A stretch of DNA of 48,846 bases from Bacteroidales bacterium (GTDB lineage Bacteria > Bacteroidota > Bacteroidia > Bacteroidales > UBA932): positions 1 through 48,846 of the forward strand of contig JAFYRK010000114.1 in assembly GCA_017559545.1 (NCBI GenBank). Direction: 5' to 3'. Below, piece after piece: positions 1-48,846 of this stretch; position 1 is the stretch's first letter; every line of letters starts with the position of its first letter. The notes under the pieces are model-generated. The model saw nothing but the letters and a program-made list of their open reading frames with translations. It was not told the DNA's origin and did no database searches. Both the position numbers and the translations under genes were made by a program.

Positions 1-5
1 AGTTT

Positions 6-77
6 GGTCGGTTCGTCTATCGGTTAGGACTCAAGATTTTCATTCTTGCAAGAGGGGTTCGATTCCCCTACCGACTA
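6..77 (+). tRNA. tRNA-Glu (anticodon UUC)
   Basis: Full cloverleaf read by eye. The acceptor stem is GGTCGGT with ACCGACT, including a G-T first pair, and the discriminator is A77. The D stem is 15-18 with 27-30. The anticodon stem CAAGA/TCTTG encloses the loop TTTTCAT, giving anticodon TTC. The T arm is AGGGG-TTCGATT-CCCCT. CCA is not encoded. It decodes GAA/GAG and lies 24 bases before rpsT. Confidence 0.95.
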
Positions 78-101
78 CGAAAAATATAAAAAAGAATAAC
101 A

Positions 102-356
102 ATGGCAAACCACGCTTCAGCAGACAAGCGCTATCGCCAGAGCGAGAGGCGCAGATTGCATAATAAGTATTATGCAAAGACAACAAGAAACGCAATTCGT
201 GCGATTCGTAACACAACAGACAAGGCAGCAGCAGAGGCTAATGCTCCTAAGGTTTATGCAATGATCGACAAGCTCGCAAAGATCGGCGTTATCCACAAGA
301 ACAAGGCTGCAAACCTCAAGAGCGGTATCGCAGTATACATTAACAAACTCTCATAA
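102..356 (+). CDS. rpsT: 30S ribosomal protein S20
   Basis: 84-residue basic protein starting [18 protein letters not shown], the classic bS20 opening, with the alternating basic/alanine pattern of the three-helix bundle that binds 16S rRNA. The segment [11 protein letters not shown] near the C-terminus is the conserved end of the family. Length is normal. It follows tRNA-Glu by 24 bases and ends 31 bases before a strong terminator, so it may share a transcript with the tRNA. Function is known from the family. Confidence 0.97.
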
Positions 357-387
357 ATAGAGCATATTTAGAGGTTTTCTTATAGCT

Positions 388-428
388 AAAGAGAAGAGAC
401 AATCGGAAAGTTGTCTCTTCTCTTTTTT
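388..428 (+). terminator. Rho-independent terminator after rpsT
   Basis: A 12-bp stem GAGAAGAGACAA/TTGTCTCTTCTC (391-402 with 411-422), extended by A-T pairs, has an 8-base loop and is followed by a T run at 423-428. It closes the tRNA-rpsT unit. Confidence 0.92.
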
Positions 429-458
429 ATCGGATTCGAAGAGTATCACTTAAAGACA

Positions 459-490
459 GTCGGACAGTCCCTTCACAGGTACTGTCCGAC
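459..490 (-). terminator. Hairpin after the SusCD operon
   Basis: A perfect 10-bp inverted repeat (GTCGGACAGT at 459-468, ACTGTCCGAC at 481-490) with a 12-base loop lies 36 bases beyond the stop of the last gene in the minus-strand susC-susD operon. The T tract after it is short (TGTCTTT on the minus strand). It is probably the operon terminator, facing the rpsT terminator. Confidence 0.6.
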
Positions 491-525
491 AACGTCAATA
501 TTTATGTAGTTTACCAGAAAAGGTT

Positions 526-1350
526 CTAGTCAAATTCGAAACCTTCAGGGAATGTAAACTCTTCCATTCCACCCTCTACTAACGCATAATTGTAATATTC
601 AGGTAGATAGTATTCCGGAACGTCAAGTGTAAGTTCATATAAACCATCGGTATTCTTGGCTACAGTAGCACCAGTAAAATAGAGATAGATATTACCATAA
701 GAGCCATAAGAAACACCTGTATCTTCTGTATACCAATCCACTTCTGTTCCGTCGCAATAGAAACTGAAATCAGTGCCAGAAGTCCAGCAATCCTTAAGAA
801 GGAAATAATTGCCTTCCTGCGCCTTATATAGATCCTGCTCCCAAATACCGGCAGCTATATCACCAAAGTATGCATGCCAGAAGAATGAATAATGAACTCC
901 TGTTCCCACAAGCTCGTAAGTAAGCTGTTTTACAAACGTAAATGTTGTCTCTTGGATACCATCAATTGCAAGATCTTTCTCATTAACAACGCTGAGTGTA
1001 AGATTTGCAGGTTTTGGAGTCAATGCGCTATAATCAAAAGTCAATACTGCATTAGCGACATTCTGACCATCAGCAAACTCAACTTTTGTGGAAGCAAGCT
1101 CACATAGGCCTTCTGCACCCTCAAGCTGAACATCCACTGATACTGCACCATTAACATTACCTCGATACAAAGGAATCTCGAGTTTACCATTATTCTCCGC
1201 TGTCAAGCCAGGCAATTTAAGCTTGGCTGAAGCAAAAGTCACTGCAGGACCTGGATTTTCACCAAAATCATATGTAACCTTCTCCTGCGTACAAGACACC
1301 ATTATGGCAAGTCCAAGTACACACAAAGTATATTTCAATATATTTTTCAT
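526..1350 (-). CDS. SusCD-associated surface lipoprotein
   Basis: 274 residues. A type II signal peptide of about 19 residues ends in IMVSC, so the mature protein should start at Cys20 as a lipoprotein. What follows is beta-rich (for example KLEIPLYRGNVNGAVSVDVQLEG) and resembles Calx-beta or Ig-like repeats, but I cannot assign a family. It is the third gene after susC and susD, 19 bases downstream of susD. That slot usually holds a surface glycan-binding protein, so glycan binding is an inference from position only. Confidence 0.8.
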   Translation of the reverse strand: MKNILKYTLCVLGLAIMVSCTQEKVTYDFGENPGPAVTFASAKLKLPGLTAENNGKLEIPLYRGNVNGAVSVDVQLEGAEGLCELASTKVEFADGQNVANAVLTFDYSALTPKPANLTLSVVNEKDLAIDGIQETTFTFVKQLTYELVGTGVHYSFFWHAYFGDIAAGIWEQDLYKAQEGNYFLLKDCWTSGTDFSFYCDGTEVDWYTEDTGVSYGSYGNIYLYFTGATVAKNTDGLYELTLDVPEYYLPEYYNYALVEGGMEEFTFPEGFEFD

Positions 1351-1369
1351 AACTTCAAGAATTTAGAGA

Positions 1370-2902
1370 TTAAAGAGGATTCTGGTCTTTCTCAAGATCG
1401 AGAGCATCATTTCCATCAAACTCAGTCAAAGGAATTGCATAGATAAGCTCAGCGGATGCTGGGTCAAGATCATAAGGCACTGTGTGGTTAGTTGTAGCAT
1501 AATCTCTTGTCACACCAAGGCCCAATCTCTGAAGATCGTGTGTTCTTGAAACCTCACCCCAAAGCTCGAGACGACGCTGGAACAGGATGTAATCCATCAG
1601 GGTCATGAGCTGCGAAGAAGTCTGCGCCTGATACTGGTTGCTTTCAGCATACTTAGCAAGATCTGTTTCGTAATTAGGATCACGCTGTGACGCAACCAAA
1701 GAAACATGTTCCTTTGCATCAGCATATTTCTCCTGATGACAAGCAGCCTCTGCAGCGATAAGAGCCATTTCCTCCATACGCATGAGGATATAGTCTCCAG
1801 TTCCTAAAGAAGCATCCTTGTATACAAGCTTTTTCTGAACATAAGACATCGTTGAAGTACCTGGAACCCACTCTTCCTCAGGAAGCGGTGCGGTCCACCA
1901 AGCACGACGTGCGTCTGTAGCAGGCATTGTATCATACAACCAAGCAGAAATAAGGAACTGTGTACCAGCGCTATATGTATTACCAGAATCAGCATCGATA
2001 TGAGCATAGATACCAGCGTTTGACAGAGACTGATCGGTCTGGATTGCAAGACCCCACATAACGTTGTCATTTGACACGTCGTTAACCTTAGCTGTCTGAT
2101 TGAAAGGAACGATCTGAGCTGTAGGTGATTTCATAGCCGCAAGAGCAGCAGCCTCTGCTTCTGGATATTTCTTCTGAACCATAAAAGCCCTTGCTCTCAG
2201 TCCCTGAGCAACATACTGATCAATATGAGAGGCATGCTGCTGGGCCAATGTAGTAGCAGAAAGACGTGCTACTGCCTCGTTGAGGTCTGCATTGATTCTG
2301 TCATACACATCCTGAACTGTTCCACGGCCCTTTCCTTTAGACTCAATAGTAGTAGGTTCGGTATATACCGGAACTCCAGGAAGCGTAGGATCACACTGCT
2401 GATAATTCTGCACAAGCCAGAGATAACAATAAGCTCTCAGAGCATATGCCTGACCTACAACATATTTTGCCATATTTTCATCATCGGTAAGGTTTTTCTC
2501 CTGAGCGATGACAGCATTGGCATTCGAAATCAATGTATAGAAGAAGTTCCAACACTGTGCCTGTCTTCCCTGAGAGAGAGTCCAGTCAGAACCGATTCCA
2601 TATGCATAATCATAATAGAACCAACCTGATCCCATCTGTGTCTGGATGATATCTTCCGACATCAGATTGCTGGCTAGGTTATACGCCATAAGTCCACCAT
2701 TCTCATGTTCCCATGCGGGACCCCACTCAGCACAATACATCGCACGATAAATACCATTCACAGCAGTCATGGCAGATGATGCAGAAGCGAAAATCTGATC
2801 ACTTCCAAGAGAAGCTGTCGGCTCAGTATTCATGAGAGAATCGCAGGCAGTACCGAATGTCAGCGCTGCTGTTGCTGATAATATATATATATATTTTCTC
2901 AT
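1370..2902 (-). CDS. SusD/RagB-family outer-membrane lipoprotein
   Basis: 510 residues with a lipoprotein signal ending FGTAC (Cys20). SusD hallmarks include DSLMNTEPTASL after the signal, the helical stretch AYALRAYCYLWLVQNYQ, LPGVPVYTEPT, and a C-terminal region with RRLELWGEVSRTHDLQRLG. SusD proteins form the lid over the partner SusC channel and capture the ligand at the cell surface. It is 20 bases from susC and clearly in one operon. No glycosidase or anti-sigma gene is adjacent, so the substrate cannot be predicted; peptides are as possible as glycans. Confidence 0.95.
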   Translation of the reverse strand: MRKYIYILSATAALTFGTACDSLMNTEPTASLGSDQIFASASSAMTAVNGIYRAMYCAEWGPAWEHENGGLMAYNLASNLMSEDIIQTQMGSGWFYYDYAYGIGSDWTLSQGRQAQCWNFFYTLISNANAVIAQEKNLTDDENMAKYVVGQAYALRAYCYLWLVQNYQQCDPTLPGVPVYTEPTTIESKGKGRGTVQDVYDRINADLNEAVARLSATTLAQQHASHIDQYVAQGLRARAFMVQKKYPEAEAAALAAMKSPTAQIVPFNQTAKVNDVSNDNVMWGLAIQTDQSLSNAGIYAHIDADSGNTYSAGTQFLISAWLYDTMPATDARRAWWTAPLPEEEWVPGTSTMSYVQKKLVYKDASLGTGDYILMRMEEMALIAAEAACHQEKYADAKEHVSLVASQRDPNYETDLAKYAESNQYQAQTSSQLMTLMDYILFQRRLELWGEVSRTHDLQRLGLGVTRDYATTNHTVPYDLDPASAELIYAIPLTEFDGNDALDLEKDQNPL

Positions 2903-2922
2903 AATATTTCCGTTTTAAATCA

Positions 2923-5900
2923 TTAGAAGTTTACCTCAACACCAAGTGATACTGTTCTCTCTGGAGTGTAGCTGTAACCTGTGCTACCTGAGAAGTTATA
3001 CTGAGGATCAAGACCCTTTCTTGCTGAGCAAAGAAGCAGATTATCACCTGACAGATATACTCTCACTGAGTTCATATTTGCTGCCTTCATCCACTTGCTT
3101 GGAAGTGTATATCCCAATGTAAGGCTCTTTACTGCAAAATATGATGCAGATACAAGATCATCCTGAGTATAAAGGATATCAGTAGATCCACCAAGATCAA
3201 TTCTAGGAATCTCTGTTACATCTCCTGGATTCTGCCATGCCTTTGCTCTATCAACGTGAGCGGCTGTACCTGGATATGTATTATAGAGGTATGAATAATA
3301 GAGACCGTCAAGGATCTGTCCACCGATTGAGTATGTACAGAGGAGATTTACGTCAAAGTTGCCGATCTTGAAGTCATTGGCAAAAGAACCGTAAAGAGCT
3401 GGGATACGGCTTCCGCAAGTCTCACGATATGCTGTAGCCTTAGCCTGATCGCTTGTTATAGAATATGTTCTGTTACCATTCTCATCCTCTTCCCAGATGT
3501 AGTAAAGCTTATCACCGTTTGCAGGGTTTACACCAGCTGATTTAACGAGATAGAATGAGTTGATTGGAGAACCTTCCTCAATGATACTGTTAGTAGATTT
3601 GATAGGCTTGCCGTTTTCAGTAAGCTTGAGCACCTCGTTGTGTACTGTCGATCCCATCAAGGACATATTCCATACAAAGTTTTCCTTTGCTATGACATCA
3701 CCTGAAACTGTGAACTCAAGACCTGAGTTAAGCATGCTTCCGATGTTCTTGTTATAACCAGAGAAACCAAGAGAAACAGCCATTGGATAGCTCATCAACA
3801 TATCTTCAGTAACCTTGTTATAGTATTCTACTGAAACGTTAAGTCGGTTGAAAAGGCTTACATCAACACCTACGTTAAGGTTTTTATTCTTCTCCCATCT
3901 CAAATCCTTTGTCTCAAGCTTTGAAATGAGGGCGCCACCCATACCTGCATTTGGATATGAAAGGCTATAGAGCTGCTGCCATGCATAGAGAGAACCGATA
4001 GAGTCATTACCCTGAACACCGTAGCTGGCCTTTAGGGTAATGTTGTCAACCCAAGAGACATCCTTAAGGAATGCTTCCTCAGAAATTCTCCAGCTTGCAC
4101 CCACTGACCAGAAGTCTCCCCAACGGTTTTCGCTATGGAAACGTGATGAAGCATCTCTACGATAACTAGCAGAAGCATAGTATTTGTCTGCATATCCATA
4201 GTTCAATCTTGTAAGCCAAGAGTCAACACGATAATCCTGTGAATATCCGGAAATGCCCGAATTTGTAACAAAGCCATTAAGTTCATAAAGATTATCACCT
4301 GCTGTACCTGTCTTCTGCGCACCAAGGAGCTTGAAATTATATGAGTAGAACTCATGTCCTGCAAGGAAGTTCACGCTATGCTTGCCGAACTTGCGGTCAT
4401 ATGTAAGCAACTGGTTGAATGTATAGCTGAATGTTCTGCCAGTAGTCTCATCAAGAAGACCGTTGATATTCTCAGCATTACCAAAGTTAGGATTGTAATA
4501 AGTAGTTGCTCTTTCGTTGACATAGTCGAAACCAAAGTTTGCGCTAAGCTTCAATCCCTGAAGCGGACCATGCTTCAAGTTTCCAAGGTCAACATATGTT
4601 CTACCGCTGAGGTTATCAGTTACGCCCAAATATCTGTCCTCTTCGAGGTTTGCGATAGGATGCCATCCTGCATTTGCACCAGCTGGTCTGTTTTCACCCC
4701 AGTCATAAACAGCCTTTCCATTCTCGTAAACAGTCTTACCTGCCTCATCCTTAAGAAATACAGGGAAGATCGGCGCCATTGTTGCGCATGAGTAGAAGAC
4801 GTTAGAATATGCAGAACTTGATGAAGCGCTTGAACCAAGCACTGTTGAGTTAGTGGTATTGCTTGCAAGATTGACATTCAAGCCAGCCTTGAACCACTCT
4901 TTTGCCTGTGCATCCACATTAGCACGTGCAGAGAATCTGCTGAAGTCTGTTCCCTTTACAAGACCTTCCTGATCGAGATATCCCAAAGAGAACATATATT
5001 TTGTCTTGCTTGTACCACCGCCAACGCTTAACACATATTCCTGACGGAGAGGATTCTTTGCTGTAGACTCATCAAGCCAGTCCTCGTCCCACTTGAGGCC
5101 AGTTCCGTCCTTGATCTTACCTGTAGCAGGATCGATAAGGTCAGAAAGCTCACGTGTGAACGGATTATACTGCTCGTTCTTTCCAAAGATAGCATGCGAA
5201 CCTGAGACCATCTGACCCACAGCGTAAGTATGTACGTCTGCACCGACATAACCTGCACTACGGCCATTTCTTGCATACATAGAATACAGATCCTCTGTCC
5301 ACTGATACGAATCCATAGTCTCATAACGAGGGATTGCTCTTGACGCGATACTCCAAGTACCCTTGAACTGAACGTTCAAAGAACCCTCCTTACCCTTCTT
5401 TGTTGTAATCATAACGACACCGTTTGCACCACGGGCACCATAAAGGGCACCTGCAGAGGCATCCTTGATAATTGTCATAGACTCAATGTCATTAGGATTG
5501 ATTGCGTTGATATTTCCATCGTATGGAACTCCATCAACAACGTACAGAGGAGATGTGCTGGCATTAAGGGATCCGAAACCACGAATAACCACAGAAGCAC
5601 CGGCACCTGGCTGACCCGAACCCGAGGTGGTGATGACACCTGTAGAAAGTCCGTCGAGAGCCTTAGTCACATTGGCAACTGTCCTCTTCTCAAGTTTTTC
5701 AGCTTTGATGACCTCTGCTGAACCGGTAAACGACTTCTTATCCGCCGTACCATACGCAACAACGATAGTTTCCTGAAGGTATGTTGCATCCTCCTTCATT
5801 ACAACCTTTACTGGTTCGGCCTGAACTGGAGCTGAGGCTGTACTATAACCAAGGAAAGTAACAATGATTTCCTTAGCATCTGCAGGGACGTTTCTTATAC

Positions 5901-6084
5901 CGAACTCGCCCTTATCGTTTGTGATAGTTCCCAGAGTTGTTCCATTTACGAGCACATATGCTCCAACAACCGGCTGACCATCACTTTCTGCTACGACTGT
6001 ACCTGTAACTGTCAGGGTCTGAGCCATAGCGATGCCTATACTCGCTACGAATATGGCAAACATCAACAATAGTGTTTTTTTCAT
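2923..6084 (-). CDS. SusC/RagA-family TonB-dependent outer-membrane transporter
   Basis: 1053 residues. A signal peptide ends IAMAQ. Residues about 25-105 form the carboxypeptidase-regulatory-like domain (VTGTVVAESDGQPVVGAYV). A TonB plug follows at about 110-235, with VIRGFGSLN, PLYVVDGVP and the family signature IIKDASAGALYGARGANGVV. The rest is the 22-strand barrel ending SLGVEVNF. The protein imports a ligand delivered by SusD using TonB energy; an ExbBD-TonB set is encoded elsewhere in this window. It is the first gene of the operon with its own promoter about 100 bases upstream. There is no N-terminal STN domain, so signalling through an anti-sigma factor is unlikely. Confidence 0.97.
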   Translation of the reverse strand: MKKTLLLMFAIFVASIGIAMAQTLTVTGTVVAESDGQPVVGAYVLVNGTTLGTITNDKGEFGIRNVPADAKEIIVTFLGYSTASAPVQAEPVKVVMKEDATYLQETIVVAYGTADKKSFTGSAEVIKAEKLEKRTVANVTKALDGLSTGVITTSGSGQPGAGASVVIRGFGSLNASTSPLYVVDGVPYDGNINAINPNDIESMTIIKDASAGALYGARGANGVVMITTKKGKEGSLNVQFKGTWSIASRAIPRYETMDSYQWTEDLYSMYARNGRSAGYVGADVHTYAVGQMVSGSHAIFGKNEQYNPFTRELSDLIDPATGKIKDGTGLKWDEDWLDESTAKNPLRQEYVLSVGGGTSKTKYMFSLGYLDQEGLVKGTDFSRFSARANVDAQAKEWFKAGLNVNLASNTTNSTVLGSSASSSSAYSNVFYSCATMAPIFPVFLKDEAGKTVYENGKAVYDWGENRPAGANAGWHPIANLEEDRYLGVTDNLSGRTYVDLGNLKHGPLQGLKLSANFGFDYVNERATTYYNPNFGNAENINGLLDETTGRTFSYTFNQLLTYDRKFGKHSVNFLAGHEFYSYNFKLLGAQKTGTAGDNLYELNGFVTNSGISGYSQDYRVDSWLTRLNYGYADKYYASASYRRDASSRFHSENRWGDFWSVGASWRISEEAFLKDVSWVDNITLKASYGVQGNDSIGSLYAWQQLYSLSYPNAGMGGALISKLETKDLRWEKNKNLNVGVDVSLFNRLNVSVEYYNKVTEDMLMSYPMAVSLGFSGYNKNIGSMLNSGLEFTVSGDVIAKENFVWNMSLMGSTVHNEVLKLTENGKPIKSTNSIIEEGSPINSFYLVKSAGVNPANGDKLYYIWEEDENGNRTYSITSDQAKATAYRETCGSRIPALYGSFANDFKIGNFDVNLLCTYSIGGQILDGLYYSYLYNTYPGTAAHVDRAKAWQNPGDVTEIPRIDLGGSTDILYTQDDLVSASYFAVKSLTLGYTLPSKWMKAANMNSVRVYLSGDNLLLCSARKGLDPQYNFSGSTGYSYTPERTVSLGVEVNF

Positions 6085-6181
6085 AGTGTTGATTTTAGTT
6101 GTTAAACATAAATATTGATAGCATTACACTACACTTGGGTTATCTTGCACTTAATAACAAGTGATTATTTAAGTACGTTGA

Positions 6182-6213
6182 CAAATTTAACAAACTGTTA
6201 TTGCAATTCCAAA
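6182..6213 (-). promoter_or_regulatory. Promoter of the susC operon
   Basis: On the minus strand a TTTG (-33 element, 6213-6210) is followed after 20 bases by TAAATTTG (-7 element, 6189-6182), a full match to the Bacteroidota consensus. Transcription should start near 6175, leaving an untranslated leader of about 90 bases. That leader holds a small inverted repeat CACTT/AAGTG near 6145-6162. Confidence 0.8.
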
Positions 6214-6511
6214 TCCCAAAATATGACACTCAGGTTATATATTCACGTTTTTCCAAAAATACCATGAGCAAAAACCAAACACAAAACAATATTTACTTTC
6301 AATTTAAAACATATAAGATTATATTCTGTAACAAATCATAATTTTTAAAAAAATAGACAAACTTTAAGATTTTCCTTGAATTGACATTTCCATTAAGTAT
6401 TTAGCCAATGTATTACGATGAAACCTTCAATTCAGGACATTCATAACGATACTCTTCCCAAAATCAATAACGGTGATAATATTCTCCTTGTTACAATTTA
6501 TCACATTACAA
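6214..6511. other. AT-rich intergenic stretch with no gene seen
   Basis: Between the susC promoter and the groEL terminator hairpin the sequence is A/T-rich with poly-A runs (for example near 6340-6360). I see no convincing reading frame, RNA gene or further promoter on either strand. Confidence 0.5.
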
Positions 6512-6540
6512 ATGGGGCGAACCGCATTGGTCCGCCCCAT
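6512..6540 (-). terminator. GC-rich hairpin after groEL
   Basis: ATGGGGCG and CGCCCCAT pair, with inner ACC/GGT pairs and a short loop, 34 bases past the groEL stop. The minus-strand T tract is weak, so this is a probable rather than textbook terminator for groES-groEL. Confidence 0.6.
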
Positions 6541-6573
6541 CAGTTTCACCTTATATATAATAATAAGTATATT

Positions 6574-8501
<1,928 letters not shown>

Positions 8502-8593
8502 ATTTCTGTATTTTGTTGATTTTCGATTTGCGCCGTCAGTATGGACAAAGAAAATGCCAAGCAGGACATGCTGACATTTTGTCACACCTGTCG

Positions 8594-9124
8594 TTAGATA
8601 AACAGTCTGAAATGCCAGAGTATCACGCCGACTGTGACTGACACATTAAGGGAATGCTTGGTACCGAACTGTGGCACCTCAAGCGAAAAGTCAGAGGCGT
8701 CAACGACCTTCTGGTCCACGCCTGCCACCTCATTACCAAATACCAGTGCATACTTTTTACCCTTCTCCGGACGGAAAGTATCAAGCATTACCGACTTCAC
8801 CGTCTGCTCGATACTGACAATTTCATATCCGTCCTCCTTAAGTCTGCGTATGGCCTCCATGGTATCTGCCACATGTTCCCATGCCACGCTATCCTCTGCA
8901 CCTAGAGCTGATTTGTGAATATCGGCTGAAGGTGGGACTGCACAGATGCCACACAGCCATATCTTGTCTGCCTTGAATGAATCAGCAGTCCTGAATGCAG
9001 ACCCTACGTTATGGGCGCTTCGGACATTATCCAGCACTACGACAATACCTGATTCAGGCAGATCCTTATATTCGCTGGCTGATATTCGTCCTAATTCTAT
9101 ATTGAGAAGTTTCCTGTTCTGCAT
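8594..9124 (-). CDS. SpoU/TrmH-family RNA 2'-O-methyltransferase
   Basis: 176 residues from the ATG at 9124; the frame could open at a TTG 24 bases upstream, which is less likely. All three SpoU motifs are visible: [16 protein letters not shown] (motif 1, RNA and catalytic Arg), [11 protein letters not shown] (motif 2) and [19 protein letters not shown] (motif 3, the SAM-binding trefoil knot). It lacks the N-terminal L30e-like domain of RlmB and is short like TrmL/TrmH forms. The substrate (tRNA or rRNA ribose) cannot be decided from sequence alone. It is divergent from glyA. Confidence 0.93.
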
Positions 9125-9145
9125 CTGAGTTTGTGTTAGCTGGCA

Positions 9146-9153
9146 CAAAGTTA
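9146..9153 (-). promoter_or_regulatory. -7 box for the SpoU methylase gene
   Basis: The minus strand reads TAACTTTG, matching TAnnTTTG, 21 bases before the ATG at 9124. No good TTTG is found at the -33 distance, so the call rests on the -7 box and position. Confidence 0.45.
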
Positions 9154-9182
9154 AAAAACTTCTTTCATTTCTAAAAAATGCT

Positions 9183-9190
9183 TACTTTTG
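9183..9190 (+). promoter_or_regulatory. -7 box for glyA
   Basis: TACTTTTG matches TAnnTTTG and ends 21 bases before the glyA ATG. A degenerate TTTC lies near the -33 distance (about 9163). It is back to back with the methylase promoter. Confidence 0.55.
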
Positions 9191-9211
9191 TAAAATGTAA
9201 ACATAAACCCT

Positions 9212-10540
9212 ATGAAACAGGATCTTCAAATATTCAATCTTATCAAGAAGGAGGAGGACAGGCAGACATCAGGCATTGAGCTGATTGCCTCAGAGAATTA
9301 TGTAAGCGACCAGGTACTGGAAGCACTCGGATCAATCTGCACAAACAAGTATGCAGAAGGATACCCTGGAGCAAGATATTACGGAGGATGCGAGGTTGTT
9401 GACCAGATTGAGCAGCTTGCAATCGACCGTCTCTGCGAAATTTTCGAGGCAGAGTACGCTAATGTGCAGCCACACTCGGGAGCGCAGGCAAACATGGCAG
9501 TAATGATGGCATGCATCAAGCCGGGAGAGACATTCATGGGCCTTGATCTCGCACACGGAGGTCATCTTACTCACGGTTCCCCAGTTAACATGTCAGGCAT
9601 TCTATACAACGCTGTTGCATACGGTCTCAGCGAAACAACAGGAATGATCGACTACGATCAGATGGAGCAGAGAGCCCTCGAGCACAAGCCTAAGCTCATT
9701 ATCGGAGGAGCATCAGCATACTCTCGTGAGTGGGACTATGCCAGAATGAGAGAGATTGCCGACAAAGTGGGAGCTATCCTCTGGATCGACATGGCACATA
9801 CAGCAGGACTTATCGCTGCAGGCCTCCTCAGCAACCCAGTGAAATACGCACACATCGTTACTTCAACAACTCATAAGACACTTCGAGGTCCTCGTGGAGG
9901 TATCATCCTCATGGGCAAGGATTTTGACAATCCTTGGGGACTCACAACTCCTAAGGGAGCAGTGAAGAAGATGTCTCAGATACTCAATTCAAGTGTATTC
10001 CCGGGAGTACAGGGCGGTCCGCTTGAGCACTGCATCGCAGCAAAGGCCGTTTCGTTCTACGAGGCTCTCCAGCCTGAGTTCAAGGAGTACCAGAAACAGG
10101 TAGTCAAGAACGCACAGACAATGGCAGAGGCATTCAAGTCAAGAGGATACAAGATTGTGTCAGGAGGTACTGACAACCACCTTCTGCTTATCGACTTGCG
10201 CGCCAAGTTCCCTGAGCTTAACGGAAAGGTCGCAGAAAAGGAGCTTGGAAAGGCTGACATCACTGTAAACAAGAACATGGTACCGTTCGACTCACGCTCA
10301 CCTTTCCTCACATCGGGCATCCGAGTAGGAACGCCGGCAATCACCTCACGCGGCTTCGTTGAGAAAGACATGGAGTTCATAGTAAACCTCATAGACATGG
10401 TTCTCACAAACGCAGCTGCGCATCTTGAACTGATCAAGGGCACAACAGAAGAAGGACGTGCAGAATACGAAGCAGTCATTGATACTGTCAAGAAACAGGT
10501 CCGCATGAAAACCAACGGCATGCCGTTAAACAGATATTAA
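9212..10540 (+). CDS. glyA: Serine hydroxymethyltransferase
   Basis: 442 residues. A PLP fold-type I enzyme interconverting serine plus tetrahydrofolate with glycine plus methylene-tetrahydrofolate. Visible features are [13 protein letters not shown], the substrate/PLP region [35 protein letters not shown], and the PLP-lysine motif [14 protein letters not shown]. Length is slightly over the common 415-430. It is a single-gene transcript bounded by its own promoter and a bidirectional terminator. Confidence 0.99.
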
Positions 10541-10576
10541 AAAAAGATGGAACTCAGTCTGAGTTCCATCTTTTTT
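10540..10576. terminator. Bidirectional terminator between glyA and the beta-galactosidase gene
   Basis: GATGGAACTCA pairs with TGAGTTCCATC around a 3-base loop (the stem includes A10556-T10560), flanked by an A run on the left and a T run on the right, so it works on both strands. It serves the convergent glyA and GH2 genes. Confidence 0.93.
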
Positions 10577-10579
10577 ATC

Positions 10580-13765
<3,186 letters not shown>

Positions 13766-13771
13766 TCAGTC

Positions 13772-16372
13772 TTATATTCTTTCCATAGCAGCAGCCGGAA
13801 GCCAGCCCTGTCGTCCGTCTGCAAGCGAGATATTATTCCAGGTTCCAACCTGGTCAAGCACTGTCACCTTTGTTCCTTCATGCAGGATGAAGAGATCTTT
13901 AGACGCCTCTGCAGAAGGCGAACTCTTCACCGACACTACTGGCCTGGTGACTATGGCCTTATCCGCACTCATATAGGCTTTCTTCTGTGACACCGAGAAG
14001 CCTGAAGCAAAGCACAGGAACACAAGGAATACCAGTCCTGTGAAGAATCCAGTACGTCTTCCTGCTACAGAAGGGGCAAGAAGAAAGAGCAGGAACATCG
14101 CAAGAGTCAGCCCCAGCAAAACAAGCGCAACAATCGCCCATGCATCCGTATCCAAAAGATACGAAATATCCTTCATCCATTTGGTCAGGAAGAACTCCGG
14201 TACTGGATCTATACGGTCCTGAATGCGTGCGTTCATCATCTGAAGGTTATATGCCGCATCTTCGTATGAAGGGTCCAATTTCAGCGCTCTCTCATAATAG
14301 AGAATCGCCAATGGCACATTGCCACTCTTTGCATAAGCATTACCCGTATTACAGTAAAGCGCAGCAGACTCCAGCCCCATATCAGAGATCATCTCGTATC
14401 CGGACACTGCAACCTCCCATTGGCCTTCAGCATACGCTGTATTGGCTGCATTCCAAAGGGAATCCACGTATGCATCCTCTTGGGCATGCGCAGCGAACGG
14501 CACTACCATAAGAAGTAGTGCAAGCAAGGCTGATTTAGAGCCGGAACGTTTTGTTTTCATGCTGGAATCGATTGCAGAAATGACATCCGCCGCTGCCGCA
14601 TAGTGCGCTGCCATGGCGTCATTTCCGGTTGAAGGTGAATATCTTGCAAACTCACAGGCATCAAGTATACCTATAAATGTACTGATGTACTCTTCCGGAA
14701 CACTTCCCTCTTTCAACGCCTCTGAGATCCTATCCTTAGAAAGTTCTGCAACAGGAATTGTCAACTTGTCTGAAATGAATCCCAAGAGAGCCTTATGAAG
14801 TTCCTCATAGAATGCCGTATAAAGGTTCTGTTTAAGGAAGGTACCAGCCAACTGGAGACGTTTCATTGCCATCTTTGTAGCTTTCCTGTTCTTTGTGCCG
14901 GCAATGTCCGCCTTGCGTGCCGCCATACGGCGCAGGAGCAGCCAAAGCGCAACTGCGGTAGCGACAAGAAGCGACGCGATTACCCAGAAGAGCCCCGAGC
15001 CGACCAGGAAATGTCCTTTAGAAGACAACAGCGGATCCTTTACATTGATATACCTGATGTCACTGTCAAGGTTCTTGACATCCTTCTGTGAGGATTCAAG
15101 CGAAATGACGGCGGCTGAGCCTCCTGATTCATTTCCTTTCAAGACCACAAGATCTATCGGCTTGGTTTCAAGGGTCACATATTTCTTCTGATTGACATCA
15201 TAATATGAATACTTTATCGGTTCAATGACGAAATCACCATGACTACGAGGGATGAAAGGATACTCATATTTCCTTGTTCCAGACATACCGCCTGGGGCAA
15301 TGTTGCTGGTCACCTTGGTATCATAAACCTCCATATCCGGCGGGAACGATACCTTCGGAGTCTCAAGAAGCGATACATTTCCCTTGCCTGTTACCGTCAC
15401 CACAAGCGATGCTGCCTCATGGGTCTTGAGCGAATCCTTGCTTACTGATGCCGAGATTGTAAATTCGCCCACTCCTCCTGCAAACGAAGCAGGGGCACCG
15501 GCAGGAAGCGGAGACACGTTGATTGTGACCGGACTTGTCTGTACCTTCTTGCGTACATTCCTATACTCGTCAAAGAATCCGTCAAAAATACTGTTTCCTC
15601 CCGATGAAACCCTTACACTTACCAGGCAGACAAGCTCAGCCGGATCAATCCTGATCTTACCCTGATGTTGTGGTATAAGGAGGAACTTCCTCAAGACGGC
15701 TGCGTTATATATCTGTCCGTCATATGTTTCCCTATGGAATTCAATGTTGGACGGAGCCTCGATTTCCTGACTCCAGAAGCCGTTGAACGAAGGGAAAGAC
15801 ACACCCTCAAAACCGGAAACATTAACTCTCTGGTAAAGTTTAACAGTTGCGACAACAGGCTCTCCCACAACCACTTCCGAACGATTAAGGGACAGTCTAA
15901 GGAAGAGATCAGAGTCCGATATGTTTCCTTGCTGCGCCTGCTGACCAGTGGATTTGTTCTGGGACGGTTGAGATGACTGTCCCGATGATGATCCAGAAGA
16001 TACGACCTCTATCGCATGAGGATTGGAATATATCTCATTTCCCTTTATCTTGGCACTCGCCTGGGCAAGTGTAAACTTTCCTGCCTTAAGAGGTCTGAGG
16101 ATATATGAATATGTTGTCTGTGAGGATTCTGTACGCTTGCCGTTAACAATCTGGATACTGGTAGAACGCCCCTGCTGAGGTCCCCAGACAAGATCAAAGT
16201 CAGATCCAGGCTCCCAACTGAAATCTGTAGGTTTGGCACCCTCTATCACGAAAGTCACATTGAACTGCTCATCAATGCTGACTACCTTATGGGCCTGTAC
16301 CTGAATGCTTGTCTGCGCATAAACGGCCGACACAGACAACAACAATATAAACGATATCAATAATTTTTTCAT
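13772..16372 (-). CDS. Fused BatD-BatE membrane protein
   Basis: 866 residues from the ATG at 16372 (MKKLLISFILLLSVSAVYAQ signal peptide); an upstream 13-codon extension is rejected. Residues about 20-450 are BatD periplasmic beta domains, with a Ser/Gln-rich linker near 140-160. A transmembrane helix follows at about 455-481 and then a cytoplasmic helical region. At residue 605 comes MKTKRSGSKSALLALLLMVV ending AHAQ, exactly like a signal peptide, then TPR repeats (EDAYVDSLWNAAN; ALKLDPSYEDAAYNLQ), two more membrane helices (about 755-810) and a C-terminal SH3-like domain ending GWLPAAAMERI. The second part matches BatE. Bat proteins are linked to aerotolerance and envelope stress in Bacteroides, with unclear biochemistry. 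No stop separates the halves. Confidence 0.9.
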   Translation of the reverse strand: MKKLLISFILLLSVSAVYAQTSIQVQAHKVVSIDEQFNVTFVIEGAKPTDFSWEPGSDFDLVWGPQQGRSTSIQIVNGKRTESSQTTYSYILRPLKAGKFTLAQASAKIKGNEIYSNPHAIEVVSSGSSSGQSSQPSQNKSTGQQAQQGNISDSDLFLRLSLNRSEVVVGEPVVATVKLYQRVNVSGFEGVSFPSFNGFWSQEIEAPSNIEFHRETYDGQIYNAAVLRKFLLIPQHQGKIRIDPAELVCLVSVRVSSGGNSIFDGFFDEYRNVRKKVQTSPVTINVSPLPAGAPASFAGGVGEFTISASVSKDSLKTHEAASLVVTVTGKGNVSLLETPKVSFPPDMEVYDTKVTSNIAPGGMSGTRKYEYPFIPRSHGDFVIEPIKYSYYDVNQKKYVTLETKPIDLVVLKGNESGGSAAVISLESSQKDVKNLDSDIRYINVKDPLLSSKGHFLVGSGLFWVIASLLVATAVALWLLLRRMAARKADIAGTKNRKATKMAMKRLQLAGTFLKQNLYTAFYEELHKALLGFISDKLTIPVAELSKDRISEALKEGSVPEEYISTFIGILDACEFARYSPSTGNDAMAAHYAAAADVISAIDSSMKTKRSGSKSALLALLLMVVPFAAHAQEDAYVDSLWNAANTAYAEGQWEVAVSGYEMISDMGLESAALYCNTGNAYAKSGNVPLAILYYERALKLDPSYEDAAYNLQMMNARIQDRIDPVPEFFLTKWMKDISYLLDTDAWAIVALVLLGLTLAMFLLFLLAPSVAGRRTGFFTGLVFLVFLCFASGFSVSQKKAYMSADKAIVTRPVVSVKSSPSAEASKDLFILHEGTKVTVLDQVGTWNNISLADGRQGWLPAAAMERI

Positions 16373-16379
16373 ATTCTCT

Positions 16380-16530
16380 ATATTATATGGGCCCTGCCCG
16401 GGCCGGTCCAAAAGTTCTTCAAGCCTTAAATATTATATTCGTCCCTGTCGGGACGGTCCAAAAGTTCTTCGAGACTTAAATATTATATTCGTCCCTGTCG
16501 GGACGGTCCAAAAGTTCTTCGAGCCTTTTG
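16380..16530 (-). repeat. Three 50-base tandem repeats with hairpins before batD-batE
   Basis: Units begin at 16380, 16430 and 16480 with an exact 50-base period. Each has ATATTATAT, a hairpin (CGTCCC-TGTC-GGGACG in units 2 and 3), and GGTCCAAAAGTTCTTC. Unit 1 has changed bases yet still folds (GGCCC-TGCCC-GGGCC). At the end of the array TCCAAAAG also pairs with CTTTTGGA. It fills the only long gap (166 bases) in the bat operon. No CRISPR-like spacers are present. Confidence 0.85.
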
Positions 16531-16538
16531 GACTTGGA

Positions 16539-17267
16539 CTACCAGTTCTTATCCCTTGGCCTTGTTGCTGCAGCCTTGGCTTTCCGCACTTTTTCCTGGG
16601 TCTCATTCTCTTTTGCCTGAATTGCCTGCAACATCTGCTGTGCAGCCTGAGGACTTATCTGAGGCTGATCCTGCTCCTGGTTCTGATCCTGTTGTTGCTG
16701 GTCCTGATTCTGATCCTGCTGCTGGTCCTGCTGCTGGTCTTGATTCTGATCCTGCTGCTGGTCCTGATTCTGATCCTGGTTCTGATCCTGGTTCTGATCC
16801 TGATTCTGATCCTGATTCTGTTGTTGGTTCTGGAGCATCTTCTTTGCGTAGATGTAGTTTTCCTTTGCATCCAGGTCATCAGGATTGACAAGAAGCGACT
16901 TCGCAAACGCATCAACAGCCTTCTGCCAGTTCTGCTGGGCTATAGCTACTGCACCCTGATTATAATAGAATGAAGCAGCGTCTTCTATTCCTGCAGCGAT
17001 TTCCTCAACACGCTCAAGCGCTTTAGCCGCCGAATCGAAATCCTTCTGTCTGAAGAGGGAATTCGCTATGTTATAATTAGCCGCAACCGACGAGGAATCC
17101 TTCGCCAAAGCCTTCATATATTCAACTTGCGCAGCAGAATACTCGCCATCATTGAAACGGCGATTACCTCTACGCACCTCACGCTTGTCTGTCTGAGCTG
17201 CCGCATCGGATAACGACCCGATCAGAAGACATACAGAAAGCAATATGTATAAAACTCTTTTCATCAA
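16539..17267 (-). CDS. batC: BatC-like TPR protein with Gln/Asn/Asp-rich tail
   Basis: 242 residues. A signal peptide (LLIGSLSDAAAQ) is followed by two or three TPR motifs (RFNDGEYSAAQVEYMKALAKD; AANYNIANSLFRQKDFDSA; FYYNQGAVAIAQQNWQKAVD). After these comes a low-complexity run of QNQD and QQQD units at about residues 148-199, then a charged, alanine-rich end. It matches BatC in domain type and place in the operon, 2 bases after batB. TPRs suggest a periplasmic scaffold for the VWA proteins BatA and BatB. The Q/N/D repeat is likely to vary in length between strains. Confidence 0.9.
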   Translation of the reverse strand: MMKRVLYILLSVCLLIGSLSDAAAQTDKREVRRGNRRFNDGEYSAAQVEYMKALAKDSSSVAANYNIANSLFRQKDFDSAAKALERVEEIAAGIEDAASFYYNQGAVAIAQQNWQKAVDAFAKSLLVNPDDLDAKENYIYAKKMLQNQQQNQDQNQDQNQDQNQDQNQDQQQDQNQDQQQDQQQDQNQDQQQQDQNQEQDQPQISPQAAQQMLQAIQAKENETQEKVRKAKAAATRPRDKNW

Positions 17268-17269
17268 GC

Positions 17270-18271
17270 CTATCTTCTAAACAAATGATATTTTGACCTA
17301 CGGTCACCTATCAGCATTTCAAGCACGAGGAAGAACAGAGCCATGGCAAAGAAATACATATAAAGTTCATCATATTCCTCAAACACGACCGAATTATACT
17401 CCTCATCATCCATTCTTGCTATCTCCTCAATGATAGGATTAAGGCCGAACTCACTATTGCCTGCTCTGACATACAGACCCTTACCAGCCGCTGCAACCTC
17501 CTGAAGCACCGACTCATCCAACCTTGTAACAACGGGATTGCCCTCCTTATCACGAAGATAGTCACCCTCAAACGGAATCATCTTTCCCTCAGGAGATCCC
17601 ACACCGATAGCAAACACCCTGACACCAAGCTCAGCAGCCTGTGAGGCTGCAGCAACAGGATCATCCTCATGGTTCTCACCATCTGTAATGACTATGATTG
17701 CACGACTCTTGTCACTTTGGGCACTGAAACTTCTCATAGCCGTGCCTATCGCATCTCCGATAGCCGTACCCTGTACAGGAACCGACTGAGTGGATATACT
17801 GTTCAGGAACATCTTTGCAGACACATAGTCTGTCGTTATCGGAAGCTGGACAAATGAGTTTCCGGCAAAGACTATCAAGCCAATCCTATCATCCCTAAGC
17901 TTATCGACCATCCTTGATATTGCAAGTTTCGCACGCTCCAGCCTGTCAGGTGAATAATCCTCTGCGAGCATAGAGTTCGACACATCGAGCACAAGCATAA
18001 CTTCCGCTCCCCTTGTCTTATGTTCCTTCAATATGGCACCCATCTGAGGACGTGATATGCCAAGGGTGAAAAAGAAGAACGCAAGCAGGAAGAACGACAG
18101 TCTGAGCCACACCTTTGCCCTTGAATAAGAAGGCATGAGCTCCTTTACAAGAGATTCGTCACCGAATTTCTCCAAGCGCTTCTTCCTGAGCTTCAGCACC
18201 ACCGTCTGGATAATGATGAAGACTGGGATCAGCAGCAAAAGAAACAAATATCTTGATTCTGCAAATATCAT
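17270..18271 (-). CDS. batB: BatB: membrane-anchored von Willebrand factor A protein
   Basis: 333 residues from the ATG at 18271 (MIFAESRYLFLLLLIPVF). The start is fixed by a strong AAGGAGG seven to eight bases upstream and a 4-base ATGA overlap with batA; a longer frame from a TTG is rejected. Two N-terminal helices precede a VWA domain with an intact MIDAS (DVSNSMLAEDYSPDR, then T in QGTAIGDA and D in ITDGENHEDD). One C-terminal helix (MYFFAMALFFLVLEML) closes it. It probably pairs with BatA at the inner membrane and is translationally coupled to it. Confidence 0.95.
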   Translation of the reverse strand: MIFAESRYLFLLLLIPVFIIIQTVVLKLRKKRLEKFGDESLVKELMPSYSRAKVWLRLSFFLLAFFFFTLGISRPQMGAILKEHKTRGAEVMLVLDVSNSMLAEDYSPDRLERAKLAISRMVDKLRDDRIGLIVFAGNSFVQLPITTDYVSAKMFLNSISTQSVPVQGTAIGDAIGTAMRSFSAQSDKSRAIIVITDGENHEDDPVAAASQAAELGVRVFAIGVGSPEGKMIPFEGDYLRDKEGNPVVTRLDESVLQEVAAAGKGLYVRAGNSEFGLNPIIEEIARMDDEEYNSVVFEEYDELYMYFFAMALFFLVLEMLIGDRRSKYHLFRR

Positions 18272-19254
18272 GGTAACCTCCTTATTACAAACCAATTAAG
18301 CAACAACTCCAACAAAAGGGCGAAGAGCGCCCATACAGCGAAAGACCCGAAAAGCTCTTGATATACAGGGAAACTGTCGACTGTTGTCTTTGCCTTCTCC
18401 ATCTTGTTGATTTCGCTATAAATCTCGGCCAGCTTGGTGTTGTCGGTAGCTCTGAAATAACGTCCGCCTGTAGATTCGGCTACATCTTTCAACAACTTTT
18501 CATCGATCTCCACCTTAACGTTCTGCACTTGCACTCCCCATGGAGTCATGACAGGATACGGAGCCATTCCTTCCTTACCGACACCTATCGTATATACGCG
18601 TATGCCGTAAGTTCTGGCAATCTCAGCAGCCGTCTGAGGCGAGACCTCACCACTATTGTTGACGCCATCTGTCAGAAGGATGACTACGCGGCTCTTTGCT
18701 TCCGAATCCTTGAGTCTTGCCACAGCTGTAGCAAGTCCGTTTCCGATGGCAGTACCATCCGCTATAAGATCAGTCTGCACCTCCTTCATGAGGTTGATCA
18801 AAGTCGCCCTATCTGTGGTCAGAGGACACTGAGTATAGCTTTCTCCAGCAAACACGACTATACCCATCCTGTCGGAAGGGCGCTGGGATATGAACTCGAT
18901 AGCAATATCCTTGGACGCGCTGATACGGTCCGGCGTCAAGTCGCGCGCAAGCATACTTGTGGACACGTCCATTGCAAGCACAATATCAATTCCTTCCGTA
19001 TCGACTTTGGAGAACTCCTCCGATGAGCGTGGCCTCGCTATGGCTATCACCACCATGACGAGAGCAAAAGTCCTGAGAACGAAAGGCACATGCCTGAAGA
19101 ATGTCATGAACGAGCGTCCCTGTTTATTCCATGGAACAGCAGTAGACACCCTCATATGGGGATGCCTTCCAGCTTTCTCAAGATATATGTAATGTAATAC
19201 CAGCAATGCCGGTATCACAAGCAGCCATAATAATCCCGGGTATTCGAAAAACAT
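18268..19254 (-). CDS. batA: BatA: membrane-anchored von Willebrand factor A protein
   Basis: 328 residues. N-terminal membrane helices (LLWLLVIPALLVLHYIYL; VLRTFALVMVVIAIARP) precede a VWA domain with a complete MIDAS: DVSTSMLARDLTPDR, T in DGTAIGNG, and D in LLTDGVNNSG. A C-terminal helix follows (FAVWALFALLLELLLNW). The protein begins at the base following the stop of the preceding gene and overlaps batB by 4 bases, so the block is tightly coupled. Metal-dependent protein contacts are expected from the family; the ligand is unknown. Confidence 0.95.
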   Translation of the reverse strand: MFFEYPGLLWLLVIPALLVLHYIYLEKAGRHPHMRVSTAVPWNKQGRSFMTFFRHVPFVLRTFALVMVVIAIARPRSSEEFSKVDTEGIDIVLAMDVSTSMLARDLTPDRISASKDIAIEFISQRPSDRMGIVVFAGESYTQCPLTTDRATLINLMKEVQTDLIADGTAIGNGLATAVARLKDSEAKSRVVILLTDGVNNSGEVSPQTAAEIARTYGIRVYTIGVGKEGMAPYPVMTPWGVQVQNVKVEIDEKLLKDVAESTGGRYFRATDNTKLAEIYSEINKMEKAKTTVDSFPVYQELFGSFAVWALFALLLELLLNWFVIRRLP

Positions 19255-20307
19255 TTATACCTCCTGTTTCTTTTCAGTTTCTGAATCCTGTTCCGACTCC
19301 ACGAGGGTCTGATATGTCTGAGTGACAAAACCTACAGCCAAAGGCAGCGCAGCCGCATTCTCCTCATCCGAAGCGACAAACTTTGCAAACTTGACAAAGT
19401 CAGCCAGCTCAAAAAGCTGCTTGACCTTCGCCAAGAGTTCTGCTGGAGCATCCGTCTTCTTCATGTCCTCAAAGAGTTCCGAAGTGGTCATCTCCATCGC
19501 TCCTATATCGTAGCGTTCCGATATATACTCCCTCAGGGCATCAGTGACACCTGAATAGAACGCCTTCTGCTTATCAGGAGCCCACATTTCCTTTCCACGG
19601 AACTTATCCAGTTCACGCAGGGCCACGATGTGTGCAGGATCCTTCGGGCGGACAAAGATCTCATCCTTCTTCCTGAACATGATATAAAGACACACACCAA
19701 GTATGATCAACGTTACAATCCACTGGCCGGCAACCGCCCAAGGCAAAACCTCGCCAAGAGTCACAGGATATCGGATTTGTCCCTTTATGTCGTGTGGGAC
19801 AAATGTAGCCGTATCCACAGGCATTGTCTTGAACTCCACCTTGACAGGTTCGTAATACAAGGTATCCACGACACCATCACCAGTGCGTCTTTGAAGGATA
19901 ATCTGCGGAAGTTCGTAACTTCCTTCATCAAAAGAAGTTATCACCAATCCTGCCCTTATGTCCAACAGTCTTGGCATACCTTTCTTTCGCTTTGTCACCT
20001 TAACCGTATCTATCAGCCAAGGAGACACCGCAGTTATACCACCGCGTGGGTCATTCTGCCACTGCGGGAAAGCGAAGTCTGTACCTTCCTCTACAAGTCT
20101 CAGTTCAACACCGTACATCAGCTGATCGCCGATCAGGACCGAATCCCTCGGCGTGCGAGGCTGCAGAAAAGCGCCTTTCATCGCTATGATGCCACCCTGC
20201 GGCAAGGCTTCCACTGTATCGGCAACCTGCACAGAAGCCGTATCCACCTGGGCGAAAGACGACAGCGAACAAAGAAGTAAAAGAATATATATCAATGCTT
20301 TACGCAT
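19255..20307 (-). CDS. Bat-operon membrane protein with periplasmic beta domain
   Basis: 350 residues. Signal peptide LIYILLLLCSLSSFAQ, then about 170 periplasmic residues of beta character, one transmembrane helix (WAVAGQWIVTLIILGVCLYIMF, about 189-211) and a cytoplasmic helical part ending in a Glu/Lys-rich tail. The cytoplasmic part (REYISERYDIGAMEMTTSELFEDM, FELADFVKFAKF) resembles the matching region of BatD, so it looks like a shorter BatD relative. It lies 4 bases after the DUF58 gene and abuts batA. Its exact role is unknown. Confidence 0.85.
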   Translation of the reverse strand: MRKALIYILLLLCSLSSFAQVDTASVQVADTVEALPQGGIIAMKGAFLQPRTPRDSVLIGDQLMYGVELRLVEEGTDFAFPQWQNDPRGGITAVSPWLIDTVKVTKRKKGMPRLLDIRAGLVITSFDEGSYELPQIILQRRTGDGVVDTLYYEPVKVEFKTMPVDTATFVPHDIKGQIRYPVTLGEVLPWAVAGQWIVTLIILGVCLYIMFRKKDEIFVRPKDPAHIVALRELDKFRGKEMWAPDKQKAFYSGVTDALREYISERYDIGAMEMTTSELFEDMKKTDAPAELLAKVKQLFELADFVKFAKFVASDEENAAALPLAVGFVTQTYQTLVESEQDSETEKKQEV

Positions 20308-20311
20308 ATAT

Positions 20312-21202
20312 CTATCTGTTTTTAAACAGGCTCATGAGCCCTCGGACATAATCCTCGTCAAGGGCAATTGAAACCTTGTCAACATTGTATTTCATGAACA
20401 TGCGCGAAGAAGTCTGCTCCACCGTACGGAACCACTCTTCATACGCCAGTCTCATCTTTCTGCTGGATGTATCCACCCACGCTGACTCTCCTGTCTCAGA
20501 GTCCTTGATATTCACAAGTCCCACATCCGGAAGACTGCGTTCCCTTGGGTCATACACTTCGATCACCGATAGATCATGGCGGTTGACCGCCACCTTGAGT
20601 GCTTCCTCATAACGCGGTGTACCGTCCTGATTGACATCAATCATATCTGACAGAAGGAATGCCGCACATTTCTTCTTGAGCGCATTGGTCAGATACCTCA
20701 ATGCGCCGGAAATATCGGTTCCGTCCTCTGTCGGCTCGAATTCTATGATTTCCCTGATTATGTGCAGAAGATGAGTCCTTCCCTTTTTAGGAGGGATGAA
20801 CTTCTCTACCTTGCTGCTGAAGAAAAGCGCACCTACCTTGTCGTTGTTAATGATTGCTGAGAACGACAAAACGGCTGCAATCTCAGCAAGGACATCCTTC
20901 CTGCTGGCACCCGAGGTACCGAATAGCCTCGATCGGCTGACATCCACAAGAAGCATGACCGTCAGCTCTCTCTCCTCCTCGAAGACTTTCACATACGGCG
21001 AACGAAGACGTGCGGTCACATTCCAGTCCATGTTGCGCACATCGTCGCCATACTGGTACTCGCGCACCTCGCTGAACGCCATACCACGGCCCTTGAAGGC
21101 CGAATGATACTCGCCGGCAAAGATCTGGTGCGAAAGCGCCCTGGTCTTAATCTCTATCTTCCTGACCTTCTTCAAAAGGTCATTTGCCGATAAATTGCTC
21201 AT
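20312..21202 (-). CDS. DUF58 domain protein of the MoxR-Bat system
   Basis: 296 residues, soluble. It carries the DUF58 signature GRGMAFSEVREYQYGDDVRN followed by MDWNVTARLRSPYVKVFEEERELTVMLLVDVSRS. The last part starts a VWA-like fold with a DxSxS metal site, and LLSDMID gives a second strand. DUF58 proteins accompany MoxR ATPases and VWA partners. It lies 52 bases after moxR, with a GCCC/GGGC hairpin in the gap, and 4 bases before the next gene. Confidence 0.95.
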   Translation of the reverse strand: MSNLSANDLLKKVRKIEIKTRALSHQIFAGEYHSAFKGRGMAFSEVREYQYGDDVRNMDWNVTARLRSPYVKVFEEERELTVMLLVDVSRSRLFGTSGASRKDVLAEIAAVLSFSAIINNDKVGALFFSSKVEKFIPPKKGRTHLLHIIREIIEFEPTEDGTDISGALRYLTNALKKKCAAFLLSDMIDVNQDGTPRYEEALKVAVNRHDLSVIEVYDPRERSLPDVGLVNIKDSETGESAWVDTSSRKMRLAYEEWFRTVEQTSSRMFMKYNVDKVSIALDEDYVRGLMSLFKNR

Positions 21203-21212
21203 AATGTTTTAT

Positions 21213-21228
21213 ACTGGCCCTGACGGGC
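21213..21228 (-). repeat. CCCTGNCGGG hairpin before the DUF58 gene, related to the batD repeats
   Basis: GCCC-TGAC-GGGC at 21217-21228 is followed toward the gene by TATAAAA and the ATG. The minus-strand order (CCCG, N, CAGGG, then TATAA, then the start codon) matches the last unit before batD. Confidence 0.6.
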
Positions 21229-21254
21229 GTCGTCGATTTGAAACGAATCTGCTC

Positions 21255-22247
21255 CTATGGAACCTCTACTGCATTAATGATTTCAGAAATGATCTGATCA
21301 GTAGTGACATTCTCAGCCTCCGCCTCGTATGTCAAGCCTATACGGTGACGAAGCACCTCATAGCATACCGCACGTACGTCCTCAGGGATTACGTATCCAC
21401 GCCTCTTGATGAATGCATACGCCTTGGAAGCCATTGCAAGAGAGATACTTGCACGTGGTGACGCGCCATACGAAATGAATCCGGCCACCTTATTCAGGCC
21501 GTAATCCTCCGGCGTACGGGTCGCATAAACGATATCAACGATATATCTCTCGATTTTCTCATCCATGTACACATCCTTGACAATCTCGCGGGCCCTCACG
21601 ATGTCCTGTGGATTGATTACTGCATGCGCCTTAGGGAACTCGCCACTATTATTCATACGGATAATCTGGCGCTCCTCCTCCTTCTTAGGATAAGTCACAA
21701 CGACCTTGAGCATGAAACGGTCAAGCTGAGCCTCTGGAAGAGGATAGGTTCCTTCCTGCTCAATAGGGTTCTGAGTCGCCATAACAAGGAACGGCTCCGG
21801 AAGTCTGAAAGTCTCCTCGCCGATTGTCACCTGACGCTCCTGCATAGCCTCAAGAAGAGCTGATTGAACCTTCGCAGGGGAACGGTTGATCTCATCTGCA
21901 AGTACGAAATTAGCGAAGATCGGACCTTTCTTGATCTGGAACTGCTCGGTCTTCTGTGAGTAGATCAGAGTACCGAGAACATCAGCAGGAAGAAGGTCCG
22001 GAGTAAACTGTATACGGCTGAACTTTGAATCCACAGCTTGTGACAACGTATTAATTGCCAATGTTTTAGCAAGGCCCGGCACACCCTCAAGAAGGATATG
22101 TCCGTTGGCGAGGAGACCGATCAGGAGGTTCTCCACAAGATGTTTCTGACCCACGATGACCTTATTCATCTCCATCGTAAGAATATCCACAAAAGAGCTC
22201 TCTCTCTGGATACGGTCGTTCAATTCTTTGATGTTTATGCTATCCAT
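21255..22247 (-). CDS. MoxR-family AAA+ ATPase
   Basis: 330 residues. Walker A GVPGLAKT, Walker B FVLADEINRSPAK, sensor 1 ATQNPIEQEGTYPLPEAQLDRF, and a C-terminal lid with sensor-2 region SYGASPRASISLAMA. MoxR proteins act as chaperone-like ATPases on VWA-domain partners, here most likely DUF58, BatA and BatB encoded directly downstream. It is the first gene of the operon, divergent from truA. Confidence 0.96.
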   Translation of the reverse strand: MDSINIKELNDRIQRESSFVDILTMEMNKVIVGQKHLVENLLIGLLANGHILLEGVPGLAKTLAINTLSQAVDSKFSRIQFTPDLLPADVLGTLIYSQKTEQFQIKKGPIFANFVLADEINRSPAKVQSALLEAMQERQVTIGEETFRLPEPFLVMATQNPIEQEGTYPLPEAQLDRFMLKVVVTYPKKEEERQIIRMNNSGEFPKAHAVINPQDIVRAREIVKDVYMDEKIERYIVDIVYATRTPEDYGLNKVAGFISYGASPRASISLAMASKAYAFIKRRGYVIPEDVRAVCYEVLRHRIGLTYEAEAENVTTDQIISEIINAVEVP

Positions 22248-22262
22248 AAATATGTTTTTTGA

Positions 22263-22270
22263 TATTTTTG
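22263..22270 (+). promoter_or_regulatory. -7 box for truA
   Basis: TATTTTTG matches TAnnTTTG, 37 bases before the truA ATG. The -33 region has no exact TTTG at the usual spacing. Confidence 0.45.
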
Positions 22271-22284
22271 CATTTTAAAACCTA

Positions 22285-22292
22285 CAAATTTA
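22285..22292 (-). promoter_or_regulatory. -7 box for the moxR-bat operon
   Basis: The minus strand reads TAAATTTG, 37 bases before the moxR ATG at 22247. The -33 element is not recognisable. It overlaps the divergent truA leader. Confidence 0.5.
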
Positions 22293-22307
22293 CTCATTTT
22301 TTGCAAT

Positions 22308-23096
22308 ATGCGACATAAAATCAGGCTATCATACGACGGAAGCGCGTTCTGCGGATGGCAAATACAGAACAACGCGGTAACTGTCCAAGGCTCACTTGAG
22401 AGTGCACTTACGACTCTCCTTGGCCAACCGATTTCCGTGACTGGAGCCGGACGCACTGATACTGATGTAAATGCGATAAACTACATCGCACATTTTGACT
22501 CTCCTGACAAAGTCAGCATGAATGCGGAGCAGCTATGCTACAAATTAAATGCCATCCTTCCACACACCATTGCGGTACACGAAGTTTCAATCTGCGAAGA
22601 CGAGTTCCATGCAAGGTTTGACGCAAGGTCGCGAGAGTATTGCTATTTCATCCATTTCAAGAAGGACCCTTTCTGCGAAAAATTCTCATACAGAATGCGT
22701 TACCCGCTTGACATCAAAGCAATGAACGAAGCAGCGGGACTGCTTCTGGGAGAGCACGATTTCAGCTGTTTCGAGAAGGTAGGTGGGAATAATACAACCT
22801 CGATCTGCACCATCACAGAGGCCGGCTGGAGCACATACACCCCAGACCACTGCAAGATGATGGGAGCCGACTGTAATGAGGGCGATTACATAGTATTCCG
22901 CATCAAAGCAAACCGTTTCCTGCGCAATATGGTGAGGGCGATTGTAGGATCATTGATCGAAGTAGGACGAGGCAAGCGCTCTCCTTCATGGATATCCGAT
23001 CTCATAGCAAACGGTAACAGGTCAGATGCCGGCACTTCAGTTCCCGGCAAGGCACTGTTCTTCTGCGGAGCCTCCTACGGAGAAGTAGAGAAATAA
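22308..23096 (+). CDS. truA: tRNA pseudouridine(38-40) synthase TruA
   Basis: 262 residues. Begins MRHKIRLSYDGSAFCGWQIQ, with VQGSLESAL and the catalytic motif GAGRTDTDVNA, in which the Asp after Thr is the nucleophile. Most family members have Gly where this has the second Asp. Later motifs include FHARFDARSREYCYFI, HDFSCFEKVG and RFLRNMVRAIVGSLIEVGRG. It modifies uridines 38-40 in the tRNA anticodon stem. It is divergent from moxR. Confidence 0.97.
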   Translation: MRHKIRLSYDGSAFCGWQIQNNAVTVQGSLESALTTLLGQPISVTGAGRTDTDVNAINYIAHFDSPDKVSMNAEQLCYKLNAILPHTIAVHEVSICEDEFHARFDARSREYCYFIHFKKDPFCEKFSYRMRYPLDIKAMNEAAGLLLGEHDFSCFEKVGGNNTTSICTITEAGWSTYTPDHCKMMGADCNEGDYIVFRIKANRFLRNMVRAIVGSLIEVGRGKRSPSWISDLIANGNRSDAGTSVPGKALFFCGASYGEVEK

Positions 23097-23121
23097 AGTT
23101 GGACTTACACGATTTTTTTGC

Positions 23122-23129
23122 TAATTTTG
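23122..23129 (+). promoter_or_regulatory. -7 box for exbB-exbD-tonB
   Basis: TAATTTTG matches TAnnTTTG in the 115-base gap between truA and exbB. This leaves a leader of about 75 bases holding two direct GCAATTTGC copies (23140-23158) and a GCGCAAATT arm (23172-23180) that pairs with AATTTTGCGC (23124-23133) apart from one extra T. No good -33 box. Confidence 0.45.
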
Positions 23130-23211
23130 CGCGATTTTGCAATTTGCGGCAATTTGCTGCAAAGCGAAATAGCGCAAATTATTTTGACAAACAAAAAGAC
23201 AATTTATAACT

Positions 23212-23913
23212 ATGCTTTTCAATCTTTTACAGGCAGCCGTTGACACTACGGCTCTCAACCAGGCAGCAACGCCTGAAGTTCAGGAAAAGACATTGAGCCT
23301 TATTGACATGGCGACAGCCGGAGGATGGCTCATGATCGTACTCCTGCTCCTTTCGGTAATGGCTATTTATATTTTCGGAAGCAAGTGGTGGATGATCCGC
23401 AAGGCAAGCCAGCTCGACAAGAACTTCATGAAGGACATCCGTGACCTCATCCATGACGGTAAGATCAAGACTGCGACTGACCTCTGCCAGAAGTACGACT
23501 CCCCTATCGCAAGACTCGTCGAGAAAGGTATTGAGAGAATCGGACGTCCTCTTCAGGATATCCAGACAGCAGTGGAGAACATGGGTAACGTAGAGGTTGC
23601 CAGACTTGAGAAGGGTCTCGCAATGCTTGCTACAATCTCAGGCGGCGCACCGATGATCGGATTTCTCGGAACCGTTACCGGTATGATCCAGGCGTTCTTC
23701 AGAATGTCAACCGCTGGCAACAACATCGACATCACCCTCCTTTCCGGAGGTATATATGAGGCTATGGTAACCACAGTAGGCGGTCTCTTCGTAGGTATCA
23801 TCGCTTACTTCGGCTACAACTACCTCTCATCACAGATCTCGAACCTCGTGTTCAAGATGGAAAGCACTACAATCGAGTTCATCGACATGCTCCATGAGCC
23901 TGCCGGCGAATAA
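23212..23913 (+). CDS. exbB: ExbB/TolQ/MotA-type proton channel protein
   Basis: 233 residues. One N-terminal transmembrane helix (GGWLMIVLLLLSVMAIYIFG), a cytoplasmic loop, then the conserved MotA/TolQ/ExbB block with ISGGAPMIGFLGTVTGMIQAF and ISTVGG-like VTTVGGLFVGIIAYFGYNYL. It forms the pentameric channel that uses the proton gradient to drive TonB. It leads a three-gene set with exbD (14 bases on) and tonB (4 bases further), which would energise SusC-type transporters. Confidence 0.95.
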   Translation: MLFNLLQAAVDTTALNQAATPEVQEKTLSLIDMATAGGWLMIVLLLLSVMAIYIFGSKWWMIRKASQLDKNFMKDIRDLIHDGKIKTATDLCQKYDSPIARLVEKGIERIGRPLQDIQTAVENMGNVEVARLEKGLAMLATISGGAPMIGFLGTVTGMIQAFFRMSTAGNNIDITLLSGGIYEAMVTTVGGLFVGIIAYFGYNYLSSQISNLVFKMESTTIEFIDMLHEPAGE

Positions 23914-23927
23914 TCAAGCTAAGGAAA

Positions 23928-24341
23928 ATGGCAATCAAGAGAACAACAAAGGCAGATGCGGGATTTTCGATGTCGTCAATGACCGACATCGTGTTCCTGC
24001 TTCTCATATTCTTCCTTGTGACATCGACCCTTATCAACCCTAACGCATTGAAACTGCTGTTGCCTAAGAGCACTGGCCAGGTTTCTGCAAAGGCAACGGT
24101 AAGCGTGTCAATCAAGCACTGGCAGAATCCAGAGAACTTCACCTACCACATCAACGGCAACGAGAAGCCAATCGACTTCGCAAAGGTTGAAGATGCGCTC
24201 GTTGAACTCCTCCAGCAGGAAGAGGATCCTACTTTTTCCATCTATGCTGACGAGACAGTTCCGATCAAGGAGGTTGTGCAGGTAATGAATATTGCGAAAA
24301 GAAACCACTACAAGGTGATAATGGCGACTTCGCCGGAATAG
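23928..24341 (+). CDS. exbD: ExbD/TolR-type biopolymer transport protein
   Basis: 137 residues. A short cytoplasmic N-terminus, then SSMTDIVFLLLIFFLVTSTL, the single transmembrane helix with the essential proton-carrying Asp in MTDIVF, then a periplasmic domain ending with IKEVVQVMNIAKRNHYKVIMAT, the usual ExbD/TolR fold. It works inside the ExbB ring. It ends 4 bases before tonB. Confidence 0.95.
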   Translation: MAIKRTTKADAGFSMSSMTDIVFLLLIFFLVTSTLINPNALKLLLPKSTGQVSAKATVSVSIKHWQNPENFTYHINGNEKPIDFAKVEDALVELLQQEEDPTFSIYADETVPIKEVVQVMNIAKRNHYKVIMATSPE

Positions 24342-24345
24342 GAAA

Positions 24346-25131
24346 ATGGAAAAGTACAGACAGGAACGTGAAAGACAGGCAAGAAGAGCCAGGGTGTCAG
24401 GAGGCATCCTGACTATCGCCATACACGTAGGACTTGTCGTGTGCTTCTTTGTCACAGGATTCACATATCTGGATCCGCCGCCACCCGAGAAGACTCCTAT
24501 AGTGATAGACTTCAGCGAGCCTGAGATCGAAAAGCCAAAGCAGATATGGAACGGCAGCAGACCTCAGGTAGAGAAACCAGACCCTACTCAGCCTATCAAC
24601 CTCGTCCAGAAATCAGAAGCGCAACTGGAGGGAACAAAAGCGAACGAGGCACCGGAGACAACTGTCGATGATTTCGGAGACGTTGAGACACCTGAGCCAC
24701 CAAGAGAAAAGCCTATTGACAGAAGGGCGCTTTTCCATGCGGCAGACAACAACACCGCCAAGGACACACTTGCTCCGCAGACAGCCCGTGAGGCCAGCGA
24801 CGCTCTCAAGGCCGGACATGCTTCAGGAAACACAACCACAGGAAAGACCGACGGAGAGCCTAACGCACGAGTGGCAGGCAGAAGCGTAAACGGAACACTT
24901 CTAAGACCGTCATACGGAGTTCAGGCAGACGGTAAGGTTGTTGTGAAGATATGGGTAGATCAGTACGGCAATGTAACAAAGGCACAGGCCGGAGTGGAAG
25001 GAACCACAGCAACAGACAAGACATTGTGGCAGGCCGCATACAAGGCTGCCATGGGAGCCCACTTCAACATGGATGCATCGGCACCTGCTTTGCAAGAGGG
25101 CACCATCACATACATATTCAGGATGAAATAG
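24346..25131 (+). CDS. tonB: TonB-like energy transducer
   Basis: 261 residues. A basic cytoplasmic N-terminus (MEKYRQERERQARRARVSGG), one transmembrane anchor (ILTIAIHVGLVVCFFVTGF), a Pro/Glu/Lys-rich spacer (PPPPEKTPIVIDFSEPEIEKPKQ and onward), and a C-terminal TonB-type domain (SYGVQADGKVVVKIWVDQYGNVTKAQAG ending ITYIFRMK). It would span the periplasm and touch TonB boxes. The C-terminal domain is short, and the last strand fits the TonB/TolA fold better than a full E. coli TonB. Confidence 0.88.
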   Translation: MEKYRQERERQARRARVSGGILTIAIHVGLVVCFFVTGFTYLDPPPPEKTPIVIDFSEPEIEKPKQIWNGSRPQVEKPDPTQPINLVQKSEAQLEGTKANEAPETTVDDFGDVETPEPPREKPIDRRALFHAADNNTAKDTLAPQTAREASDALKAGHASGNTTTGKTDGEPNARVAGRSVNGTLLRPSYGVQADGKVVVKIWVDQYGNVTKAQAGVEGTTATDKTLWQAAYKAAMGAHFNMDASAPALQEGTITYIFRMK

Positions 25132-25132
25132 T

Positions 25133-25169
25133 CCGGCATGACCGGTAAAACATAACTGGGGCGACCCAG
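25133..25169 (+). other. Two small hairpins between tonB and the pseudouridine synthase gene
   Basis: CCGG-CATGA-CCGG (25133-25145) and CTGGG-GCGA-CCCAG (25156-25169, with a GNRA tetraloop) lie in the 86-base gap. There is no T tract, so read-through is likely. A role in mRNA processing is possible but not shown. Confidence 0.35.
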
Positions 25170-25217
25170 AGGGATTACAGTAATGGCGTGAGCCATGATA
25201 TTTATTAACAAATCTAA

Positions 25218-26549
25218 ATGCCGAGAGGCGAATTAAAAATGGAAGACAACAGAAGAGGCGGCAATGGCCGCAGAGATGGCCGTAGAGATTACGGCTCAAG
25301 AAGAGATTCAGACAGAAGACCGTCATCAGACCGTCCTAGAAGATCATTTGGCGGAGGATCATCAGACCGTCCAAGAAGATCATTCGGCGAGAGTGACGAG
25401 AGAAGAAGCTACGGCAGCGACCGCCCAAGGAGAACTTACAGTGAAGGTGGCGACAGGCCACAGAGAAGAACCTACGGTGAAGGCGGAGACCGTCCACAGA
25501 GAAGAACTTTTGGAGAAGGCGGCGACAGACCTAGAAGACCACGTATCAGCGGTGACAGACCGGCAGGAACAGACCGTCCAAGAAGAAGCTACGGCGAGGG
25601 TTCAGAAAGAAGGACATACGGCGGAGACCGTCCACAGAGAAGAACATATGGTGACCGTCCTGAAAGAAGAGGATACGGAGACCGCACTCAGCAGAGAAGA
25701 CCTGCAGGAAGAAAGGACTTCAGCCACTTCCGCAGCGAGGAGGAGAGCGGAATCAGCAAGATGATCAGCAGAAGACCTCAGCTTGACGCTGACTTCAATT
25801 CTGATAACGATATGGTAATGGCTCCGATCAAGGAGGTTGTACGACTCAACAAGTTCATCGCAAACTCAGGCGTATGCTCGAGAAGAGAGGCCGACAACTT
25901 CATCCTTGCAGGTGTGGTTACAGTAAACGGTGAGGTTGTTACCGAGCTCGGAACAAAGGTTAACATCGTAACTGACGACATCAGATTCAACGGTGAGAGA
26001 CTCAAGGGAGAAAGCAAAGTATATATCGTGATGAACAAGCCTAAGGGATATGTGACTACAGCAAGCGATCCTCACGCAGACAAGACAGTGATGGACCTCC
26101 TCAAGGGCTGCCCTACAAGAGTATTCCCTGTAGGTCGTCTTGACAAGAACACTACAGGGGTCCTCATGTTCACAAATGACGGCGAGATTGCTGAGAAGCT
26201 CACACACCCTTCATACGACAAGAAGAAGATCTACCAGGTATCGCTTGACAGCAAGCTCAGAGGCGAGGACTACGACAAGATCCTCAGTGGAATCGAACTT
26301 TCTGACGGAATGATTGCTGCTGACGAACTTGAGTACATCGAGGAGGACGACCACCGCAAGCTCGGCATCGAAATCCACTCAGGTAAGAACCGTATCGTGA
26401 GAAGAATATTTGAGTCTCTCGGCTACGAGGTCAAGGCACTTGACCGAGTTTATTTCGCAGGACTCACAAAGAAGGGTCTCAAGAGAGGCGAGTGGAGATT
26501 CCTCTCAGAGGGTGAGATCAACCTTCTCAGAATGGGAGCATACCTTTAA
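25218..26549 (+). CDS. RsuA/RluB-family rRNA pseudouridine synthase with Arg/Gly-rich N-terminal extension
   Basis: 443 residues; an alternative start is the in-frame ATG at 25239. Residues about 10-175 are low-complexity repeats of the type DRPRRSFGE and DRPQRRTYGEGG. From about 198 an S4 RNA-binding domain begins (VRLNKFIANSGVCSRREADNFI), and then the catalytic core with VGRLDKNTTGVLMFTNDG, whose Asp is the nucleophile, and HSGKNRIVRRIFESLGYEV. The core makes pseudouridine in 23S rRNA (RluB-like). The RG-rich tail resembles RNA-binding tails known in Bacteroidota synthases and helicases. It lies between tonB and era in one direction. Confidence 0.93.
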   Translation: MPRGELKMEDNRRGGNGRRDGRRDYGSRRDSDRRPSSDRPRRSFGGGSSDRPRRSFGESDERRSYGSDRPRRTYSEGGDRPQRRTYGEGGDRPQRRTFGEGGDRPRRPRISGDRPAGTDRPRRSYGEGSERRTYGGDRPQRRTYGDRPERRGYGDRTQQRRPAGRKDFSHFRSEEESGISKMISRRPQLDADFNSDNDMVMAPIKEVVRLNKFIANSGVCSRREADNFILAGVVTVNGEVVTELGTKVNIVTDDIRFNGERLKGESKVYIVMNKPKGYVTTASDPHADKTVMDLLKGCPTRVFPVGRLDKNTTGVLMFTNDGEIAEKLTHPSYDKKKIYQVSLDSKLRGEDYDKILSGIELSDGMIAADELEYIEEDDHRKLGIEIHSGKNRIVRRIFESLGYEVKALDRVYFAGLTKKGLKRGEWRFLSEGEINLLRMGAYL

Positions 26550-26576
26550 TAAGAAGATTGTTTGACTACGCTCAGA

Positions 26577-27476
26577 ATGACAAACGAAACAAACAAGAGA
26601 CATCGCGCTGGATTTGTCAACATCATCGGTAATCCGAATGTTGGCAAATCTACGCTTATGAATGCCCTCGTAGGCGAGAAACTATCGATCGTGACAGCGA
26701 AGGCTCAGACCACCAGACACAGGATTATGGGTATCGTGAACGGTGACGACTATCAGATCGTTTACTCAGACACTCCTGGTATCCTCAAGCCTAACTACCG
26801 ACTCCAGCAGAGCATGATGAACTTCGTAGAGACGGCTATCGGCGACGCTGACATCATCCTCTACGTGACTGACACCATTGAGAAAGGTGACAAGAACGAG
26901 GAGTGGATATCTAAGCTTAAGAATATCCAGTGTCCTATCATCCTTGTGATCAACAAGATAGATATCAGCAGCCAGGAGCAGGTGCTTGAGCTGATGGGAT
27001 GGTGGAAGGAGCAGCTTCCGAACGCGATCATATTCCCGGCTTCAGCACAGGAGAAGTTCAACCTTGACAACATCTTTGACACTATCGTGGCAAACCTTCC
27101 ATACGCACCAGCTTGGTACGACAAGGATGTATTCACAGACAAGAACCTCAGATTCTTCGCTTCTGAAATCGTGCGTGAGAAGATCTTCCTCAACTACAAG
27201 GAGGAGATTCCATACAGCTGCGAGGTTGTCGTGGAGGAATTCAAGGAAGGAGCTGAAAGATATGACATCAGCGCGGTAATCTATGTGATGCGCGATACCC
27301 AGAAGGGCATCATCATTGGAAAAGGCGGACAGTCACTCAAGAAGGTAGGAACCCAGGCACGTATCGACATGGAGGATTTCTTCCAAAAAAAAGTCTTTCT
27401 AAGACTTTTTGTAAAGGTAGACCCTGATTGGAGAGAGAGCAAGAAGGAGCTCCGCAAATTCGGATACGAATATTAA
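26577..27476 (+). CDS. era: GTPase Era
   Basis: 299 residues from the ATG at 26577; an upstream TTG in frame is rejected. G1 GNPNVGKST, G2 TTRHRIMG, G3 DTPG, G4 NKID and G5 SAQ are all present. A C-terminal KH domain carries VIYVMRDTQKGIIIGKGGQSLKKVG. Era binds 16S rRNA during 30S assembly. The start codon lies inside GACTACGCTCAGAATGACA, a sequence that resembles one arm of a short intergenic repeat I recognise from Bacteroidota genomes, so the present start may derive from a repeat. Confidence 0.97.
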   Translation: MTNETNKRHRAGFVNIIGNPNVGKSTLMNALVGEKLSIVTAKAQTTRHRIMGIVNGDDYQIVYSDTPGILKPNYRLQQSMMNFVETAIGDADIILYVTDTIEKGDKNEEWISKLKNIQCPIILVINKIDISSQEQVLELMGWWKEQLPNAIIFPASAQEKFNLDNIFDTIVANLPYAPAWYDKDVFTDKNLRFFASEIVREKIFLNYKEEIPYSCEVVVEEFKEGAERYDISAVIYVMRDTQKGIIIGKGGQSLKKVGTQARIDMEDFFQKKVFLRLFVKVDPDWRESKKELRKFGYEY

Positions 27477-27515
27477 GATACGGCCCAGCCGTAAACAATA
27501 AACAACATAACCAGT

Positions 27516-30233
27516 ATGAGCAACAACGACATGGATCTCCCTATCGAAGACAACGATCTTCCAGCTGAGGAGATTAACGAGCAGGAGGACGAGGCGATAG
27601 TAGAGCTGGAACCGGGCAAATTCGACAAGCTGCTCGGCGAGCACAGCCGTAAGTTCAAGCTTTCAGGCATGTTCAAGGAGTGGTTCCTTGACTATTCATC
27701 ATATGTTATCCTGTACAGAGCCGTGCCGCATATCGTGGACGGTATGAAGCCGGTACAGCGACGAGTGCTTCACGCAATGTGGCGAATCGACGACGGACGT
27801 TACACCAAGGTGGCGAACATCGTCGGACAGGCCATGCAGTACCACCCGCACGGTGACCAGTCAATCCTGGGTGCTCTCGTGCAGATGGGACAGAAGAACT
27901 ACTTGATCGACTGCCAGGGAAACTGGGGTAACATCCTTACCGGTGACTCTAATGCTGCGCCCCGTTACATTGAGGCGCGCCTGACTAAGTTCGCCAAGGA
28001 GGTGGTATTCAACCCTAAGACAACAAATTGGATGACCTCTTACGACGGTCGTAACCAGGAGCCTGTTGAGCTTCCGATCAAGTTCCCTCTTCTGCTTGCG
28101 CAGGGTGCAGAGGGTATTGCTGTAGGATTGGCTTCAAAGATTCTCCCACACAACTTCAATGAAATCATTGATGCTGCAGTCGCTCATCTGCAGGGCAAGA
28201 GCTTTGAGCTTTACCCGGACTTCCCTACCGGAGGTTTCGCAGACTGCTCAAAGTACATGAAGGGCCAGCGCGGAGGAGTTGTAAAGGTACGCGCCAAGAT
28301 AGAGAAGATAGACAAGAATACCCTGTCTATCAACGAGATACCTTTTGGCAAGACTACCCATATCATCATTGATTCTATCCTCAAGGCTAAAGAGAAGGGC
28401 AAGATAAAGATCAAGAAGATCGATGACCTTACAACTGATACGGCAAAGATTGTGATCCACCTTCCTAACGATGTTTCTCCAGACAAGACAATCGACGCAC
28501 TTTATGCGTTTACAGACTGCGAGGTTTCAATCTCGCCAAACGCCTGCGTGATTGTAGACCACAAACCTCAGTTCCTTTCTGTTGACGAGATTCTCAGATA
28601 CAGTACCGATCATACCAAGAGCCTGCTCGGACAGGAATTGCAGATCAGACTCGACGAACTGGAAAACGACTGGCACTACAGCTCTCTTGAGAAGATCTTC
28701 TTTGAAAACAAGGTCTATAAGATACTTGAGGGTGATGCCAAGACATGGGAAGATCAGCTTAACGAGGTGTTTGCTAGAATGCTTGAGTTCCAGGGAATGC
28801 TCAAGAGGGAGATTACCATGGAGGACATCCACAAGCTCGTGGAGAAGCCTGTAAGGAAGATTTCCAAGTTCGATACCAAGGCTGTTGATGAGAAGCTTAA
28901 GGGCATCGAGGATGAGATGGAAGAGGTCAAGAACCACCTGGATCACCTTACCGAGTTCACTATCAACTACTTCAAGAACCTCAAGAAGAAATACGGCAAG
29001 GCATATCCAAGACTTACTGAGCTGACCGGCTTTGAGTCGATCGCCGTGACTAAGGTTGTGAGCAACAATGCGAAGCTTTACGCCAACCTTGAGGAAGGCT
29101 TTGTTGGTATCGCACTCAAGAAAGAGGACAATGCTGAGTTCATCTGCGAGTGTTCTGACCTTTCTGAGATCATTGTGATCCATAAGGATGGTAAGTACAG
29201 GGTAACCAAGGTCAGCGAGAAGGCATTCTTCGGAAAGGATATCCTCTATGTGGGCATCTTTGACAGAAACGACCAGAGAACAATCTATAACGTAATCTAT
29301 CGCGACGGAAAGACTTCCGTAAGCTATGCGAAGAGATTCGCGATCACAAGTGTTACCCGTGATAAGGAATATGACATTACAACCGGTACCCCTGGATCGC
29401 AGATACTCTGGTTCACTGTAAACCACAATGGTGAGGCCGAGACCGTTAAGATCTACTATAGACAGCGCGCTAAACTGAAGAAGCTGATTGATGAGTATGA
29501 TTTCTCACAGCTCCTCATCAAGGGACGTGCTTCGCGCGGTAACCTTGTTTCCAAGAATGCTATCCAGAAGATTCTGTTGAAGTCAAAGGGTATATCTACA
29601 ATCGGTGGCAAGGATATCTGGTTCGATGAGGATATCCAGAGACTCAATGAGGACGGACGCGGACTCCACCTTGGTCAGTTCAATACAGGAGACCATATCC
29701 TGGTGATCTGCAAGGATGGTACATATTATACTACTTCGTTTGACCTCAGCAACAGATACCAGGGCGACATCCTTAAGATTGAGAAGCTTGACATTGGAAA
29801 GACTTATACCGCATTGTATTATGACAAGGCAGTTACGTCATTCTATGTAAAGAGATTCTCATTCGATGTCAGCGATAATACTTCTGTGAGCTTCATCTCA
29901 GAGGCAAAGGGCTCATTCCTTGTTGAGGTGAGCGATGACAAACATCCTCAGTTTGAGATTACTTTCGGAGGAAAGCATGCTCATAGAGAGGCAGAGGTAG
30001 TTGATGCCGAGGAGTTCATAGGAAAGAAGGGCGTGCTGGCTAAGGGTAAGAGAGTCAGCGCCATGGATGTAAAGTCGGTTAAATTTGTCGAGCCGCTGCA
30101 CAAGCCTGAGGACGATGTGGTGCCACAGGAGAGTGAGGCGGTGAATCAGGCCGGTGAGATCGACAACACAGGTGTCGAGGACGAACCAATCGATCTTGAT
30201 ATTCCTGATGATCCACAACTATCACTGTTTTAA
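27516..30233 (+). CDS. parC: DNA topoisomerase IV subunit A (ParC-type)
   Basis: 905 residues. An acidic N-terminal leader (about 45 residues) precedes the breakage-reunion core: LYRAVPHIVDGMKPVQRRVLHAM, YHPHGDQSILGALV, and the catalytic Tyr in SNAAPRYIEARLTKFA. A coiled-coil region (about 440-490) follows, and then a C-terminal beta-pinwheel (about 505-820). The active site and overall form match the Bacteroidota ParC line rather than GyrA; I see no GyrA box. It decatenates chromosomes with ParE, which is not in this window. Confidence 0.92.
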   Translation: MSNNDMDLPIEDNDLPAEEINEQEDEAIVELEPGKFDKLLGEHSRKFKLSGMFKEWFLDYSSYVILYRAVPHIVDGMKPVQRRVLHAMWRIDDGRYTKVANIVGQAMQYHPHGDQSILGALVQMGQKNYLIDCQGNWGNILTGDSNAAPRYIEARLTKFAKEVVFNPKTTNWMTSYDGRNQEPVELPIKFPLLLAQGAEGIAVGLASKILPHNFNEIIDAAVAHLQGKSFELYPDFPTGGFADCSKYMKGQRGGVVKVRAKIEKIDKNTLSINEIPFGKTTHIIIDSILKAKEKGKIKIKKIDDLTTDTAKIVIHLPNDVSPDKTIDALYAFTDCEVSISPNACVIVDHKPQFLSVDEILRYSTDHTKSLLGQELQIRLDELENDWHYSSLEKIFFENKVYKILEGDAKTWEDQLNEVFARMLEFQGMLKREITMEDIHKLVEKPVRKISKFDTKAVDEKLKGIEDEMEEVKNHLDHLTEFTINYFKNLKKKYGKAYPRLTELTGFESIAVTKVVSNNAKLYANLEEGFVGIALKKEDNAEFICECSDLSEIIVIHKDGKYRVTKVSEKAFFGKDILYVGIFDRNDQRTIYNVIYRDGKTSVSYAKRFAITSVTRDKEYDITTGTPGSQILWFTVNHNGEAETVKIYYRQRAKLKKLIDEYDFSQLLIKGRASRGNLVSKNAIQKILLKSKGISTIGGKDIWFDEDIQRLNEDGRGLHLGQFNTGDHILVICKDGTYYTTSFDLSNRYQGDILKIEKLDIGKTYTALYYDKAVTSFYVKRFSFDVSDNTSVSFISEAKGSFLVEVSDDKHPQFEITFGGKHAHREAEVVDAEEFIGKKGVLAKGKRVSAMDVKSVKFVEPLHKPEDDVVPQESEAVNQAGEIDNTGVEDEPIDLDIPDDPQLSLF

Positions 30234-30245
30234 CATTTAACCAAA

Positions 30246-30989
30246 ATGATAATATCATTGACAGGATTCATGGGATGCGGCAAGAGCAGCGTCGGGAGGG
30301 AACTCTCGCAGCTGCTCTGCTGCCCTTTTATGGACATGGATCAGGTCATTGAAGAGCGTGCCGGACGCACGATCCCTGAAATCTTCTCACAGGACGGCGA
30401 AGCGGCATTCCGCCAGATGGAACTTGAAGCCTTGAAACATGTGGTTTTAACATTGGAGCCAAGGCAGTATGCTCCATTGGCCCCCTCCCACTTCGTGGGC
30501 CTCTCCCCCTACGCGGGGGTGCGAAAATGCCAATTCCGCACACATGCCTCGTCTCCTGAAAATATGCATAAAAATAGCATTGGCAAACTTCTTCACGTCA
30601 TTGCGAGAAGCGAAGCGACGTGGCAATCTGTTGATATGGTGTTAGCGCTGGGAGGTGGGGCTGTGATGACGGCGGAGTGTGCGGAGATTGTGCATTCTGA
30701 TACTATATGTATATATCTGAAGGCGTCCGTGGATACTTTGATGGAGCATCTTTCCGGCCAGACCGACAATCGCCCGCTATTATCGCAAAAACACTCACTA
30801 AATGAGATCTCCACACGTCATTGCGAGGAGTCCGAAGGACGACGTGGCAATCTTGAACTTGAAACGCGCATAAAAGAGTTAATGGCCCTCCGTTCGGGCA
30901 CATATGAAAATACCGCCCATATCATTATTGATATAGACGGCAAATCAATTGAGGCAATCGCCTCTGAAATTATTTCCAGATTAGGTTAG
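30246..30989 (+). CDS. aroK: Shikimate kinase with in-frame palindromic insertions
   Basis: 247 residues, against about 165-175 usual. Intact kinase motifs: Walker A GFMGCGKSS, substrate site DMDQVIEERAGRTIPEIF, LALGGGAV, and the LID Arg in DNRPLL. Two stretches do not belong: residues about 67-128, rich in Pro/His and ending HVIARSEATWQS, and about 180-205, with RHCEESEGRRG. Removing both restores normal length. They fall in a loop before the LGGG strand and just after the LID, and the frame is kept. The enzyme phosphorylates shikimate in the aromatic amino-acid pathway. It may still be active. Its stop overlaps the recJ stop. Confidence 0.93.
   Translation: MIISLTGFMGCGKSSVGRELSQLLCCPFMDMDQVIEERAGRTIPEIFSQDGEAAFRQMELEALKHVVLTLEPRQYAPLAPSHFVGLSPYAGVRKCQFRTHASSPENMHKNSIGKLLHVIARSEATWQSVDMVLALGGGAVMTAECAEIVHSDTICIYLKASVDTLMEHLSGQTDNRPLLSQKHSLNEISTRHCEESEGRRGNLELETRIKELMALRSGTYENTAHIIIDIDGKSIEAIASEIISRLG
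30451..30535 (+). repeat. Hairpin-rich palindromic element inside aroK (element A)
   Basis: Contains CCCAC-TTC-GTGGG (30487-30499) and CCCCC-TACGC-GGGGG (30505-30519), framed by ATTGG (30476-30480) and CCAAT (30530-30534). Translated in frame as a Pro-rich segment. Confidence 0.75.
30594..30629 (+). repeat. Palindromic element inside aroK (element B)
   Basis: CACGTCATTGCGAG at the left and GACGTGGCAATCT at the right surround a short GC-GAA-GC core. It shares both arms with element C, 220 bases away. Read in frame as HVIARSEATWQS. Confidence 0.85.
30814..30853 (+). repeat. Palindromic element inside aroK (element C)
   Basis: Same arms as element B (CACGTCATTGCGAG and GACGTGGCAATCT), but the core is GTCC-GAA-GGAC, a different but still pairing stem. 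It is read in another frame than B (RHCEESEGRRGN), showing the gene accepted the DNA element rather than a conserved peptide. Confidence 0.85.
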
Positions 30990-32722
30990 ACTAGTTCTTC
31001 ACGCTCGTGAAGGTCTCTTACGCGGAGCTGTGTGTTAGCTGTGCCGCGATAGTAGTTCTCTACAATGCTGTAACATACATCCACTGGATTTCCGACCTTG
31101 ATATGATCAAAGAAATCTGCCATATTGAACGCGATTGCGGATATATGGTGGTATGGCTGTGACTCCTGAATAAGCTCAAGCTTGAGGTGTCCACCTTCAG
31201 CACCTACCTTGCGGATGCTTCCGTTGTCATACACATTGTCTGTACGGAATATCGGCATGCTGTTGCCTGGGCCGAATGGCTGGAACTGCTTGAGGATGCG
31301 CAGGAACTTAGGCGTAATCTGTGAAAAGTTAAGTCTCGCGTCAACATCAACCACAGGGGTCTGCATTTCAGGGATTATGGCCTCTGATATGAACTTCTCT
31401 ATCCTCTCGCAAAACTCCGGAAGATTTTCTTCCTTGAGTGTAAGTCCGGCTGCATAAAGGTGGCCTCCGAAGTTTTCAAGGAGATCTGAGCAGCTTTCTA
31501 TCGCACCATAGAGATCGAAGCAATGTACGCTTCGTGCCGAACCTGTCACCAGCCCTTCCTGAGACTTTGTGAAGACGATAGTCGGCTTATAATATGCCTC
31601 AACAAGTCTTGAGGCAACGATTCCCACGACGCCCTTATGCCACTGAGGATTATATACAATTGTCGCTTTATCGCATGATAGACAGCTTCCTGACTCTACC
31701 ATCTCAAGTGCCTCCTGGGTAATGCGGCGGTCGATATTCTTTCTTTCGTTATTGTGCTCGTTGATCTCAGTACCGATACGGATGGCGAGCTTTGCATCAG
31801 AAGCTGTAAGAAGTTCTACAGCAATGCGTCCTGTCTCCATACGGCCTGCTGCATTGATACGCGGTCCGATCTTGAATACGATGTCATCGATAGTGAGATG
31901 ACCTGGCTCGAGTCCGGAAAGCTGGATCATTGCCATGAGACCCTGGCGGGGACTGACATTGAGCTGTTTGAGACCGTAATGAGCCAATATTCTGTTTTCA
32001 TCGGTTACCGAAACGAGATCGGAAGCGATGCTGACCACGAGAAGGTCAAGCAGAGGGATGAGAGTATCGAACTCGATTCCGTAAGTCTGCGAATATGCCT
32101 GTACAAGCTTGAAACCCACTCCGCAACCTGAAAGGTCGTCGAAAGGATAGTCACAGTCTTCGCGCTTCGGATCAAGCACTGCAACCGCCTTTGGGAGTTC
32201 ATCCTCAGGGAGGTGATGGTCGCATATGATCATGTCAATACCCTTTCCCGCAGCATAGTCCACCTTCTCGTTGGCCTTGATTCCGCAGTCAAGAGTGATG
32301 ATCAGCCCGAAGTTATTTTCTGCAGCCCAGTCTATACCCTTATATGACACACCGTAGCCTTCATCATATCTTTCAGGGATATAGAAGTCCACGTGTCGGG
32401 TAAGACGGAGGAGGAATGAATATACAAGAGAAACGGCAGTTGTTCCGTCCACATCATAGTCTCCATAGACAAGGATCTTCTCGCCGCTGACCACTGCCTT
32501 ATGAACCCTTTCCACTGCTTTATCCATGTCTTTCATCAAGAACGGATCGTGGAGGTTGTCCAGACTTGGACGAAAGAATGAACGGGCCTGTTCAAAGGTA
32601 TGTACGCCCCTCTGGACCAGGAGTTCCGCAAGCACGGGATCGACTCCGAGTTCAGAAGCAAGCTGCCTTACGGTCTCCTTATCAGCAACTTCGCGTATTT
32701 TCCATATCTTTTCTACTGCCAT
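30986..32722 (-). CDS. recJ: Single-stranded-DNA exonuclease RecJ
   Basis: 578 residues from the ATG at 32722; a TTG three codons upstream is in frame but less likely. DHH phosphoesterase motifs: GDYDVDGTTA, LDCGI, ICDHHLPE, then the DHHA1 region with GRMETGRIAVELL, VGIVASRLVEAYYKPTIVF and GGHLYAAGLTL, and an OB-like C-terminus. It degrades single-stranded DNA 5' to 3' in repair. It converges on aroK, with overlapping stop codons, and diverges from lysS. Confidence 0.97.
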   Translation of the reverse strand: MAVEKIWKIREVADKETVRQLASELGVDPVLAELLVQRGVHTFEQARSFFRPSLDNLHDPFLMKDMDKAVERVHKAVVSGEKILVYGDYDVDGTTAVSLVYSFLLRLTRHVDFYIPERYDEGYGVSYKGIDWAAENNFGLIITLDCGIKANEKVDYAAGKGIDMIICDHHLPEDELPKAVAVLDPKREDCDYPFDDLSGCGVGFKLVQAYSQTYGIEFDTLIPLLDLLVVSIASDLVSVTDENRILAHYGLKQLNVSPRQGLMAMIQLSGLEPGHLTIDDIVFKIGPRINAAGRMETGRIAVELLTASDAKLAIRIGTEINEHNNERKNIDRRITQEALEMVESGSCLSCDKATIVYNPQWHKGVVGIVASRLVEAYYKPTIVFTKSQEGLVTGSARSVHCFDLYGAIESCSDLLENFGGHLYAAGLTLKEENLPEFCERIEKFISEAIIPEMQTPVVDVDARLNFSQITPKFLRILKQFQPFGPGNSMPIFRTDNVYDNGSIRKVGAEGGHLKLELIQESQPYHHISAIAFNMADFFDHIKVGNPVDVCYSIVENYYRGTANTQLRVRDLHEREELV

Positions 32723-32749
32723 ATCACACAAAGATAGAGAATTTTTTGT

Positions 32750-32757
32750 TAAATTTG
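32750..32757 (+). promoter_or_regulatory. -7 box for lysS
   Basis: TAAATTTG matches TAnnTTTG, 40 bases before the ATG. A TATCTTTG on the opposite strand (32736-32729) lies six bases before the recJ ATG and, if used, would give a leaderless recJ mRNA. Confidence 0.5.
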
Positions 32758-32797
32758 CACGTTTTGTATTGAATAACTATAAAAAGATATAACTACT

Positions 32798-34315
32798 ATG
32801 AGCATTATGGACCTCAACGAGCAGGAGTTGTTCAGAAGAGAATCACTCGCTAAGCTCAGAGAACTCGGTATCGAGCCTTATCCGGCACCACTCTACCCTA
32901 TCAACACATCTGCAGCGCAGATCAAGGCAGAGTTTGACGAGGCAGCCGGCAACTTCCAGGACGTTGTAATCGCCGGCCGTATCATGTCAAGACGCATCAT
33001 GGGTGCAGCATCATTCGGCGAGCTCCAGGACGAGACAGGCCGTATCCAGGTTTACATCAACCGTGACGAGATCTGCCCAGGCGAAGACAAGACAATGTAT
33101 AACACTGTATGGAAGAAGCTCCTTGACATCGGAGACATCATCGGCATCAAGGGATTCGCTTTCATCACAAAGACCGGACAGCTTTCAGTACACGCTAAGG
33201 AGCTTACTCTCCTCAGCAAGTCGCTCCGCGTTCTCCCTATCGTAAAGGAGAAGGACGGCGAAGTGTTCGATGCATTCTCAGATCCAGAGCTCAAGTACAG
33301 ACAGAGATATGTAGACTTGATCGTTAACCCTCAGGTTCGTGATACATTCATCAAGAGAAGCCAGATCGTGGCTACAATGCGTGAGTATTTCAACGAGGCA
33401 GGCTGCCTTGAGGTAGAGACTCCTATCCTCCAGAGCATCCCAGGCGGTGCTACAGCACGTCCGTTCATCACTCACCACAACGCTCTCGACATTCCTCTCT
33501 ACCTCCGTATCGCAAACGAGCTCTACCTTAAGAGACTCATCGTAGGAGGATACCACGGTGTTTATGAGTTTGCAAAGGACTTCCGTAACGAGGGTATGGA
33601 CAAGACTCACAACCCTGAGTTCACTTGTATGGAGATCTATGTAGCTTACAAGGACTACATCTGGATGATGGAGTTCGTAGAGAAGCTCCTCGAGAAGATC
33701 GCTCTCAAGCTCCATGGCAAGACCGAGGTTACAATCGGCGACAAGCAGGTTGACTTCAAGCCACCTTTCCGCCGTCTCCCTATCCTCGAGGCAATCAAGG
33801 AGTACGCAGGCGTAGACGTGGCAGGCATGGACGAGGATCAGCTCCGCACAACATGTAAGCAGCTCCACGTAGAGATCGACGAATCATTCGGCAAGGGTAA
33901 GCTCATCGACGCTATCTTCGGAGAGTACTGCGAGCACCACCTCACTCAGCCTACATTCATCACTGACTACCCAGTGGAGATGTCACCTCTTACAAAGCGT
34001 CACCGCGAGAATCCTGAGCTTACTGAGCGCTTTGAGCTCTTCGTATGCGGTAAGGAGCTTGCAAACGCATACAGCGAGCTCAACGACCCTATCGATCAGT
34101 ATGAGCGTTTCCAGGATCAGGTGAAGCTCAAGGACAAGGGTGATGACGAGGCAATGTTCATCGATATGGACTTCGTACGCGCACTCGAGTATGGTATGCC
34201 TCCAACATCAGGACTCGGTATGGGAATCGACCGTCTGACTATGTTCATGACCAACTCCCCTACTATCCAGGATGTACTCTTCTTCCCACAGATGAGACCA
34301 AAGAACAATCAGTAA
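32798..34315 (+). CDS. lysS: Lysyl-tRNA synthetase, class II
   Basis: 505 residues. An N-terminal OB domain ([30 protein letters not shown]) is followed by the class II core: motif 1 around [20 protein letters not shown], motif 2 [15 protein letters not shown], and motif 3 [15 protein letters not shown]. LysRS-specific residues lie in [26 protein letters not shown]. It charges tRNA-Lys. Synonymous codons are strongly biased (CTC, AAG, ATC), as expected for a highly expressed gene. A terminator follows after 35 bases. Confidence 0.99.
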
Positions 34316-34350
34316 ACGCAACTGTCGGCAGAGCCGGCTTATCATAGAAT

Positions 34351-34398
34351 AAAGTCAAAAGCACAAAAACGCACGTTTTTGTGCTTTTGACTTTTAAG
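34351..34398 (+). terminator. Rho-independent terminator after lysS
   Basis: A 20-bp perfect stem (34351-34370 with 34375-34394) around a GCAC loop, A-rich before and T-rich after. One of the longest stems in the window. Confidence 0.88.
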
Positions 34399-34402
34399 GA
34401 CT

Positions 34403-34500
34403 CGGACTCGGCCACAAAACAAGCCATATTCGTGGCCAACTAGGGTAAATTTAAGGAGTCGGCCACATTTAAGCCCGATTTTGTGGCCGAATGTGGTCGG
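34403..34500. repeat. Two diverged tandem hairpin units before the first gamma-carbonic-anhydrase gene
   Basis: Each unit, about 50 bases, has AAGGA, then TCGGCCAC, an AAGCC segment, and a closing GTGGCC, so CGGCCAC pairs with GTGGCC over a loop of roughly 16-17 bases. The second unit ends with an extra TGTGGTCGG. They sit upstream of the promoter and could be an operator pair or remnants of a mobile repeat. Confidence 0.55.
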
Positions 34501-34507
34501 AATTAGG

Positions 34508-34515
34508 TATATTTG
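34508..34515 (+). promoter_or_regulatory. -7 box for the first gamma-carbonic-anhydrase gene
   Basis: TATATTTG ends 18 bases before the ATG at 34534. It overlaps the longer alternative start at 34513, which argues for the later ATG. A TTTG is found 24 bases upstream, a little far. Confidence 0.5.
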
Positions 34516-34533
34516 TTACAAGCAAGATATTTT

Positions 34534-35040
34534 ATGGCAATAATACGGACACTAAAGGGCGATACGCCCAAGATTGGCGAGCGTGCGTTTCTGGCGGAGA
34601 CGGCGGCTATTATAGGCAGCGTTGAAATGGGTGACGACTGCAGCGTGTGGTATGGAGCGGTGCTTAGGGGCGATGTGGGAGCGATCCGCATCGGCGACCG
34701 TGTGAACATCCAGGACAATGCCGTGCTACATGCAACATATCAGAAATCTGAATGTGTAATCGGCAACGATGTTTCTATCGGACACGGTGCTAATGTACAT
34801 GGATGCATCATCGGCAATGACGTCATCATAGGCATGGGTGCTATCGTAATGGACCATACTGTTGTTCCTGACGGCACCATCATCGCAGCAGGAGCGGTCG
34901 TGCCTGCCAACCAGGTGCTCGAACCAGGCATCTACGCCGGCATCCCTGCCCGTAAGATAAAAGACGGCTCGGAGGCGATTCTGGCCAAGGCACATGCCAA
35001 CGCACAGAACTACCTGCTTTACAAGACCTGGTACGAATAA
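34534..35040 (+). CDS. Gamma-carbonic-anhydrase-family hexapeptide protein, copy 1
   Basis: 168 residues from the ATG at 34534. Left-handed beta-helix hexapeptide repeats, with the three metal-ligand histidines of the family at H66 (NAVLHAT), H84 and H89 (SIGHGANVHG), and a C-terminal helix. It could bind zinc or iron and hydrate CO2, but many such proteins (YrdA/CaiE-like) have no proven activity, so only the fold and metal site are secure. A second copy at 48086 has about 91% identical residues by my count (15 differences in 168, none after residue 92). Confidence 0.92.
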   Translation: MAIIRTLKGDTPKIGERAFLAETAAIIGSVEMGDDCSVWYGAVLRGDVGAIRIGDRVNIQDNAVLHATYQKSECVIGNDVSIGHGANVHGCIIGNDVIIGMGAIVMDHTVVPDGTIIAAGAVVPANQVLEPGIYAGIPARKIKDGSEAILAKAHANAQNYLLYKTWYE

Positions 35041-35044
35041 CCTG

Positions 35045-35938
35045 CTATAGGCGCACACCTATGCCGCATGTGAATGCGACCGTTTTAAATGAGATGGTGG
35101 TAACGCCTGCATGAAAGGCCAAACGCTTCCATGAGAATATGAGTCCAGCATCAGCAGCAAGGCCCCTGTGAGACCTGTCAGACACAAGAGCCCAAGAACC
35201 ATCTATATCCTCCCACACATATATCCGGTGTCCATATCCTACACCAGCATATGCCGACAAAGCGGGTCTTACAGGTACTAAGACACCGGCTGTCACAAAC
35301 AGATTGCTGATAGTGGAAGCACCAGATGTCCATATTTTACCACTATCCGGAAGGCTTCCGTCGCTCTTGCATTCATAGGAAACAGAAGGAAGCTCATGGA
35401 AATTGCTTCGAAATCTGAGATATCCTCCTATATGCTCATACTTATAACCTGCCATAATTCCATAGGAGAAGTCAGGCATAGATATATCCACAAGGAGATG
35501 AAGTGTGTTTCTAACCTTCGGTGACGAAGAAACATGCTGAATGGTCAAAGGTGCAGCCGGGGGCCCAGTCAGTGAATCTGCCAAGGTAGGCGCCTTCGGC
35601 AAGACGGCCTCTTGCGGCTCATGTGGCAGTTCGCCCGTCGAGAACCACTGACCTATTGCGACAAAACGTCGTCGCTGCACAACAGTCATATCCTGTTCGA
35701 CCTCCTTCAGCTCCTTATTGACAGATACGAATTTATCAAGAAGACACTGCGCCTCATTACGTGATACATGTTCCCCTGCAGCCGCCTTGGCCTTCAGTTC
35801 CAGACACTCCTGGCATAATGCCTCATATTCAGCCAAGCGCACAGATATAGCGTCTAAACTCCTTTCCTGTGCCAATGAATCCAAACCAAGGGCAAAAATA
35901 AGGAGAAGCGTTAAAATATATCCGCATCGTGACTTCAT
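35045..35938 (-). CDS. Exported protein with coiled N-terminal half and probable beta-barrel C-terminal half
   Basis: 297 residues from the ATG at 35938 (signal peptide YILTLLLIFALGLDSLAQ); the nine upstream codons are rejected. Residues about 28-95 are charged and helical (LAEYEALCQECLELKAKAAAGEH), then a Pro-rich link, then about 150 residues of alternating hydrophobic beta strands (LHLLVDISMPDFSYGIMAGYKYEHIGGYLRF ... GIGVRL), ending in a strand as outer-membrane barrels do. No family is recognised. It is divergent from the kinase gene, which suggests a functional link, since the kinase also has a membrane-spanning, envelope-side tail. A TAAATTTG lies only six bases before the ATG. Confidence 0.75.
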   Translation of the reverse strand: MKSRCGYILTLLLIFALGLDSLAQERSLDAISVRLAEYEALCQECLELKAKAAAGEHVSRNEAQCLLDKFVSVNKELKEVEQDMTVVQRRRFVAIGQWFSTGELPHEPQEAVLPKAPTLADSLTGPPAAPLTIQHVSSSPKVRNTLHLLVDISMPDFSYGIMAGYKYEHIGGYLRFRSNFHELPSVSYECKSDGSLPDSGKIWTSGASTISNLFVTAGVLVPVRPALSAYAGVGYGHRIYVWEDIDGSWALVSDRSHRGLAADAGLIFSWKRLAFHAGVTTISFKTVAFTCGIGVRL

Positions 35939-35964
35939 AAGATGCAAATTTAACAAAAAAGGCA

Positions 35965-35972
35965 TATCTTTG
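35965..35972 (+). promoter_or_regulatory. -7 box for the kinase gene
   Basis: TATCTTTG ends 18 bases before the ATG at 35991, the same spacing as before both the first carbonic-anhydrase copy and the last gene of the window. Confidence 0.5.
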
Positions 35973-35990
35973 AATTATATTAATGCCGAC

Positions 35991-37028
35991 ATGTTAGGAC
36001 CTTCAGGATTCTTTCTTCCCACAGGACCGGGAAGCTCGCATCACGAATCTAATGACATTGAACTCATACACTCCTCGGAGAACGGGTTCAGTGAACTTTA
36101 CCGCGTGTGCAAGAACGGAAGATTCTTTGTGTATAAGGCCCTGAAGAATGAGTACAGAGGCAACATTCTTTACGAAAACCTGTTGGACAAGGACTTCAAC
36201 ATAGGTTTCTCGCTCAGTCACAGTGGCGTATGCCAGTATTTCGCAAAGATTGCCCATCCTATTGTTGGCAGCTGCATCGTCATGGAATGGATCGACGGAT
36301 ATACACTCGAGCAGATGATCCTGGAAGGTAAAATCGACAGCAGCTTATGCAAAAAGATCATCTGTGAAATCTGCGATGCTTTGGACTATATCCACAGAAA
36401 GCAGATACTCCACCGCGACCTTAAGCCGGAAAACATTATGATCACACACAATGGTCAACACGTGAAGATCATTGATTTCGGTCTTTCCGATGCGGACTCA
36501 TATAGTACGTTCAAGGCTCCTGCAGGAACACGCCATTACGCTGCGCCCGAGCTTATTGCCGGTGAGAAGGTAGACGCACGATCAGACATATGGTCTCTCG
36601 GAGTGATAATCGATGAGATAAGCAGAAAGTATCGTCATGTGGCATCGCGATGTCGTCAAGAGAACAGGAATAAAAGATACAGTTCAGCCGCTGATATAAA
36701 GAAGGATATCAAGGGCACTGAATTCAGAAGATTCAAGCGCATTGCCCTCATGCTCAGCATAGCTGCTGCCGCTGCAATAACTTATTTCACAGTTATAGAC
36801 ATGGCTCCCGTAGAATTACAGCCACCGACAGAGTCCACCGGCGACACTATCATAGCAGTTCCGGCACAAGTAATCGTACCAGACGAACAGCCAGCCATAA
36901 ATTTGGCGCCACAGCCAAAAGTAAAAGAAAAGCCGGCAGCAAAGCCTTCCGACACGCCACCGGCCGATAATATCGATGCATCTGAGCTGGACCAGCTCTT
37001 TAAAGATGCCGCATCATCTATCCTTTAG
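35991..37028 (+). CDS. Membrane-anchored Hanks-type Ser/Thr protein kinase
   Basis: 345 residues from the ATG at 35991; a much longer frame (from 35718) overlaps the divergent gene and is rejected. The glycine-rich loop is degenerate (SSENGFSELYRV), while the lysine (about K49 in VYKALK), HRDLKPEN (D143), DFG (D162-G164) and AAPEL are intact, so activity is expected. The kinase lobe ends near 245. A transmembrane helix follows (IALMLSIAAAAAITYFTVI, about 248-267) and a Pro-rich outer tail of about 75 residues. Its end overlaps by 11 bases the convergent putative regulator gene. Targets are unknown. Confidence 0.93.
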   Translation: MLGPSGFFLPTGPGSSHHESNDIELIHSSENGFSELYRVCKNGRFFVYKALKNEYRGNILYENLLDKDFNIGFSLSHSGVCQYFAKIAHPIVGSCIVMEWIDGYTLEQMILEGKIDSSLCKKIICEICDALDYIHRKQILHRDLKPENIMITHNGQHVKIIDFGLSDADSYSTFKAPAGTRHYAAPELIAGEKVDARSDIWSLGVIIDEISRKYRHVASRCRQENRNKRYSSAADIKKDIKGTEFRRFKRIALMLSIAAAAAITYFTVIDMAPVELQPPTESTGDTIIAVPAQVIVPDEQPAINLAPQPKVKEKPAAKPSDTPPADNIDASELDQLFKDAASSIL

Positions 37029-37605
37029 TTTCAATATTCAATAGATTGATACCATCATTGCGTCCTGCCACATATGACGGAGTGTATTTTCCATCACGCA
37101 ATATCCTTGATATATATAGCGGATAACCGATGATGATCTCAGAAAGTTCGAACATGTCTCCAGGCAGAAGTTGAGAATTCTCTGAGCACACCACCTCGAA
37201 CAAAAAATCTCCCAGATAATTAAGGCGCACAAGACGATTTGGAGCCCAACCTATGGTCACCTCAACACCAGGTCTCAACTCAGCTACTGTCTGACATCTG
37301 GCAGTAAAGAATGTGGACACAAAATTCTTCGACTCCTTCAGGCTCTCGCAGAAAGCCTTGAAATTCTTATGTCCGACAAATTTTGAAAGGACATCAAGAG
37401 TAGCAATGCGAGGCGTCGGATTCAGGCTGACATAACCCCAAAGTCGCTTCAAGGTTGAGGACGAAATCTGCTCACCAGTCTGATGTTCAATAACAAAGGA
37501 CAGCGACTCGAAATCAGTCGTAGTCGCTATCCTTCGTCCATATTTATTTTCAACCTCCGTCAAGAGGTATGCTAGCTCCGGCATGTTTTTCTGAATCTTT
37601 CCCAC
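37018..37605 (-). CDS. Putative helix-turn-helix regulator
   Basis: 195 residues, no signal peptide. Residues about 30-90 contain ISSSTLKRLWGYV and IATLDVLSKFVGHKNFKAF, a pattern I know from cytoplasmic Bacteroidota proteins of uncertain class that look like XRE-type helix-turn-helix domains. The C-terminal half (GVEVTIGWAPNRLVRLNYLG, then LLPGDMFELSEIIIGYPLYISRI) is beta-rich. DNA binding is an inference. The promoter carries the double TGAAC element shared with the giant lipoprotein gene, so it may regulate itself. Its 3' end overlaps the kinase gene by 11 bases. Confidence 0.7.
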   Translation of the reverse strand: MGKIQKNMPELAYLLTEVENKYGRRIATTTDFESLSFVIEHQTGEQISSSTLKRLWGYVSLNPTPRIATLDVLSKFVGHKNFKAFCESLKESKNFVSTFFTARCQTVAELRPGVEVTIGWAPNRLVRLNYLGDFLFEVVCSENSQLLPGDMFELSEIIIGYPLYISRILRDGKYTPSYVAGRNDGINLLNIETKG

Positions 37606-37640
37606 AAATGTATAAATTATCTTCCAACAAACAATTTATA

Positions 37641-37691
37641 CAAAGTTACAAACCGCCAGCGCAGCAAATCAAGTTCACATTAGTTCATTTG
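37641..37691 (-). promoter_or_regulatory. Promoter with double TGAAC operator, site 1
   Basis: On the minus strand: two direct half-sites, TGAACT and TGAACT, 10 bases apart (within AGTTCACATTAGTTCA on the plus strand, 37672-37687). CTTG follows at the -33 position (37673-37670), then 21 bases, then TAACTTTG (37648-37641). The ATG is at 37605. An A/T block GAAAATATTGA (37700-37710) lies upstream. Confidence 0.7.
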
Positions 37692-37714
37692 GCAGTTCGG
37701 AAAATATTGACTAA

Positions 37715-37774
37715 CATTGCATCACAAATCTGGATGCCGTAGAGTGGAAGGAAGAGCTCTACAACGCGATATAG
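37715..37774 (+). pseudogene. Possible 3' end of a lost gene
   Basis: After a TAA the frame reads HCITNLDAVEWKEELYNAI and stops at a TAG inside a strong plus-strand terminator. There is no start codon and nothing similar upstream. The protein-like text next to an otherwise ownerless terminator suggests a deletion scar. Confidence 0.35.
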
Positions 37775-37806
37775 GTATAGTCGTATATACCCATATCGCG
37801 TTTTTT
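37764..37806 (+). terminator. Terminator with no upstream plus-strand gene
   Basis: ACGCGATAT pairs with ATATCGCGT, continued by GGTATA/TATACC around a short loop, and six Ts follow (37801-37806). The nearest plus-strand gene is the kinase, 736 bases back, behind the opposite-strand regulator gene. Confidence 0.85.
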
Positions 37807-37848
37807 CGTATCTGGAACTTTTATTTAACCTCTTAAAAACCACACATT

Positions 37849-38772
37849 ATGGAAGACAAAAACAGGACAGGAGAAATTGCCATCGGTGCATCAGGAATTG
37901 ACTACAACACCAAAATAGAGGAGCGGATATTTACCATAAGAGGCAAGCAGGTGATGATCGACAAAGATCTGGCACTGCTTTATGGCGTAGAGACCAAGAG
38001 ATTGAACGAGCAGGTAAAAAGAAACATTGAAAGATTCCCCGAGGACTTCATGTTTCAGTTGACTATGGAGGAATGTTTAAGGTCGCAAATTGCGACCTTA
38101 AACCCAGCGCAAGGTCAACACATGAAATACTTACCCTACGCCTTCACTGAAAACGGCATCGCAATGCTGAGCAGTGTGCTCAGAAGCGAGACTGCCATTG
38201 CAGTGAACATCAAAATCATGCGGACTTTCACCCAGATAAGGAAATCAGTATATAAAGAATCCAATCTATTGAATCGGGTAGAGTTAATCGAATATAATCT
38301 GTCAGATATGAGAAAACTACTCATTGAAACCACGGACAAAGTTGATTCCGTTTTCAATAGCATGAAAGACACATCTCCGTTACCCGTCCGAGGTATTTTC
38401 TTCGACGGGCAGATATTCGATGCATATACATTCGTAGCAGATCTCATCCGGAAGGCCTCAAGACGAATCATACTTATTGACAATTACATAGACGACACTG
38501 TTCTGACTCTTCTGGATAAGCGATCTCCTAATACAGCCGCGACCATATACACGGGGAAACTGTCAAAGAGCCTAAAGCTGGATATTTCCCGACACAACTC
38601 GCAATATGCGCCAATAGAGGTCAGGACATTCACCAAAGCTCACGACAGGTTCCTGATAATCGACAATGATCTCTACCTGATCGGAGCATCTATCAAAGAC
38701 CTAGGCAAGAAGTGGTTCGGATTCACACTTATGGAAAACACGGATGCAGATGAGATACTTGGAAGGATATAA
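37849..38772 (+). CDS. ORF6N-domain protein with PLD-like C-terminal region
   Basis: 307 residues. Residues about 20-110 match the ORF6N DNA-binding domain (IRGKQVMIDKDLALLYGVETKRLNEQVKRN, then FPEDFMFQLT and LPYAFTENGIAMLSSVL). A helical linker follows. The C-terminal half carries HDRFLIIDNDLYLIGAS, a variant of the phospholipase-D HKD motif with Arg for Lys and one copy only, so a dimer would be needed for catalysis. Such proteins occur in phage and on accessory islands of Bacteroidota; the function is not established. The gene starts 42 bases after a terminator. Confidence 0.9.
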   Translation: MEDKNRTGEIAIGASGIDYNTKIEERIFTIRGKQVMIDKDLALLYGVETKRLNEQVKRNIERFPEDFMFQLTMEECLRSQIATLNPAQGQHMKYLPYAFTENGIAMLSSVLRSETAIAVNIKIMRTFTQIRKSVYKESNLLNRVELIEYNLSDMRKLLIETTDKVDSVFNSMKDTSPLPVRGIFFDGQIFDAYTFVADLIRKASRRIILIDNYIDDTVLTLLDKRSPNTAATIYTGKLSKSLKLDISRHNSQYAPIEVRTFTKAHDRFLIIDNDLYLIGASIKDLGKKWFGFTLMENTDADEILGRI

Positions 38773-38794
38773 ACTGGGACATGTCTCAATCAAA

Positions 38795-38835
38795 AGCCCG
38801 AAGCATATAGCCTCGGGCTCGTATCATATTTTTCT
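38795..38835 (+). terminator. Probable terminator after the ORF6N gene
   Basis: AGCCCGA (38795-38801) pairs with TCGGGCT (38813-38819), and a T-rich tail follows near 38830. Also near 38868-38880 is AGTGCG-A-CGCACT, a compact inverted repeat of unclear use. Confidence 0.6.
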
Positions 38836-38904
38836 AAAGCACTGACACTAAATCAGTTAAACGAATAGTGCGACGCACTTTGGGCGTCCGACTTTACTCA
38901 AAAA

Positions 38905-39078
38905 CTAGCTAAGTACCCTTAGATTATAAACCTGTCCAGCATTCCAATTACATGTTACAGAACTGGTATGTCCGCAGCTTGAACAGAACACATGTCCGCC
39001 ACATGTATTCTCTGGAATCTCCATTCTTAAAACACGACCACATTTGTGGCAATTCACATAAACAACTTCTTTTTTCAT
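38905..39078 (-). CDS. Small zinc-ribbon protein
   Basis: 57 codons: begins MKKEVVYVNCHKCGRVLRME and continues through GGHVFCSSCGHTSSVTCNW to YNLRVLS. Two CxxC pairs (CHKC and CSSC, about 20 residues apart) form a likely zinc ribbon. Such small ribbons often accompany ribosome, RNA or membrane-associated systems; no target can be given. It follows the 59-codon gene on the same strand, and both lie just downstream of the giant lipoprotein gene, so they are probably on its transcript. The ribbon and its codon pattern make it unlikely to be a chance frame. Confidence 0.8.
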   Translation of the reverse strand: MKKEVVYVNCHKCGRVLRMEIPENTCGGHVFCSSCGHTSSVTCNWNAGQVYNLRVLS

Positions 39079-39134
39079 AATAATTGTACATTATGGTCCA
39101 TAATTTAAAAGGACCTGTTAGACTACTGTTCCAT

Positions 39135-39314
39135 TTAATCTGGAATAATTTTTATAGCTCCGTTTATCACTTCTGATAAAGAGATTATCTGTCCATCCTC
39201 TGTTTCAACCATCGGAGGCTCTCCGCCAATAAATTTAAAACGAAGTCTTGTACCATTTGAGTAGATAACTACATACCACAATCCTAATTCAAACTTTACG
39301 TTAATTTCATTCAT
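39135..39314 (-). CDS. Small protein of unknown function (59 residues)
   Basis: Begins MNEINVKFELGLWYVVIYSN and ends NGAIKIIPD. It is beta-rich with an amphipathic pattern, has no signal peptide and no cysteines. The ATG lies 32 bases after the stop of the giant lipoprotein gene on the same strand, and the next small gene follows after 56 bases. I do not recognise a family. It is short but protein-like throughout, with a clean stop. Confidence 0.7.
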   Translation of the reverse strand: MNEINVKFELGLWYVVIYSNGTRLRFKFIGGEPPMVETEDGQIISLSEVINGAIKIIPD

Positions 39315-39346
39315 AATAATACTTTTTAAGGGGTTATTTAATATAT

Positions 39347-42300
39347 TTATAAAGCGCGAACAGCACGAACTTTGAACGTATTCTCTTTAAGAAAGTTGCC
39401 CTGACTCTCACCACTTGACAAACTCACAGCGAACGCAATGTCATTCCTGTAAGACACATCTTGATTAGACCAATACCAACCTTCAAGTGTCACACCTGTT
39501 TTAGACAAGATGGCATTGATTTCTCCCTTATTTACGTAAATTGTTTTCAACTGATTAACCGAAGGATATAACCAACCATCGCCATATGATAAACACCATT
39601 CTCTTGCAGCATACCAACTTAAAGACTGCTCATCGCAAGACATAAGCAACCCAGTAGCACAGATAATACCACTAGCATTGGATGTCGCACCTATTGGGGT
39701 AATGTAGGAACCTAGAATATAAGATTCACGTAATGCAGTACCATTACTGTCCACAAAGTTAAAATTGTGATTTACATACAGACATCCTCGATAAGAATTG
39801 AAGTCACCCCACATATAAGCGAGTGACAATAATTCATTGTTAATCAACGATATTACACTTAACCCAGTATTCTCCACCAAATTAATCTCCGAGATAGAAA
39901 GTCCATCTGCATAGAGAGTTTCAAGAGCTGTGTTGCTCTTTAGATTAAGAGCAGTAATGTCAACATTGTTACTCATGCGTAAATCCTTGAGTGACGTATT
40001 GCTACGAACATTGATTGCTGAGAGTTGGTTGTCGCTGACCCAAAGGGTTTCAAGTGCAGTATTGTTTGCTACCTTGAACTGGGTGAGATTATTGCCATTT
40101 ACCTTCAAAGTCACAAGACCAGTGTTATTGTCAACGTTGAGCTTAGCCAACTGGTTTGATGAACAGTCGAGGGTGATGAGTTCTGGATTTGAGTCCACAT
40201 TCAGGGTCTGGAGGTTACCGCCGTGAAGGTCGAGCACAGTGAGACCTGAGATATCTGAAACGTCTGTTCCCTCAAGAACTGAGCAACCGTATGCATGAAC
40301 CTCTTTGAAATATGGGCTCAAAGAGAGGTTGGTCAAAGCTGTGTTGCCATATCCGTTGAACACATCTATGTTGTCGTTAGACAGAACATTGAGATCTGTG
40401 AGCACTGAGCTATTAACTACAGTCAATGTCTTGAAGGGAGTATTTGCCACTGAGAACTTCAGTGATGCAGCCTGATCATAACCATTAACAGAGATGGTTG
40501 TACCGCTAACTGCGTTAGTTGAAACGTTCTGCAGGAAGAGTGACTGTAGCACTGCGCAGTTAGTAAGATCAAGTACCTCTACAGGGTTACCGTAGCATGA
40601 AAGTGATTCAAGCTTAGCCAAGGTGTGACAATCTACCACCTTAATATTGTTGTTTGAGCAGTTGAGATACACAAGGTTTGTGCATGACTCCAATCCTGTA
40701 AGGTCTGAGATTCCTTTGTTTGCACAGTTGACTGTGGTAACATTGTCTGCCTCAGCAATGCTGATGACTCCGTCGTAGTCGTCATCGTAGTTTGCAAGCA
40801 TATAGGTTTCCAATGCCTTATCTGGGAACACGAGACCGCCAGCGTTGAAAAATACATTTGTTGCATTATCTTTCTTGATTGTCATCTGCTCCTGATGTGC
40901 TGCATCCTTCACCCAAAGTTTAGCAAGGGAAGCATTGTCAGAGCAATCAACAGAAGCCAATGCAGAGTTTGCACTTACATCAAGGGATGCCAAATCATTA
41001 CCCGAGCAGTTCAATGTCTCAAGAGCCTTCAACGCTGTGAGGTCAAGAGTTACAATAGAGTTATCTGAGCAGTTCAATGTCTCGATAGACTTGCAGCCAT
41101 TGAGGTTAAGAGTGGTCAGAGCGTTCTTAGAGCAGTCAAGCATTGTGATCTTGCCACAGTTGTTGAGATATAGGCTTGTCAAAGAGTTTGAACGGCAGTA
41201 AACCAACTCCAGCTCTGTGTTCTTGTTCAAGTTCAGAGTGGTGAGTTTGTTAGACGAGCAGTCAAGTTCCTTCAGGGCTGTATTCTTTGAAAGATCAAGA
41301 ACAGTCAGACTGTTTGAGCGACAATAAAGAGTCTCAAGAGCAAGGAGATTCTTAAGGTTCAGGGTTGCGATATTGTTACCGCTACACTGAAGGTTTACGA
41401 GAGCCTTGTTGTTTGTAAGATTAAGAGCACCAAGGTCATTGTTTGAGCATGCAAGGTCAGTCAAGCCTACTGCCTCACTTACGTCCAATGTTGTAAGCTT
41501 GTTTCCAGAGCACTCCAAAGACACAAGTGCAGAACATCCAGAAAGGTCAAGGGTCTTGAGCTTATTGTTATTTACAACTACTTCTGTCAAAGCATTGTTA
41601 TGAGAAAGGTCAAGACTTGTGAGGCTGTGATATGCAGCATTGAGTGTCTTGAGGTTCTTCATATACTCGACTCCTGCGAGAGTGGCAATCTTAGTTGTGA
41701 CGTCAGACAAGTCAATTGACTCGATTTCCATAGCCTCATCTTCTGAGATTTCTCCGTCAGAGTCAGCATCAAAGTTCTCTACAAGATATGCCTTGAATGC
41801 AGCATCAGGAACATAGATAATATCTGTTGTCCATGGAATCATGTTGATATAGTCAGATGCAAGCTCATTATTACCGTCAGAAACGACAAGACATGCATTC
41901 GCAGAGATACGTCCAAGATAGAAATCATCGCTGAGATCTGCACCGGATGCGACAACTGTAAGCACGCCGCCCTCAGCTGTTACGCTGATAATCTCCATAT
42001 CAACAAAATCAACTGCGGCACGTGTCTGTGTGTGAACCGCCTTCATTGAAAGAGCATCTTCCCATACATCAGCAAGCTCATCAGCAGTTGCAGCAGGCTG
42101 GAGCTCGAAGTCAAATGTAGCTGAACCTGGAGTAATCTTTCCATTATTAGTATAGTACATAGTAGCTTTTCCATCTGAGTACTTAGGTATATACTCAATA
42201 GACTGTATTCTGGCAAGGATTGCTTCTATCTGATCTTGGATATCAGATATCTCAATCTGCATATTGTAGATAGATGTCTTGATAGACTTGATATCCTTCT

Positions 42301-43843
42301 CGCAAGCGGCAACCCTTGCTGTGAGAGCCTCGATTGCAGCATTGATTGTTGCCACTTCAGTATCAATGCGCGAGTTCAATGTCTCAACCTCTGCAGCAAT
42401 CTGTCCTGAAAGTTTACCGTCAAGAGTTGTGATGGCAGTGCTGATGGCAGCCTTATATGCCTCTGTGATTTCTTCTTTGGTTGCCTGGAGCTGAGCCTTA
42501 AGATTTTCAATTTCCTGAGCGTTGGCTGCAATCGCTGCTCCATTATTGTAAATAGCAGTAGCATTCTGAGCGATCAAAGATGCATTGGCTGCAATGTCTG
42601 CTGCATTTTCAGCGATAGCCTCTGCATTGGCTGCTATTGCTGCCTCTGCTGCTGTTGCACGACTCTTAAGAGTCTGTATTTCAGCCTGATTTGCCTTGAT
42701 AAGAGCATTATTATCATCAATGAGCTTCTTATTGGCATCAATATCTTTCGCATTATCAGCTATGAGTTTTGCGTTAGCCCTGATTGATTCTGCATTTGCG
42801 GAAATAGCACTTGAATTAGCCGCAACATTTCCGGCAACTGTCGCAAGCTCGCCGGAAAGAGCTGAAAGACTGCCATTAAGTTCATCAATTGCCGCACCAT
42901 TATCATCTATACGTGCTGTCAATGTCTGCTCCAAAGACTCTATCAGACCCATAAGATAGGTCTTCTGGCTTTCAAGCTGAGTCTCCAGACTGCTCTTTAA
43001 AGAAGAAAGTTTTGAATCAACCTGAGTCGCAGTGTAATACTTGGCAAGTTGAGTGTTTACCCAAGACTTCATATTTGTCTCAGATGTTGCAATTGCAGAT
43101 TTGATTTCAGCTTCGTAAGCTGCGGTAATCTCTTCTTTTGCAGAATTGATAGCGGCAGAGCAGTCTTTTGCCACTGCCTCAATCTCTTCCTTCATAGAAT
43201 CACGAAGACCAGCTGTCGCTGTAGCAAGCTCCTCTGCGACCTTTGCTTTGACAGTGGCATCAATATTAGTTATAGAAGAATTCAGCGTCTCTATCTGTGC
43301 CTGTATTCCTGAAACAATCTCCGCTAACGCATTGTAATTCTCAAGCGTAGCAAAGGTTGCAGACGCCCAATCCTTAGTATTCTTAATTTCGTCGTTGACA
43401 TAAGTCTTCAACGACTTGATCTGATTCTCAAGAGCGACCTTCTGGGCCTGCAGATCTGCGATAGACGTATTGATGGAATTCAGTTGTTCTGACACCAACG
43501 TTTTATACTCATCCAGAGTTGCAAGAATCTGTACCTTTTGTGCGTCCAGGTTGTCCTTTAACTCACTCTCAACATCCTCTATCTTCTTTTCAACTGAAGA
43601 CAAAGACTTCTCCAGCTCAGTTGCCTGAGTCTGAAGTGCAGTAATATACCCCTGTAACTGTGTATCCATTCTTTGCATATCCAGAATGGACGTACTGATT
43701 GAAGCCACCTGTTCAGACACAGTGGCAATCTTTTCATTTTCAATCTTGTCTACACGATTGTTAAGGTCATCTATCTCATCATTGTAACACGAGACAGAAA
43801 CAAGACAAAGCCCCATCAGGGCAGCAATTAGTGAACGTTTCAT
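39347..43843 (-). CDS. Giant coiled-coil and leucine-rich-repeat surface lipoprotein
   Basis: 1498 residues. Lipobox LVSVSC (Cys19). Residues about 22-575 are a very long coiled coil with heptads and NA/AANA-type repeats (SANAESIRANAKLIADNAK), like a stalk. A beta region follows at about 580-680. Two leucine-rich-repeat blocks, about 728-1000 and 1045-1330, use a 21-residue unit of the form LTxLDLSxNxALxxLxCSxN; each is preceded by VPDAAFKAYL/FPDKALETYM and an EF-hand-like loop (DADSDGEISEDE near 691-702, DDDYDGVISIAE near 1020-1031). The C-terminus (about 1360-1498, ending FKVRAVRAL) resembles DUF1566/Fibrobacter-type domains. A surface adhesin or ligand-capture fibre is inferred. The promoter carries the double TGAAC operator. 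Confidence 0.9.
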   Translation of the reverse strand: MKRSLIAALMGLCLVSVSCYNDEIDDLNNRVDKIENEKIATVSEQVASISTSILDMQRMDTQLQGYITALQTQATELEKSLSSVEKKIEDVESELKDNLDAQKVQILATLDEYKTLVSEQLNSINTSIADLQAQKVALENQIKSLKTYVNDEIKNTKDWASATFATLENYNALAEIVSGIQAQIETLNSSITNIDATVKAKVAEELATATAGLRDSMKEEIEAVAKDCSAAINSAKEEITAAYEAEIKSAIATSETNMKSWVNTQLAKYYTATQVDSKLSSLKSSLETQLESQKTYLMGLIESLEQTLTARIDDNGAAIDELNGSLSALSGELATVAGNVAANSSAISANAESIRANAKLIADNAKDIDANKKLIDDNNALIKANQAEIQTLKSRATAAEAAIAANAEAIAENAADIAANASLIAQNATAIYNNGAAIAANAQEIENLKAQLQATKEEITEAYKAAISTAITTLDGKLSGQIAAEVETLNSRIDTEVATINAAIEALTARVAACEKDIKSIKTSIYNMQIEISDIQDQIEAILARIQSIEYIPKYSDGKATMYYTNNGKITPGSATFDFELQPAATADELADVWEDALSMKAVHTQTRAAVDFVDMEIISVTAEGGVLTVVASGADLSDDFYLGRISANACLVVSDGNNELASDYINMIPWTTDIIYVPDAAFKAYLVENFDADSDGEISEDEAMEIESIDLSDVTTKIATLAGVEYMKNLKTLNAAYHSLTSLDLSHNNALTEVVVNNNKLKTLDLSGCSALVSLECSGNKLTTLDVSEAVGLTDLACSNNDLGALNLTNNKALVNLQCSGNNIATLNLKNLLALETLYCRSNSLTVLDLSKNTALKELDCSSNKLTTLNLNKNTELELVYCRSNSLTSLYLNNCGKITMLDCSKNALTTLNLNGCKSIETLNCSDNSIVTLDLTALKALETLNCSGNDLASLDVSANSALASVDCSDNASLAKLWVKDAAHQEQMTIKKDNATNVFFNAGGLVFPDKALETYMLANYDDDYDGVISIAEADNVTTVNCANKGISDLTGLESCTNLVYLNCSNNNIKVVDCHTLAKLESLSCYGNPVEVLDLTNCAVLQSLFLQNVSTNAVSGTTISVNGYDQAASLKFSVANTPFKTLTVVNSSVLTDLNVLSNDNIDVFNGYGNTALTNLSLSPYFKEVHAYGCSVLEGTDVSDISGLTVLDLHGGNLQTLNVDSNPELITLDCSSNQLAKLNVDNNTGLVTLKVNGNNLTQFKVANNTALETLWVSDNQLSAINVRSNTSLKDLRMSNNVDITALNLKSNTALETLYADGLSISEINLVENTGLSVISLINNELLSLAYMWGDFNSYRGCLYVNHNFNFVDSNGTALRESYILGSYITPIGATSNASGIICATGLLMSCDEQSLSWYAAREWCLSYGDGWLYPSVNQLKTIYVNKGEINAILSKTGVTLEGWYWSNQDVSYRNDIAFAVSLSSGESQGNFLKENTFKVRAVRAL

Positions 43844-43878
43844 GGTTGTATAGTAATTTCATTGATTTCAAAACCAAA

Positions 43879-43928
43879 CAAAATTACCACACGGTTATCC
43901 ATCAATCAAGTTCACATTAGTTCATTTG
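43879..43928 (-). promoter_or_regulatory. Promoter with double TGAAC operator, site 2
   Basis: On the minus strand: TGAACT, four bases, TGAACT (plus-strand AGTTCACATTAGTTCA, 43909-43924), then CTTG (43910-43907) and, 20 bases on, TAATTTTG (43886-43879). ATG at 43843. The 25-base core at 43904-43928 is identical to that at site 1 (37667-37691). The A/T block GAAAATATTGA recurs at 43935-43945. Confidence 0.75.
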
Positions 43929-43956
43929 AAGAGTGAAAATATTGATCACGACTTGA

Positions 43957-44204
43957 ACAATTATAGAAAGAGGTCTAGAAATTCCATTCGCTTTGTGGAT
44001 GACTCGATGAGGAAAGGACTTCTACCAACTTTGCAACGAGTTCAACCTCTATCTTAGGGCCAAGTATATATCACTTGACTCATTTGAACCGTTGTGAACT
44101 TGACCGGCGGTCATTATCAACTTAATTTTGTCAAAGAAATATTAAAATCAGGCAATATAAACTTCGACTCAACAAAAGAACTTGATGCCTTCAAGCCATC
44201 ATAA
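43957..44204 (+). pseudogene. Possible degraded plus-strand coding remnants
   Basis: In one frame, protein-like text ends FALWMTR, a TGA, then GKDFYQLCNEFNLYLRAKY and on to SFEPL before a TGA at 44095-44097. A second frame opens at GTG 44094 and reads VNLTGGHYQLNFVKEILKSG onward to KELDAFKPS, ending at TAA 44202-44204. No family is recognised. The second part overlaps the site-3 promoter, so at most one of the two readings is functional now. Confidence 0.3.
44081..44130 (+). promoter_or_regulatory. Promoter with double TGAAC operator, site 3 (divergent)
   Basis: On the plus strand: TGAACC, four bases, TGAACT (44085-44100), CTTG (44099-44102), 20 bases, then TAATTTTG (44123-44130). It diverges from the giant lipoprotein promoter and points toward the genes at 44419 and 44908, leaving a leader of about 280 bases. 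Confidence 0.65.
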
Positions 44205-44418
44205 CGCCAATACCATAAACTACCTTCTGTACACTGATCCCGCAAACATGCGCATTAACTTAACAATCCGAACGACATTGTTGAAGCATAAATAATTTGC
44301 ATGAACACTAGTAGATAGAATTGTATTTTTAACGAATTATATGTTATCAGTAGAGTTAATGAGGTGCTAGCTACTTGATAATGGATGTTGCACTTAAAGA
44401 ACCTCACATTATTGTCTT
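44205..44418. other. AT-rich gap before the small lipoprotein gene
   Basis: I see no reading frame with a plausible start and no terminator. If site 3 is used, this is the leader of the downstream transcript. Confidence 0.4.
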
Positions 44419-44814
44419 ATGAAAAAACTATGTTTCATTCTAGGAGTTTTATTTTTAACATCTTGTTATGGAAATTACCGTCAAGGTGGCGAATCATCCA
44501 ATTCAACGACTACTAACGATTACAACAATGAAGTGAATGAGCCAGTGTACGAGGTTCATCAACATACCACTAATTGTGTTAGCATATATTGCGACGATGG
44601 TTACTCCTACAAAGATGTCTATGTTAAAAATGTCTGTGACCACATGATCAATAGCGTAAAAATAAAATATAGATGTGTTCCAGAAAATCCCATCTCTCCT
44701 GGTGTTAGCACTGCGACATTTAATCATTTATCTCCAGGTAAAGCAGAGAGGATTACATTGAGTTGTAACGGACATGAAGTATCTGTTATAATTCAAGATA
44801 TCATTATAAAATAA
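44419..44814 (+). CDS. Small lipoprotein of unknown function
   Basis: 131 residues. Signal peptide LGVLFLTSC (lipobox, Cys16), a Ser/Thr/Asn-rich low-complexity stretch (about 20-40), then a beta-rich domain with five cysteines (CVSIYC, VC, RC, SC), which suggests disulfides outside the cytoplasm, ending VIIQDIIIK. No family recognised. It lies 93 bases before the WG-repeat gene on the same strand, so they may share a transcript started at site 3. A/T content is higher than in the housekeeping genes. Confidence 0.75.
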   Translation: MKKLCFILGVLFLTSCYGNYRQGGESSNSTTTNDYNNEVNEPVYEVHQHTTNCVSIYCDDGYSYKDVYVKNVCDHMINSVKIKYRCVPENPISPGVSTATFNHLSPGKAERITLSCNGHEVSVIIQDIIIK

Positions 44815-44907
44815 GAATTTGACTAGGGCTGTATTCGCGGTTACCTTTCCCGAAACATTAACCCTCAGATAAATTCTGATTTATTTAACCATTATAATAC
44901 TAAGAAT

Positions 44908-46491
44908 ATGCGCCGAACATATACCACTTTGATTATAATCTTGGCAATAGCGCTTATCGCAGGCTTTGTTGTTCTTAAAAGAAAGACAACCCCTATTTGG
45001 GTCGATAGCACTAGCAGTAATGGGTTGACCATGGTCATGAATAGAGATAATATGTATAATTTCGTAAATGAGTATGGTTCGAGAATTACATATATGTATA
45101 AATATTCTGACGCTATGCCATTCTGCGAAGGATATACATTTGTCAAGATGGGGGAAGCAGACACGTGGACAATGATAGACACTAAAGGCAATTGTGTTGG
45201 TAATTGTAATTTTAATGAAGTAAAGCCGTTCAAAAATGGATATGCTTGGGTCAAGACTGATGATGGCAGTGCTAATCTTATAGATACAGGCTGCCGACTT
45301 GTTCTTCCTCAGGGGCAGTATATAGACGTGGATCAGGATGTTCATGATGACGTGATAATCGTACAGAATTATGATGGATTATATGGTTATGCAACCACTG
45401 AAGGACGAGAGATTATCAAGCCTGCTTACAAGCATGTTGAACCTTTCACGCATGAACTTGCGCAGGTTAAGTCCGGTGAGTATATGACCATAATAAACAG
45501 TAAGGGTGAGCAGCTTTGTCCGGCTATATTTGCGGGGTTTGAAATCACTGAGGATGCAGTATTTCCATACATAGATGAGTATGAGGATAAATATGGGCAT
45601 AAGTCTGACAGAAAATTATACGGCGTAATGACCAAAGAGGGCAAATGGCTGCTCCCGTGCTGTTTTACCGAGTACAAAGCACCTTCCGAAGGTGTTGTGA
45701 TAATGGCCGTTCAAAACTCTTCAGTCTCAGATCGATACTATAAATACTTTTCCATGACTGATGGAAATGAACTATTCAATACATCCTTCAAGAAAGCCAC
45801 TCCTTTTAAAAACGGTAAAGCAAGAGTCGGCTGGCCTCATGATGAATATGATCTAGACCTTCAGGGTAATGTTGTGATTGACGAAAATGAAAGATGGCTA
45901 TTAGGTACATGGGTGTCCACTATGGATGCACTAGGATATTCAAAGATCAGATTTACTCCAGGTGGTAATGTTGCCCTCTCTTTTTATGCTCCATATTCTT
46001 CTTATTCATATGGAGGCGGTTATGGTACATTCACTGCAAATAGTAATTCCGTTACCCTTAGACTGGAAGATGGTTCTGAATTTTGCGAAGTTATTTCACC
46101 TACTTCTATGACGATGGGAAAGCATCATCTTACCAAGATAGAAGATTACAAGGGATCTCCGAAAAACAAGTATCTAAACAAATACACATACACAGAAGAA
46201 ATGTATAAAGCCAATCCTTGGAAAAGGAATGTATCTCAATGGTATATAGGACAATGGAGTGATACAGAAGGAAACAGGGCTGTAATTACTGAAGATGAAT
46301 TTATCTATACAGTGAAGGGAGGAAAGACAGAAAGGACAAAATACTTGGTATCAGGACCAACTGTCAAAGCTACTATTAGTGGATATGGCCACTTTACCTT
46401 GGTACAAAGCTCCATGGTTATAAAGGTAAAACCTGAGTCGGGAGGACGTTATAGTTCTTGGTCAATGTATTTAGAATCCGCAGCAAAATAA
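44908..46491 (+). CDS. WG-repeat-containing membrane-anchored protein
   Basis: 527 residues. One N-terminal membrane anchor (TLIIILAIALIAGFVVL) with no lipobox, then WG-type repeats such as GYTFVKMGEADTWTMIDTKGNCVG, GYAWVKTDDGSANLIDTG, ELAQVKSGEYMTIINSKGE and LYGVMTKEGKWLLPC, about residues 50-330. The last 190 residues hold two lipocalin-like stretches (WLLGTWVSTMDALGYSKIRFTPGG; WYIGQWSDTEGNRAVITEDEF). It is likely an envelope protein facing the periplasm. Ligand unknown. It is A/T-rich with rarer codons compared with lysS or parC, consistent with an accessory origin. Confidence 0.85.
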   Translation: MRRTYTTLIIILAIALIAGFVVLKRKTTPIWVDSTSSNGLTMVMNRDNMYNFVNEYGSRITYMYKYSDAMPFCEGYTFVKMGEADTWTMIDTKGNCVGNCNFNEVKPFKNGYAWVKTDDGSANLIDTGCRLVLPQGQYIDVDQDVHDDVIIVQNYDGLYGYATTEGREIIKPAYKHVEPFTHELAQVKSGEYMTIINSKGEQLCPAIFAGFEITEDAVFPYIDEYEDKYGHKSDRKLYGVMTKEGKWLLPCCFTEYKAPSEGVVIMAVQNSSVSDRYYKYFSMTDGNELFNTSFKKATPFKNGKARVGWPHDEYDLDLQGNVVIDENERWLLGTWVSTMDALGYSKIRFTPGGNVALSFYAPYSSYSYGGGYGTFTANSNSVTLRLEDGSEFCEVISPTSMTMGKHHLTKIEDYKGSPKNKYLNKYTYTEEMYKANPWKRNVSQWYIGQWSDTEGNRAVITEDEFIYTVKGGKTERTKYLVSGPTVKATISGYGHFTLVQSSMVIKVKPESGGRYSSWSMYLESAAK

Positions 46492-46541
46492 TTGATTGTG
46501 AAAAGCGCCCTATCCCTCATAGTGTTCTTAGACATGTACCC

Positions 46542-48026
46542 TTAACTCCCATACCCCTCCATGAGGCCTTCCCAGTGAGGGATGTGGTCGAGATACCAGT
46601 CGACGTATTGCCATGGACATATTATGACAAAATCTTCATGAGTCCCCTGGAAGGCAGACTCTGCCGCACTTGCAAGCACAGGGCCGCTGCCATGAAGCCT
46701 GACGGAACGCAGATCCGCACAATCCTGGAAGGCACCTTCGGAGATGGATGTGATTGTAGCGGGGAGAGCAATGGAAGTCAACCCTGATGAAGAGAACATG
46801 TAAGGTGATATGTTCTTAAGGCCGACGAACCACTGAAAATTATCGAAGGAAGTATATTCGGCTCCAGAGAATGCATATTCCGGGGCCGTTGTTGCATCTG
46901 CCGCTTCCCCATACGACAGGTAACCGTCACCATTCAAATCCCAGAGCGTCACGCACTTCCTCTCCACTGCCGGACATTCAAATTCCATGATGTCGGAGGC
47001 AGTATGCTGAATGACCTTTACAATAATCGTCTCCGTCAAACCTTCTTCTACATACAGTTTCTGTACACGGACCTTCTCCGTACGTATCTCATCAGTACGG
47101 TTTTTTCTGAAAGTCATCTGAAGGTCATCACCGAATTTTATTGCAGCCATCCATGTCCCCAGAGACTCATTACCTTGATCGTCAATCTGCATGACAGACA
47201 AAGGTCTCTTTACTGATTCCGGAAGAGGGTAAGCATAACTGCGGGTCTCAACATGGGGCACGTGCAGTTCATACATAGGGATCCGCTTCTGACGCACAAG
47301 AACAGTGTGACTACAATCATGTTCAAGACTTCTGAACAGAACTTCACATGAACGGTCCTGCTCGCAATAGTTATAGTCGACAATCAGACAACATCTTGTG
47401 GATGTCGATTCCGCACAGGTCAGCCATGGAGCGTTTTCAGGTATGATGACCTCATATTCAACATTGGATTTCACTGATATGAAGCGGCTTGCACAGGTGC
47501 CTGAAAAGTCCAGCTCGGTCATAGAGAGCTCAAAGTAAAGTTCTTCTGGAACCACAGGAATTTCCGGATCGGGGCCGGGTACGGGATCAGGCCCTGGTTC
47601 AGGTTCCGGATCCACCGGAACCTCAGGATCATCCGGATCTTCCGGCTGGTCTGGAGGAGAAACCGGCTCGATAGGAGTTCTGAAGCGGTGTACAGAGGAT
47701 TTGACGACATTGCGGCCGTTACTTATATATGCATAATATACATATTCCTTATCCCAGTCAAGATCGTATATGGTTGTACTGAAATTCCTGCCGATCATAT
47801 ATGTCTTGACATTACGCATGTCTACCTCAGACTGGCCGTACATGAAACCGCACTCCACTATACCGCCCGTCTGTCCTATGACAGATGAGTTAAGTGTCAC
47901 GGAGTTGCCTTCTACCGCTTCAGAAGCCTCCTTAATCACCGGAATGTTCTCATAGATTTCCGGACGAAGGCATGAGGTCCAAAGCAGCAGAACTACCATT
48001 ATATATATGACATGTTTCGCGGTCAT
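46542..48026 (-). CDS. BspA-type LRR lipoprotein with Pro-rich linker
   Basis: 494 residues. Lipobox VLLLWTSC (Cys19). Residues about 25-115 look like a fibronectin-III-type domain. A linker of repeated Pro/Asp/Glu units (DPEVPVDPEPEPGPDPVPGP) spans about 120-160. A BACON-like Ig domain follows (about 165-250), then further beta domains, an EF-hand/dockerin-like LWDLNGDGYLSYGEAAD near 365-382, and a BspA-type leucine-rich segment (LTSIALPATITSISEGAFQDC) at about 415-450. Probably surface exposed and binding protein or glycan. It is divergent from the second carbonic-anhydrase copy. Confidence 0.88.
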   Translation of the reverse strand: MTAKHVIYIMVVLLLWTSCLRPEIYENIPVIKEASEAVEGNSVTLNSSVIGQTGGIVECGFMYGQSEVDMRNVKTYMIGRNFSTTIYDLDWDKEYVYYAYISNGRNVVKSSVHRFRTPIEPVSPPDQPEDPDDPEVPVDPEPEPGPDPVPGPDPEIPVVPEELYFELSMTELDFSGTCASRFISVKSNVEYEVIIPENAPWLTCAESTSTRCCLIVDYNYCEQDRSCEVLFRSLEHDCSHTVLVRQKRIPMYELHVPHVETRSYAYPLPESVKRPLSVMQIDDQGNESLGTWMAAIKFGDDLQMTFRKNRTDEIRTEKVRVQKLYVEEGLTETIIVKVIQHTASDIMEFECPAVERKCVTLWDLNGDGYLSYGEAADATTAPEYAFSGAEYTSFDNFQWFVGLKNISPYMFSSSGLTSIALPATITSISEGAFQDCADLRSVRLHGSGPVLASAAESAFQGTHEDFVIICPWQYVDWYLDHIPHWEGLMEGYGS

Positions 48027-48044
48027 GATGTGTCAAGACATTCG

Positions 48045-48052
48045 CAAAAATA
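48045..48052 (-). promoter_or_regulatory. -7 box for the BspA-type lipoprotein gene
   Basis: The minus strand reads TATTTTTG, 18 bases before the ATG at 48026, the spacing seen in several other genes here. -33 not recognised. Confidence 0.5.
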
Positions 48053-48073
48053 ACTAAAATCGCAGAATATGCA

Positions 48074-48081
48074 TATATTTG
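48074..48081 (+). promoter_or_regulatory. -7 box for the second gamma-carbonic-anhydrase gene
   Basis: TATATTTG ends only four bases before the ATG at 48086. If used, the mRNA would start at or next to the ATG (leaderless), unlike copy 1, whose box ends 18 bases before its ATG. Confidence 0.45.
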
Positions 48082-48085
48082 CACC

Positions 48086-48592
48086 ATGGCAATAATCAAG
48101 GAACTCAACGGCGACATGCCCGTTATCGGAGCGCGCGCGTTTCTGGCGGAGACGGCGACAATCATTGGAACAGTTACTATGGGAGATGACTGCAGCGTCT
48201 GGTATGGCGCTGTGCTGCGCGGTGATGTGGGAGCGATACGCATCGGTGACCGCGTGAACATACAGGACAACGCTGTGCTGCATGCGACCTTCAAGCAGTC
48301 TGAGTGCGTCATCGGAAACGACGTATCGATCGGACACTGCGCAAACGTGCATGGAGCCGTGATCGGCAATGACGTTATCATCGGCATGGGAGCCATCGTG
48401 ATGGACCACACAGTCGTTCCAGACGGCACAATCATAGCGGCAGGAGCAGTCGTCCCTGCCAACCAGGTGCTCGAGCCGGGCATCTACGCCGGCATCCCTG
48501 CCCGCAAGATCAAGGACGGTTCGGAAGCCATCCTGGCAAAGGCACATGCGAACGCACAGAACTACCTCCTCTACAAGACCTGGTACGAGTAA
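48086..48592 (+). CDS. Gamma-carbonic-anhydrase-family hexapeptide protein, copy 2
   Basis: 168 residues. Same left-handed beta-helix and C-terminal helix as copy 1, with metal ligands H66, H84 and H89 (SIGHCANVHG). Differences from copy 1 lie mainly in the first 31 residues and at 69-71, 85 and 91-92; residues 93-168 are identical while the DNA differs at many third positions. Cys85 next to H84 is unusual, as copy 1 has Gly there and carries its Cys at 91. Enzyme activity is uncertain as for copy 1. Confidence 0.92.
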   Translation: MAIIKELNGDMPVIGARAFLAETATIIGTVTMGDDCSVWYGAVLRGDVGAIRIGDRVNIQDNAVLHATFKQSECVIGNDVSIGHCANVHGAVIGNDVIIGMGAIVMDHTVVPDGTIIAAGAVVPANQVLEPGIYAGIPARKIKDGSEAILAKAHANAQNYLLYKTWYE

Positions 48593-48611
48593 TTCCTTAA
48601 AACTCCTCAAA

Positions 48612-48658
48612 ATTCATTTTATTATGAATATAATAATTATATTTGCAATAAAATGAAT
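48612..48658 (+). promoter_or_regulatory. Promoter inside a 12-base inverted repeat
   Basis: ATTCATTTTATT (48612-48623) is the exact reverse complement of AATAAAATGAAT (48647-48658). The -7 box TATATTTG (48638-48645) lies between the arms and the ATG follows 18 bases after the box, so the right arm covers the expected transcription start. Confidence 0.6.
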
Positions 48659-48663
48659 CTGAT

Positions 48664-48846
48664 ATGAACAAGGAGAACATCATCAATCCATTCTTCATCG
48701 GCAGATATGCAGGCGAGCGATATTTCTGCGATAGGGAGAAGGATACTGAAATCCTGATCAAACATATAGAAAACGGCAGGAATGTCGCGTTGATTTCCCC
48801 TCGCAGATTGGGGAAAAGCGGCCTTATGCACCACACATTCGCACAG
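48664..48846 (+). CDS. ATP-binding protein (AAA+ type), 5' part only
   Basis: 61 codons visible, running off the window. Begins MNKENIINPFFIGRYAGERY, then FCDREKDTEILIKHIENGRN and LISPRRLGKSGLMHH, which holds a Walker A (PRRLGKSG). This is the opening of the archaeal-ATPase-like family common in Bacteroidota, often with a C-terminal nuclease-like domain. Partial, so the rest cannot be judged. Confidence 0.85.
   Translation, partial: MNKENIINPFFIGRYAGERYFCDREKDTEILIKHIENGRNVALISPRRLGKSGLMHHTFAQ

What the first reader, a model, noticed from the sequence alone, without database searches (positions are those of the whole stretch)
37641..44130. Three promoters share a direct-repeat TGAAC operator at a fixed distance from the -7 box
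Sites at 37641-37691 (minus), 43879-43928 (minus) and 44081-44130 (plus) each have TGAAC(T/C), four bases, TGAACT, then GA, with CTTG as the -33 element and TAnnTTTG 20 or 21 bases further. The 10-base period puts both half-sites on one face of the helix, directly abutting the -33 element, where an activator would touch RNA polymerase. Sites 1 and 2 also share GAAAATATTGA upstream. They would control the putative helix-turn-helix gene, the giant coiled-coil/LRR lipoprotein with two small genes, and the divergent lipoprotein/WG-repeat genes. This looks like a compact, undescribed regulon for surface proteins, possibly autoregulated by the 37018-37605 product.
Basis: partly seen in the sequence, partly recalled or inferred. 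Interest (0 to 1): 0.8.

Follow-up and report, generated by a model that had tools for sequence, protein, structure and literature searches.

The report
New regulator family with tandem-repeat operators
Gut bacteria related to Bacteroides carry a so far unnamed family of small, probably DNA-binding proteins whose likely control sites are two copies of a short DNA word one helical turn apart next to the promoter, and which appear to control their own genes and sets of cell-surface proteins beside a conserved protein kinase.

Summary
TGAACY-N4-TGAACTTGA with TAnnTTTG 20-21 bases further occurs three times in the window and, as the strict repeat, nowhere else in the 69%-complete genome. The regulon reading largely holds. 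In 80 contigs around homologues of the 195-residue protein the repeat occurs 76 times (reversed control 2). With the window, 70 of 79 sites have the -7 box at the same distance (background 1.3%). They precede the regulator gene (32 distinct genes) or, often, surface-lipoprotein genes. Of 200 congeneric genomes, 22 of 25 with the strict motif encode the family, against 56 of 175 without.

Distant members have other words repeated with the same 10-bp period (41 of 140 representatives; 13 of 916 control ORFs). The word follows the paralogue, not the genome: the window's genome has another member beside AAGAC repeats. A Ser/Thr kinase gene lies within 5 kb in 77 of 80 loci. I infer a kinase-coupled, autoregulating DNA-binding regulator, more likely activator than repressor. 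Binding, sign and phosphorylation are untested; no helix-turn-helix fold was demonstrated.

The parts
37669..37687 (-). Operator 1, TGAACTAATGTGAACTTGA, before the regulator gene
   Evidence: Exact match; same arrangement before 32 distinct regulator genes counting this one
37641..37648 (-). -7 box TAACTTTG of promoter 1 (starts 39 bases after site start)
   Evidence: Read off; spacing conserved in 70 of 79 sites
43906..43924 (-). Operator 2, before the coiled-coil/LRR lipoprotein gene
   Evidence: Exact match; a relative of this lipoprotein in L109 also has an operator in front
43879..43886 (-). -7 box TAATTTTG of promoter 2 (starts 38 bases after site start)
   Evidence: Read off
44085..44103 (+). 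Operator 3, TGAACCGTTGTGAACTTGA, 334 bases before the 44419 lipoprotein gene
   Evidence: Exact match; distance
44123..44130 (+). -7 box TAATTTTG of promoter 3 (starts 38 bases after site start)
   Evidence: Read off
37018..37605 (-). Regulator candidate of the unnamed STLKRLWGY family, up to 195 residues (start possibly at about 37584)
   Evidence: ORF; family in 78 of 200 genus genomes at E 1e-10; no named family
35991..37028 (+). Ser/Thr protein kinase with HRDLKPEN and DFG motifs and a hydrophobic stretch near the C terminus, convergent with the regulator (ORF 35718-37028, start taken at MLGPSGFF)
   Evidence: Pkinase E 3.2e-38; homologue found in 78 of 80 loci, in 77 within 5 kb of the regulator
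35045..35965 (-). Possible outer-membrane barrel protein
   Evidence: OMP_b-brl E 0.011, below Pfam's cut-off; homologue in 73 of 80 loci
39347..43843 (-). 1,498-residue coiled-coil/LRR lipoprotein, target of operator 2
   Evidence: LRR_4 E 1.7e-26; lipobox
39135..39314 (-). 59-residue ORF behind the lipoprotein gene, perhaps co-transcribed
   Evidence: ORF; no relatives in 88 loci
38905..39078 (-). 57-residue ORF with two CxxC pairs, perhaps co-transcribed
   Evidence: ORF; weak LysW-like match below cut-off; no relatives in 88 loci
44419..44814 (+). 131-residue lipoprotein, probable target of operator 3
   Evidence: Lipobox; no relatives in 88 loci
44908..46491 (+). WG-repeat protein, possibly in the same transcript
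   Evidence: WG_beta_rep E 2.4e-23; no relatives in 88 loci

Best explanation
The tandem repeats are operators of the 195-residue protein, a member of an unnamed family of Bacteroidales regulators. Two protomers would bind head to tail, one helical turn apart on one face of the DNA, the second half-site abutting the -33 element and the -7 box TAnnTTTG about 38 bases from the site start. Bound there, the protein most likely helps RNA polymerase, raising expression of its own gene and of neighbouring surface-lipoprotein genes. The Ser/Thr kinase encoded next to it most likely sets its activity, perhaps through Ser96, invariant between the two parts of the protein. Shown here by sequence comparison: the repeats, their fixed geometry, and their linkage to this gene family and to surface genes. 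Inferred: binding, head-to-tail arrangement, activation, phosphorylation. My odds: operator read by this protein about 0.9; activator about 0.65; kinase coupling about 0.55. The confidence given is for operator plus activation.
For: 76 sites in the 80 homologue loci against 2 for the reversed control; -7 box at fixed distance in 70 of 79 against 1.3% background; sites before 32 distinct regulator genes; 22 of 25 motif genomes have the family against 56 of 175 others, p 1e-7, and 31 of 39 sites lie within 8.9 kb of a family gene. Period-10 repeats upstream of distant members, rare before control ORFs; the repeat word follows the paralogue within one genome. Kinase gene within 5 kb in 77 of 80 loci. 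Targets with fimbrillin-like, LRR and Big_2 domains. For activation: the operator sits at the -33 position at a near-fixed distance, and none of the 7 distant repeats with that geometry has TTG at spacer 19-21 (read off).
Against: No binding data and no demonstrated DNA-binding fold: profile match to XRE domains has probability 4.3%, P 0.0096, and Pfam scans of 58 members give nothing significant. 4 of 39 strict sites are in 3 genomes without the family. 99 of 140 representatives show no strict period-10 word. In the TGAAC clade the -33 TTG is nearly invariant (the search pattern limited its first two letters to two choices), against 68 of 287 in ordinary promoters, which does not look like a crippled promoter. 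Some regulator promoters have a third repeat between -33 and -7 (L097, L102, and a TGAAC word in L085, L086, L091-L093), which suits repression. The residue-to-word association is one clade-level change.
Confidence: 0.58

Rival explanations
1. The protein binds the repeats but represses: covering the -33 element it blocks RNA polymerase, giving negative autoregulation and a silenced surface operon that is released by the kinase.
For: The second half-site overlaps the -33 element; TTG and TAnnTTTG are near consensus in the TGAAC clade; third repeat copies lie in the spacer of some regulator promoters.
Against: The fixed distance to the -7 box, and its helical phase in distant members, are not needed for blocking; the 7 distant repeats with the same geometry lack TTG at spacer 19-21 (read off).
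Confidence: 0.3
2. Another DNA-binding protein reads the repeats, and the 195-residue protein is a partner or modulator encoded beside them.
For: No recognisable DNA-binding family in the protein; the kinase and membrane protein are as strictly linked.
Against: Sites lie directly before the regulator gene in 32 cases; distant members with other words keep the period-10 rule; the word differs between paralogues of one genome. ORF6N, the nearest other regulator-like gene, has homologues in 0 of 88 loci.
Confidence: 0.09
3. The sites are copies of one duplicated promoter segment without a dedicated regulator.
For: Sites 1 and 2 share an identical 25-base stretch and GAAAATATTGA.
Against: In 79 sites only half-sites, TTGA and the -7 box are well conserved while spacers and flanks differ; the period-10 rule holds for unrelated words.
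Confidence: 0.03

Closest known systems
PhoB and other OmpR-type response regulators on Pho boxes
   Same: Head-to-tail tandem binding to direct repeats about one helical turn apart; Pho boxes are two 11-base direct repeat units and interaction with sigma is reported (passages of PMC4415409). That Pho boxes stand in for the -35 element is recalled.
   Different: Period here is 10; no Trans_reg_C or receiver domain among the Pfam matches of 58 members; a Ser/Thr kinase rather than a histidine kinase is the neighbour.
LytTR regulatory systems
   Same: Direct repeats just upstream of the -35 or -33 element, autoregulation by positive feedback; LRS-like Bacteroides operons have repeats before a TATCTTTG promoter (passages of PMC6193735).
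   Different: LytTR repeats are 9-11 bases separated by about 11-13 bases and lie 4-11 bases upstream of the promoter; here 5-base words 10 apart abut the -33 element. No LytTR domain among the Pfam matches.
XRE/HTH_3 regulators
   Same: The order of predicted segments around STLKRLWGY resembles XRE helices; weak profile alignment in the expected register.
   Different: Profile probability only 4.3%; that XRE proteins mostly bind inverted repeats is recalled.
FimS/FimR control of fimbriae in Porphyromonas gingivalis
   Same: Control of fimbrial surface proteins in Bacteroidales (PMC1974823, title and start of abstract in the listing).
   Different: A two-component system; here a Ser/Thr kinase gene and an unnamed small protein.

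Membership tests
Unnamed STLKRLWGY regulator family (proposed here) | Protein with conserved STLKRLWGY segment, G-W-x-P-[ND]-R and invariant Ser96 | tested here: met
   Alignments of 21 and 58 members; distant members vary STLKRLWGY, e.g. SESTLER
Unnamed STLKRLWGY regulator family (proposed here) | Direct repeat of period 10 upstream of the gene or its operon | tested here: met
   Met for the window; family-wide in 41 of 140 representatives by the strict test
Unnamed STLKRLWGY regulator family (proposed here) | Protein binds its repeat | not testable with these tools
   Needs a binding assay
OmpR/PhoB response regulators | Winged-helix Trans_reg_C and receiver domains | tested here: not met
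   No such match at E up to 1 among 19 families listed for 58 members
OmpR/PhoB response regulators | Tandem direct repeats, head to tail, near the -35 or -33 element | tested here: inconclusive
   Repeats and position met, period 10 instead of 11; head-to-tail binding untested
LytTR regulators | LytTR domain | tested here: not met
   No such match at E up to 1 among 58 members
LytTR regulators | 9-11-base repeats separated by 11-13 bases | tested here: not met
   5-base words at start-to-start distance 10
XRE/HTH_3 | HTH_3-like five-helix domain | tested here: inconclusive
   No Pfam match; hhalign probability 4.3%, P 0.0096, register as expected, C-terminal part as control 0.2%; structure prediction was off
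Bacteroidales sigma-ABfr type promoter | -33 element about 20 bases before TAnnTTTG | tested here: met
   Three window promoters, 70 of 79 sites; consensus of the -7 site from a passage of PMC12632263; the name of the sigma factor is recalled

The most novel reading that the evidence does not exclude
Bacteroidales carry a large unrecognised class of kinase-coupled regulators. Each paralogue has its own five-letter address, written twice one helical turn apart against the -33 element, so that one genome runs several insulated self-activating switches for different surface coats and signalling operons. The same N-terminal domain is also fused to NACHT-like ATPases.
Probability: 0.5. Interest if true: 0.87.

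Novelty: new variant of a known kind. Interest (0 to 1): 0.74.

Why it matters
How uncultured gut Bacteroidales control their surface adhesins and fimbrillin-like proteins is, to my knowledge, largely unknown. Here operator and regulator can be read together from sequence, so that regulons could be predicted in many genomes, the specificity of paralogues compared with their operator words, and natural targets proposed for a conserved group of Bacteroidales Ser/Thr kinases. A self-activating switch tied to surface lipoproteins would offer a mechanism for all-or-none surface coats.

Tried and rejected
ORF6N protein (37849-38772) as the regulator: homologues in 0 of 88 loci. GAAAATATTGA as part of the operator: not conserved. 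Protein-DNA covariation as independent proof: residue and word agree in 40 of 41, but with one change on the tree for the residue and two for the word, so only suggestive. Naming the family: no Pfam, NCBIfam or PHROG match worth the name; in PDB sequences the best with 21 members was a Csm6 chain at E 0.0049 over 48 residues, absent with 58 members, whose best was E 0.38. Structure prediction was off, so no fold search was made. The strict pattern across the order: 6 of 247 genomes, the window's own and 5 with single hits and atypical spacers, which I take as chance although the reversed control gave 0. In the genus, G036, G633 and G653 (4 sites) have the motif without the family. In one search, 4 of 10 motif genomes (G012, G036, G004, G030) had no homologue. 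Papers: TLKRLWGY anywhere, 0; TGAAC with direct repeat, Bacteroides and promoter, 0; some searches listed only analogues or nothing relevant. Seven answered searches of an open-licence library cannot show that the family is unpublished.

Caveats on counts. The NRRRC word class was chosen after looking at examples; the comparison of offsets and the control ORFs carry the test. Control ORFs are plain ATG ORFs of at least 200 codons, not curated genes; those with a TGRAC pair upstream (37 of 953) were dropped, and with them the count is 46 of 953. In the looser repeat test offset 9 also stands out among distant members (19 of 93). The 80 loci are the best 80 kept of 557 confirmed relatives, all found through one peptide pattern, and share species with the G-handle genomes. 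The 79 site rows include the 3 window sites and three double registers (L089, L097, L102). 140 of 181 unique proteins were kept as representatives (at least 150 bases upstream, under 80% identity). For the XRE profile 12 of 29 stretches were dropped because they ran into a stop codon. Pfam tests of targets covered 20 chosen proteins, several from one operon. In one search two loci (L085, L086) showed no kinase and one (L065) only at 10.6 kb.
Full report
What was checked. The -7 boxes start 39, 38 and 38 bases after the site start. Allowing two mismatches gives no further site in the window, with 0.32 expected by chance.

Does the motif go with the 195-residue protein? In 61 relatives, TGAAC-N5-TGAACTTG occurs in 10 genomes (15 hits, reversed control 0) and the protein in 17; 6 genomes have both on one contig. 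In 200 genomes of the genus the strict motif is in 25 (39 sites, control 0) and the family, at E 1e-10 with a 21-member profile that includes distant paralogues, in 78. Of the 25, 22 have the family; of the other 175, 56 do (Fisher p 1e-7). 31 of 39 sites lie on a contig with a family gene, 39 to 8,832 bases away. Of the other 8, 4 are in genomes with the family on another contig and 4 in genomes without it. The genus probably includes Candidatus Cryptobacteroides: contig G728:C19 has the same length, 43,147, as JAGHSF010000039.1 (inference).

What do the sites look like elsewhere? The best 80 homologue loci from named genome contigs (1.33 Mb) hold 76 matches to TGRAC-N5-TGRAC[TC][TG] in 49 loci, reversed control 2. 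Over 79 sites including the window's, 70 have at least 5 of 6 letters of the -7 box at +38 (65) or +39 (5), against 1.3% at random places; the consensus of these 70 is AaaTGAACcAatgTGAACTTGAtt-N17-TAt.TTTG. Some sites have G for A in both half-sites and some in one only. The promoter elements fit the Bacteroides type: PMC12632263 gives TANNTTTGY for the -7 site (passage). At ordinary promoters of the fetched loci, TTG at the -33 spacing stands at 68 of 287 strict -7 boxes against 10 of 287 random places.

What do they control? Of the 79 rows (32 distinct genes) precede the regulator gene, 42 to 114 bases before its start; 18 precede an ORF with a strict lipobox (2 of them flagged inside a long ORF), 24 another ORF (3 flagged inside; several have visible lipoprotein signals that the strict rule missed), 2 none. 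8 of 79 are flagged inside a long ORF in all. Of 10 proteins behind such sites tested, 7 have a Pfam match at E 0.01, and of 10, 8 at E 0.001: fimbrillin-like Mfa_like_1, BspA-type and other leucine-rich repeats, Big_2, BACON with M64 peptidase, DUF4988 with collagen repeats; a few are below Pfam's own cut-off. In G023 and G011 the regulator lies downstream in the same-strand run of genes headed by the operator. A relative of the giant window lipoprotein in L109 (45% identity over 1,575 aligned positions) also has an operator in front. The site-3 genes have no relatives in the 88 related loci.

The neighbours. A Ser/Thr kinase homologous to the window's (Pkinase) is found in 78 of 80 homologue loci, in 77 within 5 kb, and the possible outer-membrane protein in 73 of 80. 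In 17 of the 22 loci L121-L142 (Bacteroides, Phocaeicola, Prevotella and others) the kinase follows the regulator in the same direction, its match starting 574 to 680 bases after that of the regulator (Pkinase for L124). The regulator has an invariant Ser96 between its two parts in both alignments, a candidate phosphate acceptor by inference only.

A family-wide rule. From 293 loci, 181 unique family proteins gave 140 representatives, 47 near (49% identity or more to the window protein) and 93 distant. A repeat test without a word model (7 of 8 matches) peaks at offset 10 in near members (17 of 47; two shuffles 1 and 2) and distant members (33 of 93; shuffles 8 and 8); offset 9 reaches 19 of 93. 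Identical NRRRC words at offset 10 occur in 41 of 140, and in 0 to 7 at each of 16 other offsets; before control ORFs of the 80 loci in 13 of 916. In distant members the words are AAGAC, AGGAC, AGAAC, TGGAC, TGAAC or AGGGC. Read in repeat orientation, 21 of 24 repeats of near members have the -7 box at +38 or +39; of 20 in distant members, 7 have it at +39 or +40 and 3 more (L120, L153, L270) about one turn further, at +48 to +50. So where a -7 box is found it mostly keeps helical phase with the repeats. 99 of 140 did not pass the strict word test; they may have diverged half-sites, another spacing (some show 9 or 11) or an operator elsewhere in the operon.

The word follows the paralogue. The window's genome has another family member on contig C32, with AAGAC-N5-AAGAC between it and a divergent LRR gene and again before genes for a kinase, a VWA protein and a PP2C phosphatase; another kinase gene lies beside the regulator. 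That word pair occurs 3 times in the 1.33 Mb of TGAAC-clade loci and twice in these 14 kb. G032 has members with TGAAC, AAGAC and AGGGC. The residue before STL (window position 48) is E or D in all 11 AAGAC members, S, A, T, P or I in the 29 xGRAC members, and E in the one AGGGC member. On a tree built without these columns the residue changes once and the word twice, so this is a clade difference, consistent with direct readout but no proof of it.

Mechanism. The near-fixed position of the operator against the promoter, the second half-site at -33, and the lack of TTG at spacer 19-21 in the 7 distant repeats with that geometry (read off; L032 has TTG at spacer 18) favour an activator that touches RNA polymerase, as PhoB does on Pho boxes and LytTR proteins do on their repeats (passages of PMC4415409 and PMC6193735). 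The near-invariant TTG of the TGAAC clade and extra repeat words in the spacer of some regulator promoters favour repression, at least of the own gene. I put activation at about two to one. Kinase coupling rests on conserved linkage only.

What it is not. No Pfam, NCBIfam, PHROG or PDB sequence family fits. The N-terminal part aligns with XRE domains only weakly, though in the expected register. The same N-terminal part heads proteins of about 830 residues, one of which has a weak NACHT match, which suggests a domain of its own. I call it a new variant of a known kind: it would work like known direct-repeat activators, but the tested defining domains of those families are absent.

Noticed in passing
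L056:7151-7165 and 8652-8666 (G000 contig C32): Another family member of the window's genome with its own AAGAC repeats: between it and a divergent BspA-type LRR gene, and before kinase, VWA and PP2C genes; -7-like boxes about 40 bases from the site start.
   Followed up: yes
L056:7174-7184 (-): A single TGAACTTGATT half-site upstream of that AAGAC member; possible cross-regulation or chance.
   Followed up: no
L057:2583-5057, L058:1077-3575: The family's N-terminal region heads proteins of about 830 residues; the one in L058 has a weak NACHT match (E 2.2e-4, below cut-off), the one in L057 no Pfam match.
   Followed up: partly
L051:154-7612: In G017 an operator heads a same-strand run of genes that ends with a PP2C phosphatase and includes CxxC-rich proteins, so regulons may include signalling as well as surface genes.
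   Followed up: partly
37605-37612: A second TAnnTTTG (TACATTTG) overlaps the GTG start of the regulator ORF; it is also seen in the nearest relatives L063 and L066-L069, hinting at a second promoter or a later start codon.
   Followed up: no
L097:9931-9955, L102:5717-5741; also L085, L086, L091-L093: Some regulator promoters have a third TGAAC word 10 bases further, between -33 and -7.
   Followed up: partly
37700-37710 and 43935-43945: GAAAATATTGA shared upstream of sites 1 and 2, not in register and not conserved in relatives; perhaps a trace of promoter duplication.
   Followed up: partly
L053:1188-1205 and 1385-1402, L255: In G034 (and G595) the repeats have period 11 with the word TGGAC, a spacing variant of the family rule.
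   Followed up: no
37849-38772: ORF6N-domain gene divergent from the regulator; not linked to the system in 88 related loci.
   Followed up: yes
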